Source: Thiobacillus sp. (lineage in GTDB: Bacteria; Pseudomonadota; Gammaproteobacteria; Burkholderiales; Thiobacillaceae). Taken from it: 64,000 nucleotides of DNA. The notes beneath the pieces were generated by a model, which did not search any database, had not been told where the DNA came from, and saw nothing but the letters and a program-made list of their open reading frames with translations. The stretch spans positions 1-64,000 of the forward strand of contig JANJWF010000092.1 in NCBI GenBank assembly GCA_024709685.1. Direction: 5' to 3'. The translations under genes were made by a program, and so were the position numbers. This document shows positions 1 to 64,000 of this stretch, in pieces (the stretch's first letter is position 1; every line of letters begins with the position of its first letter).

Positions 1-513
1 CAGCGCCCAGCGGATCTCGTCCAGTGTGAGATGCCGCATCAGCATGCGATTTCCGGGCGCCATCTGATTCCAGGCGCAGCGCATGCCGCGCAGGTTCGGC
101 TGGGCTGGGTCGCGCAAGCGAAACTCGGTGATGAAATACAAAAAGCTCGGATCGCCATCGTCGTCGCCATGACGAACCCTGATCAGTGGCGATTTCACCC
201 CGACGGCAATCGGATTGACGCTGCGCGTGACCCGCCATACCTCGAAACGCCCCGGCTGCAGCGTCTGCGGCTCGTCGCGCACCGTATCAAGCTCGACCAC
301 GCAGAACGGATCGTATTCCTGCACGCTGTTGCGCGGCACGATGCGGCCGTATTGCAGGCGCACCGTCGCCGCGCCGGGCGGAATCGTTAGCGGCCGGTTG
401 AGTTGCACCGTCCAGCCGGCCGTATACGCGTAATGCGGCGACGCCGGGTCAGATGACTGCAACCCCGCGCATCCCGCCAGCCACAACACAAACCCGAACC
501 CGATCGCCCTCAT
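1..513 (-). CDS. Putative lipoprotein, 3' end outside window
   Basis: An uninterrupted frame of 171 codons runs off the left edge with no stop, so the C-terminus is missing. It starts at ATG 513-511 with a strong AGGAGG at 526-521. The N-terminus is a short hydrophobic signal ending in a lipobox (LAGC, Cys15), so the product is probably a lipid-anchored envelope protein. The remainder is mainly soluble, with many Val and Arg residues and no motif I recognise. It is transcribed divergently from the dksA-like gene. The family is unknown to me, and function is not assigned. Confidence 0.72.
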   Translation of the reverse strand, partial: MRAIGFGFVLWLAGCAGLQSSDPASPHYAYTAGWTVQLNRPLTIPPGAATVRLQYGRIVPRNSVQEYDPFCVVELDTVRDEPQTLQPGRFEVWRVTRSVNPIAVGVKSPLIRVRHGDDDGDPSFLYFITEFRLRDPAQPNLRGMRCAWNQMAPGNRMLMRHLTLDEIRWAL

Positions 514-806
514 TTTGGCGCCTCCTGTTTAAATCTAGCATCTGGACATGGCCCCGGAATCGAGACTCCGACCGCCGGCGATGGCCGCGAGCCGGCGCCT
601 TTGCGGATGACCGCGCAGCGCTGCGGCGAGCACAATGGTCTGGTAGGATTTCACTGTCGGTTCCGTATCCTCCTGTGGAGCGACGCCGCGCCAGCCCGCT
701 TCGGCGCTGCCGGGTTGCACCTTTGGCGCATGACGTTCAGACTGCATCCCTTTGAGCCGGAACTTCCGGCGTTCGATTACCCTTTGTTCGATCCATGGAG
801 CGCCTG

Positions 807-1226
807 ATGCCCGCCTCATCCAAACCCCTCACCGAAGCTGCACTGCTGAAAATGCCGGCCTCCGCCTACATGAACGCCGACCAGGTAGCGTTCTTTCGCA
901 GCCGCCTCGAAGCCCTGCGCGAAGAAATGCTCAGCAATGCCGCCGATACCGGCGCAACCCTGAAGGAAAACGAGAACTTCGCCGATCCCAATGACCGCGC
1001 CACGGTGGAAGAGGAGCACATGCTCGAGCAGCGGGTGCGCGATCGCGAGCGCAAGCTGCTGAAGAAGATCAATTCCGCCCTCAAGCGGATCGACACCGGC
1101 GAATACGGGTGGTGCCTGGAAACCGGCGACCCGATCGGCCTGGCACGGCTGCTGGCGCGTCCCACCGCGGAATACTCGATCGAGGCGCAGGAGCGCCACG
1201 AAAGAATGGAAAAGCTGCACGCCTGA
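807..1226 (+). CDS. dksA2: DksA-like RNA polymerase regulator, zinc-independent type (DksA2)
   Basis: The 139-residue product has the DksA order: a short N-terminus, a coiled-coil segment around residues 30-95 with acidic tip residues, and a C-terminal TraR/DksA globular domain. The four zinc cysteines of classical DksA are replaced by a CxxT-x17-SxxA pattern (from Cys-Leu-Glu-Thr to Ser-Ile-Glu-Ala), the signature of the DksA2 form known in Pseudomonas, which needs no zinc. It should bind the RNA polymerase secondary channel and act with ppGpp. ATG 807 is preferred over ATG 795 because GGAG at 797-800 lies six bases upstream. The COG0523 gene follows 20 bases later, supporting a zinc-starvation role. 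No obvious Zur box was seen upstream. Confidence 0.93.
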   Translation: MPASSKPLTEAALLKMPASAYMNADQVAFFRSRLEALREEMLSNAADTGATLKENENFADPNDRATVEEEHMLEQRVRDRERKLLKKINSALKRIDTGEYGWCLETGDPIGLARLLARPTAEYSIEAQERHERMEKLHA

Positions 1227-1246
1227 ATCGGTCAAGGCTACCCGGG

Positions 1247-2305
1247 ATGGACGCCCTGGACGACACCGATCCACTCCCCATCACACTGCTGACGGGTTTT
1301 TTGGGCAGCGGCAAGACCACGGTGCTGAATCACCTGGTGCGCACGCTGCCACGTACCGCGATCCTGATGAACGAGTTCGGCGAGATCGCGCTTGACCACC
1401 AGCTGCTGCAAAAGATGGAAGGACCAATGGCGCTGCTTTCCGGTGGCTGCGTGTGCTGCACGATCTCGGGCAGCCTGTCGCCGACCCTGAAGAACCTGTG
1501 GATGGCACGGCAGAACGGCGCCATCCCGGCATTCGAACGCGCCATCATCGAGACGACCGGCATCGCCGACCCCGCGCCCGTGCTCGACAACCTGCTGCAC
1601 GACAACTGGGTGCGCGCACGCTTCCGTCTCGACGGCGTGATCACGACGGTCGATGCGCTGCTCGGCATGGGCCAGTTGGACGAGCACTTCGAGGCAGTAA
1701 AGCAGGTGTCGGTAGCCGACCGGCTGCTGCTGACCAAGACCGACCTCGCCCCGGCCGGCACCGTCGCCGCGCTGCGCGAACGGCTGGCGGCACTCAACCC
1801 TGCCGCCGACATCGTGACGGTGACGCACGGCGAGGTCGATCCCGCGGCGATCCAGAACCTGGGGCTGTGGAACGCCGAGACCCGCTCGCTCGAAGTGATG
1901 CGCTGGCTGAAGCCGCAGCGCTACCAGCCGGCTGCCGCCGGCAAGCTCGGCGGCAAGCCCGCAACAGCTTCGCACGACGCCCGTATCCAGGCGTTTTCGG
2001 TGGTGATCGACGAACCGGTCGATCGCTACGGCCTGCAGTCGGCGATCAGCATGCTCGCCTCATTCCGCGCGGAGAGCCTGCTGCGATTCAAGGCGATCGT
2101 CAATTTGCAGGGCGAAATGCAGCCCGTGGTACTGCATGGCGTGCAGCACGTGCTGTACCCGGAGGTCCGGCTCGACGCCTGGCCGGACGCCGACCATCGC
2201 AGCCGCTTCGTGTTCATCGTGCGCGACCTCGAACCGGGCTTCGTCGCCAAACTGCTGGCCGATTTCTCCGGCGCAGCCGCCGGCCACGCCGGCACTGTGT
2301 CATGA
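1247..2305 (+). CDS. CobW/COG0523 family GTPase, probable zinc metallochaperone
   Basis: The 352-residue G3E P-loop GTPase has Walker A (GFLGSGKTT, residues 17-25), the CxCC metal motif (Cys68, Cys70, Cys71), ETTGIADP near 102-109 and TKTD at 162-165 as the guanine motif. A C-terminal CobW_C domain follows from about residue 240. Proteins of this family load zinc or other metals onto clients, and paralogues beside dksA2 are typically part of the zinc-scarcity response. ATG 1247 was chosen because it puts the P-loop near the N-terminus as in the family; the open frame extends further upstream into dksA2. Its stop overlaps the next start (ATGA). A cobalamin-related CobW role is less likely, since no B12 genes are nearby. 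Confidence 0.92.
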
Positions 2306-2541
2306 ACCTCGTCCAGAAATTCCTTATCGGGGCGATCCGCGTGTATCAACTGGCGCTCTCGCCCTGGCTGGGGCGGCAATGCCGCTACCTGCCGACCTGC
2401 TCGGAATACGGCAAGGAAGCCATCGAAAAACACGGCGCCCTCAAGGGTAGCTGGCTCGCCGCCAAGCGCATCGGACGCTGCCGTCCCGGCTGCCGTCACG
2501 GCTACGACCCTGTGCCGCCAGCCGATCCGCCAAAAAAGTAA
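2302..2541 (+). CDS. yidD: Membrane protein insertion efficiency factor YidD
   Basis: The 79-residue product has the full YidD signature: an N-terminal amphipathic helix, the [15 protein letters not shown] segment, HGALKG, and a C-terminal [14 protein letters not shown] block. YidD assists YidC/Sec membrane insertion at the inner face of the membrane. The start overlaps the COG0523 stop by four bases, so translation is probably coupled. YidD normally lies between rnpA and yidC; here it follows a zinc-homeostasis pair instead, so it may be a second copy or a relocated gene. Confidence 0.93.
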
Positions 2542-2542
2542 A

Positions 2543-2695
2543 ATGCGCTCCCCGCTGCCGCGTTGTTTATTCCCGGCCCTGTTGTTCGGGGCAGCGACGT
2601 TCGCCCATGCACCCGGCGATTTCCAAGAGCATCAGCGGCGCGTGGCCGCTGCCAGCCGAGTGCTGCGGGTTGCCGCTACGGTTCGACAGCGATAA
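2543..2695 (+). CDS. Possible small exported peptide (50 codons)
   Basis: A 50-codon frame begins one base after the yidD stop. The predicted N-terminus looks like a signal peptide: MRSP, a hydrophobic core, then TFAHA before a charged tail rich in Arg and Ala. No Shine-Dalgarno is visible, although re-initiation after yidD is possible. I recognise no family. It could be the remnant of a longer periplasmic protein or a chance frame in GC-rich DNA. Confidence 0.25.
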   Translation: MRSPLPRCLFPALLFGAATFAHAPGDFQEHQRRVAAASRVLRVAATVRQR

Positions 2696-2734
2696 TATCC
2701 AGCATTGCTTTTCAATTCCGACACCGCATACCCA

Positions 2735-3853
2735 GTGGCTCTCCCGTTTTTCAAAAAAGGCAAGGACAAGACGCCCGGTCCCGCGCATAAATCCGCGCCG
2801 ATGCCCGGCTCTGAGGAGGAATCCCCGCCTACCGAGCCGATTCTGGACATACGGACGGGTGGTGGCATCGTGGTCGAGGAGACAAGCGGTGCGCCCCAGT
2901 CGCCGGTGGATGAAGCAGCCATTCTTTATGCCAGCGGCCAGCCCGAGACGGCAGAACGTTTGCTGACGAACATTCTGCCCAAGAGTGATCGTCGTGCGTG
3001 GCACATGCTGTTCGATCTCTATGCCCTCCAGAACCGTGAAAAGGATTTCGAGCGGCTGGCACTGGCTTATGCGATGCGTTTCGAGACCTCGCCGCCGGTC
3101 TGGCAGCCAATGGGGGAGAGCCCTGCAGCCGGCAAACCCCAGCAATCCCAGACGGCCAGCCTGGAACTGCCCGGCCTGCTCGACAAGAATGCTGCAGCCA
3201 CGTTACGCGAAGGCATTGCCGCCACGGCGAAAGACGATGTGGTGCAAATCGACTTCTCGCGCATCGCAATGGTCGACGAAGCGGGTGCAGACGAATGCGT
3301 CGGCATTCTCAGCGCCGCTCGCAAGGCCAAACGCAAGTTGCGGGTCAGCGGCGTCGACCAGCTCATCGCGCTGCTGCAGGATCTCAATCGGGCCACCCAT
3401 AGCCGCTCCGTGCACTGGCTGCTGCTTTTGGAGCTGTATCAGACGCTGGGCCTGCAGGAAAACTTCGAGAATCTCGCGGTCGATTACGCCGTTCACTTCG
3501 AAGTGTCCCCGCCGTCCTGGAGCGAGGTGCGTGCCGCCGAAGTGGTGCAGGCCGCTCCGGCCGAGCCGCAGGATGACGCGCTGCGACTCTCCGGAGAAAT
3601 CGGCCCTGGCCATGATGGCGCGTTGCAGCAATTCGTCAGCCATGCCGCTATCCACGACGAAGTGCTGGTCGACCTGTCGCGTGTCACCCGCATCGATTAC
3701 GCCAGCATTGGCCAGTTCATCAGCGTGCTGATGCAGGGCCTGGGCAGCGGCAAGACGATCATTCTGCGCGGCCATAACGCCCTCATCCACGAACTTTTCC
3801 GCGTCATGGGCATCGACCAATTGGTGCAACTCATCCCGCACCACCCAGACTGA
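2735..3853 (+). CDS. Duplicated STAS-domain protein upstream of hslVU
   Basis: The protein (372 residues from GTG 2735; a TTG at 2705 is also in frame) has two copies of a two-part unit: a helical motif ending in [16 protein letters not shown] (about 89-123 and 228-262) followed by a STAS domain (about 141-217 and 282-370). STAS domains of this kind occur in anti-sigma antagonists and in toluene/lipid-asymmetry systems. The usual phosphorylated Asp-Ser pair is absent: the sites read DEAG and DYAS, so classical SpoIIAA phospho-switching is unlikely. No signal peptide or membrane helix is seen. The start choice rests on the compact MALPFFKK N-terminus only; no good ribosome site is visible. Confidence 0.85.
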
Positions 3854-3901
3854 CCGCTGCGCCCGGATCGCCCCGGCCGCGATCCAGCTCGTCGCCTCAT
3901 C

Positions 3902-3907
3902 TATAAT
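3902..3907 (+). promoter_or_regulatory. Consensus -10 hexamer just before hslV
   Basis: A perfect TATAAT sits seven bases before the hslV ATG at 3915. If it is the -10 element, transcription would start at or next to the A of ATG, giving a leaderless or nearly leaderless message. No Shine-Dalgarno is present in the gap. No convincing -35 is seen at the expected distance. Confidence 0.4.
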
Positions 3908-3914
3908 CCGCCTC

Positions 3915-4460
3915 ATGGAACAATATCGCGGAACGACCATTCTCTCCGTCCGCCGTGGCGGCGAAGTCGCACTGGGGGGCGATGGCCAAGTCACGCTCGG
4001 CAATATCGTTATCAAGGCCACTGCACGCAAGGTGCGCCGCCTGTACCAGGAAAAGGTGCTGGCCGGGTTCGCCGGCGGCACCGCCGACGCCTTCACCCTG
4101 TTCGAGCGCTTCGAGGCCAAGCTCGACAAGCATTCTGGCCACCTCATGCGCAGCGCGGTCGAACTCGCCAAGGACTGGCGCACCGATCGCATGCTGAGGC
4201 GTCTCGAAGCCATGCTGGTGGTGGCCGACCGTGAGCACTCGCTCATCATCACCGGCAATGGCGACGTGCTCGAACCCGAACTCGGCATCGCCGCCATCGG
4301 CTCGGGCGGAGCCTTTGCCCAGTCTGCCGCCCGTGCACTGCTGGAAAACACCGACCTGCCCCCGCTTGAAATCGTCAAAAAAAGCCTCACTATTGCAGGG
4401 GATATCTGCATTTACTCGAACCAGAATCACGTGATTGAGGAGTTGGGGGCTAGGGACTAG
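3915..4460 (+). CDS. hslV: ATP-dependent protease subunit HslV
   Basis: The product is the threonine protease half of the HslVU (ClpQY) heat-shock protease, a double hexameric ring in the cytoplasm. The 181-residue sequence has a short propeptide (MEQYRG) before Thr7-Thr8; Thr7 should be the N-terminal nucleophile after processing. The conserved core ([29 protein letters not shown]) and the [14 protein letters not shown] block are intact. The C-terminal residues LGARD and the stop are encoded by the left arm of the palindrome at 4444-4470, so the tail differs from the usual HslV end. hslU follows 100 bases later. Confidence 0.97.
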
Positions 4461-4557
4461 GAACTAGGGGAGGTGCGGCCTGTGGCCACGCTTCTCTGAA
4501 AAACCCTGCGAAGCGGCGACATCTCCCCAGCCCCTAACTCCTAATCCCTAGCCCCTA
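4444..4557. repeat. Long imperfect palindrome between hslV and hslU
   Basis: Two 27-base arms, 4444-4470 and 4531-4557, are inverted copies matching at 23 of 27 positions, separated by 60 bases. Each arm is built from CTAGGGA/CTAGGAA-like units. The left arm overlaps the end of hslV and supplies its stop codon; the right arm ends three bases before the hslU ATG. It looks like a REP/MITE-like palindromic element or a strong mRNA stem. No transposase is present. Confidence 0.7.
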
Positions 4558-4560
4558 CCC

Positions 4561-5883
4561 ATGACGCCCAAAGAAATCGTCCACGAACTCGACAAGCACA
4601 TCGTCGGTCAGGCTGCCGCCAAGCGCGCGGTCGCGGTCGCCCTGCGCAACCGTTGGCGGCGCCAGCAGGTGGGTGATCCGCTGCGTCAGGAGATCACGCC
4701 GAAGAACATCCTCATGATCGGCCCGACCGGGGTGGGCAAGACCGAAATCGCGCGCCGACTGGCGCGACTCGCCAATGCGCCCTTCATCAAGATCGAGGCG
4801 ACCAAGTTCACCGAAGTCGGCTATGTCGGGCGCGATGTCGACACCATCATCCGCGACCTCATGGAAACGGCGGTCAAGCAGATGCGCGAGCAGGCAACGG
4901 CCAAGGTGCAGTTCCGCGCCGAAGAAGCGGCCGAGGAGCGCATCCTCGACGCCCTGCTGCCGCCGCCGCGCAGCGCCGGCTTCGGCGAGCCCGAGCCCGC
5001 ACGCGAAGAAGGCGCGGCGCGCCAGCGCTTCCGCAAGATGCTGCGCGAAGGCCAACTCGACGACAAGGAAATCGAGATCGAGATTGCGGCGGTCGGCCCC
5101 GGTATGGAAATCTTCACACCGCCGGGAATGGAGGACCTGTCGCAGCAATTGCAGGGCATGTTCCAGAGCTTGGGGCAAGGCCGTCGTCAGGTTCGCAAAC
5201 TGAAAGTGCGCGAGGCCATGAGGCTCCTGACCGAGGAGGAAGCCGGGCGTCTGGTCAACGACGAGGAGACCAAGCAGCAGGCACTCGAAGCGGTCGAGCA
5301 GAACGGTATCGTGTTCCTCGACGAGATCGACAAGATTGCCACCCGCAGCGACGCCCACGGCACCGATGTGTCGCGCCAGGGCGTTCAGCGCGATCTGCTG
5401 CCGCTGATCGAGGGCACCACCGTCTCGACCAAGTACGGCATGGTGAAGACCGACCACATCCTGTTCATCGCCAGTGGCGCTTTCCACCTGTCCAAGCCGG
5501 CCGATCTCATCCCCGAACTGCAGGGGCGGCTGCCGATCCGCGTCGAACTCCAGGCGCTCTCTGTGGAAGACTTCGAGCGGATCCTGACGGCCACCGACGC
5601 CTGCCTCACGCGCCAGTACGAAGCCATGCTGGCAACCGAAGGTGTCACGCTCAAGTTCACCGACAACGGCATCCGCCGCATCGCCGAGATTGCCTTCGAA
5701 GTGAACGAGCGCACCGAAAACATCGGTGCGCGTCGTCTATACACGGTGATGGAAAAGCTGCTGGAGGATATTTCCTTCGATGCCGGCGACGTCACCGGAG
5801 AATACATCGTCGACGCTGAGGCGGTCACCGCCCGTCTGGCCGCACTCGCCGCGCGCGAAGACCTCGCACGTTATGTCTTGTAG
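4561..5883 (+). CDS. hslU: HslU ATPase subunit of the HslVU protease
   Basis: The 440-residue AAA+ unfoldase feeds substrates to HslV. It begins with the typical [17 protein letters not shown]-like N-terminus, with Walker [10 protein letters not shown] (Lys60), Walker [10 protein letters not shown], and the GYVGRDV pore motif. An insertion (I) domain spans about 110-240. The C-terminus ends LARYVL, the tail that docks into HslV. No Shine-Dalgarno precedes ATG 4561, because the palindrome's right arm (pyrimidine-rich) abuts the start. Family conservation makes this start nearly certain, so expression may depend on the stem or on coupling. Confidence 0.97.
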
Positions 5884-5979
5884 TTTTGTGGCGCGCCATT
5901 TTTGCCAATCGCGCCACGTTCTGTAGTTGTCCCTGTAATTTTTTTCACTTCCGGCTTCGGCCCAGGAAATCCTAAACAC

Positions 5980-6513
5980 ATGAAATCTGAAACGCTCGCA
6001 CCCATCGAAACCCGCGGCAATTTTCTCTCCGCTCTCCTGTTCGGCAGCCGCTGGCTGCAAGTCCCGTTGTATCTGGGCCTGATCGGCGCCCAACTGGTCT
6101 ATGTCGTGCACTTCATGATCGAACTGCAGCACCTCGTCGCCGGCACCTTCAGCCTTGACGAAGAAGCCATCATGCTCATCGTGCTGGGCCTGATCGACGT
6201 AGTGATGATTTCCAACCTGCTCATCATGGTCATCGTCGGTGGCTATGAAACCTTCGTTTCGCGTCTGAATCTGGAGGGCCATCCCGACGAGCCCGAGTGG
6301 CTGTCGCACGTCAACGCCAATGTGCTCAAGGTCAAACTCGCCACCGCGATCATCGGCATCTCGTCGATCCACCTGTTGAAGACCTTCATCAACGCCCCCA
6401 ACCTGGCTGACAAAGTGCTGCTGTGGCAGACCGTCATCCACATGGCGTTCATCGTGTCGGCGGTGGCAATTGCCTTTATCGACAAGCTGATGCCCCAGGC
6501 TGCGAAGCACTGA
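5980..6513 (+). CDS. YqhA/UPF0114 family inner membrane protein
   Basis: The 177-residue protein has about four hydrophobic segments (starting near residues 22, 55, 110 and 150) and the UPF0114 core: [27 protein letters not shown] and the GGYETFVSR motif. Its function is unknown and location is the cytoplasmic membrane. ATG 5980 is chosen because AGGAAA at 5964-5969 precedes it; an in-frame ATG at 5902 would add a non-family N-terminus. It stands alone, ending 22 bases from the convergent DUF302 gene. Confidence 0.9.
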
Positions 6514-6535
6514 AGTCGGGGTTTCCAGCGGCGTT

Positions 6536-6994
6536 TCAGTCCGTTTCCCGCATTTCGTCCAGGATTTCGAGCATGTCTTTCTCCCAGCGCTCGAAGAGCG
6601 GTTTCAGCTCGGGGTCAGGGAAAAACTCCTGCAGCATTTGCGGATGGCTTGCCACCAGAATGGTCTGATCCTCCTCCGCGAAGATCGTGATATTCAGCGG
6701 TAGAAACGGGATGAGCTCGGGGTTCCTGGCGGTCGCCTGCCTGACTTCCTCGTGCTTGCCGAAGTACACGACGCGGTACATATCGCTCTTGAACGCGCGG
6801 CGCTCCAGATTTTCGTTCACCTGCTGCAGGCGGGTGATCGTATAGCCCCGCGACGAAATGGAGGATTGCAGCAGGGTCATCGCCTCGGGGAACAGCCGGT
6901 TTACACGCGCCATCAGCAGGTCGGCGGCAACAGCGGGCGCGCACAACAGCAATGTGCAGGCGACGGTCACCGCCCACTTCAACGGATGTCTCAT
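6536..6994 (-). CDS. Exported DUF302 protein
   Basis: The 152-residue product has a signal peptide of about 23 residues (cleavage near AVA-ADLL) and a DUF302-type domain of alternating strands and helices, including VVYFGKHEEVRQATARNPELIPFLPLNITIF. DUF302 domains are small periplasmic modules of unsettled function, common in sulfur-oxidising bacteria. The start overlaps the stop of the upstream cytochrome-DUF302 gene by four bases, so the two are co-translated and likely work together. No cysteine pair or haem motif is present in the mature part. Confidence 0.86.
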   Translation of the reverse strand: MRHPLKWAVTVACTLLLCAPAVAADLLMARVNRLFPEAMTLLQSSISSRGYTITRLQQVNENLERRAFKSDMYRVVYFGKHEEVRQATARNPELIPFLPLNITIFAEEDQTILVASHPQMLQEFFPDPELKPLFERWEKDMLEILDEMRETD

Positions 6995-8040
6995 AGCGTG
7001 GCCTCCTCCATGATTGCGGTGTAGTTTTTGCTGAGTTCATCGCACATGCGAAGCAGTTCGGAGTTGTTGAACAGCCGACTCAGCACCGCGGGATTCACCG
7101 ACATCACCTGCACCTTGCCGTTCGTCTCCACAATGCTGATGCGGCAGGGCAGGAACATGCCGACCCGCGGATCGATGGCCAACGCCTGGTTGAGCAGGCT
7201 GATATTGCAGAAATAGACAATGACCTGTTTCTGATTTTCGTTGGCTGGCGAAGTCATGCCGTACTCCAGCGTCTGCACCCGCCCGTAGAAGAAGTTATTG
7301 TTGTTCACCGCCCGCTTGACGTTTTCCACCGTGGTATTGAGGTCATAAGGCGAATCCATGGCAATCACCGGACGATCCACCTTCGCCGTCGTCACCTCCT
7401 GCGAGAGCGGATGATTTTCGAATCCGCGCACATGGCTGACAATGTCGTCGATATCTTTTTCCTTGAGTCCCTGCTTGATGAAAGAGACCATCGGGGTGCC
7501 CTCACGACCACGCATCAGCGTCGCCTTGATCATGGCATCGGTCGATGCGGAAAGGAAACCCGGGTTATTCAGGGCAGGTGCCATGATGGGCAGGTCACGC
7601 GGGCGCGAAAACGTGACGCCAGTCCCCTTGCTGCCTTCGCCTTCCGCTCCATGGCATGCGGCGCAGTATTGTGCAAAAAGCTTCCTGCCGTGCGCCGGGT
7701 CGCCCGTGACGCGCTCCGCGGAATAGGTGGCGGAAATTCCCCTGTTCCAGGACCGCACATAGCGAACGATGGCGTCGACTTCGGCATCTTCCAGCGCAGG
7801 GAATGCCGGCATGACCCGGCCCGGGCGACCGAGATGTATGGTCTTGCGCAAGTAGTCGTCGCTGATTCCTGCCTGGAAGGAAGGCAACGCGAGCGGCACG
7901 CCGATTCCGCCGTTGCCATTCTCGCCGTGGCAGGCCGCACAATTGCGCCCGTATAACTGCGCGCCATCAGGCGCGGCCATGGCCGAGGAAATGCCGAGCC
8001 CTGCGAGCAGGGATGCTGCAAATAGTAGGCGCTTGAGCAT
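6991..8040 (-). CDS. Diheme cytochrome c fused to a C-terminal DUF302 domain
   Basis: The 349-residue exported protein has a signal peptide (residues 1-23, MAA-PDG), two class I cytochrome c domains with CAACH motifs at 34-38 and 126-130 and likely axial methionines (GRVMPAF, Met77; GTPMVSF, about Met184), then a DUF302 domain from about 224 to the end. It should be a periplasmic electron-transfer protein whose DUF302 part binds an unknown partner or ligand. ATG 8040 is preferred, with GGGGA just upstream; an ATG at 8070 would lengthen the signal. The promoter region carries three AT-rich octamers at 8080-8103. The DUF302 gene at 6536-6994 is in the same operon. Confidence 0.92.
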   Translation of the reverse strand: MLKRLLFAASLLAGLGISSAMAAPDGAQLYGRNCAACHGENGNGGIGVPLALPSFQAGISDDYLRKTIHLGRPGRVMPAFPALEDAEVDAIVRYVRSWNRGISATYSAERVTGDPAHGRKLFAQYCAACHGAEGEGSKGTGVTFSRPRDLPIMAPALNNPGFLSASTDAMIKATLMRGREGTPMVSFIKQGLKEKDIDDIVSHVRGFENHPLSQEVTTAKVDRPVIAMDSPYDLNTTVENVKRAVNNNNFFYGRVQTLEYGMTSPANENQKQVIVYFCNISLLNQALAIDPRVGMFLPCRISIVETNGKVQVMSVNPAVLSRLFNNSELLRMCDELSKNYTAIMEEATL

Positions 8041-8079
8041 AATTTCCCCAGTGATCCGAGATGCCACCATGTTAAGTTT

Positions 8080-8103
8080 AATATATTAATATATCAATAT
8101 ATT
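8080..8103. promoter_or_regulatory. Three tandem AT octamers, candidate operator
   Basis: Three contiguous octamers, AATATATT, AATATATC and AATATATT, occupy 8080-8087, 8088-8095 and 8096-8103. They form an almost pure A/T stretch in GC-rich DNA, 40 bases before the cytochrome-DUF302 start. Partial inverted symmetry is also present. This is the type of site bound by ArsR/SmtB-family repressors (some are sulfide-responsive) or by a promoter-bending protein. The regulator is not identified, and the same site could serve the divergent gene at 8241. Confidence 0.5.
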
Positions 8104-8133
8104 CTAGCGAGCCCTTTGGCCGCCCCGACTGAC

Positions 8134-8159
8134 TAATACCCTCATCTAATACCCTCATC
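8134..8159. repeat. 13-bp perfect tandem duplication
   Basis: The 13-mer TAATACCCTCATC occurs twice without a gap (8134-8146, 8147-8159). It lies in the divergent promoter region between the cytochrome-DUF302 operon and the helical-repeat gene, so it may duplicate a binding site for either promoter. A run of eight C residues follows at 8178-8185. Confidence 0.75.
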
Positions 8160-8240
8160 GACATTACTGATTGGCTGCCCCCCCCGCCTCGAGCGGAAAA
8201 TTCGCAGATTAGTGTTTATTAATTTCGTTCGGAGATATCC

Positions 8241-10067
8241 ATGGCCACGCGTGACACCCTATCCCCCCAGGAAGCCCAATGCAATGGTGGTGCCGATTAC
8301 GCCGCGCTTGCGATGCAGGCGCTGCAGGAACCTGCCGACGCGGCCTACGCCAAGGAACTGATGGACCGCGTGGCGGATGACTGCCAGTTCACCAAGGATC
8401 TAGCGGCTTGCGCCATCGTGTACAAGGCACTGGGCGAACAGAGCCGCGCCGAGGCGTTGCTGCAGACCGCAGAAGACTTCTGCATGTCGGGCGAGGAGCA
8501 GGTAGCCCTGGCCGAGGCCAAGTTCAAGGTGCTCGGTGACAAGGCGGCGGCAGTGGGGGCGTACGAAAAAGCCCTAAAGGAAACCGGCAACCTCGACCCG
8601 CTGATCGATCTTGCGAAGAACGTGATGAACGTCATCGCCGACAGCGCCTTTGCGAAGAAGGTTCTGGAAAAGGCCGAGGCGAAGGTTTCGCGCGCGGTGG
8701 AATACAGCAAGCTGGCCGCAGCCGCAGCCGAGCACGTGCTCGACAAGGACTACGCGGCCGCGATCTTCAGCAAGGCAGCGGAAAAGCTTTCCAGCGTGCC
8801 GGATCTGCTGTCGCTGGCGGGAGAGGTCACCAAGACGTTGGGCGATCCCCAAAAAGCCAAGGCGCTGTACGAGCGCGCGCTTGCCGGCGCGACCGATTTC
8901 ACCGCCGCCAAAACCCTGATCGAATCGGCCAGGCAAGTCGGTGACGCCGCGTTCATGCAGGCCGCACTGAAGAAGGCCGGTGATCTTGCCAGCGCCACGG
9001 GCGAATACATCGAACTCGCGGAAGGGCTGGCCAGCGTCGGCGACAAGCCGGGGGCGACCGCGCTGCTCGACCGCGCAGAGGACGCGGTGGCGGGTCTCGA
9101 CGAGATGCAGAAACTGGTGACTGCAGTCGAGACGCATCTGGCCGACGACACCGAGCGCCTGACCCGGGTCAAGACCAAGCTCGAAAAGCGCCAGGCCAAC
9201 CACGCCCGTTACATGGAATTCCAGCAGCTGGAAAAGGACGCCGTCAATGTCAAGCAGTTCCTCACCCTCGCCGACCGCGTGCGGCTGGAACTGGAGGATC
9301 CGTTCTACGCCGCGAAGCTGATCGACTCGGCCGAGAAGCTGCTCGACGGTACCGCCTACCAGTTTTCGCGCTACAAGCCGATCCTGCTCGCGGTGGACAA
9401 GAACCTCGACGACACCGAATGGCTTTCCCGCCTGCTCGACCGAGCGGCGGAAAACGCCACCGACTTTGTCGCCTTCAAGGATCTGGTGATCAGTGCGGCG
9501 CACCTGCAGCACCGTGAACTGGGCGTTTCCAAGGCGCGCGCCTACCTTGCCGCGCGCGAGGCCGCGCTGGCGTCGGATCCACACGCCAGCGTCTACGACA
9601 GCGCAAAACTCGCCGAGGCGAGTTTTGCCGCCACCCAGGATATGGCCGAGGCCGGACGTCTGCTGGAAGCGGCACGCGCACAAGCCAAGGATCACTTCGC
9701 GCTGACCCATATCGGCCGCCTGTACGCGTCGATGGGTGACGACGTCAAGGCGGACGAACTTTATGCCGCAGCTGCGGCAAGCTGCTCCGACGGCGACGCC
9801 TGCATCCAGTTCATCGACCGGCTGAAAGGCTTTGCCCTGCCGGCCGACACGCTGAAGAAATGGTACGCCAAATGCGGAGACCATCTGAGCAAGCCCGCCG
9901 ACAAGCTGCGCTGGGCCGAAGGCATTACCGACGCCCTGAACGACAAGGTTTGGGCGGCCGATGCCTACGCCCAGCTCGCTGGCCAGTTCGGCGGCGACTC
10001 GCGTTTCGAGCTTAGCCGCCGCTCACATGCCGGCCTGGGCTACTTCGGCGCCATCCGCCGCCATTAA
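8241..10067 (+). CDS. Large alpha-helical (TPR-like) repeat protein
   Basis: The 608-residue, Ala-rich, soluble protein has no signal peptide or membrane helix. It consists of repeated helix pairs in the TPR/SEL1 style; recognisable repeat cores are GDKAAAVGAYEKAL, GDPQKAKALYERAL and GDDVKADELYAAAA, spaced irregularly over the whole length. A less regular middle (about 300-400) is rich in charged residues. GGAG at 8231-8234 supports ATG 8241. It is probably a cytoplasmic scaffold, but no partner can be named. It is transcribed away from the cytochrome-DUF302 operon and may share its control region. It ends before a good terminator at 10223-10251. Confidence 0.85.
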   Translation: MATRDTLSPQEAQCNGGADYAALAMQALQEPADAAYAKELMDRVADDCQFTKDLAACAIVYKALGEQSRAEALLQTAEDFCMSGEEQVALAEAKFKVLGDKAAAVGAYEKALKETGNLDPLIDLAKNVMNVIADSAFAKKVLEKAEAKVSRAVEYSKLAAAAAEHVLDKDYAAAIFSKAAEKLSSVPDLLSLAGEVTKTLGDPQKAKALYERALAGATDFTAAKTLIESARQVGDAAFMQAALKKAGDLASATGEYIELAEGLASVGDKPGATALLDRAEDAVAGLDEMQKLVTAVETHLADDTERLTRVKTKLEKRQANHARYMEFQQLEKDAVNVKQFLTLADRVRLELEDPFYAAKLIDSAEKLLDGTAYQFSRYKPILLAVDKNLDDTEWLSRLLDRAAENATDFVAFKDLVISAAHLQHRELGVSKARAYLAAREAALASDPHASVYDSAKLAEASFAATQDMAEAGRLLEAARAQAKDHFALTHIGRLYASMGDDVKADELYAAAAASCSDGDACIQFIDRLKGFALPADTLKKWYAKCGDHLSKPADKLRWAEGITDALNDKVWAADAYAQLAGQFGGDSRFELSRRSHAGLGYFGAIRRH

Positions 10068-10222
10068 ACCAGCGACTTGCGGCGAAGCGCCCTCGTCGAT
10101 TGGCCAGGCAAAGCTCCGCGGTTTGGCGCATGCGGTGCATCGTTTGCCCCTTCACGCCCTCCGCCCGCTTACGCGGAGAGCGCGAGGCAGAAGGCGGCTC
10201 TCCGTTGCAATACCCCTGAAAA

Positions 10223-10251
10223 CAGCCCGGTTGAACGGGCTGCTTTTATTT
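10223..10251 (+). terminator. Rho-independent terminator after the helical-repeat gene
   Basis: A 7-bp GC stem, CAGCCCG paired with CGGGCTG around a GTTGAA loop, is followed by CTTTTATTT. It lies 155 bases after the 608-residue gene. The intervening DNA (10068-10222) holds no recognisable gene. Confidence 0.8.
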
Positions 10252-10287
10252 GTACACTTCGGAATGAAGATGCATCAGGAGTGCCTC

Positions 10288-11343
10288 ATGGTCGACAATC
10301 TTTCCGCTCTCATCGACACCGTGCAAAAGAACTGCACCATCGCAGATGCCCGCCATGCACGCGAGATGACGATGTGCACCTTTCTTCTGGAAATGCGCGA
10401 GTATTACCGCTGGGAAATGGAAATCCCCTACGGGGCCCGCCTGCCCAAAGACGAACTCGGCGACTGGCTGAACGCACGCGAAAGCCTATGGGACACGGTC
10501 GAGGAAGAGGATTTCGCACCGCTCCCGCTCAGCGAGGCCGGCATCGATCCATTCGAGGCCGACGACATCAACCGCGCGCTGATCCCACAGGGGCTCGTCT
10601 ACAGCAGCGGGCTGGGCTCGTTCCGCAAGCCCCATTTCGTGCTGGCCGAGCTCAAGCGGGCCGAAGTGCGTGAAGGCGTGCAGGTGCTGGTGGCGGGCTG
10701 CGAATACGCGCGCGACCTGATCGCGCCGCCGGCGGCGATGCGCGGCGGCGCCATCTTCCTGCGCATGGACGCGGTGCGTCGGCTGCTATGGAACAAGTAC
10801 GAAGAATGGCAGTGGAAGGAGAAGGACACTGCGCTGGGGCGCGCATTTGCGCACTACGACTTCGAATGCGACATCGAGCGTGGACTCGACCGCATGGCCG
10901 AAGCCGAAAGCGAGGCAATGATCCTGCATGAGATCGGTGAGGCTCGTGCGGAATCGCTGCTGGGGGACGACTGGAACGCGATGCTCGGCGAGCTAAGCTC
11001 CCGACACGCCGAACTGCTGGTACGCGCGGTACGCGACCACCTGGCCGACTGCCTGGTTACGCTGCCGACGCTGCTCGAGCGCGAAGCGGCCGGCTCGCTG
11101 CATTTCTATCAGGCCAACCTGTCCGGCCTGCGGCGCGCGCTGTTTCCGGCCCTGCCGCAGGCTTATGAAACTTGGCTGGGTAATCGTGATGTCGCCCCCA
11201 TCGCCGGCCTCGTGAGACGCGGTGCGGCTCACTGGCTGGACAAGGCGAGGCAGCTGACCGCCATCTATCATCGCAATCCGGCACAGGGAGATGCGCAGAT
11301 CAACGCACTGGCCGTTGGCGACCTCGCCAGTCTGAAGCTCTAG
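10288..11343 (+). CDS. Conserved cytoplasmic protein, possibly Sfum_1244-like
   Basis: The 351-residue soluble protein begins at ATG 10288, supported by AGGAG at 10277-10281 six bases upstream. Distinct segments include an EMREYYRWE motif near residue 40, an IPQGLVYSSGLG-KPHF block and an LVAGCEYARDLIAPPAAMR block, followed by charged helices. The set resembles the widespread 'Sfum_1244 family' annotation in sulfur- and iron-metabolising bacteria, but I hold that only weakly. No catalytic motif is clear. It is single-gene, flanked by terminators on both sides (10223-10251 and 11352-11381). Confidence 0.8.
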   Translation: MVDNLSALIDTVQKNCTIADARHAREMTMCTFLLEMREYYRWEMEIPYGARLPKDELGDWLNARESLWDTVEEEDFAPLPLSEAGIDPFEADDINRALIPQGLVYSSGLGSFRKPHFVLAELKRAEVREGVQVLVAGCEYARDLIAPPAAMRGGAIFLRMDAVRRLLWNKYEEWQWKEKDTALGRAFAHYDFECDIERGLDRMAEAESEAMILHEIGEARAESLLGDDWNAMLGELSSRHAELLVRAVRDHLADCLVTLPTLLEREAAGSLHFYQANLSGLRRALFPALPQAYETWLGNRDVAPIAGLVRRGAAHWLDKARQLTAIYHRNPAQGDAQINALAVGDLASLKL

Positions 11344-11351
11344 GTAGCAGA

Positions 11352-11381
11352 AACGGGCGTCGAGCGCCCGTTCCTTTCCTC
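11352..11381. terminator. Terminator between convergent genes
   Basis: An 8-bp stem, AACGGGCG/CGCCCGTT with a five-base loop, is followed by a T/C-rich tract (TTCCTTTCCTC). It serves the gene ending at 11343 on the plus strand. It could also weakly end the minus-strand chemosensory operon whose last stop is at 11440. Confidence 0.7.
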
Positions 11382-11439
11382 TTCTCCTCCGTATTGTTCC
11401 GGGATCGCGCCCCCCGGAGGGCTGTTGATTCGCCATGCG

Positions 11440-14400
11440 CTAAGGCGCGGGTGAAGTCGTATGCCCCAACTGTTCGGCGATTTCGTCGAGCAGTTGCTGC
11501 TCCTGATACGGCTTGCCGAGGTATACATCGACGCCAAGTTCCAGCGCTCGGTTGCGGTGCTTGTCCGCGGTACGCGACGTGATCATGATGATCGGTACCG
11601 TTTTCAGCCGCGCATCGGCGCGCATCAGGCGGGCCAGTTCGAATCCGTCCATGCGCGGCATTTCGACGTCGAGCAGCACCACGTCGGGGATCAGATCATG
11701 CATCTTTTCCAGGGCATCGACACCGTCCTTCGCGCTCTCCACCCGGAAGCCCTCGCGCATCAGCAGACGGGTCGTGATCTTGCGCACGGTGAGCGAGTCA
11801 TCGACCACGAGTACCAGCGGCGCCTGCAGGGCACTGCTGAGTTCGATCGCCTCGGCCGGTGCGGCACGCTCGACCTCGTTGCGCGGCAGGCTCGCCCAGC
11901 GCAGAGCCAGCGGCACCGGGTTGAGGATCAGGATCACGCGCCCGTCGCCGCCTACGGTGGCGCCGGCTACGCCGGTAATGCGCGCCATCTGCGGTCCGAT
12001 GTTCTTGACCACGATTTCGCGCGTGCCCTCGATCACGTCGAGCAGCACGGCAACCTGGCTGGAGCCGCTGGCGAGCAGCGCCACCGGGTTGTAGCGCTGA
12101 ACCTCATGGATCGCTTCAGCATCGCCCAAGAGATGCGGCAGATAGGACAGCGGGTAGGACACCCCACGCCATGTCACTTCGCCCGCTATCATCGCTTTTT
12201 CCAGTTCTTCCGGGCGGAGTTCCAGCACCTGCTGCACCAGCGGTGCCGGCAGCGCATAACTATTTCTGGCGGCCTTGACCATCACCGCCTGTGTCATCGC
12301 CAGGGTGAGCGGCAGGTAGATATGGAAGCTGGTGCCGGTGCCCGGCGTCGAACTGATGTCGATGCGGCCGCCCAGGGCGGCGATTTCACTCTTCACCACG
12401 TCCATGCCGACGCCGCGCCCGGCGACTTCGCTGACGGCTTCGGCAGTGGAGAAGCCGGCAGCAAAGATCAGCTGTGCCAACAGGGTTTCGGTAGGCTCGA
12501 TGCCAGGCAGCAGCAGGCCATTGGCCTCGGCTTTTTCGCGAATACGCGCGTAGTTGAGGCCGGCGCCATCGTCCTTAACAGTCAGCACCATTTCGTTACC
12601 GGACTGGCGCGCGCTAAATACGATTTCGCCGAACTCGGGCTTGTCGGCGGCGCGGCGCGCCTCGGGCGACTCGATGCCGTGCGCCAGCGCGTTGCGCAGC
12701 AAGTGCTCAAGCGGCGCGGTGACCTTTTCCAGCACCGAGCGATCGATATCCAGGTCGCCGCCCTGGATGTCCAGTTGCGCACGCTTGCCCACATCGCGCG
12801 CGGTCTGGCGCACGGTCCGGTACAGTCGCTCGGCCACCGAATACAGCGGCACCATGCGTACCCGCAGCAGATTCTGCTGCAATTCGCGGTTAAGGCGCAT
12901 CTGCTGGATCAGCGCAGCATCCGCCTCGCCGAGGCGCGCCAGCAGGATATGCTGCACGGTGGAAATATCGTTCACGCTCTCGGCGAGGAAGCGAGTGACC
13001 TCCTGGAAGCGGGTGAAGCGATCGAACTCCAGCGGGTCGAACTCTTCCCCGCCACCCTGGGCCTGGAAGGTCGCCTGCATCTGCGATTCGGCCTGGATCT
13101 CGACCTCGCGAATGTGCCCGCGCAGGCGCGTCAGCGCTTCCGTCAATTCGTTGACCTGGCGTTTGAAGCCGAACACTTCGCTCTCGATCCGCGAACGTGC
13201 GATGGCGACTTCGCCGGCCTGGTTGACCATGCGATCGACCCAGTCGGCGCGCACCCGCAGCGTCAGGGCGTTGCTCTCGCGCGTGACCGCGTGCGCCGGG
13301 GCTGCGACATCGGCCGGCGAAGCCTCCGGCGTCGGCTCTGCCTGCTCCGGCATCGGCTCGACCCGTCCAAGAACCGGCTCAATCGGTGCCTCAAGCGGCT
13401 CGGCTTGTTCCTCGGCAAGGTGATCGAGCTCGCCCCGCTTCAGACGGTCGACCGCGTCAGCCATGCGGTCGAACTGCGTCTCAAGCGTCTCAAACACCTC
13501 GGCGCTTGCGGTAAGCTGGCCTTCGATCACGGCGATCACACGCGCTTCCATCACGTGCGTCAGTTCACCCAGGCGCATGGCGCCGACCATGCGCGCGCTG
13601 CCCTTGATCGTGTGCAGGTTGCGTCGCAAGGCGGCACGCGCGGCCAGCCCGCTCGGCGTGGCCTTCCAGGCGCGCAGTTGCGCGCTCGTATCCGGCACCA
13701 GCGCCTCGGCTTCCTCCAGGAAGATCGGCAACAGTTGCGGGTCGATTTCATCGGCCACTTCACGTCGATCGAAGACCGGCGCCGGTGCCGCGGGCCCGAA
13801 ATCCTTGATCAGGGCGTCCATGTCTGGCAGGCCGGACGCCGCCGCTGCGGCGGGTACCTGGCCTGCGGAAAATACTTCAACGGCAGGCTCGATCGACGCT
13901 CCGCTGCCGGAGATTTCGGTGGTCTGTACCTCGAATTCGATGGCAGCCTCGGCAGAAGTGGCCCGTTCGTCTTCCAGTTCGCCCAGGGCCGCGATCAGAT
14001 CGTGTGCCGTCTCGGGCTGCTGCCCGCTTTCGATGGTCGCGATCATCTCGTGCAGACGCGACACGGCATCCTGAACCAGCGGAAGATGTGCGGGCGGCAG
14101 CGGGGTCTGCACAAAACGGTTCCAGTACTGCTCGAGTGCATGCGATAGCTCTGCCAGAACCGTGACACCCGCCGTGCCCGCGATGCCTGCCAGGGTGTGC
14201 ACAGCACGGCGCGCAGGTTCACTGATGGTACTGCCGGCAAGCTCGATGAGGCGGCCGGCTTCTTCCTCCAGTACAGCCAAGCGCTGATGCGCTTCGGCCA
14301 TGAAGATCTCGTATAGCCCACTGGAGAGGCAGCACGAACCAAAGCAGATCTCGTCGGGTTCACGCGGATCGTCGGACGCAGTCGCTGCAGCCGGGCTCTC

Positions 14401-17148
14401 GCCCAGGTCGAATCCATCGAGTACCGGTCGATCGGCAGCAGGCTCGACAGCATCCGACCGGAAGGCATCGAAATGAACCAGCGACTCGCCAACCTCGACG
14501 TCGATCGTCGAGGCAGCGGAAACCGCGTTCCATTCGCCGTCGCCATCGGCAGGAAACTCGATCTCGATGACGGGCAGTGTTTCGGCTGCCGCGCCGCGGT
14601 CAATATCCGTTTTGACCGCAACGATTATTTCGTCTTCAGCGGCCGTTGCGATCGGCGCAGTTTCGATTGCCGCGGACGCGGGCGCACTGTTGTCGGCGAG
14701 CGACTCCGTGTCGAACGGCTGTCCCTGCGCCACACGCTCAACCGCCGCCAGCAGGGGCGACACCGGCAGTGCTGTCGGCTGACGTTCCTGCAGTGCGATC
14801 ACCCATTCCTGAAACACGCCGCGCGCATGCCCGAGCAGACGCAATAGGTCGCTGCTGGCCGCCTTGCTTTCGGCCAGCCAGCCATTCATCAACTGTTCGA
14901 GATGCCATGCGGTTTCACCGAGCTCGGATAGCCCGACCATGCGGCCGCTGCCTTTCAACGTGTGAAATGCCCGGCGGATGACTGTCAGCGATTCCTGGTC
15001 ATCCGGATTGTTCTGGCAGGCATCCGCCGCCTCGCCCATGGTCGCCAACACATCGCCGGCTTCCTCCAGGAAGATGTCCAGCAGGTCCGGTTCGATTCCT
15101 TCCGGTATCGACGTCAGGCCGGTGATCTCGGTTCGAACACTGGTCCGGGTTGCGGAGGCGGCCGGCGTTGTGACGGTCGGCTCCGACAGGGTGAATTCCA
15201 GCGCATCGGCGTGCGGCGGATGCGTCGGCTGGACGGTCGCTGCCGCCGACACGGTATCGGGCTCAAAGGGAAAGAATTCGATGGGGTCGAGGGGCGCCGC
15301 CTCAGCGCGACCGATAGCCTGAGAGGACGCGGCGGTGTCGCCGTGCGCGGTTGGAACAGCACCGGTGGGTTCGGGTGCAACCGCGTCGACTGCGGTAGCG
15401 GGCCGGGGCTCGCCGACTACGTCAAGGAATTTTTTTTTTGTTTCCGCCGTGTCGCCGGGCATGCTGTCGGCATCGACCAGACCGAAATCGGCCAGCACGG
15501 GGTGCAGAATCCTCGCGGCGTCGGCGCGGCCGGCGCAATAGGATTCGATGAACAGCCCGAGACTGGAGAATGCGTCCGCCAGACGCTGCTGGGTTGCCAC
15601 ATCGGGATGCCCATGGCTCACAAACGGCTGCACGATGGTGGCTGCCGCGGCCAGCAGGCTCGCTGCATCGGGCAGTTCGAGCATCGTCAGCGCACCTTGC
15701 GCCTGCTGCGCCAGTCCGGTCAGGCCGGTGAGCGCCTCGCGCTCGCCGGCATCGCGGAAGAAGGCATCCAGCACCTCTTCCATCTGCTTGAGGTTCTGCC
15801 CGACTTCCTGCGCCATTTGGACGAGCATGTCGCGTTCCGCGTCGCGCTGGCTGCCCGAGTCGGTGACACTGGCGGGCATCTCGCTGCCCTCGATGAGCGC
15901 ACGCAGACGCGCCTGCTGGCCCTGGGCGCGCACGGCGAAATCGGCATGCAGGATATCTTCCCGGTCAATCGCGTTCTGCAGGAACAGCAGCGTGGCGGCA
16001 ACCTCCAGATTCTTCTGTTCGCCCGCTTCACCGTCGCGCCTGGCAGCGGCCACTACCGCCAGCCCGTCCAGCAACGGTTTCAGGCCACTCTTCTCGAGCA
16101 TCTGTGCCTGGGGCTGCATGCGCTCGAGCTGGGCCTGAAACTGCTCCAGCTGTCCTGCATTGCCTTCCACGTAGGCGTGCCAGTTGTCGCGTGCGACCTT
16201 CAGGCCGCTTTGCAGGGTCTCCAGCACCGGGCGCATGCGCGCCAGCGTCTCGGGGTCCAGCATGCCGCGGCCCGGCAGATACCGGTCGAGACCGAAGGTC
16301 GAACGGATCTCCGCCGCGCGGCCGCCCAGGGCCTGGCTCTTTGCCACGAAAAACAGCGCATCGCGCATCAGGCGCTCTGCGACCTCCGGCGAGCCCTCTA
16401 TCAAACGGCGCATTTGCAGGTCGACACGGGCGAGCAACTGCTTGACATGGAAATCGGCTTCCACGCCTTGCGCAATCAGGCTGTCGACGAAGCCCACACA
16501 TGCCCACCAGAACGACTGCGAAGCCTGCGACGGCGCGATGTGTTCGATTGCAGCCAGCGCATCGCGCATTCGCCGCAGCCCCTGCTCAGCCTCGATATTG
16601 CGAAGGAAGGCCAGCAGCCCACGCTGGAACTGGCCGCGCGCGGCCTTCACTTCAGCCGTCCGCTCCTCCGGCGTCAGGCCGTCGCTGGCGCGCTTGCCCT
16701 GCACATCGGTACGCAAATCGGGGAAGAACAGTTCGCCTTCGAAAACCCGCTCGGCGCCTTGCAGTTCGCGCAGGCGCTTGTACAGGGGGAACAGCGCCAA
16801 CTCGCCGCTGCCGCGTCCGTCCGCCAGGTCCTTGACCCAGCGTTGCAGGCCTTCCATCGCATTGCGCAGGGCACGCAACAACTCGCTGCTCGCCTGCAAG
16901 CGGTTTTCGTTGACGTCGGCCAGGCACGACTCCAGCGTGCCCGCCAGCGTCGCCGCGCCTTCAAGCCCCACCATTCGCAGCGCCCCGGTCACCTGGTGGG
17001 CGTCGTCACCTGCCAGCCGCAGGGCATTGGTCAGATCGGCATCGATGCTGTAGGCCTGAATACGCCCCAGTGCCGCCTGCAGGGCAGCGTCGATGTCTCC
17101 GCGCACCCAGTTCAGGGGGCCGGTATCGTAATCGAGTAAGGCGCTCAT
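11440..17148 (-). CDS. pilL: ChpA/PilL-type chemosensory hybrid histidine kinase
   Basis: The 1902-residue CheA-like protein heads the type IV pilus chemosensory output. Four histidine-phosphotransfer sites are visible: a divergent one at His51 (HQVTGALRMVGL) and canonical ones at His729 (HTLKGSGRMVGL), His984 (HTLAGIAGTAGV) and His1179 (HTIKGSARMVGA). A dimerisation/HATPase core follows (HLLRNALAHGIE, DDGAGLN, GRGVGMDVV), then a CheW-like domain and a C-terminal receiver with Asp1827. It is the last gene of the pilG-H-I-J-pilL operon. The Hpt linkers are rich in Ala/Glu. The coding strand carries an A10 run at 15430-15439 (three Lys codons), unusual in this GC-rich gene. Named chpA in Pseudomonas. 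Confidence 0.94.
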   Translation of the reverse strand: MSALLDYDTGPLNWVRGDIDAALQAALGRIQAYSIDADLTNALRLAGDDAHQVTGALRMVGLEGAATLAGTLESCLADVNENRLQASSELLRALRNAMEGLQRWVKDLADGRGSGELALFPLYKRLRELQGAERVFEGELFFPDLRTDVQGKRASDGLTPEERTAEVKAARGQFQRGLLAFLRNIEAEQGLRRMRDALAAIEHIAPSQASQSFWWACVGFVDSLIAQGVEADFHVKQLLARVDLQMRRLIEGSPEVAERLMRDALFFVAKSQALGGRAAEIRSTFGLDRYLPGRGMLDPETLARMRPVLETLQSGLKVARDNWHAYVEGNAGQLEQFQAQLERMQPQAQMLEKSGLKPLLDGLAVVAAARRDGEAGEQKNLEVAATLLFLQNAIDREDILHADFAVRAQGQQARLRALIEGSEMPASVTDSGSQRDAERDMLVQMAQEVGQNLKQMEEVLDAFFRDAGEREALTGLTGLAQQAQGALTMLELPDAASLLAAAATIVQPFVSHGHPDVATQQRLADAFSSLGLFIESYCAGRADAARILHPVLADFGLVDADSMPGDTAETKKKFLDVVGEPRPATAVDAVAPEPTGAVPTAHGDTAASSQAIGRAEAAPLDPIEFFPFEPDTVSAAATVQPTHPPHADALEFTLSEPTVTTPAASATRTSVRTEITGLTSIPEGIEPDLLDIFLEEAGDVLATMGEAADACQNNPDDQESLTVIRRAFHTLKGSGRMVGLSELGETAWHLEQLMNGWLAESKAASSDLLRLLGHARGVFQEWVIALQERQPTALPVSPLLAAVERVAQGQPFDTESLADNSAPASAAIETAPIATAAEDEIIVAVKTDIDRGAAAETLPVIEIEFPADGDGEWNAVSAASTIDVEVGESLVHFDAFRSDAVEPAADRPVLDGFDLGESPAAATASDDPREPDEICFGSCCLSSGLYEIFMAEAHQRLAVLEEEAGRLIELAGSTISEPARRAVHTLAGIAGTAGVTVLAELSHALEQYWNRFVQTPLPPAHLPLVQDAVSRLHEMIATIESGQQPETAHDLIAALGELEDERATSAEAAIEFEVQTTEISGSGASIEPAVEVFSAGQVPAAAAASGLPDMDALIKDFGPAAPAPVFDRREVADEIDPQLLPIFLEEAEALVPDTSAQLRAWKATPSGLAARAALRRNLHTIKGSARMVGAMRLGELTHVMEARVIAVIEGQLTASAEVFETLETQFDRMADAVDRLKRGELDHLAEEQAEPLEAPIEPVLGRVEPMPEQAEPTPEASPADVAAPAHAVTRESNALTLRVRADWVDRMVNQAGEVAIARSRIESEVFGFKRQVNELTEALTRLRGHIREVEIQAESQMQATFQAQGGGEEFDPLEFDRFTRFQEVTRFLAESVNDISTVQHILLARLGEADAALIQQMRLNRELQQNLLRVRMVPLYSVAERLYRTVRQTARDVGKRAQLDIQGGDLDIDRSVLEKVTAPLEHLLRNALAHGIESPEARRAADKPEFGEIVFSARQSGNEMVLTVKDDGAGLNYARIREKAEANGLLLPGIEPTETLLAQLIFAAGFSTAEAVSEVAGRGVGMDVVKSEIAALGGRIDISSTPGTGTSFHIYLPLTLAMTQAVMVKAARNSYALPAPLVQQVLELRPEELEKAMIAGEVTWRGVSYPLSYLPHLLGDAEAIHEVQRYNPVALLASGSSQVAVLLDVIEGTREIVVKNIGPQMARITGVAGATVGGDGRVILILNPVPLALRWASLPRNEVERAAPAEAIELSSALQAPLVLVVDDSLTVRKITTRLLMREGFRVESAKDGVDALEKMHDLIPDVVLLDVEMPRMDGFELARLMRADARLKTVPIIMITSRTADKHRNRALELGVDVYLGKPYQEQQLLDEIAEQLGHTTSPAP

Positions 17149-17227
17149 GGTGTGTGTTCCCCAGATTGAGTGCAGCGGGCCTTCAGCTTGTCTCTTTGCG
17201 TTTCTCTTTGCGTTGCAGCCCGTCCGT

Positions 17228-19348
17228 TCAGGCGAGCTTGAAGCCCGCGATCGAGCTCTTCAGATCCTGCGCCAGCTGTTTCATGCCACCGATCGACTCG
17301 GCCGTCTGCCGGGTACCCGCACTCGTCTGCGCGGAAATCGCCTTGATGTCCTGCATGGTCTCGGCGACGAGCGTGGTCGCTTCGGCCTGGTTCTGCGTGG
17401 CCGCCGAGATGTCTGCGATCAGCGCGGCAAGTGTCTTCGACACGTCGCCGATCTCGGCCAGCGTCTGGCCTGCGGCATCGGACAGCTTGGCGCCCTCGAC
17501 CACGCCCTGGGTCGACACTTCCATCGCCGCCACGGTGTCGTGGGTGTCCGACTGAATGGTTTTCACGATGGCGGCGATCTGCTTGGTCGCATCGGCCGAG
17601 CGTTCCGCCAGCCGCTGCACTTCTTCCGCCACCACCGAGAAGCCGCGCCCGGCTTCACCTGCCGACGCCGCCTGAATGGCCGCGTTGAGTGCCAGCACGT
17701 TGGTCTGTTCGGTAATGTCGGAAATCAGTTCGACGATTTCACCGATCTCCTGCGACGATTCGCCCAGACGCTTGATTCGTTTCGACGTTTCCTGAATCTG
17801 TTCGCGCAGACCGTTCATGCTGGCAATGGCGTTGGCCACCGCCTGCTGGCCTTTTTCGGCGGCCGCGAGGGATTGTTTGGCCACCTTGGCGGACTCGATG
17901 GCGTTGCCCGACACCTGCTGCACCGATTCCGCGAGGCGGACGACGGCGGTCGAAGTTGTCTCGATCTCGTCGGTCTGCCGGCGCGCCGCCTGTTGCAGCG
18001 ATTCGGATACCTGACTGGCCTGGTTGGCTGCCTGGTCCATCTTCAACGTGGCGTTGTTAATCCCGCGCACCAGGCTGCGCAGCTCTTCCACCGTGTAGTT
18101 GATCGAGTCGGCGACAGCACCGGTGATGTCCTCGGTCACGCTGGCGTTGATGGTGAGGTTGCCCTCGGCCAGTTCGCCCAGTTCATCCATCAGGCGCAGA
18201 ATCGCCTCCTGGTTGCGGCTGTTTTCCTCCTCGCTCTTACGGGCCCGCGATTTGGTCTCGTTGATGTTGATCTGACCCAGCAACACCATCGAGACGATGG
18301 CCAGCACGCCGAACAGGGCGGCCAGCTGGTAGCCGAAGCCGCCGACGGCCCGGTATTCCTCTGACAGCTGGCCGGCGTCCCGCAGCAACTCGTCGCTGCC
18401 TGCGAAGAGTTTGTTGGCCGCCACCTTGGCCCGCAGCAGGGACTGCGTGTTGGCAAGCACCTCGCCCACCGCCTCGACCATGTCGGCCATGTTGGTGCCG
18501 AGGTCTTCCAGCGTCAGCATGCTGTCCTCGTTCTGGCTGGCCGCCCCCTCCATCAGTGCCTGCACCGTGTCACGGAACGAGGTTGTGTCCTTTTCCAGCT
18601 GCAGCACGACCTCGGGGTCGATCAGGTCCGACGACAGCAGCAGGTTGGCATTTTTCGGCAAACGCTGACTCAGCATCACGAGATGGTTCGCTCGCGACAC
18701 TTCGCGCAGGCTCGTGCCCCCATCGGCGAGCTGGCTGGCGAGCTGCTCGGACACCTCCTGCAAGTCGATACTCAGGGCATTGATGCGCTTGACGTTTTCG
18801 TTCATCGCCATCAGGTTTTTCTGCTGCGAAAGAATCTGCACGACCAGAGGGGCAAACTGGCCCCACTGGGTGCCGATTTTTCCCAGCGTGTCGCGCGCGG
18901 CGCCACTGGTGGCGGGTACCTCGGCGTCGCCATTGGTCAGTCCGGTCAGGGTCGCCTCGAAATCAGCCTTGCCCTCAGCCAGTTTCTTGAAGGCCGTGGC
19001 ATCGCCGAGCACGGCCCGCTGGGCCGCGAGCGGCAGGCGCTGCGAATACACTTGCAGTTCGCCGGCGCGGTTCTCGTATGCCGTGCGGTTGTCGAGCTGG
19101 ATCGAACTATGGATGGTGAAGCCGGCGGCCAGGAGCAGCGAAACGAGCAGGCTGCCGCCCATGTAGAGATATTGCCGCTCGACCGGAAGATGGCCGATCA
19201 GGGGCATGCGGCCCGGCTCCTTGTCAGCCAGTTTGCGCACGGTCTTCATGATCATGGTGGTGTTCTCGCCCCGATTCCTGCCCGAGGAGCTTCCCGTCAT
19301 GCGGCCTGCGAGCCCTTTGAGGCCAAACATCGTTGTCGCCATATTCAT
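17228..19348 (-). CDS. pilJ: Type IV pilus methyl-accepting chemotaxis protein PilJ
   Basis: The 706-residue transducer has a cytoplasmic N-terminus, a first membrane helix near residues 60-80 ([18 protein letters not shown]), a long helical PilJ-type periplasmic domain, a second membrane helix near 330-350, a HAMP-like linker and a signalling hairpin whose tip reads [22 protein letters not shown]. It should sense surface or pilus state and control the PilL kinase through PilI. ATG 19348 is preferred, with GGAGGG at 19358-19363. No methylesterase or methyltransferase gene is nearby, so adaptation may not rely on methylation. Confidence 0.93.
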
Positions 19349-19401
19349 TGCTCCAAACCCTCCGCTCACTGGCGCCAACGCGCCGAGTATTCAATGTCCA
19401 A

Positions 19402-19923
19402 TTAGTTGCCGAACTGCGCTTCGGCCTTCAGAAAGTCGGCGTTGCCAAGCAATTGCCCGAAATCCATATCACACCAGTTGGCCCCGGCCTCGTCGGCGTA
19501 GTGACGTGCGATCCATGGATATGCCGCAGTCCCGCCACGTAATCGATAGCGGCTGATATTCTTCAGCCCCAGTGTGGCGTGCACCAGAAGGGCCGCGTTC
19601 ACGCCAAAATCGTGGTGCGGTATCAGCAGCCGGCAATCGGCATGGTCGGGCGTCACCCCCTGCCCCATGAAGTCGGCAAAATCGCTCACCGCGTACAGGT
19701 TGCCGCGGATGTTGGCGACGCCGCGAAACCAGCGGCGCGTTCCGGGAACCTTGACGATGGGCGGCAGCGGAACCACCTCCTCGGTATCGGAAAGGCTCAC
19801 CAGCCAGTTCACGTCGCCCACGCGGAAACCCAGCCTGGACCCCGTGTTGTCCCGGCTGGCTGCCGCCTGCAGCTGCTGCGACAGGGCGGTCTGAAATTCA
19901 CGCAGGTTGAATTTCTTGGCCAT
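19402..19923 (-). CDS. pilI: CheW-like adaptor PilI
   Basis: The 173-residue protein carries a single CheW domain (LGFRVGDVNWLVSLSDTEEVV, then VPGTRRWFRGVANIRGNLYAVSDF). It couples PilJ receptors to the PilL kinase. It lies between pilH and pilJ in the operon, ten bases after the pilH stop. No membrane or export signal is present, so it is cytoplasmic. Confidence 0.93.
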   Translation of the reverse strand: MAKKFNLREFQTALSQQLQAAASRDNTGSRLGFRVGDVNWLVSLSDTEEVVPLPPIVKVPGTRRWFRGVANIRGNLYAVSDFADFMGQGVTPDHADCRLLIPHHDFGVNAALLVHATLGLKNISRYRLRGGTAAYPWIARHYADEAGANWCDMDFGQLLGNADFLKAEAQFGN

Positions 19924-19933
19924 CTCGGTCAGC

Positions 19934-20299
19934 TCAGCCCAGCGCCTTGATCTGCGACAACAGGTCTTCCGGCCTTACCGGTTTCACCAGGTACGCCTTC
20001 GCACCCTGGCGAATTCCCCACACCTTGTCGGTTTCCTGGCCTTTGGTGGTGCACATGATGATCGGAATATGCCTGGTCGCGTCTTCCTTTGAAATCATTC
20101 GCGTCGCCTGATAGCCGTTCATTCCCGGCATCACGACGTCCATCACGATCAAATCGGGCAAAGTCTGCTTGGCTTGCACGACGGCTTCTTCTCCGCTCTC
20201 GGCCATGCTGACCAGGTAGCCGTTCTTGACCAACAACTCAGACAGAAAAAATCGCTCGGTGGGGGAATCATCCACAACCAGAATTCGACTGATCGCCAT
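19934..20299 (-). CDS. pilH: Response regulator PilH
   Basis: The 121-residue stand-alone CheY-like receiver has the acidic pair in VVDDSPTERFF, the phospho-acceptor Asp in IVMDVVMPGMNGYQ, the Thr in CTTKGQE and the Lys of VKPVRPEDL. It is the second receiver of the pilus chemosensory operon; in Pseudomonas PilH modulates PilT/PilU-dependent retraction. AGGAG precedes the start by about 11 bases. Order and sequence distinguish it from PilG. Confidence 0.93.
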   Translation of the reverse strand: MAISRILVVDDSPTERFFLSELLVKNGYLVSMAESGEEAVVQAKQTLPDLIVMDVVMPGMNGYQATRMISKEDATRHIPIIMCTTKGQETDKVWGIRQGAKAYLVKPVRPEDLLSQIKALG

Positions 20300-20325
20300 A
20301 ATTTTTATGCTCCTTGGAAAAACTG

Positions 20326-20718
20326 TTACACCCCGGAACAGGCGTGTTCGCGTACCGCCGTCAGCAGCGTGTCCTTGGTAAAAGGTTTGGTCAGGTATTC
20401 GTCCGACCCAACCATGCGGCCGCGTGCGCGATCAAACAGCCCGTCCTTGGATGACAGCATGATGACCGGTGTGCTGCGGTACTTGGCGTTGCGCTTGATG
20501 AGCGAGCAGGTCTGGTAGCCATCGAGACGCGGCATCATGATGTCGACGAAGACCACATGGGGCTCGTGATCGGTGATCTTGGACAGCGCGTCGAACCCGT
20601 CCTGCGCCAGGATGACCTCGCAGCCCGCCTGATTCAGGAAGATCTCCGCGCTGCGTCGAATGGTGTTGCTGTCATCGATCACCATAACCTTGACGCCCTT
20701 CAATGTATCGTTGTCCAC
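20326..20718 (-). CDS. pilG: Response regulator PilG
   Basis: The 130-residue CheY-like receiver is the first gene of the pil chemosensory operon. It has VIDDSNTIRRSAE, FVDIMMPRLDGYQT with the phospho-acceptor Asp, MLSSKDGLFDRARGR and KPF. GTG 20718 is preferred over ATG 20754: GGAG lies six bases upstream, and the resulting short leader matches known PilG. In Pseudomonas PilG promotes pilus extension through PilB and cAMP. No promoter was identified in the roughly 130 bases before the start. Confidence 0.93.
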   Translation of the reverse strand: MDNDTLKGVKVMVIDDSNTIRRSAEIFLNQAGCEVILAQDGFDALSKITDHEPHVVFVDIMMPRLDGYQTCSLIKRNAKYRSTPVIMLSSKDGLFDRARGRMVGSDEYLTKPFTKDTLLTAVREHACSGV

Positions 20719-20853
20719 ACGTTTCTCCGCCAGGATCGCCGGGCGCGACGGCAATGCCGCGTCCCACGGTATTAAGCATTACGGCACCGACAGCCCCTTC
20801 TTTAGCGTTTGCCGCCCCCATCCTGCGCATGCATCCGAATGGCGCAAACGAAC

Positions 20854-20880
20854 AAGGGCGTTGCCTTCGCAACGCCCTTT
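20854..20880 (-). terminator. Terminator after the exported 300-residue gene
   Basis: An 11-bp perfect stem, AAGGGCGTTGC/GCAACGCCCTT with a CTTC loop, lies 26 bases beyond the stop of the minus-strand gene at 20906. On the minus strand it is followed by TGTTCGTTTG, a weak T tract. It separates that gene from the pil operon. Confidence 0.65.
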
Positions 20881-20905
20881 CACCCCAGCAAATCCCGGGC
20901 AGACA

Positions 20906-21808
20906 CTACTTCCAGGATTCCTCGCTGGCGTTCTTTTCGACGCCCGCCACGGCACCCATGGTCGCCATGATGGCGTTGGGCAGGGACGAGATGCGCATGA
21001 ACTGCCCCATGCCCACATCCGGGAAGGCCAGGGCAATGCGGAAGCGGCCGTGAGGCGCGCTCACCTGGTTGTCCACGACATAAATCTCGTACGGCAGGCC
21101 GGCGATGCTTTCCTGCATATCGATTTTCTTGATCCATTCACCGTCGCTGTGCGCGCCGTCGTTCATCGCCACGCCGAACACCGCCAGCTTCTGGTTCGGC
21201 AGGACGACTTCGTAGACCTTGGTCGTCTTGCCCGCACCTTTGGCGAGATTGTCGCGCACCGCCTTCACCGCATCGGTAAAGCTGCCATACTCGGTCAGCT
21301 TGTTTTTCGACGAATCCAGACGCTCCATGCCGACCATGTAGCGGTAATTGGTCAGGCTGCTCGCCGACTCGTCGCCGCCAACGCCCTTGCCTGCCCCCAG
21401 CGTGGCCTGCAGACGGGCCTGCAGCGCCTTGACCGCTTCCTCCTTCTTGTCGAAGGATTTGCGAAAATACGCCCGGTACCAGTAATCCGGGTTGGTGTAC
21501 GCGATGTTGCCATTGGCCTTGACGCCCACGCGGATGGCCGCGCCCATCACGGCGTGCCCCCCCACCGAGCCCACTTCTTCGAGCATGGCATGGTCGGTGG
21601 CGATCACCACGCCGTAGCCCGCGAGGTCGGGCGGGAAATACTTGCCGATCACCTTGAAACCACCGGTTTTGAGTCTGGCCTCGACTGCCGCGGCCGCTGC
21701 CTGGACGGTACCGCCCGGCACCGCATCTCCCTGGATATAGGGAGATATTGCCCAGACACTTGCCGAAGACAGGAGCAGCGCCCCCGCTGAAATCCACCGC
21801 ACGATCAT
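20906..21808 (-). CDS. Exported protein of unknown function
   Basis: The 300-residue protein has a signal peptide (cleavage near VWA-ISP, residue 20). The mature part begins with a segment reading PGGTVQAAAAAVEARLKTGG and contains a Tyr-rich stretch (PDYWYRAYFRKSF) and a C-terminal block PHGRFRIALAFPDVGMGQF. There is no cysteine, haem or metal motif. AGGAG lies upstream of the ATG. It is single-gene, with a terminator downstream, between pilG and rubredoxin. I do not recognise the family; a distant relation to DUF302-like ligand modules is possible but not supported by a motif. Confidence 0.8.
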   Translation of the reverse strand: MIVRWISAGALLLSSASVWAISPYIQGDAVPGGTVQAAAAAVEARLKTGGFKVIGKYFPPDLAGYGVVIATDHAMLEEVGSVGGHAVMGAAIRVGVKANGNIAYTNPDYWYRAYFRKSFDKKEEAVKALQARLQATLGAGKGVGGDESASSLTNYRYMVGMERLDSSKNKLTEYGSFTDAVKAVRDNLAKGAGKTTKVYEVVLPNQKLAVFGVAMNDGAHSDGEWIKKIDMQESIAGLPYEIYVVDNQVSAPHGRFRIALAFPDVGMGQFMRISSLPNAIMATMGAVAGVEKNASEESWK

Positions 21809-21963
21809 GATTGTCTCCTTGAGTTTTTATGTAACCCGTTCGGCCGAATCTTTTTTCATACGGCCATTCGCGTGTGATGCTTTGGCTCAAACCTTGCACC
21901 GCCTGAGCTATAACGTCGCCCCCTGATTTAATCTTTAAGCACCAACAGAAATCAACCAGGGTG

Positions 21964-22146
21964 TCAAAGCGCCATCATCAGAAAATCGTCCTTGCGGGCG
22001 CCGCAATCCGGGCACGTCCAGTTGATCGGCACGTCTTCCCAGCGCGTGCCCGGCGGGATCCCGTCATCAGGCGCGCCGGCTTCCTCGCGGTAGATGTAGC
22101 CGCAGATCAGGCACATCCAGGTCTTGTATTTGGGGGCGTCAGGCAT
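21964..22146 (-). CDS. Rubredoxin
   Basis: The 60-residue iron protein has two Cys pairs, CLIC at 12-15 and CPDC at 45-48, which bind one Fe(SCys)4 centre, plus conserved YIYREEAGAPDDGI and WTCPDC contexts. It is a small cytoplasmic one-electron carrier. It is transcribed divergently from thiD with 54 bases between starts, an arrangement common in betaproteobacteria. No Shine-Dalgarno is visible at ATG 22146; upstream in-frame sequence lacks a better start. Confidence 0.95.
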   Translation of the reverse strand: MPDAPKYKTWMCLICGYIYREEAGAPDDGIPPGTRWEDVPINWTCPDCGARKDDFLMMAL

Positions 22147-22200
22147 GGGAAAGAGGGCGAATCGGCTAAAATCGGGAATTGATTTTAAGGCAGTGACGCC

Positions 22201-23043
22201 ATGCCCTCCATTTTTACCCCCAAACCGACGCCGCCGCTGGTGCTCAGCTTTGCCGCATCCGATCCGACCGGCGGTGCGGGCATCCAGGCCGACCTGCTGA
22301 CGCTCGCCAGCATGGGCTGCCACCCGCTGTCGGTGATCACCGCGATCACGGTACAGGACACCGCCCGGGTGGATGAGGTGCTGGCGATCGACGCCGAATG
22401 GGTGGCGGACCAGGCACGCATGCTGCTCGAGGACGTGCCGGTGGCCGCGTTCAAGCTCGGCATGATGGGCAGCCCCGAATCGATTGCGGTGATCGCGGAA
22501 ATCCTCGCCGACTACCCGGACATTCCGGTCATCCTCGACCCGGTGCTGGCATCCGGCCGCGGCGACGAGCTTGCCACCGACGACATGATCTCTGCCATGC
22601 GCGACCTGCTGATTCCGCAGACTACCGTGCTCACCCCCAACAGCCACGAGGCCCGGCGGCTGGCGCTGTTCGAGTCCGACGAGGAAGAACTCGACCTCGC
22701 TGCCTGCGCCAAGCACCTGACCGGCCTCGGTTGCGAGTACGTGCTGATCACCGGCACCCACGAAGCCACGCCACGCGTGCTGAACAGCCTGTACGACGTC
22801 GACGGCCACGTACAGACCGACGCCTGGGACCGCCTGCCCGGCAGCTATCACGGCTCCGGCTGCACCCTTGCCTCGGCCATCGCGGCCACCCTGGCCTACG
22901 GCCAGGACGTGCCGCAGGCCGTGCGCGACGCGCAGAATTTCACTTACGAGACACTCAAGGCGGCTTTCCGCCCCGGCATGGGCCAATACATCCCCGAGCG
23001 TTTCTTCTGGGCGCAGGATGCGCAAACCGAAGGCAATGCCTGA
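22201..23043 (+). CDS. thiD: Hydroxymethylpyrimidine/phosphomethylpyrimidine kinase ThiD
   Basis: The 280-residue ribokinase-fold enzyme phosphorylates HMP and HMP-P for thiamine synthesis. It has SFAASDPTGGAGIQADLLT at the N-terminus, KLGMMGS, DPVLASGRG, LTPNSHEA and the anion-hole/catalytic GSGCTLASAIAA. AAGG precedes ATG 22201. It is the first gene of thiD-thiE-hemL-dsrS. No TPP riboswitch fits in the 54-base gap before it. Confidence 0.95.
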   Translation: MPSIFTPKPTPPLVLSFAASDPTGGAGIQADLLTLASMGCHPLSVITAITVQDTARVDEVLAIDAEWVADQARMLLEDVPVAAFKLGMMGSPESIAVIAEILADYPDIPVILDPVLASGRGDELATDDMISAMRDLLIPQTTVLTPNSHEARRLALFESDEEELDLAACAKHLTGLGCEYVLITGTHEATPRVLNSLYDVDGHVQTDAWDRLPGSYHGSGCTLASAIAATLAYGQDVPQAVRDAQNFTYETLKAAFRPGMGQYIPERFFWAQDAQTEGNA

Positions 23044-23051
23044 TTTACGCC

Positions 23052-23687
23052 ATGCTTGAATTCCCGGGTGGCATCTATGCCATCACCCCTGAAATCGCCG
23101 ACACCGAGTGCTTGCTGGCGCAGGTCGAGGCCGTGCTCCTCGGCGGCGTGGCGGCCGTGCAATACCGAGACAAATCGGGCGACGTGGCCCGCCGCCACGA
23201 GCAGGCGAGCGAACTGGTCGCGCTGTGCCACCGCTTCGGCGTGCCGCTGATCGTCAACGACGACCTGCGCCTGGCCGACCTGTGCGATGCCGGCGGCGTC
23301 CACCTGGGACGCGACGACGGGGGCGTCAGGGAGGCGCGCATCATCCTCGGCCCCGGTAAATTCATCGGTGCCTCGTGCTACCAGAGCCTGGAACTTGCGC
23401 TGGCGGCGCAGTCGGCGGGTGCCGACTACGTCGCTTTCGGCAGCTTCTATCCCTCGCCGACCAAGCCTGCCGCCGGCCGCGCCGATGCCGAGCTGCTGCG
23501 TGCGGCGACCCGGGTCATCCGTGTCCCGATCGTGGCCATCGGCGGCATCACACCCGCCAACGCACCGCAGTTGCTGGATGCCGGCGCCGACAGCCTCGCG
23601 GTGCTTTCCGCACTGTTCGGCGCCCCCGACCTCCGCGCCAGCGCAGACGCGCTCAACCGGCTATTTGAAACCGAACCTGAAGAGTGA
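23052..23687 (+). CDS. thiE: Thiamine-phosphate synthase ThiE
   Basis: The 211-residue TIM-barrel enzyme joins HMP-PP and thiazole phosphate to make thiamine phosphate. Motifs present are [34 protein letters not shown] (split over the barrel), [27 protein letters not shown] and the C-terminal GGITPAN phosphate loop. It starts eight bases after thiD and precedes hemL by seven, so the genes are one operon. Confidence 0.95.
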
Positions 23688-23694
23688 CCCGAAC

Positions 23695-24972
23695 ATGAGC
23701 CGCAACCAAGAGCTTTTCGAACAATCGCAGAAGGTCATCCCCGGCGGGGTGAATTCGCCAGTGCGCGCCTTCCGGAGCGTCGGCGGCACGCCGGTGTTCT
23801 TCAGCCGCGCCAAGGGATCGCGTGTGTGGGACGCCGACGGCCGCGAATACATCGACTACGTCGGCTCGTGGGGGCCGGCGATTCTCGGCCACGCCCATCC
23901 GGGCACGGTGAAGGCGGTGCAGGACGCCGCCGCCAACGGCCTGTCGTTCGGCGCCCCGTCCGAGGCCGAACTGACCATCGCGCGCCGCATCATCGAACTC
24001 GTGCCGAGCATCGAGAAGGTGCGGCTGGTGTCGTCCGGAACCGAGGCGACGATGAGCGCGATCCGCCTGGCGCGCGGTTTTACCGGCCGCAGCAAGTTCA
24101 TCAAGTTCGAAGGCTGCTACCACGGCCACGCCGACTTCCTCCTGGTGAAGGCGGGCTCTGGCGCGCTCACCTTCGGCAACCCGACCTCGGCCGGCGTGCC
24201 GCCCGAAGTCGCGGCGCAGACCGTCGTGCTCGACTACAACGACGTCGCCGGGCTCGAGCGCACCTTTGCGGAGATCGGCAATGAAATCGCCTGCATCATC
24301 GTCGAGCCTTTCGCCGGCAACATGAACCTGGTCAAGCCGACCGCCGAATTCATGCGCGCGATGCGCCGCCTTTGCGACCAGCACGGCGCCCTGTTGATCT
24401 TCGACGAGGTGATGACCGGCTTCCGCGTCGACCTCGGCGGCGCGCAGAAGCTGCTCGGCATCAAGCCGGATCTGACCACGCTCGGCAAGGTGATCGGCGG
24501 CGGCATGCCGGTCGGCGCCTTCGGCGGCCGCGCCGACGTAATGGACGCGCTGGCGCCGGTCGGGCCGGTGTATCAGGCGGGCACGCTGTCGGGCAACCCG
24601 GTGGCGGTCGCGGCCGGCCTCGCCACGCTGGCCGCGATTTCAGAACCGGGCTTCCACGCGAACCTTGCCGCCCGCACCGAAAAACTGGTGAAAGGTTTGA
24701 CCGCCGCCGCTGCCCAAGCGAACGTGACCTTTTGCGCCGACTCGATCGGCGGCATGTTCGGCCTGTACTTCGCGCCCAAGCCGCCGGCGAGCTTTGCCGA
24801 GGTGATGCAGTGCGACAAGGAGAAATTCAACCGATTTTTCCATGCCATGCTCGACCGCGGCTTCTACTTCGCACCGTCGGCGTTCGAGGCGGGCTTCGTC
24901 TCTGCCGCGCACTCTGACGCCGATATCGACGCCACCGTCGCCGCCGCGCGCGAGGTGTTCAAGGCCCTATGA
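23695..24972 (+). CDS. hemL: Glutamate-1-semialdehyde 2,1-aminomutase HemL
   Basis: The 425-residue PLP enzyme converts glutamate-1-semialdehyde to 5-aminolevulinate, the C5-pathway entry to haem. It begins [21 protein letters not shown]-like, contains [27 protein letters not shown] and the PLP Lys265 in [15 protein letters not shown]. The frame stays open upstream in thiE, but ATG 23695 matches the family start. Its stop overlaps the dsrS start (ATGA). The later haem genes hemC and hemD lie at 33.9-35.7 kb. Confidence 0.97.
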
Positions 24973-26036
24973 ACGACGAGTTGTCCCCCGAGGACGAACT
25001 GCGCCTCAACGTCCTGTTCAATACCGAACTCAAGGCGGTTCGCATCGACGAATCGACCATGACGCTGTGGGCGCTGACGCCGCGGGGCGAGGCAAGCGTG
25101 CCGCTGAAACCCACCGAGCGCGCCGACCGCTACCTGAAACGGGTACGGGAACAATTATCGGGGCACGCCCTGGGCTCGCCCGGCGGCTACCCGGTACACC
25201 TCACGCGCTGGACACGGCAGTCCCAGTCGGGCCTCTCGGTCCAGCATCTGGCGCAGCTCTTATTGATTGCGGAGGAAGAGGCTGTGGTCGCGGTGGTGCA
25301 TTCCCCCGCGCTCACCGAAGAGCTGGCACGCTACGCTTGGTGGTGCATGCCGACCATCGAGAACGCCCGCCTGATGCTGATGCGCGACGTGGTCTGCCGA
25401 AGCACCATCGGGCGCATGCTGGCGGAGTATTTGATCGAGAACCTGGCTTTCCTGCACGAGGACGATGTCGGGATTCTCGATACCGTGGCCGTGATGCTGT
25501 ACTCCGGCGTGCTGAGCGACGCCGAGCGGCTGGCGATCTGGAGACGCGGCGGCAGCCGCAATTCGTATTACGTCGCCTTCCTCGAACTGCAGTCCGACAA
25601 TCTTCCCGGCCCGCGCGCCGCGCGCACCGACCACCCGAGCGTGCCGCAACTCGCTGGCAATCCCTACAGCACCATGCTGGACAAGGCGCTGTCCGGACAG
25701 GGGCAGACCTTCCTCGCCACCACCGGCCTCGTCCTCGAACGCCCCGAAATCCAGGAAGTGGTGAACCACACCCTGAGCGCGCTGGCCAACTGGTGCGCGC
25801 CGCTGCGTCAGCTGGATGAGGCCACGCGCAGTGCCGCCCGCGCGGCACTGCTCGCCGCCGCGCCCCAATTCGAATCCGAGTGTGATGCACTCGACGCTTT
25901 GGCGGCAGCGGATGCCGACAGCGTACGGCCGATCTTCCTCAAGACGACCGCGATCGGCTCGCTGATGCGGCGCAAGATCCAGCCTGTCGTCACACCACTG
26001 CTCGACGCCATTGCGGCGCTACGGCGCCAGCCCTAG
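24969..26036 (+). CDS. dsrS: DsrS-like sulfur metabolism protein
   Basis: The 355-residue soluble protein matches what I know of Allochromatium DsrS: an N-terminal [20 protein letters not shown], a [14 protein letters not shown] block, [15 protein letters not shown], and a later [13 protein letters not shown] segment. In purple sulfur bacteria DsrS is a cytoplasmic factor needed for normal dsr expression during oxidation of stored sulfur. No catalytic residues are known. Translation is coupled to hemL by a 4-base overlap, and the 3' end overlaps convergent dsbD by 18 bases. Recognition is from sequence memory, so moderately confident. Confidence 0.82.
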
Positions 26037-28313
26037 CGACTGCTTCCCCAACGCGGCGTCGATGCTGGCGAGGAACTTGTCGGACTTCTCGAAGCCGATC
26101 ACCCTGAAATCCGACTGCGCGCCGTCGGCATTCCAGAAAATCAGCCCGGGCGGCCCGAACAGGTTGAAGCGCTTGAGCAGCGCCTTGTCGGCATCGCTGT
26201 TGGCGGTCACGTCGGCCTTGAGCAGCACCACGTTCGCCAGTCGCGCCTGGACCCTCGCATCGTTGAAGGTGAAGCGCTCCATTTCCTTGCAGGATACGCA
26301 CCAGTCGGCGTAGAAGTCCAGCATCACCGCGCGACCGTCTGCCTTGGCCGCGGCGAGGCGCGCGTCGAGTTCGGCGACGTCCTTCACCTTCTCGAATGCG
26401 AGGCCCTTCTGCTCGGCGGCCATCGCGCCGCCGCCGCCGACACCACCCTTGAAAACATCGAGCGGCTGCAGGAGGTCGCGGCTGCCCGCCAGCATGCCCA
26501 GGATGAGCGACAGCCCGCCGATCAGCAGCACCACGCCGAGCCCCTTCCACAGCCGCGCCCAGCCGGTCGCATGCGCCGGCAGCGGGTCGAGCGCATGCAG
26601 GTAGATCGCGGCGCCGACCAGCAGCAGCGCCCACAGCAGCATGTTGACCCAGGCTGGGATGACCGGCGAGATGAGATAGATGGCAATCGCCAGCATCAAC
26701 ACACCGAAGAAATACTTCACCGCGTTCATCCAGCCACCGGCGCGCGGCAGCAGCGCGCCGGCCGACACCCCGACGAGCAGCAGCGGGACCCCCATGCCGA
26801 GCGCCAGCACGAATAGTGCGATCCCGCCAAGGGCGGTGTTGCCGGTCTGCGCGATGAAGACGAGCGCGGCGGCCAGCGGCGGCGCGACGCAGGGGCCGAC
26901 GATGACGGCGGAGAGCGCCCCCATGACGAATACGCCGAGAAAGTTGCCGCCCTGCATCCGGTTGGACGCGACGGTGAACTTGCTCTGGACGAAGCTCGGC
27001 AACTGGATCTCGAAGAAGCCGAACATCGACAGCGCCAGCAGCACGAAGATGCCGGCGCCGATGCCGAGCGCCCACGGATTCTGCAGCGCGTTCGACAAGA
27101 GCGTGCCGGAGAGCGCCGCCGCCACCCCGGCCAGTGCATAGGTGATCGCCATGCCCAGCACGTAGGCGAGCGACAGCATGAATCCGCTGGTCTTCGTGAG
27201 CTCCTTTTTCTGGCCGGCGATGATGCCCGACAGGATCGGAATCATCGGGAACACGCAGGGGGTGAGCGCCAGCAGCAGGCCGAAGCCGAAGAAGGTGACG
27301 ATCATGGCCCAGAAGCTGCCGCCCTTCAGCACGCGCTCGATCCTCGAGGTGTCGGATTCGCTGGCGGCTTCGACCGGTGCTGCGGATATCGCGCTCATGG
27401 CCGCGGCGCCTCCCGTCGTGGCCAGGGTGAAATCGCGCCTGATCGGCGGATAGCAGATGCCGACCGCCTCGTTGCAGCCCTGCCAGGCCGCTTCCAGCAC
27501 CAGCTTTTCATCGGCGGCGAGTGCACGGGACAGGGTCACGGCAGCGGAAAAGTCCTGGTGATACACCTCGGTGCGGCCGAAGGTGGGGTCGTCCTTGACG
27601 TCCCCCGCCGGCGTGTCGGCCTTCGCCACCTTGACGTCGGCCGGGGATTTCACGACGAAGGCGAGCTTGTCCCGGTACATGTAGGTGTCGGCGGTCAGCG
27701 TGTAATCGAGCTTGACGCGCTGCGGGTCGGGCATGGTGGCGGCAACGAGGAAAGCCTCGTCCGGTGGCAGAACCTTCGGCATGCCCCGGTCGCCTGCCAG
27801 GCTGCGCAGGCCATCCAGCGCGGCCGCCGCAGGAGAAGCGGCCATGGCCGGCGCCGCCACGGCTGCCACGGTCAGCGCAGGCAGTTTGACGGTCTCGCTG
27901 AGGGTCTGCGGCGTGTAGCACAGTCCGGCGTCGGCGCAGCCCTGCGAGGTCGCTTTCAGGGTGACCGTCGCAGCGCCCGCGGCGCGCTCGATCGGCAGCG
28001 TGATGCGTACGTCCTTGCGGAAGGTTTCGACCTTGCCGAAGAATTCGTCCTCCTTCAGCTTGCCTGCGGGCAGCTGCGGTGCGCCGAGCACGGCCCCGTC
28101 AAGCTCGAACTTGAACTTGTTGCGGTACATGTAGTAGCCGTCTGCAATCTGCCAGCGTGCTTCCAGCGTATTGGCGTCGAGCGCGCGTGCCGTGAACTTG
28201 AACGCCACTTCGGGGTCAAGGAATTCTTCGGCGTGGGCTACTGGAAAATGTATAAGCGCACCCCAAAGTACGAAAAATGCAGCGAGGGGGCGAATCCACT
28301 TCGTTCTAATCAT
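26019..28313 (-). CDS. dsbD: Thiol:disulfide interchange protein DsbD with duplicated N-terminal domain
   Basis: The 764-residue protein carries reducing power from cytoplasmic thioredoxin to the periplasm. After a signal peptide (about residues 1-28) there are two nDsbD domains, each with a Cys pair (CADAGLC and CNEAVGIC), instead of the usual one. A membrane domain of about eight helices follows, with the two active Cys in LTPCVFPMIPILSGI and GPCVAPPLAA. The C-terminal thioredoxin domain has WCVSC. It overlaps cutA by eight bases, forming cutA-dsbD. Clients probably include c-type cytochrome apoproteins, such as the diheme cytochrome here. Confidence 0.95.
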   Translation of the reverse strand: MIRTKWIRPLAAFFVLWGALIHFPVAHAEEFLDPEVAFKFTARALDANTLEARWQIADGYYMYRNKFKFELDGAVLGAPQLPAGKLKEDEFFGKVETFRKDVRITLPIERAAGAATVTLKATSQGCADAGLCYTPQTLSETVKLPALTVAAVAAPAMAASPAAAALDGLRSLAGDRGMPKVLPPDEAFLVAATMPDPQRVKLDYTLTADTYMYRDKLAFVVKSPADVKVAKADTPAGDVKDDPTFGRTEVYHQDFSAAVTLSRALAADEKLVLEAAWQGCNEAVGICYPPIRRDFTLATTGGAAAMSAISAAPVEAASESDTSRIERVLKGGSFWAMIVTFFGFGLLLALTPCVFPMIPILSGIIAGQKKELTKTSGFMLSLAYVLGMAITYALAGVAAALSGTLLSNALQNPWALGIGAGIFVLLALSMFGFFEIQLPSFVQSKFTVASNRMQGGNFLGVFVMGALSAVIVGPCVAPPLAAALVFIAQTGNTALGGIALFVLALGMGVPLLLVGVSAGALLPRAGGWMNAVKYFFGVLMLAIAIYLISPVIPAWVNMLLWALLLVGAAIYLHALDPLPAHATGWARLWKGLGVVLLIGGLSLILGMLAGSRDLLQPLDVFKGGVGGGGAMAAEQKGLAFEKVKDVAELDARLAAAKADGRAVMLDFYADWCVSCKEMERFTFNDARVQARLANVVLLKADVTANSDADKALLKRFNLFGPPGLIFWNADGAQSDFRVIGFEKSDKFLASIDAALGKQSLGLAP

Positions 28314-28629
28314 GTTTTTCGGTCTCCTTGACCAGCCAATCGAGATAGGCGGGCAATCCATGCGTTATCGGTGTTGCGATCAGTTCAGGCACGTCGTAAG
28401 GGTGGAGCGCGCGGACAATGACCTCCACCCGCGCATAATTCGCGGCGGTCGTCTTGATCAGCAGCGGGATTTCGTCCACCGCCTCCACCGCGCCCTGCCA
28501 CCGGTAGATGGAGCGGCACGCCGCCAAAACGTTCACGCACGCCGCCGCGTGGCCTTCGATCAGGGCATGCGCCAGTTTTTCAGCGGTGTCCTGATCAGGC
28601 ACAGTCGTCAAGATTAACAAAGGTTCCAT
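28306..28629 (-). CDS. cutA: CutA divalent-ion tolerance protein
   Basis: The 107-residue PII-like trimeric protein has TTVPDQDTAEKLAHAL, AACVNVLAACRSIYRWQG, LLIKTT and a YDVPELIATPI end. CutA was linked to copper tolerance, though its true ligand is unclear. It precedes dsbD with an 8-base overlap, an arrangement seen widely. Its start codon is only three bases from the fxsA start on the other strand, so its promoter must lie inside fxsA. No Shine-Dalgarno is visible. Confidence 0.94.
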   Translation of the reverse strand: MEPLLILTTVPDQDTAEKLAHALIEGHAAACVNVLAACRSIYRWQGAVEAVDEIPLLIKTTAANYARVEVIVRALHPYDVPELIATPITHGLPAYLDWLVKETEKHD

Positions 28630-28632
28630 GTC

Positions 28633-29127
28633 ATGCGCTTTGGTTGGATCGTACCTATTTTGCTGTCATTCCCCGTGCTGGAAGCCATCGGCATATTCTG
28701 GATGGCCGATGCCATCGGCGGCTGGGTGCTGCTGTGGCTGCTGCTCGACGTCGTCGCGGGCATTGCCCTCATCCGCGTCGAGCGCATCGCCTGGGGCGCC
28801 CGCCTGATGTTCTCCCTGCAATCGGGCACGCATCCACTGGCCTCGCTGCTGGCCAGCGGGCGTATTCTCCTCGCCGGCGGCCTGCTCGTCTTCCCCGGTT
28901 TCATCAGCGATCTCATGGCTGTGGCGCTGCTGCTGACTCCGGGCACCTGGGCGGGGCGCAGGCGAGACCCGCTGCGCCCCGCCAATGACGAGGCGCCCTC
29001 TCCCCAACCTCCGTGGGGAGAGTACCCTGAAGGGTATAAACACGCTGAAGGGCATAAAGGAGCGAACACCACGCCCAAAACGATTGACGGCGAATTCAGA
29101 CGCGAGTCCGACGATCCGTCGCGCTAG
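28633..29127 (+). CDS. fxsA: FxsA family membrane protein
   Basis: The 164-residue inner-membrane protein has the FxsA core: an N-terminal helix (MRFGWIVPILLSFPVLEAIG), a second and third segment (GGWVLLWLLLDVVAGIALI), and GGLLVFPGFISDLMAVALLL. Overproduced FxsA blocks F-plasmid exclusion by phage T7; the normal role is unknown. AAAGG at 28619-28623 supports ATG 28633. The hydrophilic C-terminal part after residue about 120 is encoded across two palindromes (28998-29036) and is not conserved, so the tail looks acquired. Confidence 0.9.
   Translation: MRFGWIVPILLSFPVLEAIGIFWMADAIGGWVLLWLLLDVVAGIALIRVERIAWGARLMFSLQSGTHPLASLLASGRILLAGGLLVFPGFISDLMAVALLLTPGTWAGRRRDPLRPANDEAPSPQPPWGEYPEGYKHAEGHKGANTTPKTIDGEFRRESDDPSR
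28998..29036. repeat. Two adjacent palindromes inside the fxsA 3' end
   Basis: CTCTCCCC (28998-29005) pairs with GGGGAGAG (29015-29022), and directly after it TACCCT (29023-29028) pairs with AGGGTA (29031-29036). The second palindrome is perfect with a two-base loop. A CTGAAGGGTATAAA-like unit recurs as CTGAAGGGCATAAA at 29043-29059, giving a direct repeat. This looks like a REP-type insertion in the coding region. Confidence 0.7.
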
Positions 29128-29136
29128 CCGTGCGAA

Positions 29137-30039
29137 TCACAACAGCCTCATCTGCCCGCGGTTGTGCCCTTCAGGGCGCGCCTGCCTGAGCTCGCCCAGC
29201 AGATCGTCCGACGTCGGATAGCGGTATTTCAGCCGCAGTTCACGCGTGGTGCGTGCATTCGACAACCGGCGCGACTCGCGCAAAAACGACAGCAGGGCCT
29301 CAGACAGCACCTGCTCCGCCTCGGCACGATTGACGCGGGGCGGCCGCGGCAGACCGAAGGCATCGGCGCAGTTGTCGAACCAGTCGCCCATTTTCAGCGG
29401 ATGCGCATCCACTGCGTGGTAGATGCGTTGCGAACGCCCGCGGAACAGCGCCGCCCACGCCAGGCGCGCGAGGTCGTCGGCATGGATGTGGTTGGTGTAG
29501 CTGTCGTCCTGGGAAACCAGCGCAGCCGTGCCGCGCCTGATGCGTTCGAGCGGCAGGCGGTCTGCGGCATAAATGCCGGGCGCACGCAGGATGCTCACCT
29601 GCACCCGCAATGCCGCGCCCCAGCGTCGCAACTGGCGCTCGGCGTCGATCCGCCGCACCGCGCGGTCGTTTACCGGCGCCACCGGGCGCGTTTCGCTCAC
29701 CCAGTTGCCGCCGCAGTCGCCATATACCCCGCTGGTGCTGATGTAGACCAGCGCGCCGGGCTTGTGCCGCCCGAGCGCGTGCAGCAAATGGGTGGTGCGG
29801 GGGTCGGTTTTACCGGCGTTGGGCGGCGGGGCAAAATGGAACACACCATCGACGCGCGGCAGGCGCTTCAGCGTCGCCGGCGCGTCGAGGTCGCCGACGT
29901 AGGGTGTCACACCAAGATCGCGCAGTTCGGCGGCGCGCTCGGGACGGCGGATCATGCCGATGAATTCGGCCTGTCCGGCATACCTCCTCACCAGCCGTTC
30001 GGCAACGTCGCCAAACCCGACAATCAAGACTTTTTTCAT
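29137..30039 (-). CDS. NAD(P)-dependent epimerase/dehydratase-like protein (YeeZ type)
   Basis: The 300-residue atypical extended SDR has an N-terminal Rossmann motif (VLIVGFGDVAERLVRR), an ISTSGVYGDCGG segment for the active Ser and Tyr region, and HIHADDLARL. The substrate is not evident; proteins of this type are annotated as nucleoside-sugar epimerases or YeeZ. ATG 30039 gives the Rossmann fold at the N-terminus, with AGGTGC upstream. It is transcribed divergently from the reductase gene at 30141. Confidence 0.85.
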   Translation of the reverse strand: MKKVLIVGFGDVAERLVRRYAGQAEFIGMIRRPERAAELRDLGVTPYVGDLDAPATLKRLPRVDGVFHFAPPPNAGKTDPRTTHLLHALGRHKPGALVYISTSGVYGDCGGNWVSETRPVAPVNDRAVRRIDAERQLRRWGAALRVQVSILRAPGIYAADRLPLERIRRGTAALVSQDDSYTNHIHADDLARLAWAALFRGRSQRIYHAVDAHPLKMGDWFDNCADAFGLPRPPRVNRAEAEQVLSEALLSFLRESRRLSNARTTRELRLKYRYPTSDDLLGELRQARPEGHNRGQMRLL

Positions 30040-30140
30040 TGCACCTGCCTGATCCCCAAAGCCTGTAACCCTGCGCCCGCCAGGGTGTAAACACCATCCA
30101 GTCGGGCGATAATCCAGCCAACGCATTTTAAGCCTACATC

Positions 30141-31178
30141 ATGTCGTACCAGGTCACCCTTGAGCCCAGCGGGCACCAGTTCATCGTCGAGGACGACGAA
30201 ACCATCCTCGAAGCGGCCCTGCGCGAGGGATTCGCCCTCCCCTACGGCTGCCGCAATGGCGCCTGTGGCACCTGCAAGGGCAAGGTCCTCGCCGGCGACG
30301 TCGATCATGGCGCGCATTCACCCAACGCGCTGAAGGACGCGGAAAAGACGCGGGGCTTGGCGCTGTTCTGCCGAGCCAAGCCCCTCTCCGACCTGACCAT
30401 CGAAGCCAGGGAAATCGGCGCTGCGCGAGACATCGTGGTGAAGACCTTGCCGTGCCGGGTGGAAAGACTGGAGAAGCGCACGGACGACGTCATGGTGATG
30501 AAGATCAAGCTGCCCGCCAGCGAGCGCCTGCAATTCCTCGCCGGACAGTACATCGATATTCTGTTGAAGGATGGCCGTGCACGCAGCTATTCGCTCGCCA
30601 ACCCGCCGCACGACGACGCACTGCTGGAACTGCACATCCGCCACGTCCAGGGCGGCCTGTTCTCCAGTCATGTGTTTTCCACGCTGAAGGAACGCGACAT
30701 CCTGCGTCTGAAAGGCCCCCTCGGCAGCTTTTTTATCCGCGAGGACTCCGACAAGCCGATGATCTTCGTCGCCGGCGGCACCGGCTTCGCTCCGGCGAAG
30801 GCGATGCTGGAGCATGCCTTCGCGGCGCGCATGGATCGCGAAATGGTGCTGTACTGGGGGGTGCGCGCGCTGAAGGACCTGTACATGGCCGAGCTGGCGC
30901 TGCAGTGGCAGGCCGAGCATCCGAATTTCAGTTTCGTTCCGGTGTTGTCCAATCCGCAACCGGACGACCGCTGGCAGGGCCGTACCGGCCTGGTGCACGA
31001 GGCGGTGCTGGCGGATTTTTCCGATCTGTCGGGCTACCAGGTTTATGTCTGCGGCGCGCCGGCCATGGTCGATAGCGCGCGCGCGAGCTTCGTGGCGACC
31101 CGCAAGCTGCCCGAGGACGAGTTCTTCGCCGATTCCTTCGTCTACGCGGCGGACGCCGAGGCCGCACCCGCCGCCTGA
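30141..31178 (+). CDS. 2Fe-2S/FAD NAD(P)H reductase (CDP-6-deoxy-glucoseen reductase family)
   Basis: The 345-residue protein has an N-terminal plant-type ferredoxin domain with Cys37, Cys42, Cys45 and Cys77, then a ferredoxin-reductase FAD domain (RSYSLANPP) and an NAD-binding domain (GGTGFAPAKAMLEHA, VYVCGAPAMV). It passes electrons from NAD(P)H to an external acceptor, perhaps an oxygenase or desaturase. No sugar-modification genes are near, so the E3-reductase name reflects similarity only. It converges on the DUF302 gene at 31180, with one base between them. Confidence 0.9.
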   Translation: MSYQVTLEPSGHQFIVEDDETILEAALREGFALPYGCRNGACGTCKGKVLAGDVDHGAHSPNALKDAEKTRGLALFCRAKPLSDLTIEAREIGAARDIVVKTLPCRVERLEKRTDDVMVMKIKLPASERLQFLAGQYIDILLKDGRARSYSLANPPHDDALLELHIRHVQGGLFSSHVFSTLKERDILRLKGPLGSFFIREDSDKPMIFVAGGTGFAPAKAMLEHAFAARMDREMVLYWGVRALKDLYMAELALQWQAEHPNFSFVPVLSNPQPDDRWQGRTGLVHEAVLADFSDLSGYQVYVCGAPAMVDSARASFVATRKLPEDEFFADSFVYAADAEAAPAA

Positions 31179-31179
31179 A

Positions 31180-31698
31180 TCACAGTTCGCCCTTGGCGCC
31201 GGCCTGCATGATCTCGACCAGCGACTTGCGCACGGTCTCGATACGCGTCTTGAGTACCGGCGGCAGGCGTTTTTCCTGCGCCACCGCCCCGACGTTGACG
31301 TCCATCATCACCAGCCAGCCCCGGCCGCTGGCATCCTCGATCAGGGCGATGCGGCACGGCATGTAGATGGCAAATTCCAGATTGACGTCGATCAGGTCCT
31401 TGGCGAGCACTGCATCGCAAAACTGGAAAATCGTGATGGTGCGCTGCGGCTTGCCGGTGACCGCTTCCACCTGCTTGGACATCGGAAGTTCCGCCACCAG
31501 TTGCAGGTTCAGCGCGTTGGCGCGCAGGCGCATCGATTCCGCCGCCTCGCTCAGGCTGACGCTGGGCTCGATGGCGATCTTGTAGACGTCGCTCTGCCCG
31601 GCCGGCTTGGCCTTGGGCGGAGCCGCCCAGGCGGCGGGAGCGGGCAGCAAGAAAGTACCCAAAACGACGCCGATGACCGCAAAGAAAACAGGGCGCAT
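31180..31698 (-). CDS. Exported DUF302 protein
   Basis: The 172-residue protein has a signal peptide (cleavage near AWA-APP, residue 25) and a DUF302-like domain containing FQFCDAVLAKDLIDVNL and EFAIYMPCRIALIED. Its PCRIALIE element matches PCRISIVE in the DUF302 part of the cytochrome at 6991-8040, showing they belong to one family. Two Cys lie in the domain. It is separated from hemY by about 80 bases and converges with the reductase at 30141. Function unknown. Confidence 0.84.
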   Translation of the reverse strand: MRPVFFAVIGVVLGTFLLPAPAAWAAPPKAKPAGQSDVYKIAIEPSVSLSEAAESMRLRANALNLQLVAELPMSKQVEAVTGKPQRTITIFQFCDAVLAKDLIDVNLEFAIYMPCRIALIEDASGRGWLVMMDVNVGAVAQEKRLPPVLKTRIETVRKSLVEIMQAGAKGEL

Positions 31699-31777
31699 AG
31701 GGGCAGTCCTCCAGAATATTAGACTCTAACAATGTCGCCACCGGCATGCACCCGTACAAACGTGTCAGCCGGCTGCC

Positions 31778-32950
31778 CTACTCCTCCCGGCACAGCGCGA
31801 GTGCCTTTTGATAATGCTGGCAAGCTTCGCCGGGCTGGCCGCTCCGGGTCTTGAGCTCTGCCATGCGGATATGGCCCTCGGCACTCGCGGCGATGGCGAG
31901 GCTGGCTTCCAGATAGCTCTGCGCCTTGCCCCACAACTGCTGCGCACTGCACAACTGCGCCAGGGTCAGCAGCAACTGGGCGTCGCGCGGGTGGGCATGC
32001 AGCCATCTCTCGGCCTGTTCGATCTGCCGTACCGGGTTGCTGCCGCGCGCCTCGCCATACAGCGCGACCAGATCCTCGTGCCACGACCGGTTGAGCGCGG
32101 CTTCCAGCACATCGAGCGCCGTGTCATGGTGGCCGTCCTGCAGGAAGGCACGGGCGGCAGCGCGTGCGACCCAGGGGTCGACCTTGAAGTCGGCCGGGAT
32201 CTTCTTCCAGTATTCCAGCAGACTGCGGTTGTCCCCGGCACGACGCTTGAGGTTCTCAGCATAGGCCATGCGGCGCATCTGGGCGGCAACGCCGGATTCC
32301 AGCGCATTGCTGCGCGTCAGCGCGTCGAGCAGGCGCTCGACTTCGTCCCACTGCCCCGTCATCTGGCGCGCCTTGAGTTCGAGTCGCAGCAAGGCGGTGT
32401 GCTGCGGCGCAATACCCTTGGCGCGGTTGATTGCCGCCAGTGCCGCCACCGCATCCTTGGCGTCGAGGCGAGCCTCGGCCTCGAACAGCTGCGCCGCCAG
32501 CCCGGAACCATGTTCGGCGGCATCCCGAAGATGGCGCTCGCGCTGCGGCAGTGCGCGCATCTCCTGCGCGGCGCGGGCGGCCAGTACGCGTGCCAGCCCG
32601 AGACGGGGGGCATCGCCCTGCCATTGGCCCAGTGCCTGCTCGGCATCCTGGTACCGGCATTCGACATACGCCCGCAGACCGCCGACAAAATTCTCGTCAC
32701 GCCTTGCCGCCGCGCGACGTTCCCGCTGCGCTCGCACGATGCTGGGCAGATTGAGGGTCAGCGCGGCCAGCCGCAGCAGCAGCACGCCGCTCACCACCAG
32801 GACAACCAGTATCATCACGAAGCTGATGAAGGAGATTTCCGCCCGCCACGGTGGATACACCAGGACCACGTACCCCGGGTCATAACGGCCGGCCATTGCC
32901 AGGGCGACTGCCAGCACGACGATGATGAGCAGCGAAACCAGCCAGCGCAT
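31778..32950 (-). CDS. hemY: HemY (protoporphyrin/haem-associated TPR membrane protein)
   Basis: The 390-residue membrane-anchored protein has two N-terminal membrane helices (from residues 1 and 37), a basic loop and a TPR domain. It is the HemY_N family protein, always encoded after hemC/hemD/hemX in proteobacteria; it is not the protoporphyrinogen oxidase of the same name in Bacillus. The TPR part may organise haem enzymes at the membrane. ATG 32950 shares its A with the hemX stop (TGATG). Confidence 0.92.
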   Translation of the reverse strand: MRWLVSLLIIVVLAVALAMAGRYDPGYVVLVYPPWRAEISFISFVMILVVLVVSGVLLLRLAALTLNLPSIVRAQRERRAAARRDENFVGGLRAYVECRYQDAEQALGQWQGDAPRLGLARVLAARAAQEMRALPQRERHLRDAAEHGSGLAAQLFEAEARLDAKDAVAALAAINRAKGIAPQHTALLRLELKARQMTGQWDEVERLLDALTRSNALESGVAAQMRRMAYAENLKRRAGDNRSLLEYWKKIPADFKVDPWVARAAARAFLQDGHHDTALDVLEAALNRSWHEDLVALYGEARGSNPVRQIEQAERWLHAHPRDAQLLLTLAQLCSAQQLWGKAQSYLEASLAIAASAEGHIRMAELKTRSGQPGEACQHYQKALALCREE

Positions 32951-33993
32951 CACGGATTCCCCTTGTGCGCCTCAAGCGCGGCAAGGCTGGCTTCGATGCC
33001 GGGCAGCTTGGCGGCGATCTGCAGGCTGGACAGACGCTTGAGCTCCTTGATCGCACCGGCAACGCCGGCGTCGCGCGTATTGAAGTAGCGGCTCAGCATT
33101 TCCGACGCTGCGCTCAGGTCGTCCCGGAACGCAGTCTGATCCCGGGCGAGCAGCGCCAGCCGCGCGGACAGCAGGCGCAGCCGCAGATTCTCGCGCAGGA
33201 AATAGGCCTGATCGGGCGGCAGCAGCACCGCTTCGTTGCCCTCGATGCGGCGGATCTGCACCAGGCTCTTCAGTTCGGTCCACAGCTCCTGGCCGATATC
33301 GGTCGCGCGCATACTGGCGCGTGGCGCGGATGCGGCCTCGGACGCCTGCGCGCTCGCCAGGGGCCAGCTGGCATGGTGCACCACCAACGCCTCAATGCGC
33401 GCACTCGCCCCCACCTCGTCGAGCACCGGCACCGAACGCAGGTTAGCCAGGTCGGCGGCAATGGCGCGGCGCAGCGCGGTGAACTGCGGCTTGTTCAGGT
33501 GCTGCAGTCGGGTATCGGCACCCTCCAGCGCAATGATCGCGGCTTTTACATTGCCCGCCAGCTGCAGCTGCTGTGCGGCGGTGAGCAGCACCTGCTCGAT
33601 CTCGGCCAGCGCCCACTGGTCGCGTCCCTGCGCCAGGTCCTTGTACAGGGTTTCGAGCGCCAGTTGCTGTTGCTGCGACATCGCCATCTGGCTTTCGATG
33701 CGGGCAACCTTTTCGCTGACCTGCCGCATCGCATCGTCTGCATTGCGGGCCAGCAGGCGCGCCTCACTCACGTCCTTGCCCGATTCGGCGAGTCGCCGCC
33801 CCAGTTCGGTCTTGAGGTCGCGGGCCTGTTCGTGGCCGTCGAACCATGACCAGGCCGCAGCGGCCAGCGCCAGCGCCGCGATCAACAGGGCGCCCAGTGC
33901 CAGCGCCGGATGCTGTGGGCGCAGCGCAGCTTGAGCAGGCACAGCGGACTGCGTGACGGGTTGCGGGAGGGGGCTTTGCGTGATCTCATTCAT
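32950..33993 (-). CDS. hemX: HemX-like membrane protein
   Basis: The 347-residue single-pass membrane protein has a Pro/Gln-rich N-terminus, one helix near residues 30-48 (LALGALLIAALALAAAAWSW), and a long coiled-coil region (about 55-120) before a helical C-terminal domain. It is the gammaproteobacterial/betaproteobacterial HemX type, thought to be part of the hemCDXY cluster, though without a proven methyltransferase activity. It overlaps hemD by four bases. Confidence 0.92.
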   Translation of the reverse strand: MNEITQSPLPQPVTQSAVPAQAALRPQHPALALGALLIAALALAAAAWSWFDGHEQARDLKTELGRRLAESGKDVSEARLLARNADDAMRQVSEKVARIESQMAMSQQQQLALETLYKDLAQGRDQWALAEIEQVLLTAAQQLQLAGNVKAAIIALEGADTRLQHLNKPQFTALRRAIAADLANLRSVPVLDEVGASARIEALVVHHASWPLASAQASEAASAPRASMRATDIGQELWTELKSLVQIRRIEGNEAVLLPPDQAYFLRENLRLRLLSARLALLARDQTAFRDDLSAASEMLSRYFNTRDAGVAGAIKELKRLSSLQIAAKLPGIEASLAALEAHKGNP

Positions 33994-34757
33994 GGGTTGT
34001 TCCTGAACCAGTTGATCAGACCGTCTACCAAGCCTGCATCGCCGCCCTGCGTGGCGATGACGCGTGCAACACCGAAGCGCCGCGCCGCGTCGGCGATTTT
34101 CTCATGCGGGACGAAAAGCGGGGTGCGCAGCAGCAGCGGCACGGCCGTCTCGCCCAGCAGTGCCGCCAGGTTGTGCAGCGTTTCGGCACTCGTGACGGTC
34201 ACGGCATCGATCCCGCCCGCCCGCCAGCATGCGAGAAGCGGCGCGGCATCCGCGTGCGGCCGCTGACGCCGGTAGCACTCCAGGAAGTCCACCCGCGCCC
34301 CCCGCGCGGCGAGCGTGTCGGCCAGCAGCGCACGTCCGCCGACGCCGCGCACGATCACCACGCGTTTGCCCGCGACATCGGTCAGTTGCGGCAGCGTCAG
34401 CAGCGCCTCGCTGTCCTGGCCGTCCGGCGTGATGACGCCATTGATACCCTGCGCCTGCAACGCACGCGCGGTACCCGGCCCCACCGCAAAAATTTCGGTC
34501 GATGGCGCCAAGCCGCCGCCCGCCAGAATCGCCGCCATGCCGAATTGCGCGGCGCTGGGGCTGACGAAGATTGCGATATCGGCGTGACGCAGCCGCGCCA
34601 GCGGCTCGCCCAGCGCAGCCTGCGACACCGCCTCGATGGCGAGCGCGGGAAACACGTACGCCGCCCCGCCCGCTGCCTGGATTGCCTGTGCCAATGCGGC
34701 AGCCTGCGGGGCAGGACGCGTCACCAGCACCGTACGCCCGGCCAGCCGCCCGGTCAT
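33990..34757 (-). CDS. hemD: Uroporphyrinogen-III synthase HemD
   Basis: The 255-residue enzyme cyclises hydroxymethylbilane with inversion of ring D. Motifs include [52 protein letters not shown] and [10 protein letters not shown]. Family sequence identity is low, but gene order (after hemC, before hemX) makes the call solid. Its start overlaps the hemC stop (ATGA), so hemC and hemD are translationally coupled. Confidence 0.95.
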
Positions 34758-35674
34758 GCCGGCAGGTTGTCGAGAATCGCGCGCGCGCCCTGCGCCAGCA
34801 GCTTGTCTGCAAGCTCCTGGCCAACGGCCTCGGGATCTGCCGCACCGCCCTCGGCACGGTCGTGGATGAAGCTGCTGCCGTCCGGATTCGCCACAAAGCC
34901 AGTGAGCACCAGCCGGCCGCCTTCGAGCACCGCATGCGCACCCAGCGGCACCTGACAGCTGCCACCCAGCACGCGGCTGACCTGGCGCTCGGCGCGCACG
35001 CAGGCGGCGGTGTCGGCATGGTTTAGCGGCGCGAGCATGGCAGCCACTTCGCGATTGCCGCTGCGAATCTCGATGCCGAGCGCACCCTGGCCCGCGGCGG
35101 GGATGCTGTCCGTCACGGAAAGCAGGCTCCTGATGCGGTCGCCGAGACCGAGACGCTTGAGGCCGGCGGCCGCCAGCAGGATCGCGTCGAACTGGCCCTC
35201 GTCAAGTTTTTTCAGGCGGGTACCGACGTTGCCACGCAACGGCTCGACAGTCAGGTGCGGGTAGCGCGCGCGCAACTGCGCTTCGCGGCGCAGGCTGGAA
35301 GTGCCGACCACGGCGCCTGGCGGAAGATCGGACAGGCGCCCGAAGCGATTGGAAACGAAGGCATCGCGCGGGTCCTCGCGCTCGCCGATCACCGCAAGTT
35401 CGAAGCCGGGCGGCAGTTCCATCGGCACGTCCTTCATCGAATGCACCGCCAGATCGGCCTGCCCCGCTTCCAGCGCGACCTCGAGTTCCTTGACAAACAG
35501 GCCCTTGCCGCCGATTTTCGACAACGTGATGTCAAGGACCTGGTCGCCACGCGTGGTCATGCCGAGGATGTTCACCGTGCAGCCCGGGTGCAGCGCACGC
35601 AGGCGGTCGCGGATATGCTGCGCTTGCCACATGGCGAGGGCACTTTCACGGGAGGCGATGGTCAGGGTCTGCAT
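34754..35674 (-). CDS. hemC: Hydroxymethylbilane synthase HemC
   Basis: The 306-residue porphobilinogen deaminase joins four porphobilinogens. It begins [16 protein letters not shown], with [33 protein letters not shown] and the dipyrromethane-binding Cys240 in [13 protein letters not shown] 35674 matches the family start; the frame is open further upstream but lies in the divergent promoter region. It is first in hemC-hemD-hemX-hemY. No Shine-Dalgarno is obvious. Confidence 0.97.
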
Positions 35675-35764
35675 GGCGGTAAGATACGACTGTTTGATTT
35701 GGTGAAGAATGGGGCGACACTGGCAACCTTTACGTGTCCGCATCCACCTGAAGGGATGACAGCA

Positions 35765-36247
35765 ATGTTGCGAACGCTCGCAGCCAAGGTGTTGATTTTA
35801 GCATGGGGGTTCTGGCTCTCCGGCGTTGCCGGTGCAGCAGAAGGGCTGGTTCATGCAAAGGATTTCCAGCGCGACGCGCGCATCGCCGCCAGGCTCCGCG
35901 TTCCCATCCTGGTCGTATTCACCACCCCTTACTGCCAGTATTGCACCCGCGTGAAGAACGAGTACCTGATTCCCATGCACAAGGATCCGGCCTACCGCAA
36001 CCGGGTCATGATCCGTGAGGTCACCGTCGACGCCAGCACGCCGCTGATCGGCTTCGACGGCAAAAGCACGACCGAAGGCGCGTTCGCCGCCGCCCACAAG
36101 GTATTCATGGTACCCACCGTGAAAGTATTCAGCACCGACGGCGGAGGGGTCGGCGAAGCCATCGTCGGCATGCTGACGCCGGACTACTATTTCGGCTATC
36201 TGGAAGCAGCCATCGACGAAGGCCTGAGCAAGGTGCGCGGCAAATAG
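35765..36247 (+). CDS. Periplasmic thioredoxin-like protein
   Basis: The 160-residue exported protein has a signal peptide (to about AGA-AEG, residue 25) and a short thioredoxin fold with [12 protein letters not shown] as the redox CxxC and a cis-Pro segment (MVPTVKVF). It is probably a SoxW/TlpA-like periplasmic reductant, in line with a sulfur-oxidising host. ATG 35765 is preferred: GAAGGG ends nine bases upstream, whereas ATG 35756 directly touches the GGG. It starts 91 bases from divergent hemC. Confidence 0.86.
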
Positions 36248-36327
36248 CTTCGTGCCCCGAGGCGCCGGATTCCGCCCGTTCGCGGAACCGCCGCGCTAGA
36301 ATCCCCTGCCATGCAGGGAGTCTCCAC

Positions 36328-36978
36328 ATGAAAACCCTATTGGCCGACGACCATCCGCTGATGCGCGAGGGGGTGCGACTGGTATTGTCGCAGCTGGAGC
36401 CTGCGGTCGAGATCATCGACGCCCACGACTACCCCAGCCTGTTTGCGCAGACCGCCCTGCATCCGGACCTCGACCTGGCACTGGTCGACCTCAACATGCC
36501 AGGTTTCGTCGGCGCGCAGGGAATCGCCCAGTTCCGCAACCGCTTTCCCGATATTCCGCTGGTGGTGCTGTCCGCCTCGGAATCCCAGCAGGACATTCGC
36601 GGCACGCTGGAGGCCGGTGCACTCGGCTATATCCCCAAAGCCTCGTCCAGCGCAGAAATGCTGGCTGCTTTGCGCCGTGTGCTGGCAGGCGACCTCTACG
36701 TGCCAGTCTGCCTGAATGGCGGTCATGACTGCCTGCATACGGTAGCCCCCGCGGATTTCGAAGCCCTGCAGCACAGCGGGCTGACTGCGCGCCAGCTCGA
36801 AGTCGCCCGCCTGCTGGCGCAAGGCTGCGCCAACAAGGCCATCGCCGGCATGCTGGCGATGTCGGAGGGCACGGTAAAGGTGCACATCGCGGCGATCTTC
36901 CGTGCATTCAACGTCACCAATCGCACCGAAGCCGTGCTGGCGATTCAGCGTGTGAGCCAGCGCCCTGGCATGCCGTGA
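36328..36978 (+). CDS. LuxR-family response regulator
   Basis: The 216-residue NarL/FixJ-type regulator has an N-terminal receiver (LADDHPLMREGV, phospho-acceptor Asp54 in LVDLNMPG, Ser in LSASESQQD, Lys in PKASS) and a C-terminal GerE helix-turn-helix (LTARQLEVARLLAQGCANKAIAG, GTVKVHI). GGGAG lies before ATG 36328. It is cotranscribed with the hybrid kinase (GTGA overlap). An inverted repeat TTCCGC-6-GCGGAA at 36270-36287 lies just before a TAGAAT -10 (36297-36302) and could be its operator. Confidence 0.9.
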   Translation: MKTLLADDHPLMREGVRLVLSQLEPAVEIIDAHDYPSLFAQTALHPDLDLALVDLNMPGFVGAQGIAQFRNRFPDIPLVVLSASESQQDIRGTLEAGALGYIPKASSSAEMLAALRRVLAGDLYVPVCLNGGHDCLHTVAPADFEALQHSGLTARQLEVARLLAQGCANKAIAGMLAMSEGTVKVHIAAIFRAFNVTNRTEAVLAIQRVSQRPGMP

Positions 36979-38843
36979 GCCTGTTGCGCGCCCGGCCCGG
37001 CCACCTGCTGCTTTCCAGCATCCGCAGCCGGATACTGGTGATTGCGCTGCTGCCGGCCATGCTGACCGAGTTCGGCATGGCCGCTTATTTCATCCGACAG
37101 GCTTTCGCGGCCGCCGAAGACAACCTGCATGCCCGGGCAGACGACGCTGCCCGGCACCTCACGCTCACATTGCCTCAAGCGCTGGCCAGTGGCGACGGCG
37201 CCCTCGCGTACGCGCTGCTCGAAGCCGAAGCCGGCGACAGCCGCAAGACCTTTGCCGTGGTAACCGACGCGCACGGACAGGTCCTCGCCCGCACCGGCCC
37301 GCCCCCGCAAGCGGCCGCCACGAACGCTTACTACGTGCGGGCAAGTGAAATCCGTTCGCCGACGGCCGCTCTGCTGGGGCGGGTGGAGGTCGGCGTGCCC
37401 TCTGCCGCGATCAGCGCGCTGAAGCGCGACACGCTGATTCATGCCGCCCTGCTGATGCTGGGTGCGCTGCTGCTCACCGGCGTGCTGGCGTGGCGTCTGT
37501 CCAACCGCCTGGCGGGACAACTGCGCCATGTCGGAAAGGTGGTCGCTCGGCTCGCATCCAACGATCCGACGGTGCGTACGCAATTGCCCCCGCAAGGGGA
37601 AGTCGGCGCCCTCGCCGCTGGAGTGAACGACATGGCCGAAGCGCTACAAGCGCATCGCGGCCAACTCGAGCGGCGCATCCGTGAGGCGACCGCCGACCTC
37701 GCCTCGAAAAGGGACATGGCCGAACGTGCCAACCAGGCCAAGTCTCGTTTCTTCGCTGCCGCCAGCCACGATCTGCGGCAGCCTTTGCACGCGCTGTCGC
37801 TGTTCGTCGCCGCGCTGAAGGAGCGCAACCACCAGCCCGAAACCCGGCTCCTGATCGATAACATCGAAGCCTCCACCGGGGTGATGGAACTGCTGTTCAA
37901 CGCCCTGCTGGACATTTCCCGACTGGATGCCGGCGCCATCGAACCGCGCCGGGTCCATTTTCCGCTGCAGAAAATGCTCACCGATCTCCGCCATCAGTTC
38001 GGTGCGGTGGCCTCCGAGAAACAGCTGCAGTTGCGCTTTCGGCCGTGCAACATCACCCTGTACAGCGACCCGCTGCTGATAGAGCGCATCCTCGTCAACC
38101 TGATTGCCAATGCCATCCGCTACACCGATGACGGGGGTCTGCTGGTTGCCTGCCGCCGCCGTGGCCGCATGGCGCGCATCAGCGTGATCGACACCGGACG
38201 CGGTATCCCGCCCGACCTGCAGGAGAGCGTGTTCCACGAGTTCGTGCAGCTGCACAACCCAGCGCGGGACCGCAGCAAGGGACTGGGTCTCGGTCTCGCG
38301 ATCGTGTCGCGCCTCGGGCGTCTCCTGGGGCACCGGGTGGACCTGCGCTCCCACCCCGGCCGTGGCTCGGTGTTCAGCATCGACCTACCCCTCGGCGACA
38401 CCCGCCTGATCCAGGCGCCGGCGCCCATCAGCGCGGCGGGCCAGATCCCCGCTGACGCGCTGGTGCTGCTGGTCGACGACGAAAACGCAATTCTGCGCGG
38501 CATGGCCGAGTTATTCGACAACTGGAACATCGACCTCGTCACCGCGCACAGCGCCGATGAAGCGATGCAATGGCTCGACAGCCTCGGTCGCGTGCCCGAC
38601 GTCATCGTGTCGGACTACCGACTGCCGGGCGACGCTGACGGCATCGCGGTTATCGGCCGTCTGCGCCTGAAATATGGCCAGGCCATCCCGGCCATCCTGG
38701 TCACCGGCGACACCGCACCCGACACGATCCAGCGCATCGGCCAGGCCGGTTTTCCGCTGCTGCACAAGCCGCTTCGCCCCGCCAAGCTGCGCGCCCTGCT
38801 CACCCACCTGATCCAGCAGGCGCGCACCCCGGCTGTGGGATAA
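36975..38843 (+). CDS. Hybrid sensor histidine kinase
   Basis: The 622-residue kinase starts at GTG 36975, overlapping the regulator stop. It has two membrane helices (about residues 18-40 and 155-175) flanking a small periplasmic sensor, a HAMP domain, a HisKA box with His265 (SHDLRQPLHALSLF), an HATPase (NLIANAIRYTDDG, DTGRGIP, GLGLGLAIV) and a C-terminal receiver with Asp547 (VSDYRLPG). The HisKA form with RQPLHAL is that of RpfC/BarA-like hybrid kinases. The ligand is unknown. It should phosphorylate the adjacent LuxR regulator. Confidence 0.92.
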   Translation: MSLLRARPGHLLLSSIRSRILVIALLPAMLTEFGMAAYFIRQAFAAAEDNLHARADDAARHLTLTLPQALASGDGALAYALLEAEAGDSRKTFAVVTDAHGQVLARTGPPPQAAATNAYYVRASEIRSPTAALLGRVEVGVPSAAISALKRDTLIHAALLMLGALLLTGVLAWRLSNRLAGQLRHVGKVVARLASNDPTVRTQLPPQGEVGALAAGVNDMAEALQAHRGQLERRIREATADLASKRDMAERANQAKSRFFAAASHDLRQPLHALSLFVAALKERNHQPETRLLIDNIEASTGVMELLFNALLDISRLDAGAIEPRRVHFPLQKMLTDLRHQFGAVASEKQLQLRFRPCNITLYSDPLLIERILVNLIANAIRYTDDGGLLVACRRRGRMARISVIDTGRGIPPDLQESVFHEFVQLHNPARDRSKGLGLGLAIVSRLGRLLGHRVDLRSHPGRGSVFSIDLPLGDTRLIQAPAPISAAGQIPADALVLLVDDENAILRGMAELFDNWNIDLVTAHSADEAMQWLDSLGRVPDVIVSDYRLPGDADGIAVIGRLRLKYGQAIPAILVTGDTAPDTIQRIGQAGFPLLHKPLRPAKLRALLTHLIQQARTPAVG

Positions 38844-38882
38844 TCCGGGCCGGACCAACCCTGAGTGACTCGCCTCAAGACC

Positions 38883-40268
38883 ATGCACCTGCACATCCTC
38901 GGCATCTGCGGCACCTTCATGGGCGGCATCGCCGCCATCGCGCGCGCTGCCGGCCATACCGTCACCGGTTGCGACGCCAACGTCTACCCGCCGATGTCCG
39001 ACCAGTTGCGCGTACTCGGCATCGAGCTGACCGAAGGCTGGGACGCCAGCCAGATCGATCTCGATCCCGACGTTTTCGTCGTCGGCAATGTCGTCACCCG
39101 CGGCAACCCGCTGATGGAAGCGATCCTCGAGCGCGGGCTGCCCTACACCTCCGGCCCGCAGTGGCTCGCCGACAACGTGCTGCGCGACAAATGGGTGCTC
39201 GCGGTGGCCGGCACCCACGGCAAGACGACCACGTCCGCCATGCTCGCGTGGATCCTCGAGGACGCGAAGCTGCAGCCGGGCTTCCTGATCGGCGGCATCC
39301 CGCAGAACTTCGGCATCTCGGCGCGGCTGACCGACAGCCCCTTCTTCGTCATCGAAGCCGACGAGTACGACACCGCCTTTTTCGACAAGCGCTCCAAGTT
39401 CGTCCACTACCGTCCGCGCAGCCTCATCCTCAACAACCTCGAATACGACCACGCCGACATCTTCCCCGACCTCGCCGCCATCGAGACCCAGTTCCACCAC
39501 TTGGTCCGCACCGTGCCCGGCAACGGCCTCATCGTCGCCAACGGCCGCGAGGAAAACCTCGACCGCGTGTTCGAGCGCGGCCTGTGGACGCCGGTCGAGC
39601 GCTTCGGCAGCGCACGTGGCTGGACCGCCGGCGAGCCCGACGCCAACGGCAGCTTCGACGTATTCTTCGACGACACGCCGCAAGGCCGGGTGAACTGGGA
39701 CGTCATCGGCGAACACAACCGCATGAACGCACTCGCCGCCATCGCCGCGGCGCGTCACGCCGGCGTCCCCGCCGCCGCCGCGATCGATGCGCTTTCCCGC
39801 TTCGAGAACGTCAAGCGCCGCATGGAAGTGCGCGGCGCCGTGCACGGCATTACCGTCTACGACGACTTCGCCCATCATCCGACGGCGATCACCACGACCA
39901 TCGAAGGCCTGCGAGCGAAGGTCGGCCCGGCGCGCATCCTCGCCGTGCTGGAGCCGCGTTCCAACACCATGAAACTCGGCATCATGAAGGCGCAGCTGCC
40001 TGACAGCCTGGCCGACGCCGACCAGGTGTACTGCCACGGCGCCAACCTCGGCTGGGACGCCGCCGAAGCCTTGGCCCCGCTGGGCGGCAAGGCGCGCGTG
40101 TTCGATGACATCGACCGTCTCGTCAGCCAGCTCGTCGCCGACGCTCGCCCCGGAGACCATGTGCTGATGATGAGCAACGGCGGCTTCGGCGGCATCCACG
40201 CGAAGCTGCTGGATGCGCTGCATCATCACTACCACGAGGACATCGTGCTGATGCCGATGCACCGGTAG
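38883..40268 (+). CDS. mpl: UDP-N-acetylmuramate:L-Ala-gamma-D-Glu-mDAP ligase Mpl
   Basis: The 461-residue Mur-ligase recycles murein tripeptide onto UDP-MurNAc. It has MHLHILGICGTFMGGIA at the N-terminus, the ATP loop AGTHGKTTTSAML, GGIPQNFGISARL and the central EYDTAFFDKRSKF motif diagnostic of Mpl rather than MurC. ATG 38883 begins the conserved fold; a GTG at 38865 is in frame six codons earlier. It follows the kinase gene by 39 bases but appears independent. Confidence 0.95.
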   Translation: MHLHILGICGTFMGGIAAIARAAGHTVTGCDANVYPPMSDQLRVLGIELTEGWDASQIDLDPDVFVVGNVVTRGNPLMEAILERGLPYTSGPQWLADNVLRDKWVLAVAGTHGKTTTSAMLAWILEDAKLQPGFLIGGIPQNFGISARLTDSPFFVIEADEYDTAFFDKRSKFVHYRPRSLILNNLEYDHADIFPDLAAIETQFHHLVRTVPGNGLIVANGREENLDRVFERGLWTPVERFGSARGWTAGEPDANGSFDVFFDDTPQGRVNWDVIGEHNRMNALAAIAAARHAGVPAAAAIDALSRFENVKRRMEVRGAVHGITVYDDFAHHPTAITTTIEGLRAKVGPARILAVLEPRSNTMKLGIMKAQLPDSLADADQVYCHGANLGWDAAEALAPLGGKARVFDDIDRLVSQLVADARPGDHVLMMSNGGFGGIHAKLLDALHHHYHEDIVLMPMHR

Positions 40269-40405
40269 GGGGGTATGCGCAGGCATGCAGGCCCCTCTCG
40301 CCTGCGTGCTTGCGGTGGAGGGGCTCTGGATGGCTTCGCCGCTGCGCTAGCAATGACGGCCGCACCCGATTTATGGAATCTCCTCCATGCCGGTAAAATC
40401 CGGAG

Positions 40406-40960
40406 ATGATCGTCTATCTCCATGGCTTCAATTCCACCCCCGCATCCGGCAAGGCGCGCCTGCTCGGCGAGCACATGACCCGGATCGGGCGGCAGGCGGA
40501 CTACCTCTGCCCCGCGCTGCCCAACAGCCCGCGCGAGGCCATCGCCCAGGTCGAGGCCGCGCTCGCGTCGCACGCAGGCCCGGTCACCCTGGTCGGCAGT
40601 TCGCTGGGTGGTTTCTACGCCACCCATCTGGCTGAAAAGCACGGCTGGAAGGCGGTGCTGGTGAACCCCGCGGTGCACGCCCATGTGCTGATGCGTGGCG
40701 TGCTCGGCCCCCAGACCAACTGGCACACTGGCGAGAAGTGGACCTTTACCGAAACGCATCTGGCCGAACTCGCGGCGCTCGACGTGCCAGCGATCACGCG
40801 ACCCGAACGCTACCTGCTGCTGGCGCAGACCGGCGACGAGGTGATCGACTACCATGACGCCGTCGGCTATTACGCCGGCGCCCGGCAAATCATCGAGGAA
40901 GGCGGCGACCACGGCTTTGCCGGGTTCGAACGCCACGTCCAAACCATCCTGGATTTCTGA
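40406..40960 (+). CDS. yqiA: YqiA-like esterase (UPF0227)
   Basis: The 184-residue alpha/beta hydrolase has an oxyanion HGFNSTP loop, the nucleophile in VGSSLGGFYA, LLAQTGDEVIDYHDAV carrying the acid, and the His in GGDHGFAGF. YqiA has weak esterase activity on short acyl esters. The start at ATG 40406 directly follows GGAG, which is closer than ideal, but the family N-terminus fits. The RNB ribonuclease follows seven bases later. Confidence 0.9.
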   Translation: MIVYLHGFNSTPASGKARLLGEHMTRIGRQADYLCPALPNSPREAIAQVEAALASHAGPVTLVGSSLGGFYATHLAEKHGWKAVLVNPAVHAHVLMRGVLGPQTNWHTGEKWTFTETHLAELAALDVPAITRPERYLLLAQTGDEVIDYHDAVGYYAGARQIIEEGGDHGFAGFERHVQTILDF

Positions 40961-40966
40961 TTTTTC

Positions 40967-42850
40967 ATGCACCTCATTTTTGAAGAAGACGGCCATTTCA
41001 AGGCCGGCTCCATCCTGTCCGAAACCGAAGCCACTGCGCAGGTGGAAGCCGCCTCGGGCAAGCGCAGCAAGATCAAGGCGACCGCGATCCTGCTGCGTTT
41101 TGCCGCGCCTTCACCTATCGAGGTGATGACGGAGGCCGAGGCGCTGGCAGCGGAACTTGATGCGGACTTCCTGTGGGAAGCGGCCGGCAGCGACGAATTC
41201 GCGTTCGAGCAATTGGCACAGGAGTACTACGGTCACGCGCCGCGCCCGGCGGAATCCGTGGCGCTGCTGCAAAAGCTGCACGCGTCGCCGATCTTCTTCC
41301 ACAAGAAAGGCAAGGGACGCTACCGGCCCGCCCCCCCCGAGACGCTGGCGGCGGCCAAGGCCGGGCTGGAGAAGAAGCGGCTCGCGGCGGAAAGGCAGGC
41401 ACGGCTGGCGACCGAACTCGCCAGTTTCAGGCTGCCCGAGGAATACGTCTCACTGATCCCGCGCATCCTCATCGCGCCGGACAAGAACACGCTCGAATAC
41501 AAGGCGCTGGAGGATGCGGCGACGGCCACCGGGCTGTCACAGCTGCGACTCATCGAGCGCTGCGGGGCGATTCCATCGACGCTCGACTTTCATCTGGCGA
41601 CTTTCCTGCTGGAATACTTCCCGCGCGGCACCGGCTTCGCCGACGTCACCGAGCCTGCTGTGCTTGATCCAAGCGATCCGCCCCAACTGCCGACGAGCGG
41701 CGTGCGCGCCTTCTCCATGGACGACGAGGCAACCACCGAGATCGACGACGCGCTGTCGGTCGAATGGCTGGACTCGGGCAATATCCGCGTCGGCATCCAC
41801 ATCGCCGCGCCCGCGCTCGGCATCCCGCCCGGCTCGGAACTCGACAAAGTGGCGCGCGATCGGCTGTCCACTGTCTATTATCCCGGCGACAAGATCACCA
41901 TGCTGCCGGAAGCGCTGATCCACCATTACACCCTGGGCGAAACCCACGATTGCCCGGCGCTGTCGCTGTATCTGGAGGTGGCGCCCGATCTACGGATTTC
42001 GGCCACCGAGACCAGGCTCGAAATGGTACATATCGCCGACAATTTGCGCCATGAGACGCTGGAGACGCTGTTCAACGACTACACCCTGCGTAATCCGGAC
42101 GCGCCGGATTACCCCTACCGCCGCGAACTCGAGTGGCTGCGCGACTTCACCGCCGTGCTGGAGGCCGGACGCGGCAAGGCCGACCCGGTCGATCGCATCG
42201 ACTACAGCTTCAAGCTCGAAGGCGAACGCATCAGCATCGTGCCGCGCAAGCGCGGCAGCCCGCTCGACCAGGGGGTGTCGGGACTGATGATCTTCGCCAA
42301 CGCGCACTGGGGCGGCTGGCTGGCGGAGAAGCGGGTGCCCGGCATCTACCGCGCGCAGGCCAACGGCAAGACACGTATGACCACCGCGCCCGACCCGCAC
42401 CAGGGCCTGGGTGTCGACCAGTACGCGTGGTCGACGTCGCCCCTCAGGCGCTATGTCGACCTCGTCAACCAGCGCCAGCTGATCAGCCTGGTACAGGGGG
42501 CCGATCCGGTCTACCCGCCGCGCAGCGAACAGTTGTTTGCGACAGTGCGCGACTTCGAGTTGACCTACGATGCCTACCACGACTTCCAGCGCCGGCTGGA
42601 GCGCTACTGGATGCTGCGCTGGCTGATCCAGGAGAACGTCAGCGAAGTGACCGCGAGCGTCATTCGCGAGGACCTGGTGCGTTTTGACAATCTGCCGCTG
42701 GTGACGCGCGCACCTTCTGCGATGGGTGTCGCGCCCGGCGCAAAAGTGCGGCTCGCGATTTCAGACATCGACCTGCTCGACATCGACTTTCACGCCGAAT
42801 ATCTGGAAACCGTGACGGCAACGCCTGACAGCACCGTCGTCCTTCCGTAG
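40967..42850 (+). CDS. RNB-domain exoribonuclease (RNase II family)
   Basis: The 627-residue 3'-5' exoribonuclease has a helical N-terminal part instead of the usual cold-shock domains, then an RNB catalytic domain with DDEATTEIDDALSVEW (metal-binding Asp), GIHIAAPALGI, YTLGETHDCPALSLYL and SPLRRYVDLVNQRQL. A short S1-like tail may end it. It likely degrades short RNA in the cytoplasm. A C8 tract at 41331-41338 lies within the Pro-rich stretch RPAPPE. It is cotranscribed with yqiA. Confidence 0.92.
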   Translation: MHLIFEEDGHFKAGSILSETEATAQVEAASGKRSKIKATAILLRFAAPSPIEVMTEAEALAAELDADFLWEAAGSDEFAFEQLAQEYYGHAPRPAESVALLQKLHASPIFFHKKGKGRYRPAPPETLAAAKAGLEKKRLAAERQARLATELASFRLPEEYVSLIPRILIAPDKNTLEYKALEDAATATGLSQLRLIERCGAIPSTLDFHLATFLLEYFPRGTGFADVTEPAVLDPSDPPQLPTSGVRAFSMDDEATTEIDDALSVEWLDSGNIRVGIHIAAPALGIPPGSELDKVARDRLSTVYYPGDKITMLPEALIHHYTLGETHDCPALSLYLEVAPDLRISATETRLEMVHIADNLRHETLETLFNDYTLRNPDAPDYPYRRELEWLRDFTAVLEAGRGKADPVDRIDYSFKLEGERISIVPRKRGSPLDQGVSGLMIFANAHWGGWLAEKRVPGIYRAQANGKTRMTTAPDPHQGLGVDQYAWSTSPLRRYVDLVNQRQLISLVQGADPVYPPRSEQLFATVRDFELTYDAYHDFQRRLERYWMLRWLIQENVSEVTASVIREDLVRFDNLPLVTRAPSAMGVAPGAKVRLAISDIDLLDIDFHAEYLETVTATPDSTVVLP

Positions 42851-42879
42851 AATCGGATCCGATCTCAAGTTTCCGCCGC

Positions 42880-43779
42880 ATGGTTCACGCCGCTTCCGCC
42901 CCCCCCCTCGCCGCACCGTCCAGGCAGGACACGCGCATGGCATTGGCCCTGCTGGCGTCGGCGGCCGTTCACGGCATGCTGCTGTCGACCCAGTTCGTGC
43001 TGGTCAATCCGCGCCTGTTCGAAGACCACAGCCTGCCGATGGAAGTGGTCCTGACCAACGCCAAGAGCCTGGAGTCTCCGCTCAACCCGGATGCACTGGC
43101 GCAGGTGAACCTGGCCGGTGGCGGCAATACCGATGAGGACCGACGGCTGAAGAGCCCGCTGCCCGCCAGCAGCACGACCCAGACGGGCAGCGACAGCGAC
43201 GAAGCTGCCATGCAGGCGCGCGTGGCCGAGCTGGAGCAGCAGGCGAGGACCCTGCTGAGCAAGCTGCAGTCCGACGCGCAATTACGGGACGAGCGGCAGG
43301 CCGCGCCGGCGGCGCCGGCCCAGCCCGCCATCAACGCCAGCCAGCTCAGCCATCAGGCGCGTGAAATGGCGCAATTACAGGGCCAAATCTCGCAACAGTG
43401 GGACGAATACCAGAAGCGCCCCAAACGCGCCTTCGTCGGCGCCAACGTCCGCGAATACGCGTTTGCGCGCTATGTCGAGGACTGGGTCGCGAAGGTCGAA
43501 CGCGTCGGCAACCTGAATTATCCGGAAGCCGCACGGCGCCAGGGAATTTACGGCAGCCTCAAGCTGACTGTTTCGATCTACGCAGACGGCCGCATCGAGA
43601 AGATCGAGGTGGACAGCTCGTCCAGATCCAAGATTCTCGACGCTGCGGCGATCAAGATTGTCGAACTCGCCGCACCGTACGCCGCCTTCCCCGACGATAT
43701 GCGCAGCAAGACCGACATTCTGTCGATCACGCGCACCTGGACCTTCACCCGCTCGGACCAGCTCGTCGGCACTGACTGA
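42880..43779 (+). CDS. TonB-like energy-transduction protein
   Basis: The 299-residue protein has one N-terminal membrane helix (residues 20-40), a long Gln/Ala-rich coiled-coil and a C-terminal TonB domain (NYPEAARRQGIYGSLKLTVSI, then SSRSKILDAAAIKIVELAAPYAAFP). It should couple proton motive force to outer-membrane receptors, or act with a TolA-like role. No exbBD or receptor gene is adjacent. A C9 tract (42899-42907) lies in codons 7-10. It ends before the terminator at 43920. Confidence 0.9.
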   Translation: MVHAASAPPLAAPSRQDTRMALALLASAAVHGMLLSTQFVLVNPRLFEDHSLPMEVVLTNAKSLESPLNPDALAQVNLAGGGNTDEDRRLKSPLPASSTTQTGSDSDEAAMQARVAELEQQARTLLSKLQSDAQLRDERQAAPAAPAQPAINASQLSHQAREMAQLQGQISQQWDEYQKRPKRAFVGANVREYAFARYVEDWVAKVERVGNLNYPEAARRQGIYGSLKLTVSIYADGRIEKIEVDSSSRSKILDAAAIKIVELAAPYAAFPDDMRSKTDILSITRTWTFTRSDQLVGTD

Positions 43780-43919
43780 ATTCCCTCGGGTCATTACGGC
43801 GTTTCAAACCCTGTTCGCCGAGCGCACCCGGGCCTGCGAGAGAGACTGCCAATCCGAGTGCTCGAGCGAAGCCGTGACGCGACGCACGCGGTCCTGGACC
43901 GCTGACCGCCGCCACCCTG

Positions 43920-43944
43920 AACCCGCCCCTGTGGCGGGTTTTTT
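43920..43944 (+). terminator. Rho-independent terminator before fbp
   Basis: An 8-bp stem, AACCCGCC/GGCGGGTT with a five-base loop, is followed by TTTT. It lies 140 bases after the TonB-like gene, in the 282-base gap to fbp. The DNA between 43780 and 43919 has no open gene I can support; it may hold a small RNA ended by this terminator. Confidence 0.85.
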
Positions 43945-43990
43945 ATGCCCGGCCCGCGCGTCTTTACCTGTGGAGCGTCGATTTATTGTG

Positions 43991-44006
43991 TTTATCACGT
44001 GATAAA
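43991..44006. promoter_or_regulatory. Perfect 16-bp palindrome upstream of fbp
   Basis: TTTATCACGTGATAAA is a perfect palindrome centred 63 bases before the fbp ATG, inside an A/T-rich stretch. Its TTA-N8-TAA core resembles LysR-type binding sites such as CbbR boxes, but the spacing does not fit strictly. It is a strong operator candidate for carbon-metabolism control. Confidence 0.55.
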
Positions 44007-44061
44007 ATGTTTAATTGTTCTAATATTTTGAATTAATTTAATTCCGCTCTTTGAGATTGTC

Positions 44062-45075
44062 ATGCACACCGGCACCAACCTCACCCATTTAATCATCGAA
44101 GAACATCGCCGCATCGCGGGCGCCACCGGCGACTTCACCTCGCTGCTGAACGACGTCGTCACCGCTTGCAAGGCGATCTCCAACGCCGTCAACAAGGGCG
44201 CGCTGCTGGGCGTGATGGGTGCACTCGACTCCGAGAACGTGCAGGGCGAGACGCAGAAGAAGCTCGACGTCATCACCAACGACATCATGATCCGCTCCAA
44301 CGAGTGGGCCGGCCACCTCGCCGGCATGGCGTCCGAGGAGATGGACGATGTCTATCCCATCCCCGGCCAGTACCCGCTCGGCAAGTATCTTCTGGTGTTC
44401 GACCCGCTCGACGGCTCGTCGAACGTCGACGTCAACATTTCGGTCGGCACCATCTTCTCGATCCTCAAGGCCCCGGTCGCCGGCCGCGCCGCCAAGGCGG
44501 AAGACTTCCTGCAGGCCGGTACCCGGCAGGTCTGCGCGGGCTACGCGATCTACGGTTCGTCGACCATGCTGGTGCTGACCTTCGGCCACGGCACCAACGG
44601 CTTCACGCTCGACCGCGACGTCGGCGAGTTCGTGCTGACCCACCCCAACATGACCATCCCCGCCGAGACCCGCGAATTCGCGATCAACGCGTCCAACATG
44701 CGCTTCTGGGAGAAGCCGGTGCAGCGCTACGTCGACGAGTGCCTCGCCGGCAAGACCGGTCCGCGCGGCAAGGACTTCAACATGCGCTGGGTCGCCTCGA
44801 TGGTCGCCGAGGTGCACCGCATCCTCACCCGCGGCGGCATCTTCATGTACCCCAAGGACACCAAGGATCCCGCCAAGGCCGGCAAGCTGCGTCTTCTGTA
44901 CGAAGCCAACCCGATGGCCTTCGTTGTCGAGCAGGCGGGTGGCGCTGCCACCACCGGCTACCAGCGCATCCTCGACCTCGCGCCTGAAGGGCTGCACCAG
45001 CGCGTGCCGGTGATCCTCGGCTCGAAGACCGAGGTCGACACGGTGACGGGCTACCATCACGAAAAGGCCGCCTGA
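44062..45075 (+). CDS. fbp: Class I fructose-1,6-bisphosphatase
   Basis: The 337-residue enzyme hydrolyses FBP to F6P in gluconeogenesis and the Calvin cycle. It has the metal-binding block [35 protein letters not shown] and the substrate loop RRGGIFMYP-like ([11 protein letters not shown]). It is class I, not the GlpX type. In a CO2-fixing host it would regenerate RuBP. The palindrome at 43991-44006 and a strong terminator (45100-45123) bound it as a single gene. Confidence 0.97.
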
Positions 45076-45099
45076 CCCGGAGTCGCGGTTGGTCGACGA

Positions 45100-45123
45100 A
45101 GCCGGGCGCTGCCCGGCTTTTTT
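45100..45123 (+). terminator. Rho-independent terminator after fbp
   Basis: An 8-bp stem, AGCCGGGC/GCCCGGCT with a GCT loop, is followed by five T residues. It lies 25 bases after the fbp stop. Confidence 0.9.
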
Positions 45124-45137
45124 GTCGCCGGCGGTCG

Positions 45138-45482
45138 CTAGCGCAGCATGATCGCGGCCAGCGAAACGCCAAGGGCGGCCAGCGCCAGCGCAAGGGCCAG
45201 GCCGGCGAGCGCCATCTGCCGCCTGAAGCGCGATTCCGCGATGGCCGCACCCGCCTCGAGCGCAGCCACCGTTTTCTGCAGCTGCTCGGCCAGTTCCTTC
45301 ACATGCAGCGCATTCTGCGAGGCTGCAGACTGCAGCTCGCTAATCTGCTGTTGCAGCACGCCGCCAGGATCCTGCGCGGGCGCCTCAGTCTTGCGCGTGG
45401 TGAAGACCGGCAAGGCCGCCGAAACAATCTCACTGACGAAGGGCAGGATTGCCTTGACCGCGGGAATCAGCCATGTCCCCAT
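45138..45482 (-). CDS. Small membrane protein with coiled coil
   Basis: The 114-residue protein has a helical N-terminus, a Gln/Ala/Glu-rich coiled-coil (about 38-85) and one C-terminal membrane helix (LAGLALALALAALGVSLAAI). It may be tail-anchored with a soluble coiled-coil domain. A strong AAGGAGG precedes ATG 45482. It is single-gene between fbp and yqgE; function unknown. Confidence 0.82.
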   Translation of the reverse strand: MGTWLIPAVKAILPFVSEIVSAALPVFTTRKTEAPAQDPGGVLQQQISELQSAASQNALHVKELAEQLQKTVAALEAGAAIAESRFRRQMALAGLALALALAALGVSLAAIMLR

Positions 45483-45748
45483 GAAACCTCCTTGTCTGGA
45501 TTGCGGTGGTCGCTGCCAATTTAGCGCAGGTGCGGTCCCTCACGCCATCTTCCCGCCGCGGTTGCGCAGCATGCCGCAAGCGCGCCGGCGCCAGCTCTTC
45601 TTTGCACGGCGTGCTCGACCACGATCGAGACCCAACCAGGGCGCGCGCAATATTCAGACATGGGGCGTGCAGACCGCTATAGTGTGGGAACGGATTGCAG
45701 AAAGAGGCGTTTGCCCGATTTGAGGCAGATTACAATGGGAAGGCAATC

Positions 45749-46306
45749 ATGGATACCGTCAACCTCACCCACCATTTCCTGATCGCCATGCCGGGCATGG
45801 TCGATCCCAATTTCAACGGCACGCTGACCTATATCTGCGACCACAGCGATCAGGGTGCGCTGGGAGTGGTGGTCAATCGTCCGATCGATCTGGAACTGTC
45901 GACGCTCTTCGAGCAGATCGGCCTGTCCCTGCCCGAGCGCCTGCACCACAGAGCCGTATATTTTGGCGGACCGGTGCAGACCGAGCGCGGCTTCGTGCTG
46001 CACACGCCGCCGCTCACCTTCAGTTCCACCCTCACCGTCAACGACTCGGTCAGCCTCACCACCTCGAAGGACGTGCTCGAGGCTGTGAGCCAGGGTGGCG
46101 GACCGGAAAAGTTCATGGTGTCGCTGGGCTACGCGGGCTGGGCAGCCGGCCAACTGGAAGACGAAATCAAGCAGAACGCCTGGCTCTCCGTAGCTGCCGA
46201 CCCGCAGGTGATTTTCGACCTGGCGCCCGAAGAACGCCTGCCCGCCGCGATGAAGCTGCTGGGCATCGACTTCGCCAGCCTGTCCGAAGACGCCGGACAC
46301 GCTTGA
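45749..46306 (+). CDS. yqgE: YqgE/AlgH family protein
   Basis: The 185-residue protein has the family core: [36 protein letters not shown], and the end [19 protein letters not shown]. Its role is unknown; it is called AlgH in Pseudomonas. GGGAAGG lies just before ATG 45749. It is the first gene of yqgE-ruvX-pyrR-pyrB-pyrC', the same order as in Pseudomonas. Its stop overlaps the ruvX start. Confidence 0.94.
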
Positions 46307-46740
46307 GCTTCGTCGACACGCATGGCACGGTGCTGGCCTTCGACCTGGGCCTCAGGCGCACCGGTGTAGCTTCGGGCGAGTTGTCGATCGGCGTCGCGCA
46401 CCCACTCACCGTCATTCAGGCGGATTCCACCGAAGCACGGCTCGCCGCCATCGCCAAGCTGCTCTCCGAATGGCAGCCGGTGCTGCTGGTGCTCGGCCTG
46501 CCCACCCACGCCGACGGAAGCGAGCACGAGATGACGCGGGTGGCCAAAAACTTCGCGCGCAAATTAGAATCACGTTTCCATCTACCGGTGTTTCTGGTCG
46601 ACGAGCGCCACACCAGCACGGCGGCCGAATCCGAATTGCACGAACGCGGCATCCACGGCAAGAAGAACAAGGCGTTGGCGGACGCCGTGGCCGCCCAACT
46701 GATACTGCAGGGATTTTTCGATGCACGCCTCATTGCCTGA
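46303..46740 (+). CDS. ruvX: Putative pre-16S rRNA nuclease RuvX (YqgF)
   Basis: The 145-residue RNase H-fold protein has [15 protein letters not shown] (metal Asp), [18 protein letters not shown] and [13 protein letters not shown]. It finishes the 5' end of 16S rRNA and was linked to Holliday-junction resolution. A TTG codon at 46303, overlapping the yqgE stop (TTGA), is the only suitable start; no ATG lies before the conserved core. It overlaps pyrR by 20 bases. Confidence 0.93.
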
Positions 46741-47215
46741 AGTCGATTCTCTGATTGCGCGACTGGCCGACGCCATCGCGCCGATACTCACGCCTGCCAC
46801 CGCCATCGTCGGTATCCACACCGGCGGGGTGTGGGTGGCAGAACGTCTGCATGCCCTGCTGCAGTGCGCCCTGCCTCTCGGCACGCTCGACATTTCGTTC
46901 TACCGCGACGACTTTTCGCGCATCGGCCTGCACCCTCAGGTGAAGCCGTCCAACCTGCCCTTCGATCTGGAAGGCCGCGCCATCCTGCTGGTCGACGACG
47001 TGCTGCACACCGGCCGGACGGTGCGCGCGGCGATGAACGAACTGTTCGACTACGGCCGCCCGGCCTCGATCCGGCTGGCGGTGCTGGTCGACCGCGGCGG
47101 GCACGAATTGCCGATCCGTCCCGATTTCGCCGGCATCACCCTCGCCGTGCCCGGCCACCAGAACATCAATCTTTCTCGCCTCGACGACGGCCACCTGACC
47201 CTTTCTCTTGCATGA
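46721..47215 (+). CDS. pyrR: PyrR-type phosphoribosyltransferase regulator
   Basis: The 164-residue protein has the PRPP-binding motif [18 protein letters not shown] and the PyrR surface ([15 protein letters not shown]). In Bacillus PyrR binds pyr mRNA and attenuates transcription; in gram-negatives it may act chiefly as a uracil phosphoribosyltransferase or auxiliary regulator. It overlaps ruvX (20 bases) and pyrB (ATGA). No leader/terminator pair for PyrR is visible before pyrB. Confidence 0.93.
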
Positions 47216-48165
47216 ACCCACAACTCACCCAGGACGGCAGGCTACGGCACCTGCTCACGCTCGACGGCCTGCCACGCGCCACCCTCATGGAAATCCTCGA
47301 CACTGCCGAATCCTTCATGGACGTCGGCGAGCGCGAGGTGAAGAAAGTCCCGCTGCTGCGCGGCAAGTCGATCTTCAATCTGTTCTTCGAACCGTCGACG
47401 CGCACCCGCACCACCTTCGAGATCGCCGCCAAGCGCCTGTCCGCCGACGTGGTCAACCTCAACATCGCCACCTCCAGCCAGACCAAGGGCGAGGCGATCC
47501 TCGATACCGTCGACAACCTCGCCGCAATGCATGCCGACATGTTCATCGTGCGCCATTCGCAGTCGGGTGCCGCGCACTTCATCGCGCGCCACGTGGCGCC
47601 GCACATCTCGGTGGTGAATGCCGGTGACGGCCGCCACGCGCACCCCACGCAGGGCCTCCTGGACATGTTCACCATCCGCCGCTTCAAAGGTGCGTTCCAC
47701 AATCTCACGGTTGGCATCGTCGGCGACGTGCTGCACTCGCGCGTGGCGCGCTCGCAGATCCACGCCCTGACCACACTGGGTGTGCCGGAAGTGCGCGTGA
47801 TTGCCCCGAAAACCCTGCTCCCCGCCGGGGTCGAGCAGATGGGCGTGAAGGTGTTCCACAATCTGGATGCAGGCCTTGCCGGCTGTGATGTCGTCATCAT
47901 GCTGCGCCTGCAGAACGAGCGCATGAAGGGCGCGCGGTTGCCCTCCGCGCAGGAATACTTCAAGTTCTTCGGCCTGACCTCTGAAAAACTCGCGCTCGCC
48001 AAGCCGGACGCGATCGTCATGCACCCTGGCCCGATGAACCGCGGCGTCGAAATCGACTCGGAAGTGGCCGACGGCCCGCAATCGGTCATCCTGCCCCAGG
48101 TGACCTACGGCATTGCGGTGCGCATGGCCGTGATGGCCCTGCTTGCAGGGGGCACGGCAGCATGA
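47212..48165 (+). CDS. pyrB: Aspartate carbamoyltransferase catalytic subunit PyrB
   Basis: The 317-residue enzyme makes carbamoyl-aspartate in pyrimidine synthesis. It has the carbamoyl-phosphate loop [23 protein letters not shown] and [13 protein letters not shown] 47212 overlaps the pyrR stop. The C-terminus overlaps the pseudo-dihydroorotase start (ATGA). In Pseudomonas, PyrB of this class forms a dodecamer with inactive PyrC', so the damaged partner next door could affect it. No pyrI regulatory chain is present. Confidence 0.96.
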
Positions 48166-49448
48166 AAATCCATATCAGGAACGGCCGCGTGATCGACCCG
48201 ATGAGTGCGCGCGACGAAGTCGTCGACGTGTACGTGGCGGCGGGCAGGATCGCCGCCATCGGCGAGGCGCCGGCGGACTTCCGCGCCAACCGCACCCTCG
48301 ACGCGACCGGCCTCGTCGTCTGCCCGGGCCTCGTCGACCTGTCGGTGCGCCTGCGCGAGCCCGGCTTCGAATACCGCGCCACGCTTGAATCCGAGATGCT
48401 CGCCGCGGCGGCGGGCGGCATCACCTCACTAGCCTGCCCGCCCGACACCGATCCGCCGCTGGACGAGCCAGGGCTGGTGGAGATGCTGAAATTCCGCGCC
48501 AGGAACCTGCTCGGGCCACGCGTGTACCCCCTCGGCGCGATGACGCAAAAGCTCGAGTGCAGAATGCTTACCTAGATGGCCGAACTGACCGAAGCGGGCT
48601 GCCGCGCCTTCACCCAGGCCGATGCGCCGATGACCGACAATCAGGTGCTGCTGCGCGCAATGGAATACGCTTCCACCTTCGGCTTGAGCCTGTGGCTGCG
48701 GCCGCAGGATGTGTCGCTGGCACACGGCGGCGTGGCGCACGACGGTGCGGTCGCCTCGCGCCTCGGTCTGCCCGGCATTCCGGCGCTGGCCGAGACGGTG
48801 GCCCTGGCAACCATCCTGCAGCTGGCACGCGAAACCGGCGCCCGCGTGCATCTGGCGCGCCTGTCGACGAGCGAAGGCCTTGCCATGGTGCGCGCCGCCA
48901 AGGCACAGGGGCTCGCGGTCACCTGCGACGTTGCCAGCCCGCACGTGCACCTTTCGGAAAACGACCTCATCAGCTTCGATTCCCACCTGCACCTGGTGCC
49001 GCCCCTCAGGAGCCTGCGCGACCGCGACGCCATCCGCGAGGCACTGCGCGATGGCACCATCGACGCACTGTGCTCGGACCATACCCCGGTCGATGAGGAC
49101 GTGAAACAGGTCCCGTTCGGCGAATCGGCACCGGGCGCTTCAGGTGTCGAACTTCTGCTGCCACTGACCCTGAAGTGGGCACGCGAGATGGACGTGCCAC
49201 TGATGCAGGCCATCGGTCTGATCTCATGGAAGCCTGCGCAGATCCTCGGGGTGCCCGCCGGCACCCTTGCGGTCGGCGGCTGGGCCGACCTCTGCGTGTT
49301 CGACGAAGCGGCCGAATGGATCGTCGGCCCGCGGACGCTGACCAGCCAGGGAAACAACACGCCCTTCCTCAATCACCTGATGCTGGGCCGCGTACACTAC
49401 ACGCTGATCGACGGCCATATCGACTTTGAAGCGCCGCATTCGCCGTGA
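48162..49448 (+). pseudogene. pyrC: Pseudo-dihydroorotase PyrC' (PyrX) interrupted by an in-frame amber codon
   Basis: A single reading frame of 428 codons plus stop is split by TAG at 48573-48575, with ATG 48576 right after it in the same frame (TAGATG). The two pieces (137 and 290 residues) together make a full-length amidohydrolase; the stop sits where the usual sequence has a Glu before MAELTEAGC. The metal motif HxH is already lost (DLSVRLREPG), so the protein is the non-catalytic PyrC' type that supports PyrB in Pseudomonas. It may be a true break, a sequencing error, or two chains made by re-initiation. No frameshift is needed. Confidence 0.85.
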
Positions 49449-49456
49449 CGTCACAC

Positions 49457-51034
49457 ATGGCGGATAAGTTTTCCGCCATGCCCCGCGTGTCGTTCCCCCT
49501 GTTGCTGGCCTGCCTGCTTGCCGGCGCCCTGGCAGTCGGCGGCTTCGCACCGTTCGGCTACTGGCCCTTGCCGCTGCTGAGCCTGGGCGTGCTGTTTGCG
49601 CTGATGCAACGGACCCGCTCGGCGGCTGCCGGCTTCGCCGCCGGTTTGGCGTGGGGGCTGGGATTTTTCATTGCCGGGGTGAGCTGGGTATTCATCAGTC
49701 TGGCGGAATACGGCGGAATGACGCCATGGCTGGCAGCCCTCGCAACCTTCCTGTTCTGCACACTGCTGGCGCTGTTGCCCGCTGCGGTCGGCTTCATCCA
49801 GGGACGCTGGCGCCTCCCGCCGACGCAGCGTTTGCTGCTGCTGATCCCGCTCGCGTGGGGGGCGACGGAATGGGTACGCGGTTGGCTGTTCACCGGCTTT
49901 CCCTGGCTCGCAATCGGCTATTCGCAGGTCCCCGCCAGCCCGCTCGCAGGCTACGCTCCGCTCGTCGGCGTCTACGGCGTGTCGTTCCTGCTGGCGCTGA
50001 TCGCGGCCCTGCTGGCGTGGATCGCGACAACACGCGACCGGTTGGCGCTGCGCATCTGGGCCGCGGCAGCGGTCGTCGCGCTGGGGGTCGGCGGCCAGGC
50101 CCTGCGGGGCGTCGTCTGGACGACGCCGGACGGCGCCCCGACTTCGGTGGCGCTGCTGCAGGGCAACATCCCGCAGGACATGAAATGGCAGCCGGAAAAA
50201 GCCCTCGCCACGCTGGAGGTCTATGCGCGCATGGCCGCCGCCTCGCCGGCACGGCTCATCGTGCTGCCGGAAACCGCGCTGCCGCTGTTCGAGTCCGACC
50301 TCCCTGACGGCTATCGAGACGAACTGGCCCGTCTCGGCCGACAAAACGGCGGCGATGTGCTGACAGGGCTTCCTACCGGCTCGCTGGAGGGCGATTACTA
50401 CAATAGCGTCGTCAGTTTCGGCAGTGCACCGATGCAGCGCTACCACAAGGTGCATCTGGTGCCCTTCGGCGAGTACATACCCTTGAAGGCGGTGTGGGGC
50501 TGGGTGATCGAGGTGCTGCACATCCCGCTGTCCGATTTTGCGCGCGGCGATGTCAGGCAGGCCCCGCTCGTGATCGGCGGTCAGCGGGTGGCGGCCAACA
50601 TCTGTTACGAGGATGCCTTCGGCGAGGAAATCATCCGCCAACTGCCGGCGGCGAGTGTGCTGGTGAACGTGAGCAACCTGGCCTGGTTCGGCGACTCGCT
50701 GGCGCCCTGGCAGCATGCCCAGATGTCCCAGATGCGTGCGCTGGAAACCGGACGCATGATGCTGCGCGCGACCAATACCGGCGTCACCGCGATCATCGAT
50801 GTGAAGGGCCGAATGCTGGCCAGCCTGCCGCTTTTCACCGCCGGCAGCCTTGCCGGCGAAATCCAGGGCTATGCCGGCAGCACGCCATACGTGCGCTGGG
50901 GCAACACGCCGGTACTGGCGCTATGGGGGCTGCTCGGCGCCGGCCTGCTGCTCGCCTGGATCTACCCGCGCGGGGCAGGCCGTGGCTGTACAGCCGTTAA
51001 AGCGGCAACAGCCGCGCTCAGGCGGCGGCCTTGA
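49457..51034 (+). CDS. lnt: Apolipoprotein N-acyltransferase Lnt
   Basis: The 525-residue inner-membrane enzyme adds the third acyl chain to lipoproteins. Six or more N-terminal membrane helices precede a nitrilase domain with catalytic Glu (VLPETALPLF), Lys (HKVHLVPFGEYIP) and Cys (ANICYEDAFGEE), then a last helix. GTG 49445, ATG 49457 and ATG 49478 are all possible starts; none has a clear Shine-Dalgarno. The end overlaps the convergent diguanylate cyclase gene by 17 bases. Confidence 0.95.
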   Translation: MADKFSAMPRVSFPLLLACLLAGALAVGGFAPFGYWPLPLLSLGVLFALMQRTRSAAAGFAAGLAWGLGFFIAGVSWVFISLAEYGGMTPWLAALATFLFCTLLALLPAAVGFIQGRWRLPPTQRLLLLIPLAWGATEWVRGWLFTGFPWLAIGYSQVPASPLAGYAPLVGVYGVSFLLALIAALLAWIATTRDRLALRIWAAAAVVALGVGGQALRGVVWTTPDGAPTSVALLQGNIPQDMKWQPEKALATLEVYARMAAASPARLIVLPETALPLFESDLPDGYRDELARLGRQNGGDVLTGLPTGSLEGDYYNSVVSFGSAPMQRYHKVHLVPFGEYIPLKAVWGWVIEVLHIPLSDFARGDVRQAPLVIGGQRVAANICYEDAFGEEIIRQLPAASVLVNVSNLAWFGDSLAPWQHAQMSQMRALETGRMMLRATNTGVTAIIDVKGRMLASLPLFTAGSLAGEIQGYAGSTPYVRWGNTPVLALWGLLGAGLLLAWIYPRGAGRGCTAVKAATAALRRRP

Positions 51035-52460
51035 CCCGAGTGGTGTTGCGACCGTCGCGCTTGGCTTCCAAGAGCGCCCCGTCGGCACGCGCCAAGGCAT
51101 CGTTTTCTCCGTGGTCGTCGCGACTGTACTCGGACAGGCCGCCGCTCCACGAGAGTTTCTGCGTCACGCCGGGGATGAGTTCGACGCTTTCCGGCATGCC
51201 GGCACGCAGGCGTTCGGCTAGATCCTGCGCTCGCTCGAGTGGAGTGTCGGGAAACAGCACGCAAAACTCGTCGCCGCCGAGGCGGGCGATGAAGTCGCTG
51301 GTACGCAGGCAGCTCTTCAGTGCATTGCCGAACTTGATGATGAGCTGGTCGCCCGCCTCGTGGCCGAACGTATCGTTGACCTGCTTGAAGTTGTCGATGT
51401 CGAGGATCAGCAGGCTATGGGTCCCGCCCTCCTTCAGGCTGGCGAACAGTTCCTTCTGCTTTTCATCGAAACTCAGCCGGTTGTTAACCTGCGACAGGTG
51501 GTCGAGGCGCGCCTGGGTCGTGACCTCCTTCTGCCGCCCCACCATCACCCTGCCGAGCTTCAGCATGGTATCGAGCGGCATCCGGAACTCCGCCAAGCTG
51601 ACCGGATAATCGGCACGCAGGCGCTGCTGTCGAAGGTCGTTGGTGAATTTCACCAGGATGCGCAGATTGTCGGTGACCCGATTGCGCACCGCGAGGACGA
51701 CAGCCAGCACCACAATGGCGATCACCAGACTGGCCATCAGCCAGCCGAGCACGTAGGGCGCCACATCTTCAACCACCGGGGTGACGGGGCGCCACACGGC
51801 GATCTGCCACGGTGTACCGGCCAGCGCGATCAGGGTGGGACGGGTGTGGCGCTTGATCGCCTGATTGCCGCGACGCATCAGCACCCTGGGTGCATCGCCC
51901 GCCTGGCGTTGCTGCAGTTCGGCGTAGGCGGCGGCATCCGGCAGCGGCAGCGTGTCGAACAGGCCCTGCAGCTGGGGAACGCTTTGCTCGATGATGACAA
52001 AACCGAGCCGTTTGCCGGCGCTGTCCGTCACCGGATGCGACACGGACAGGTTGAAGCTGGCGGTGGCCGTCGCACCGCTGCGTCCGGCGTCAGCCAGCAG
52101 CCGTCGCGTGTCGCCCGGCAGGAAACCCGGCAGCAGTTGGCGCTCGCCTTCGGTGACGAACAGCAGGGTCGCTTCCTGATCCAGGGCATAAAGATTGGCG
52201 GCTTGTGCCTGGCAAACATCCGGGGCGGCAGTGACGAAACACGCCAATGTCTGCGGATGGGTGGCAATCCGCTCAGCGTCCCGCCGCATGGCGTCCGCCA
52301 GGAATTCGATCTGCGCGGCCATCACCGGCTTGCCCAGTTCCTCCGCGACCGGCTGCACCTGCGGCCGCGACAGGAAAATTGCGGCCGTGACCAGCCCCGC
52401 CAGCAGCACCAAGGCTGCGACCAGGACCAGGCCAAACCGCAATATGGACGTGTGGGGCAT
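51018..52460 (-). CDS. Membrane diguanylate cyclase (GGDEF)
   Basis: The 480-residue protein has a membrane helix at about 9-31, a periplasmic sensor domain of about 220 residues, a second helix (VLGWLMASLVIAIVVLAVVLAV) and a GGDEF domain. The active motif ARLGGDEFCVLF is intact, and an RTSD inhibitory site lies five residues before it, so c-di-GMP feedback inhibition is expected. There is no EAL domain. ATG 52460 was chosen; the frame stays open to 52613. It may link to the pilus system. Confidence 0.92.
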   Translation of the reverse strand: MPHTSILRFGLVLVAALVLLAGLVTAAIFLSRPQVQPVAEELGKPVMAAQIEFLADAMRRDAERIATHPQTLACFVTAAPDVCQAQAANLYALDQEATLLFVTEGERQLLPGFLPGDTRRLLADAGRSGATATASFNLSVSHPVTDSAGKRLGFVIIEQSVPQLQGLFDTLPLPDAAAYAELQQRQAGDAPRVLMRRGNQAIKRHTRPTLIALAGTPWQIAVWRPVTPVVEDVAPYVLGWLMASLVIAIVVLAVVLAVRNRVTDNLRILVKFTNDLRQQRLRADYPVSLAEFRMPLDTMLKLGRVMVGRQKEVTTQARLDHLSQVNNRLSFDEKQKELFASLKEGGTHSLLILDIDNFKQVNDTFGHEAGDQLIIKFGNALKSCLRTSDFIARLGGDEFCVLFPDTPLERAQDLAERLRAGMPESVELIPGVTQKLSWSGGLSEYSRDDHGENDALARADGALLEAKRDGRNTTRVKAAA

Positions 52461-52640
52461 GGATGCGCCAGCAGGCTCCAACCTCTTTTGTTTGTTGCCT
52501 CCGCAATGGCCTGCCCCCGATTCCCCCGGAAAGCGCGCCGACATGACGCTGTACGCAGCAAAATCCATGCCCCCCTCAGGTCCCCCAGGGTATCCTGCCG
52601 GATCTGCCGTCACCCCGCTGTGAAGACATCACGTCCGCGT

Positions 52641-53087
52641 CTACTGGCGGCCGGTGCTGCCGAAACCGCCTTCGCCTCGCTGGCTGGTTTCGAAGTCCTC
52701 CACGATGCTGAATTCGGCCTGGACCACCGGCACGATGACGAGTTGCGCCAACCGCTCCATCGGTGCGAGTTCAAATGCCTGCTGGCCGCGGTTCCATGCC
52801 GAGACCATGAGCTGACCCTGATAGTCCGAGTCGATCAGCCCCACCAGGTTGCCCAGCACGATGCCGTGCTTGTGGCCGAGTCCGGAACGCGGCAGGATCA
52901 GCGCGGCATAGCCAGGGTCGGCCAGATGGATGGCCAGCCCGGTCGGGACCAGGCGCGTTTCGCCGGCCGCCAGCGTCAGCGGGGCGTCGATGCAGGCGCG
53001 CAAGTCGAGCCCGGCGGCACCCGCGGTGGCGTAATGCGGCATTTGATCGCGCAGACGCGCGTCGAGAATCTTCACATCCATCTTCAT
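52641..53087 (-). CDS. dut: dUTP diphosphatase
   Basis: The 148-residue trimeric dUTPase has motif 1 ([10 protein letters not shown]), motif 2 ([10 protein letters not shown]), motif 3 (GLIDSDYQG), motif 4 ([11 protein letters not shown]) and the glycine-rich motif 5 ([10 protein letters not shown]). It keeps uracil out of DNA and supplies dUMP. It lies 16 bases after coaBC, a common coaBC-dut operon. Confidence 0.97.
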
Positions 53088-53103
53088 TTCTGTCGGGATC
53101 TCG

Positions 53104-54282
53104 TCAGTTCAGCAGATTTACCAGATGACTTACCAAGGCTCGTGCCTGGGCAAGCTTGTCGGCGCGCGGCAACGGATGCAGCCCCTGGTCGTCGAACAAC
53201 ACCAGTTCGGCCGTGTCCTGCCCGAGCGTATCCTGCGCCAGGTTGCCGACCAGGAGCGGCAGCTTCTTGCGCTGGCGCTTGGCTTCTGCACGCTCAGCCA
53301 GTTGCTCGGTCTCGGCGGCAAACCCCACGCAAAAGGGCGCATCCGGCAGGGCGGAGACCTCGGCCAGGATGTCGGGGTTGGGCACCAGTTGCAGCGTCAG
53401 GCCCGCGGCGCTTTTCTTGATCTTCTGCGTCGCCGCGGCTTCCACCCGGTAATCGGCCACCGCCGCCACCGCGATGAAGACGTCGGCGGGCAGTTCGCGC
53501 AGCACCGCATCGTGCATCTCCGCCGCGCTCCGCACGTCGACGCGACGCACGCGCGCCGGGGCGGCAAGACAGGTCGGGCCCGACACCAGGCACACCTCGG
53601 CGCCGGCCTCAGCCGCGGCCTGCGCCAGCGCATAGCCCATCTTGCCGGAGCTGAGGTTGGTCAGCCCGCGCACCGGGTCGATCGGCTCGAAGGTGGGGCC
53701 GGCGGTGACCACGACCCGTCTGCCGGCGAGTGGCCCCGCCCCCAGCAAGCCGGGCAGGGCCGCCAGGATTTCTGCCGGCTCCAGCATGCGCCCGAGGCCG
53801 CTCTCGCCGCAGGCCTGCTCGCCCGCAACAGGGCCGAGTACAGTCACCCCGTCCCCACGCAACTGCCCGAGATTGCGCCGGGTCGGTGCGGCCGCCCACA
53901 TTTCTCGGTTCATCGCCGGGGCGACAGCGAGCCGGCAGGTGCGCGCAAGACACAGGGTGGACAGCAGGTCGTCCGCCCGTCCCTCTGCAAGTTTCGCCAT
54001 GAAGTCGGCCGAAGCCGGCGCCACCAGCAGGAGGTCGGCATCGCGCGACAGATGGATATGCGCCATGCCGTCGCCGCTGGCGGCATCCCACAGCGAGGTC
54101 AGGACGGGCTGGCCGGACAGCGCCTGAAACGTCAGCGGTGTGACGAACTGCTGCGCCGCAGCGGTCATGACCACCCGCACCTCGGCGCCGGCCTTGACCA
54201 GCAGGCGGCACAACTCCGCCGTCTTGTAGGCGGCAATGCCGCCGGTCACCCCCAGGATGATTTTTTTGTGTGCCAGCGACAC
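53104..54282 (-). CDS. coaBC: Phosphopantothenoylcysteine decarboxylase/synthase CoaBC
   Basis: The 392-residue bifunctional coenzyme A enzyme has an N-terminal FMN-dependent CoaC part ([34 protein letters not shown] with active Cys) and a C-terminal CoaB part ([22 protein letters not shown]-like, split by the linker). GTG 54282 is the best start, giving [14 protein letters not shown] lies just upstream. Upstream frame sequence belongs to the divergent radC region. dut follows. Confidence 0.95.
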
Positions 54283-54345
54283 GGTCTCGATTCCCCTGCG
54301 CGCTTTCCATGAATAATGGCGGCATTCTACGGGAGGGAATTGGGG

Positions 54346-55020
54346 ATGGCGATTCGCGATTGGCCGGAGGACGCGCGACCGCGCGAGAAGCTGCTGAAAC
54401 AGGGTGTCGCGACCTTGAGCGACGCCGAACTGGTAGCGGTGTTCCTGCGTACCGGCGTAGCCGGTAAAAGCGCCGTCGACCTCGGGCGTGAACTGATCGA
54501 GCGTTTCGGCGGCCTGGGCGGATTGTGCCGGGCCGACCGCAAAGCGGCCTGCTCCGCGCCCGGCGTCGGTGAGGCCAAGTACGCGCTGCTGCAGGCGGTG
54601 ATGGAAATGGCCCGGCGCACGCTGGCCGAGGACATGCAGGCACGCGACGCGCTGACGTCTCCGTCGGCCGTGCACGACTACCTGCGGCTGATCATGCGCA
54701 GCAAGGAATACGAGGTGTTCTGCTGCGTATTTCTCGATGCGCAGAACCGGGTGATCACGGTAGAAGAGCTGTTTCGCGGCACGCTGACGCAGACCAGCGT
54801 CTATCCGCGCGAGATCGTCAAGCGCGCGCTGGCGCACAACGCTGCCGCGCTGATCCTGGCGCACAACCATCCCAGCGGGGTGGCCGAGCCCAGCCTGGCC
54901 GACCGCAACCTGACCCGCATCCTGGTGGATACGCTGGCTCTGGTGGACGTACGCGTACTCGACCATTTCATCGTGGCGGGCGCGTCCTCTCTATCGTTCA
55001 GGGAGTCCGGGCATCTCTGA
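54346..55020 (+). CDS. radC: RadC family JAMM protein
   Basis: The 224-residue protein has an N-terminal helix-hairpin-helix part ([26 protein letters not shown]) and a JAMM metal site ([14 protein letters not shown], with an upstream Glu in VEELFRGTL). The role in DNA repair once proposed is doubtful. GGGAGG at 54331-54336 precedes ATG 54346. It is divergent from coaBC. Confidence 0.94.
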
Positions 55021-55032
55021 GCGGCCCCGCGC

Positions 55033-55062
55033 TTGCCTCCCGCTCGCAGGCTGTGGTATAAA
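55033..55062 (+). promoter_or_regulatory. Promoter for rpmB-rpmG
   Basis: TTGCCT at 55033-55038 and TATAAA at 55057-55062 are separated by 18 bases. They lie 70-100 bases before the rpmB start and match the sigma-70 pattern well. Confidence 0.6.
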
Positions 55063-55075
55063 TCGCGGTTCTCGG

Positions 55076-55110
55076 GTTAACCCCTATCGTTAACCCTCAC
55101 CGGTTAACCC
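55076..55110. repeat. Three GTTAACCC repeats in the rpmB leader
   Basis: GTTAACCC occurs at 55076-55083, 55089-55096 and 55103-55110, spaced 13 and 14 bases apart, between the promoter and rpmB. GTTAAC is itself palindromic. The even spacing suggests a cluster of protein or RNA binding sites. Confidence 0.7.
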
Positions 55111-55130
55111 TCAATTTTTGGAGCAGCATC

Positions 55131-55367
55131 ATGGCTCGCGTATGTGTCGTGACGGGCAAGAAGCCCATGGTCGGGAACAACGTTTCCCACGCCAACAACA
55201 AAACCAAGCGTCGTTTCCTGCCCAACCTGCAGTACCGCCGGTTCTGGGTCGAGAGCGAGAACCGCTGGGTTCGTCTGCGTCTGTCCAATGCGGCGCTGCG
55301 CACCATCGACAAGAACGGCATCGAGTCCGTGCTGGCCGACCTGCGCGCCCGCGGCGAAGCCGTCTAA
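55131..55367 (+). CDS. rpmB: 50S ribosomal protein L28
   Basis: The 78-residue protein matches L28: [35 protein letters not shown] and a C-terminal [10 protein letters not shown]. It is the zinc-free form, with a single Cys. GGAGCAGC upstream acts as ribosome site. It is cotranscribed with rpmG. Confidence 0.98.
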
Positions 55368-55397
55368 CCCCCCAACCAATCAGCAAGGATCCAGATC

Positions 55398-55565
55398 ATG
55401 GCCAAAGGCGGACGCGAAAAGATCAAGCTGGAGTCCACTGCGGGCACCGGCCATTTCTACACCACCACCAAGAACAAGAAGACCATGCCCGAGAAGATGG
55501 AGATCAGCAAGTTCGATCCCAAGGCTCGCAAGCACGTGATGTACAAGGAAACCAAGCTGAAGTAG
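55398..55565 (+). CDS. rpmG: 50S ribosomal protein L33
   Basis: The 55-residue protein has the L33 sequence ([20 protein letters not shown], then [16 protein letters not shown] and [18 protein letters not shown]). It is the zinc-free form with no Cys pairs. AAGGAT precedes ATG 55398, and it follows rpmB by 30 bases. Confidence 0.98.
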
Positions 55566-55595
55566 TCATTCGGCGTTTCCTGAAGTAACACCGTC

Positions 55596-55620
55596 TTGCC
55601 GGCATGCTCTATGCCGGCAA
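55596..55620. other. 10-bp hairpin enclosing the pyk stop codon
   Basis: TTGCCGGCAT (55596-55605) pairs perfectly with ATGCCGGCAA (55611-55620) around a five-base loop. The pyk stop codon (minus strand, 55611-55609) lies at the loop edge. No T tract follows on either strand, so it is not a typical terminator; it separates convergent rpmG and pyk. Confidence 0.6.
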
Positions 55621-57030
55621 CCGCACCATCCCGAGCGTATCGACCACCTCTCCGTCCCCCGTCGAATCCGACAACACGACCGCCCGGTCGCCGGATCGCG
55701 CGAGTGCGTGCGCATACAGCCACTGCGCCGCCCCGGCAATGCGCGCCCGCGGCTCAAGGCCGGACGGACCATGCAAGGGCGACACGCCCCATACCAGCGC
55801 GAGGCTTCGGTACAAGCGCTCCGAATCCGTGAGTGCGATGACCATCGCCTGCGGTCTGAATCGTGCAATCGCTGCGACGGACGCGAGGCTGCGTGCATGG
55901 ATGATGATTGCACGCGCCTCCAGTTGCTGCGCGAGCTGACAGGCGGCGAAGCCGACCGCTTCGCTGGCGGATACGGCTCCACGATGCACAAGGCGGCTCT
56001 GCGCCATCGACGCGGCATATTCGGCTTCGGTTGCCGTGAGCACGCGGCGAAGCATGTTCACCGCAGCGACCGGATTTTTACCCACGGCGCTCTCTGCCGA
56101 CAGCATGACCGCATCGGTTCCATCGAGTACGGCATTGGCGATATCGGTCACCTCGGCTCGCGTCGGATGGTCGTGCTCGACCATCGATTCCAGCATCTGG
56201 GTGGCCGTGACCACCGGGCGGGCGCTGGCATTCGCGGCGGCGATAATCCGTTTTTGCACCAGCGGGATCTCCGCAAGATCGGTTTCCACCCCGAGATCGC
56301 CGCGCGCGACCATGACCGCGTCCGCAAACGCTATGATCGAATCGAGATGCGCCAGTGCATGGCGCGTCTCGATTTTCGCCATCAAGAGCGGCTGATCGCC
56401 GCCCGCAAGCAACGCGCGCACCCGCGCCAGATCGTCAGCAGTCTGGACGAACGAAACCCCGATCCAGTCGACGCCTTCAGCCGCCGCAAAGGCCAGATGC
56501 CTGCGATCGTCCAGGGTGGGAACGAGCGCGGACAGCTGGGAGTCGGGGACATTGATCCCTGCGCCCGAGCGCAGCGTGCCACCGATCACGACTTCGCAAT
56601 CGACACGGCCAGCGGATACGGCCAGCACGCGAAGTTCGATCGAGCCGTCCGCTAGAAACACGGTTTCACCGGGGCGAAGCGCGTCCAGCAACTCGGGGTG
56701 GCGCACCGGAAGCCTGTTGGAATCGTGCGGCGTTTCCGCCAGCGATACCTGCGACCCTTCGACCAGTCGGTACGCCCCCTCCTGCAGGGGGCCGACCCGG
56801 AACTTGGGACCCGGCAGGTCGGCCAGGATCGCGACCGGCCGCTCCAGCCGGCCCGCCAGTTCGCGCACCTGCCGGATGCGGCGCGTATGGTCGGCGTGGT
56901 CGCCGTGCGACAGATTGATGCGGGCGACGTCCATCCCTGCGGCGATCATCCGCCGCAACACATCCTGTGTATCGGTGGCCGGCCCCAATGTGCAGACGAT
57001 TTTCGTACGCCGCCAAGTGTGCTCTGTCAT
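55609..57030 (-). CDS. pyk: Pyruvate kinase
   Basis: The 473-residue enzyme converts PEP and ADP to pyruvate and ATP. It has TKIVCTLGPATD, RINLSHGDH, DLPGPKFRVG, MAKIETRHAL with the catalytic Lys, MVARGDLGVE and ATQMLESM, DGTDAVMLSAESAVG. The usual C-terminal allosteric domain is short. A GTG at 57036 is also in frame, but ATG 57030 is a normal start. It is single-gene. Confidence 0.96.
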   Translation of the reverse strand: MTEHTWRRTKIVCTLGPATDTQDVLRRMIAAGMDVARINLSHGDHADHTRRIRQVRELAGRLERPVAILADLPGPKFRVGPLQEGAYRLVEGSQVSLAETPHDSNRLPVRHPELLDALRPGETVFLADGSIELRVLAVSAGRVDCEVVIGGTLRSGAGINVPDSQLSALVPTLDDRRHLAFAAAEGVDWIGVSFVQTADDLARVRALLAGGDQPLLMAKIETRHALAHLDSIIAFADAVMVARGDLGVETDLAEIPLVQKRIIAAANASARPVVTATQMLESMVEHDHPTRAEVTDIANAVLDGTDAVMLSAESAVGKNPVAAVNMLRRVLTATEAEYAASMAQSRLVHRGAVSASEAVGFAACQLAQQLEARAIIIHARSLASVAAIARFRPQAMVIALTDSERLYRSLALVWGVSPLHGPSGLEPRARIAGAAQWLYAHALARSGDRAVVLSDSTGDGEVVDTLGMVRLPA

Positions 57031-57115
57031 GGGCACAATCTTAGCAGGCAGGCCGACCGGTGACGCCGCAATGGCCAGCGGGTGCCATCGAAGCTGAGCC
57101 CAGCCCGGGTGCGTG

Positions 57116-57141
57116 CAATAAAAACCCGCCGGTTGGCGGGT
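57116..57141 (-). terminator. Terminator after the desaturase gene
   Basis: On the minus strand, ACCCGCC/GGCGGGT with a four-base loop (57124-57141) is followed by TTTTATT. It lies about 80 bases beyond the stop of the desaturase gene at 57219 and before pyk. Confidence 0.8.
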
Positions 57142-57218
57142 TGTTCATTCGGACTTCGCGGGTGCTTGTCTCGGGCCGTTCTCATGCAAGCGGCCGCGGT
57201 ACGTTCATTTGCAAGCGA

Positions 57219-58391
57219 TCAGGCGTAACTGCGCAGCCGCACCGAGAACTCCTGCAGCGACTGGATGCCGCTTTCCTCGGCACGCTTGCACCAGGCCTGC
57301 AGCTGCTCCAGCAGTTGCTCGCGGCTGGCGCTGGAACGCCCCCACAGTGCGGCCAGTTCCTGGCGCATGCGGTAGACGGTTTGCAGGCGCTCACTCTTGT
57401 CGAGTAGTCGATCCAGTTCGACCTTGTCGGAGGCGGCGAGCTCGGCCGGTTCCTTGTGCAGCGAGCGGCGGAAACGGTCGAGGCTCCAGTTCTGCGGCAG
57501 GTTCGTGCCGGCTTTCAGCCTGGCGATCTCGGCCGCGCTGTCGGCACGCACACTCTTCACGAAGCGCATCATCACGTCGTAGCGATGAGTGATGATGGCC
57601 TGCAGCGTATCGAGGTCGCACAGCGGCTTGGCCGGCTGCCATTTCACCGTGGGCGCCTTCTTGCGTATCGTTGCGAGCCCCACATAGGACATCAGCTTGA
57701 TGTAGAGCCAGCCGATGTCGAACTCGAACCACTTGTTCGACAAGCGTGCCGAGGTGCCGTAAGCGTGGTGGTTGTTGTGCAGCTCCTCACCGCCGATCAG
57801 GATGCCCCACGGAACGATGTTGGTACTGGCGTCCTCGCAGGCGAAGTTGCGGTAGCCCCAGTAGTGGCCGACGCCGTTGATGATGCCGGCGGCGGTGACC
57901 GGGATCCACGCCATTTGCACCGCCCAGACGGTCAGGCCGATGGGGCCGAACAGGGCAAGATCGATTGCGAGCATCAGGGCGACGCCCTTGGCCGAGTGGC
58001 GGCTGTAGAGGCTGCGCTCCAACCAGTCATCGGGCGTACCGTGGCCGTACTTCTGAAGCGTCTCCTCGTTCCTGGCCTCGGCGCGGTACAGTTCGGAACC
58101 TTCCCAGAACACCTTCCTGATGCCGCGCGTCTGCGGACTGTGCGGGTCTTCGGCGGTTTCGCACTTGGCGTGATGCTTGCGATGGATGGCGACCCATTCT
58201 TTGGTGACCATACCGCTGGTGAGCCACAGCCAGAAGCGGAAGAAATGGCTGGTGATGGGATGCAGATCGACGGAACGGTGCGCCTGCGAGCGATGGAGAA
58301 AAATGGTGACGGCTGCGATGGTGATATGGGTCAGCCCAAGTGTGACCGCCACATATCCCCACCACGGTAGATCCAACAAGCCTAATTGCAT
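57219..58391 (-). CDS. desA: Membrane fatty acid desaturase (delta-9 type)
   Basis: The 390-residue di-iron desaturase has the three His boxes HRSQAH, HRKHH and HNNHH, separated by four membrane segments. It introduces a double bond into acyl chains of membrane lipids. A charged C-terminal tail of about 130 residues (from about 260) extends it beyond a minimal desaturase. No electron donor gene is adjacent, though the 2Fe-2S reductase at 30141 is a possible type of donor. It is single-gene with a terminator downstream. Confidence 0.93.
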   Translation of the reverse strand: MQLGLLDLPWWGYVAVTLGLTHITIAAVTIFLHRSQAHRSVDLHPITSHFFRFWLWLTSGMVTKEWVAIHRKHHAKCETAEDPHSPQTRGIRKVFWEGSELYRAEARNEETLQKYGHGTPDDWLERSLYSRHSAKGVALMLAIDLALFGPIGLTVWAVQMAWIPVTAAGIINGVGHYWGYRNFACEDASTNIVPWGILIGGEELHNNHHAYGTSARLSNKWFEFDIGWLYIKLMSYVGLATIRKKAPTVKWQPAKPLCDLDTLQAIITHRYDVMMRFVKSVRADSAAEIARLKAGTNLPQNWSLDRFRRSLHKEPAELAASDKVELDRLLDKSERLQTVYRMRQELAALWGRSSASREQLLEQLQAWCKRAEESGIQSLQEFSVRLRSYA

Positions 58392-58473
58392 GTTTCTTTT
58401 TCAGGGTCCAGGAAATCGGATAATGATATCCCATGAATCCCCAACCCGCCTGACGGGGTTCGGGGATCGTTCG

Positions 58474-59757
58474 CTACGAACTCGCCGGCGAGACGAGACG
58501 GACGACGCGCTGCGGGACGGCGATCTCGATCCCGGCGGCCTTGAAGCGCCGCCAGATCGCCCAGTTGATGCCGGAACGCACATTGTTCCCCTCGCTCGGG
58601 TCACGAATCCACACTCCCAGTTCCAGCACGATGCCATTCTCGGCGAATTCCTTCAGCAACACCCCCGGAAGATTGCCCGGGTCGTCGAGAATCACCTGTT
58701 TCTGCTCGTGCGCAGCTTCCAGCATCAATGCCTCTGCCTGCTCCAGATCGGTATCGTAGAGCACCTGTATCGGAAGGGCGACCTTGACGTTGCGCCTGGA
58801 ACGCGAGTGGTTGACGACCGTCTGGGAGATCAGCATCTCGTTGGGAACGATACTTTCGGTGCCGTCGAGCGAATGCAGCAGGGTGTAGCGGGTGTTGATC
58901 TGGCCGACCTCGCCGAACTTATTGTCGACCGTGACGCGGTCGCCGATGCGGACCGAGCGGTCGAGCAGGATGATGAAGCCGGAGATGTAGTTGCTCGCCA
59001 CCTTCTGCAGGCCGAATCCGATGCCGACGCCGAGCGCGCCGCCGAACACCGACAGCACGGTGAGGTCGATCCCCACCGCCGGCAGCGCCACCAGCACGGC
59101 CAGCACCAGAAACACGGAGCGTGTGGCTTTCGACAGCGCCATGCGCAGCGACAGGTTCATCTGCTCGACGCCCATCAGGCGGCTTTCAACCAGGCGTGCC
59201 AGCATCAGTGCAGCCAACACTGCCACCACGATCACTGCCGCCGCCTGGAGCAGCAGCCACAATGAGACGCGGTGGCTGCCCAGGTTGAACGACAGCGTCT
59301 CCATCGCTGCATGGATGCGTGGCAACAAGCCGGTGATGTGGAGCGCGAACGCGGCCCAGATGAACCAGGCGGCGGTGCGTTCCCAAACCTTCAGAGTCTC
59401 CCGCGACTCGAACGCGTAGCGCAGCGCATAAACCACCAGCCGGACGCCTGCCAGCGACAGCAGCAGGGGGATTGCCAGATTCAGCAGATGCGTGCTGGAG
59501 AACCAGATTCCGGTAATCTCGCGCCCGAGCAGCAACGCCAGAAGCATCACGAGCGGGAAACCGACCCGGCGCAACCCTGCGCGCCCGGCTGACCACAGGA
59601 TTTCCTTCCTCTCGAGATACGGTTTCACCAGCCGCATCGCACCCCAGGCGACGAGCGCGCACACCGCCAGCACGCCCAACTGCCACAGCAGGGCGAAATC
59701 CTGGCTGTCTCCGATGAGGCGTGTCAGCAGGCTGTCGAACGGAATGGGCTTGTCCAC
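58474..59757 (-). CDS. MscS-family mechanosensitive channel
   Basis: The 427-residue protein has about five N-terminal membrane helices and the MscS pore helix (GGALGVGIGFGLQKVASNYISG) followed by the beta and C-terminal domains (DRSVRIGDRV, IVPNEMLISQTVVNHSRS). It releases solutes on osmotic downshock. The start is GTG 59757; no closer ATG fits. It ends 82 bases before the desaturase gene, in the same direction. Confidence 0.94.
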   Translation of the reverse strand: MDKPIPFDSLLTRLIGDSQDFALLWQLGVLAVCALVAWGAMRLVKPYLERKEILWSAGRAGLRRVGFPLVMLLALLLGREITGIWFSSTHLLNLAIPLLLSLAGVRLVVYALRYAFESRETLKVWERTAAWFIWAAFALHITGLLPRIHAAMETLSFNLGSHRVSLWLLLQAAAVIVVAVLAALMLARLVESRLMGVEQMNLSLRMALSKATRSVFLVLAVLVALPAVGIDLTVLSVFGGALGVGIGFGLQKVASNYISGFIILLDRSVRIGDRVTVDNKFGEVGQINTRYTLLHSLDGTESIVPNEMLISQTVVNHSRSRRNVKVALPIQVLYDTDLEQAEALMLEAAHEQKQVILDDPGNLPGVLLKEFAENGIVLELGVWIRDPSEGNNVRSGINWAIWRRFKAAGIEIAVPQRVVRLVSPASS

Positions 59758-59764
59758 GGCGGCC

Positions 59765-60994
59765 TCAGAAGCTGTGCGTGTACTGCGCGCTCAGGATGTC
59801 GACCGCGTTGTCATACTCGCCCGTGAGGATGATGGGGCCGCTGGGGGGGCTCTTCAGCCCGACTTCCTCCACGAACAGGTGGGCATAGCCAAAGTCGATC
59901 CTGCTGCGCTCGCTGAACCGGTACTGCCCGCCGACTGACAGCCAGGTGCGGGAACCATCTGGAATCCGGGGGGTACGGTAGAAATCCGGTACCGGCGTTT
60001 CGTCATACGCCACGCCGCCGCGCAGGCTCCAGGCATCGCTCATGTGCCAGGTCGCACCCAGTGAATAGCGCCAGTTGTCGTCCCAGTTTTCCGGCGTGGG
60101 CGGCAGGGGGTATGCGATTGACGTATAGACCACTGCAAGGCGATCGAACGAACTCCAGCCGGTCCAGGTCACGTCGGCCAGCACATCCACATTGGGCGAC
60201 AGCTTGTGGAAAACGCTCAGGGAAGCGCTTGCGGGCAGGGTGAGATCGGCTGTCACCTCACCGCTCGGAGGCAGGGGAAGCGAGACATTTGATGCAAGCG
60301 TCCCTTCCAGCGTGTAATCCACTTCGGAGCGATAGGAGAGCCCGATGCGTGTGCCAGTCGCCGGCTGCCAGAGCACGCCCAGGTTCCAGCCCCAGCCGTA
60401 ATCGTCCCCGTCGACCGTCATCAGGGAACCGGGGGCGGCCGGCGAAATATTGTTTGTCAGGGTCGCTTCGACGCGCTGGACATTGAGCCCGCCCCCCAGC
60501 GACAGTTGATCGTTGACCTTCCAGGCGATGGAGGGATTGATATTGATGGTCTTGACCTCGGACTTGAGTGCCTGGAAGCGGCCGACCCAGCCTGTATCGT
60601 ATTCGGTCTTGAGGCCGAAGGGACTGTTGAGGCCCAGCCCCAGATGTACGTCCGGCGTCAGGCGGTACGCGAAATAGGCGTTTGGCACGAAGGTCAAGTC
60701 CCCTGCGTCACCGCCCTGCCCGCCACCGACGGCAGGCGTCACAGTCCCCGAAAACTCCATCTTGGGTTTGATCAGGTGCCCCACCACCACGAGTTGGCGG
60801 TCGGGCAGCAAGGTCATGCCTGCGGGGTTGAAATAGATGGTGCTGGCATCCTCGGCCACGGCGGCGGCACCCGCGTAGGCGTTGCCCAAGCCACTGGCGT
60901 TCTGCTCGATCAGAGAAAAGCCGGCGGCGTGGGCAAGATGGGTGCAGCCAGCCAGGGCCAGCCCCGCAGCCAGCCGATTGACGCGATACGACAT
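59765..60994 (-). CDS. FadL/OmpP1-like outer-membrane fatty acid transporter
   Basis: The 409-residue outer-membrane beta-barrel has a signal peptide (cleavage near AHA-AGF, residue 23) and the FadL plug motif AGFSLIEQNASGLGNAYAG, IYFNPAGMTLL, NSPFGLKTEYDTGWVGRF and a C-terminal Phe. It should import long-chain fatty acids or other hydrophobic compounds. It lies just downstream of the acyl-CoA synthetase, 29 bases away, as in a fatty acid uptake operon. GGGAG precedes ATG 60994. Confidence 0.93.
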   Translation of the reverse strand: MSYRVNRLAAGLALAGCTHLAHAAGFSLIEQNASGLGNAYAGAAAVAEDASTIYFNPAGMTLLPDRQLVVVGHLIKPKMEFSGTVTPAVGGGQGGDAGDLTFVPNAYFAYRLTPDVHLGLGLNSPFGLKTEYDTGWVGRFQALKSEVKTININPSIAWKVNDQLSLGGGLNVQRVEATLTNNISPAAPGSLMTVDGDDYGWGWNLGVLWQPATGTRIGLSYRSEVDYTLEGTLASNVSLPLPPSGEVTADLTLPASASLSVFHKLSPNVDVLADVTWTGWSSFDRLAVVYTSIAYPLPPTPENWDDNWRYSLGATWHMSDAWSLRGGVAYDETPVPDFYRTPRIPDGSRTWLSVGGQYRFSERSRIDFGYAHLFVEEVGLKSPPSGPIILTGEYDNAVDILSAQYTHSF

Positions 60995-61023
60995 GTGAAG
61001 ATCTCCCTTTTTTTGGACTGAAT

Positions 61024-62856
61024 TCATCCGCGCACAAAATCCGCGTACATCGCCTCGACCGCGGCGCGGTAACGGTCGAGCACCTGGTTGCGCTTGAGCT
61101 TGAGGGTGGGCGTCAGCAGGCCGTCGTCCACCGTCCAGGGTCTGAGCTCGGGATGCAGACGGCGAATCTGTGCATAGCCCGGAAAATGTTTGAGATGACG
61201 CACCACACGCTGGGTCAGCGCCTTCGTCACCTTCGGGTCGCGCAGGGCTGCCGGGTTCCCGGGGTCGACGTTGAGGCCCGCTGCGAAGCCCTGCCAGTGC
61301 TCTTCGTTGAGCACGGTCAGTGCGGCGAGATAGGGCTTGCCTTCGCCGACCACCATCACCTGCTCGAACAGGGGGTCGAGCAGGATGGCAGACTCCATGT
61401 CGGCGGGGGGCACCTTCTCGCCGTTGTTCAGCACGATGATGTCCTTGATGCGGCCGATGATCGTGTAGTGGCCACGGGCGTCGACGCTGGCCTTGTCGCC
61501 GCTGTGGAGCCAGCCCTCGGGATCGAGGATGGCTCGGGTGGCCACCTCGTCCTGCCAGTAGCCGCGCATCACGCAGCGGCTGCGCGTCAGCAATTCGTCG
61601 TTGTCGCCTATCCTCACTTCGATGCCGGACAACGGCTGGCCGATGCTGGCGGGCACGTTGGAGTCGGGCCGGTTCACGCACACCACCGGACTGGTCTCGG
61701 TGAGCCCGTAGCCCTGATAAACCGGCACGCCGAGGCCGATGAACACACGGGCGATGTCGGGCGAGAGGGCGGCGCCGCCGGAAATCGCCAGCTTCAGTCG
61801 CCCGCCCAGCTGTTCCGCAACCGTGCTTGCCACCAGGCGATCGAACAGCGGCCATAGCAGCAGTTCGGGATGCCAGCCGGCCCGATCCTGGCCGCGCTCG
61901 AAACGCCGCCAGCCGGCGCGCACCGCAAGTCTGAACAACACCCTGGGGAGCAGGCCTTTCTTCGCCAGCCCATCCTGGATGCGTCTGTACACCCGCTCGT
62001 AGATGCGCGGCACCGAGATCAGCACGGTGGGGCGGATCCCCTGCAGGTCCTGCGCGAGCAGGGCGATCGAGCGCGCATACGCGACCTCGGCACCGAGCAG
62101 CATCGGCAGGTAATAGCCGCCGGTACGTTCCAGCGTGTGCGACAGCGGAAGAAAGGACAGAAACACCTCGTGCGGCGCAAAACCCACGCATTGCGAGGCA
62201 TAGAACGCGTTCCACAGCAGGTTCTCGTGCGTCAGCATCACGCCCTTGGGCCGTCCCGTGGTACCCGAGGTGTAGACGATGCTGGCGAGCAAGTCGGCGG
62301 ACAGATGCCGCCCGGGCAAGGGGGTGCCCGCCGCTGCGGCCAGCCAGTCGGCAGCCACCACGACAGGCGTGCTCGCGTTCATCGGGCCGGTTTCCGCCGG
62401 GGTCAGGCTGACGATGCGCGTCAAGGCGGGGACCGAGCCGGCAATTCCGGCGAGCTTCCTGTGCTGGAATTTGCCTTCGACGAGCAGCAGCCTGGCACCG
62501 GAGTGGTTGAGGACATAGGCTGCGCTGTCGGGACGGTCGTCGAGGTAAAGCGGCACGGTGACGAGGCCCAGCCCCAGCGCGGCCTGGTCGAAAATCACCC
62601 ATTCGACGCAGTTCTTCAGCATCACCGCCACGCGATCGCCGGCAACGAGCCCTTCCTTCACCAGTGCTGCCTGCCAGCGTGCCACCTCGGTCGCCACGCG
62701 CGCCCAGGTGAAGCTCACCCAGGTGTTGCGCAGTTCGTCGAACTGACGGTAGGCGACCTGATCCGGCGTCGCCGCGACGCGTTGACGAAACAGGCCGCAC
62801 AGCGTGCCCAGCGTATCGGGATGAAACGGGACCGGAGCGTGGCGCGTATCGATCAT
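61024..62856 (-). CDS. Long-chain acyl-CoA synthetase (FAA1/FadD type)
   Basis: The 610-residue AMP-forming enzyme activates fatty acids to acyl-CoA. Motifs are YTSGTTGRPKGVMLTHEN (P-loop), YQGYGLTETSP, GWLHSGDKASVDARGHYTIIGR and KNxxK-like GEKVPP at the C-terminal hinge. It resembles the eukaryotic-like long FAA1 class. It is followed by the FadL-like gene, and its start lies 15 bases after the stop of the methyltransferase gene. Confidence 0.93.
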   Translation of the reverse strand: MIDTRHAPVPFHPDTLGTLCGLFRQRVAATPDQVAYRQFDELRNTWVSFTWARVATEVARWQAALVKEGLVAGDRVAVMLKNCVEWVIFDQAALGLGLVTVPLYLDDRPDSAAYVLNHSGARLLLVEGKFQHRKLAGIAGSVPALTRIVSLTPAETGPMNASTPVVVAADWLAAAAGTPLPGRHLSADLLASIVYTSGTTGRPKGVMLTHENLLWNAFYASQCVGFAPHEVFLSFLPLSHTLERTGGYYLPMLLGAEVAYARSIALLAQDLQGIRPTVLISVPRIYERVYRRIQDGLAKKGLLPRVLFRLAVRAGWRRFERGQDRAGWHPELLLWPLFDRLVASTVAEQLGGRLKLAISGGAALSPDIARVFIGLGVPVYQGYGLTETSPVVCVNRPDSNVPASIGQPLSGIEVRIGDNDELLTRSRCVMRGYWQDEVATRAILDPEGWLHSGDKASVDARGHYTIIGRIKDIIVLNNGEKVPPADMESAILLDPLFEQVMVVGEGKPYLAALTVLNEEHWQGFAAGLNVDPGNPAALRDPKVTKALTQRVVRHLKHFPGYAQIRRLHPELRPWTVDDGLLTPTLKLKRNQVLDRYRAAVEAMYADFVRG

Positions 62857-62871
62857 GGCAGCTTAAGGCGA

Positions 62872-64000
62872 TCAGGCAGCCGCCTTGGCCAGGACCGCGG
62901 CAAAAAAACCGTCGGTTCCGTGCACCGCGGGGGACAGCTTCAGCATGGGCCCGGTATCGAGCGGAATCTTGTTCTGCGCCAGCAGTTCATTCACCGGCAG
63001 CAGGGCAAACCCGCCTTCTGCCACAAGGCCCTCGACGATGGCCTCGTTCTCTTCCGGCAACAGGCTGCAGGTCGCGTATACCAGCCGGCCGCCGGGTTTC
63101 AGCAGCCTTGCCGCCGCGCGCAGGATGGAAGCCTGTTTCTGCGTCAGTTCCGCCACGGATTCGGGCGACTGGCGGAATTTAAGATCGGGATTGCGGCGCA
63201 GCGTACCCAGCCCCGAGCACGGCGCATCGACCAGCACGCGGTCGAGCTTGCCGGCGAGCCGCTTCACCCGGGTGTCGGTTTCCGAAACGATGAGCTGCGG
63301 CATCACGTTCGACAGGCCCGAGCGTGCCAGCCGCGGCTTCAGGTTGGCGAGCCGCTTCTCCGCCACATCGAACGCGTACAGCCGGCCGGTCGACGCCATC
63401 ATCGCGCCGATGGCGAGCGTCTTGCCGCCGGCACCCGCGCAGAAGTCGCACACCATCTCGCCGCGCCGCGCGCCGAGCAGCAGGGCGAGCAGCTGGCTGC
63501 CTTCGTCCTGTACTTCCAGGCTGCCATCGAGAAACAACGGATGGCGGTTGATCGCCGGATGGTCCTTGAAGCGGATGCCCCACGGCGAATAGCGCGTCGG
63601 CTCGACCGCCATGCCCTCCGCCTGCAACTGCGCCAGCACAGCGTCACGATCCGCCTTGTGCGCGTTCACCCGCACGTCGAGCGGCGCCGGCTGCTGCAGT
63701 GCGCGGCCGAGCGCAAGGATGTCGGCGTCCGGCATCGAACGCTGCAGTTTCTCGACCACCCAGTCGGGTAATTCGGCAGCAACCGCCAGCGGCAGTTCAT
63801 CGGTCCTGGCGCTGCGGATATGGTCGATGAGTTCGGGCTTGGCGAATTTTTCCAGCGTGGCACCGCTCATGCCGCGCACCTTGATCAGCCAGGCGATGAT
63901 GAGGGTGCGCGGGTTGGCTGCCGGCACCACCACCGACAGATAGCGGTAGCGCCGCAGCACGCCGAACACGGCTTCGGCGACGAATGCGCGATCGCGTGCG
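62872..64000 (-). CDS. RsmB/NOP-family rRNA m5C methyltransferase, 5' end outside window
   Basis: The frame stays open to the right edge (376 codons plus stop visible), so the N-terminus is missing. The SAM-dependent domain has DFCAGAGGKTLAIGA (SAM loop), the catalytic pair of Cys in VDAPCSGLGTLRRNPDLKF and YATCSLLPEENE, and a C-terminal HGTDGFFAAVLAK end. It methylates cytosine in rRNA. The visible N-terminal part is short compared with RsmB and may lack the NusB domain. It is upstream of the acyl-CoA synthetase. Confidence 0.9.
   Translation of the reverse strand, partial: ARDRAFVAEAVFGVLRRYRYLSVVVPAANPRTLIIAWLIKVRGMSGATLEKFAKPELIDHIRSARTDELPLAVAAELPDWVVEKLQRSMPDADILALGRALQQPAPLDVRVNAHKADRDAVLAQLQAEGMAVEPTRYSPWGIRFKDHPAINRHPLFLDGSLEVQDEGSQLLALLLGARRGEMVCDFCAGAGGKTLAIGAMMASTGRLYAFDVAEKRLANLKPRLARSGLSNVMPQLIVSETDTRVKRLAGKLDRVLVDAPCSGLGTLRRNPDLKFRQSPESVAELTQKQASILRAAARLLKPGGRLVYATCSLLPEENEAIVEGLVAEGGFALLPVNELLAQNKIPLDTGPMLKLSPAVHGTDGFFAAVLAKAAA

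Follow-up and report, generated by a model that had tools for sequence, protein, structure and literature searches.

A conserved gene pair of a diheme cytochrome c-DUF302 fusion and a cysteine-poor DUF302 protein as a candidate for a step in extracytoplasmic sulfur oxidation

The question raised by this locus is what a c-type cytochrome does with a DUF302 domain at its end and a second DUF302 protein encoded directly behind it. The window, the whole stretch of 64,000 nucleotides from a Thiobacillus sp. contig that was analysed, carries this arrangement on its minus strand. An earlier note, made from the sequence alone, had described two haem domains fused to DUF302 and overlapped by an exported DUF302 gene. 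The coordinates are exact, and Pfam and fold agree with that description. The features are listed below.

6991..8040, minus strand: diheme cytochrome c-DUF302 fusion gene, 349 aa (translation and Pfam)
7975..8040, minus strand: signal peptide of the fusion, Sec type, residues ~1-22, MLKRLLFAASLLAGLGISSAMA
7927..7941, minus strand: haem 1 motif CAACH, residues 34-38, invariant in 54 aligned rows
7810..7812, minus strand: Met77 in GRPGRVMP, likely distal ligand of haem 1, invariant
7651..7665, minus strand: haem 2 motif CAACH, residues 126-130, invariant in 54 aligned rows
7489..7491, minus strand: Met184 in GTPM, likely distal ligand of haem 2, invariant
6994..7368, minus strand: DUF302 domain of the fusion, residues ~225-349 (Pfam core 270-317 and AlphaFold model)
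7207..7209, minus strand: Cys278 (YFC), first of the canonical DUF302 pair, invariant in fusions
7144..7146, minus strand: Cys299 (LPC), second of the canonical DUF302 pair, invariant in fusions
7042..7044, minus strand: Cys333 of the C-terminal helix, invariant in fusions and special to them
6991..6994, minus strand: 4-bp ATGA overlap of the gene 1 stop and gene 2 start, recurring in relatives
6536..6994, minus strand: partner gene, an exported cysteine-poor DUF302 protein with signal peptide, 152 aa (Pfam and fold)

In Pfam, the fusion matches Cytochrome_CBB3 in two stretches (84 bits) and DUF302 (PF03625) at residues 270-317 with 43.2 bits, above the curated cut-off of 23. Relatives open with the same Met, L007 among them, and so support the start codon. 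The signal peptide was judged by eye, and relatives likewise have a hydrophobic N-terminus. The two CxxCH motifs and the invariant Met77 and Met184 point to a diheme class I c-type cytochrome, in which the two methionines are likely the distal haem ligands by likeness to class I cytochromes c. The AlphaFold model matches the DUF302 structures 1Q9U (E 1e-6, TM 0.82 on target), 7TJ1 and 1J3M over approximately 125-130 aligned columns. The full-length model has a pLDDT of 80.9 and a pTM of 0.59, and because of the latter its domain arrangement is unreliable.

The partner is a member of DUF302 by profile and fold only and represents a degenerate branch. Its Pfam score of 27.0 bits (residues 59-115) is barely above the cut-off of 23. 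The best PDB match of its model (mean pLDDT 84.7) is 1Q9U (TM 0.82 on target, E 5e-9), and 7TJ1 and 1J3M are matched as well. A chance DUF302 match in this gene is ruled out by fold and conservation. The canonical cysteine pair is absent, with LPL for LPC and YFG for YFC.

The fusion is not peculiar to the window. A scan of genome contigs returned 23 full-length fusions, besides weaker cytochromes that lack DUF302, in records of Thiobacillus, Sulfuricella, 'Thiogranum' and other beta- and gammaproteobacteria. In a profile search, the fusion is found in 61 of 369 genomes of the window's GTDB class, representing 44 genera, with a near-full model match in all; DUF302-cytochrome fusions elsewhere, which the earlier note had proposed to look for in other sulfur oxidisers, are present, and 56 of the 61 genomes contain soxB. 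Three loci of a second set of 30 encode proteins that the first set already contains (L087 is the window's own locus, L088 equals L024 and L091 equals L026), so the distinct fusion proteins number about 50 (about 51), all within this class. The DUF302 part is kept in every full-length relative; its absence would have counted against the earlier reading.

The partner lies directly downstream of the fusion in the first set of loci wherever the flank was read. It is also present in 30 of 30 further loci: an HMM detects it among mechanically called ORFs in 27, and a GTG-start frame encodes it in the other three. These GTG starts rule out that the partner is missing from the latter three. In the 30 loci, it overlaps the fusion by 4 bp or starts slightly upstream according to mechanical ORF calling. 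Since full-length fusions span many genera with the second gene following, the fusion is not a chance event. A sample of 249 genomes from the phylum, which covers few families and so cannot be set against the class sample, has the fusion only in the window's genome and in one other of its family. No full-length copy of the fusion occurs among the plasmid matches. DUF302 in general is common: of 158 genomes sampled from the class, 98 have at least one copy.

Eleven residues are identical throughout the 54 rows of the joint alignment: C34, C37, H38, M77, C126, C129, H130, M184, C278, C299 and C333. The C278/C299 pair, spaced as C..x~20..PC, has equivalents in the cysteines of 1Q9U and 1J3M and in four other DUF302 proteins of the same genome, the second being slightly shifted in the copy on contig C153. 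It is also present in 30 of 30 stand-alone DUF302 proteins from the class, a sample made up of the top-scoring type only, and the two residues look like a hallmark of the family. A cysteine in the C333 region is found in only two of these 30. No invariant His or Met stands beside the cysteines of the fusion DUF302 part in the 54-row alignment. In the DUF302 tree, all fusion domains form one clade (97/94) and all partners another (97/88), apart from the stand-alone type; the deep branches are long and the order among them is unsure. The fusion and partner look like an ancient pair in which one subunit has the cysteines and the other has none, and their two DUF302 domains may form a heterodimer.

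The fusion and its partner are a self-contained two-gene unit. The annotated flanks consist of housekeeping genes that vary by lineage, and no sox, dsr or sqr genes were found beside the pair in the annotated neighbourhoods. In the window, genes for a UPF0114 protein and a TPR protein flank the pair, along with an hslU-like gene identified by eye. The heterogeneous neighbours elsewhere (Usp, MarC, RsmI, amidohydrolase, DapB, Na/H exchanger, FKBP) rule out further operon partners. Because these flanks are changing housekeeping genes, the sulfur link of the pair is drawn from co-occurrence across genomes and not from gene clusters.

This co-occurrence is strong. Among the 369 class genomes, soxB is present in 56 of 61 genomes with the fusion and 94 of 308 others (OR 25, p 8e-20), and dsrA in 48 of 61 and 70 of 308 (OR 12.6, p 2e-16); these p values ignore kinship and overstate independence, and lithotrophy in general was not a covariate. 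The control gene narG is present in 15 of 61 and 48 of 308, respectively (OR 1.8, p 0.095), which is not significant and argues against denitrification as the true correlate. At the family level (183 families, read from labels), soxB occurs in 33 of 34 families with the fusion and 45 of 149 others. The tie to sulfur oxidation that the earlier note had drawn from the frequency of DUF302 in sulfur-oxidising bacteria is therefore borne out at the level of genomes, and its periplasmic redox unit remains the probable reading on sequence grounds. Four genomes have the fusion without soxB and dsrA. Two of these (G317 and G337) contain flavocytochrome c sulfide dehydrogenase and low-scoring soxB-like matches. 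In the other two (G212 and G313), which belong to one genus, soxB, dsrA and flavocytochrome c sulfide dehydrogenase were not detected. Matches to aprA are zero in the exceptional genomes and equally zero in controls. In the window's genome, contigs C134 and C144 contain two dsrA matches (~490 and 483 bits) that score below most dsrA of the class.

Matches above the soxC cut-off were compared among 80 soxB-containing genomes. Where dsrA is absent, soxC is found in none of nine genomes with the fusion vs 21 of 36 without it (p 0.0018). Where dsrA is present, there is no difference (two of 17 vs one of 18, p 0.60). From these counts, the fusion tends toward genomes with a truncated Sox system. 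No soxC was found in the window's genome, which is 79% complete, at E 1e-50.

The pair is kept together in all relatives examined and almost confined to sulfur oxidisers, which makes it a good candidate for an extracytoplasmic step of sulfur oxidation not described before. The reading that we favour, which we hold tentatively and place somewhat short of probable, is a periplasmic enzyme that would take reduced or sulfane sulfur as its substrate and transfer electrons from a dithiol to haem in sulfur oxidisers that lack SoxCD, with a non-catalytic partner. The two DUF302 domains would form a heterodimer. The Cys278/Cys299 site, assisted by Cys333, would bind and oxidise a reduced or sulfane sulfur species, for which sulfide, polysulfide, thiosulfate or polythionate, and carrier-bound sulfur such as that on SoxY are candidates. 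Two electrons would then pass singly through both His/Met haems into the pool of c-type cytochromes and on to a terminal oxidase or nitrite reductase. The partner would shape the site or dock a carrier. Joining a site that reacts with sulfur to a multihaem cytochrome makes sense as a design, given the examples of SoxCD and flavocytochrome c sulfide dehydrogenase.

Flavocytochrome c sulfide dehydrogenase (FccAB/SoxEF) would act alike, with a sulfur-reacting part wired to a periplasmic cytochrome c, but it has an FAD flavoprotein subunit. The two-gene unit has none, and its sulfur site would be the DUF302 cysteines. SoxCD sulfane dehydrogenase also combines a sulfur-reacting part with a diheme cytochrome, and the fusion is mostly found where soxC is missing. 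SoxC, however, binds molybdenum; the two-gene unit contains no such subunit, and the sequences are unrelated beyond the cytochrome fold. Thiosulfate dehydrogenase (TsdA) is likewise a periplasmic diheme cytochrome of sulfur oxidisers and a weak structural match to the fusion. Its catalysis takes place at a His/Cys haem, whereas the fusion has an invariant Met at both presumed distal positions and carries DUF302.

Stand-alone DUF302 genes have been reported inside the sox clusters of Thermithiobacillus, Acidithiobacillus and Thiohalorhabdus, with a guessed role in trithionate or polythionate oxidation (PMC5037610, PMC5248467; 2016-17), and also in those of Sulfitobacter (PMC11034169). They share the domain with the pair and occur in sulfur oxidisers lacking soxCD. 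They differ from the pair in being unfused to haems, without a cysteine-free partner and inside sox clusters; the pair sits elsewhere. For Thiobacillus thioparus DSM 505, six DUF302 genes were reported outside the sox cluster and none within it (PMC5037610, PMC5248467), and the strain carries the fusion-partner pair (L013). No description of a DUF302-haem domain fusion was found in the open-licence papers mentioning DUF302 that were read. The label 'undescribed' in the earlier note thus holds for the haem fusion in the literature searched and fails for stand-alone DUF302 in sox clusters, published in 2016-17.

According to papers on Thiobacillus and Thermithiobacillus, the fate of sulfane sulfur in organisms lacking soxCD is unknown, and an unidentified protein may act on it (PMC5248467). 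A more specific form of the favoured reading, which we regard as unlikely, is that the pair is the missing periplasmic sulfur dehydrogenase, free of flavin and molybdenum, in which the DUF302 cysteines would take the place of SoxCD in oxidising or releasing the sulfane sulfur of SoxY or polythionates. If this is true, DUF302 would gain its first function. The pair is conserved, compact, tied to organisms lacking soxCD and absent from curated annotation. A single gene pair makes both the fate of sulfane sulfur and the function of DUF302 testable.

The strict link to soxB and dsrA without a link to narG, and the three DUF302 cysteines that are as invariant as the haem ligands, are left unexplained if the fusion is a soluble shuttle that hands electrons from one respiratory complex to another, such as cbb3 oxidase, with the DUF302 pair used for docking or dimerisation only and no sulfur site. 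We consider this somewhat unlikely. It fits the haems, both of which look His/Met as in carriers. No NCBIfam family matches the fusion at its cut-off; CcoP and further carrier cytochromes come nearest among the named families, each with a score well under its threshold. CcoP also makes up most of the plasmid matches to the cytochrome half. A Bradyrhizobium DUF302 gene is listed beside ccoG in a tabulated comparison of proteins under microoxia (PMC6515984). CcoP (cbb3 oxidase subunit III) and other diheme cytochromes share the diheme class I fold and are the closest family by sequence, but the fusion reaches 66.9 bits against the TIGR00782 cut-off of 179.95, has no adjacent oxidase genes and carries an extra DUF302.

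Quite unlikely is a protective periplasmic thiol/disulfide or sulfane-stress system, in which the DUF302 cysteines would hold the thiol redox state or clear persulfide and the haems would be an electron outlet. The cysteine pair resembles a redox dithiol, and sulfane stress is met by sulfur oxidisers. A TlpA/ResA-like ORF, read from sequence, lies near the pair in L123, from the window's family, but this neighbour is not conserved at other loci. It would also be wasteful to feed high-potential haems from low-potential thiols. Equally improbable is a metal or haem handling module, in which Cys278, Cys299 and Cys333 would bind copper or another metal that the cytochrome part oxidises or reduces: three invariant cysteines are a possible metal site, DUF302 genes flank one Acidihalobacter metal-resistance cluster (PMC7760498) and a further DUF302 gene of the window adjoins haem-synthesis genes, but the DUF302 cysteines have no invariant His/Met next to them and the co-occurrence points to sulfur genes.

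Other DUF302 genes have varied neighbours. The further copy in the window (31180-31698, minus strand; 47 bits) is exported, lies directly downstream of hemY/hemX-like and haem-synthesis genes and is convergent with a ferredoxin-reductase-like gene. On contig C138 of the window's genome (L117, 7870-9557), a DUF302 gene is followed immediately by a flavoprotein like that of flavocytochrome c sulfide dehydrogenase; the reading frame of the latter is broken in the assembly, by error or as a pseudogene. In L118 (2387-3596), a Cu/Zn superoxide dismutase gene adjoins a DUF302 gene. In L119 (6637-8250), a DUF302 gene is just ahead of a CrcB-like ORF. The structure in PDB 7TJ1, an entry whose title names a CrcB fluoride transporter, shows the DUF302 fold, and in light of the gene order in L119 its title may stem from a neighbour gene. 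In genome G026 (contig C12, 18057-20059), a DUF302 gene is directly upstream of soxB, matching the published sox clusters.
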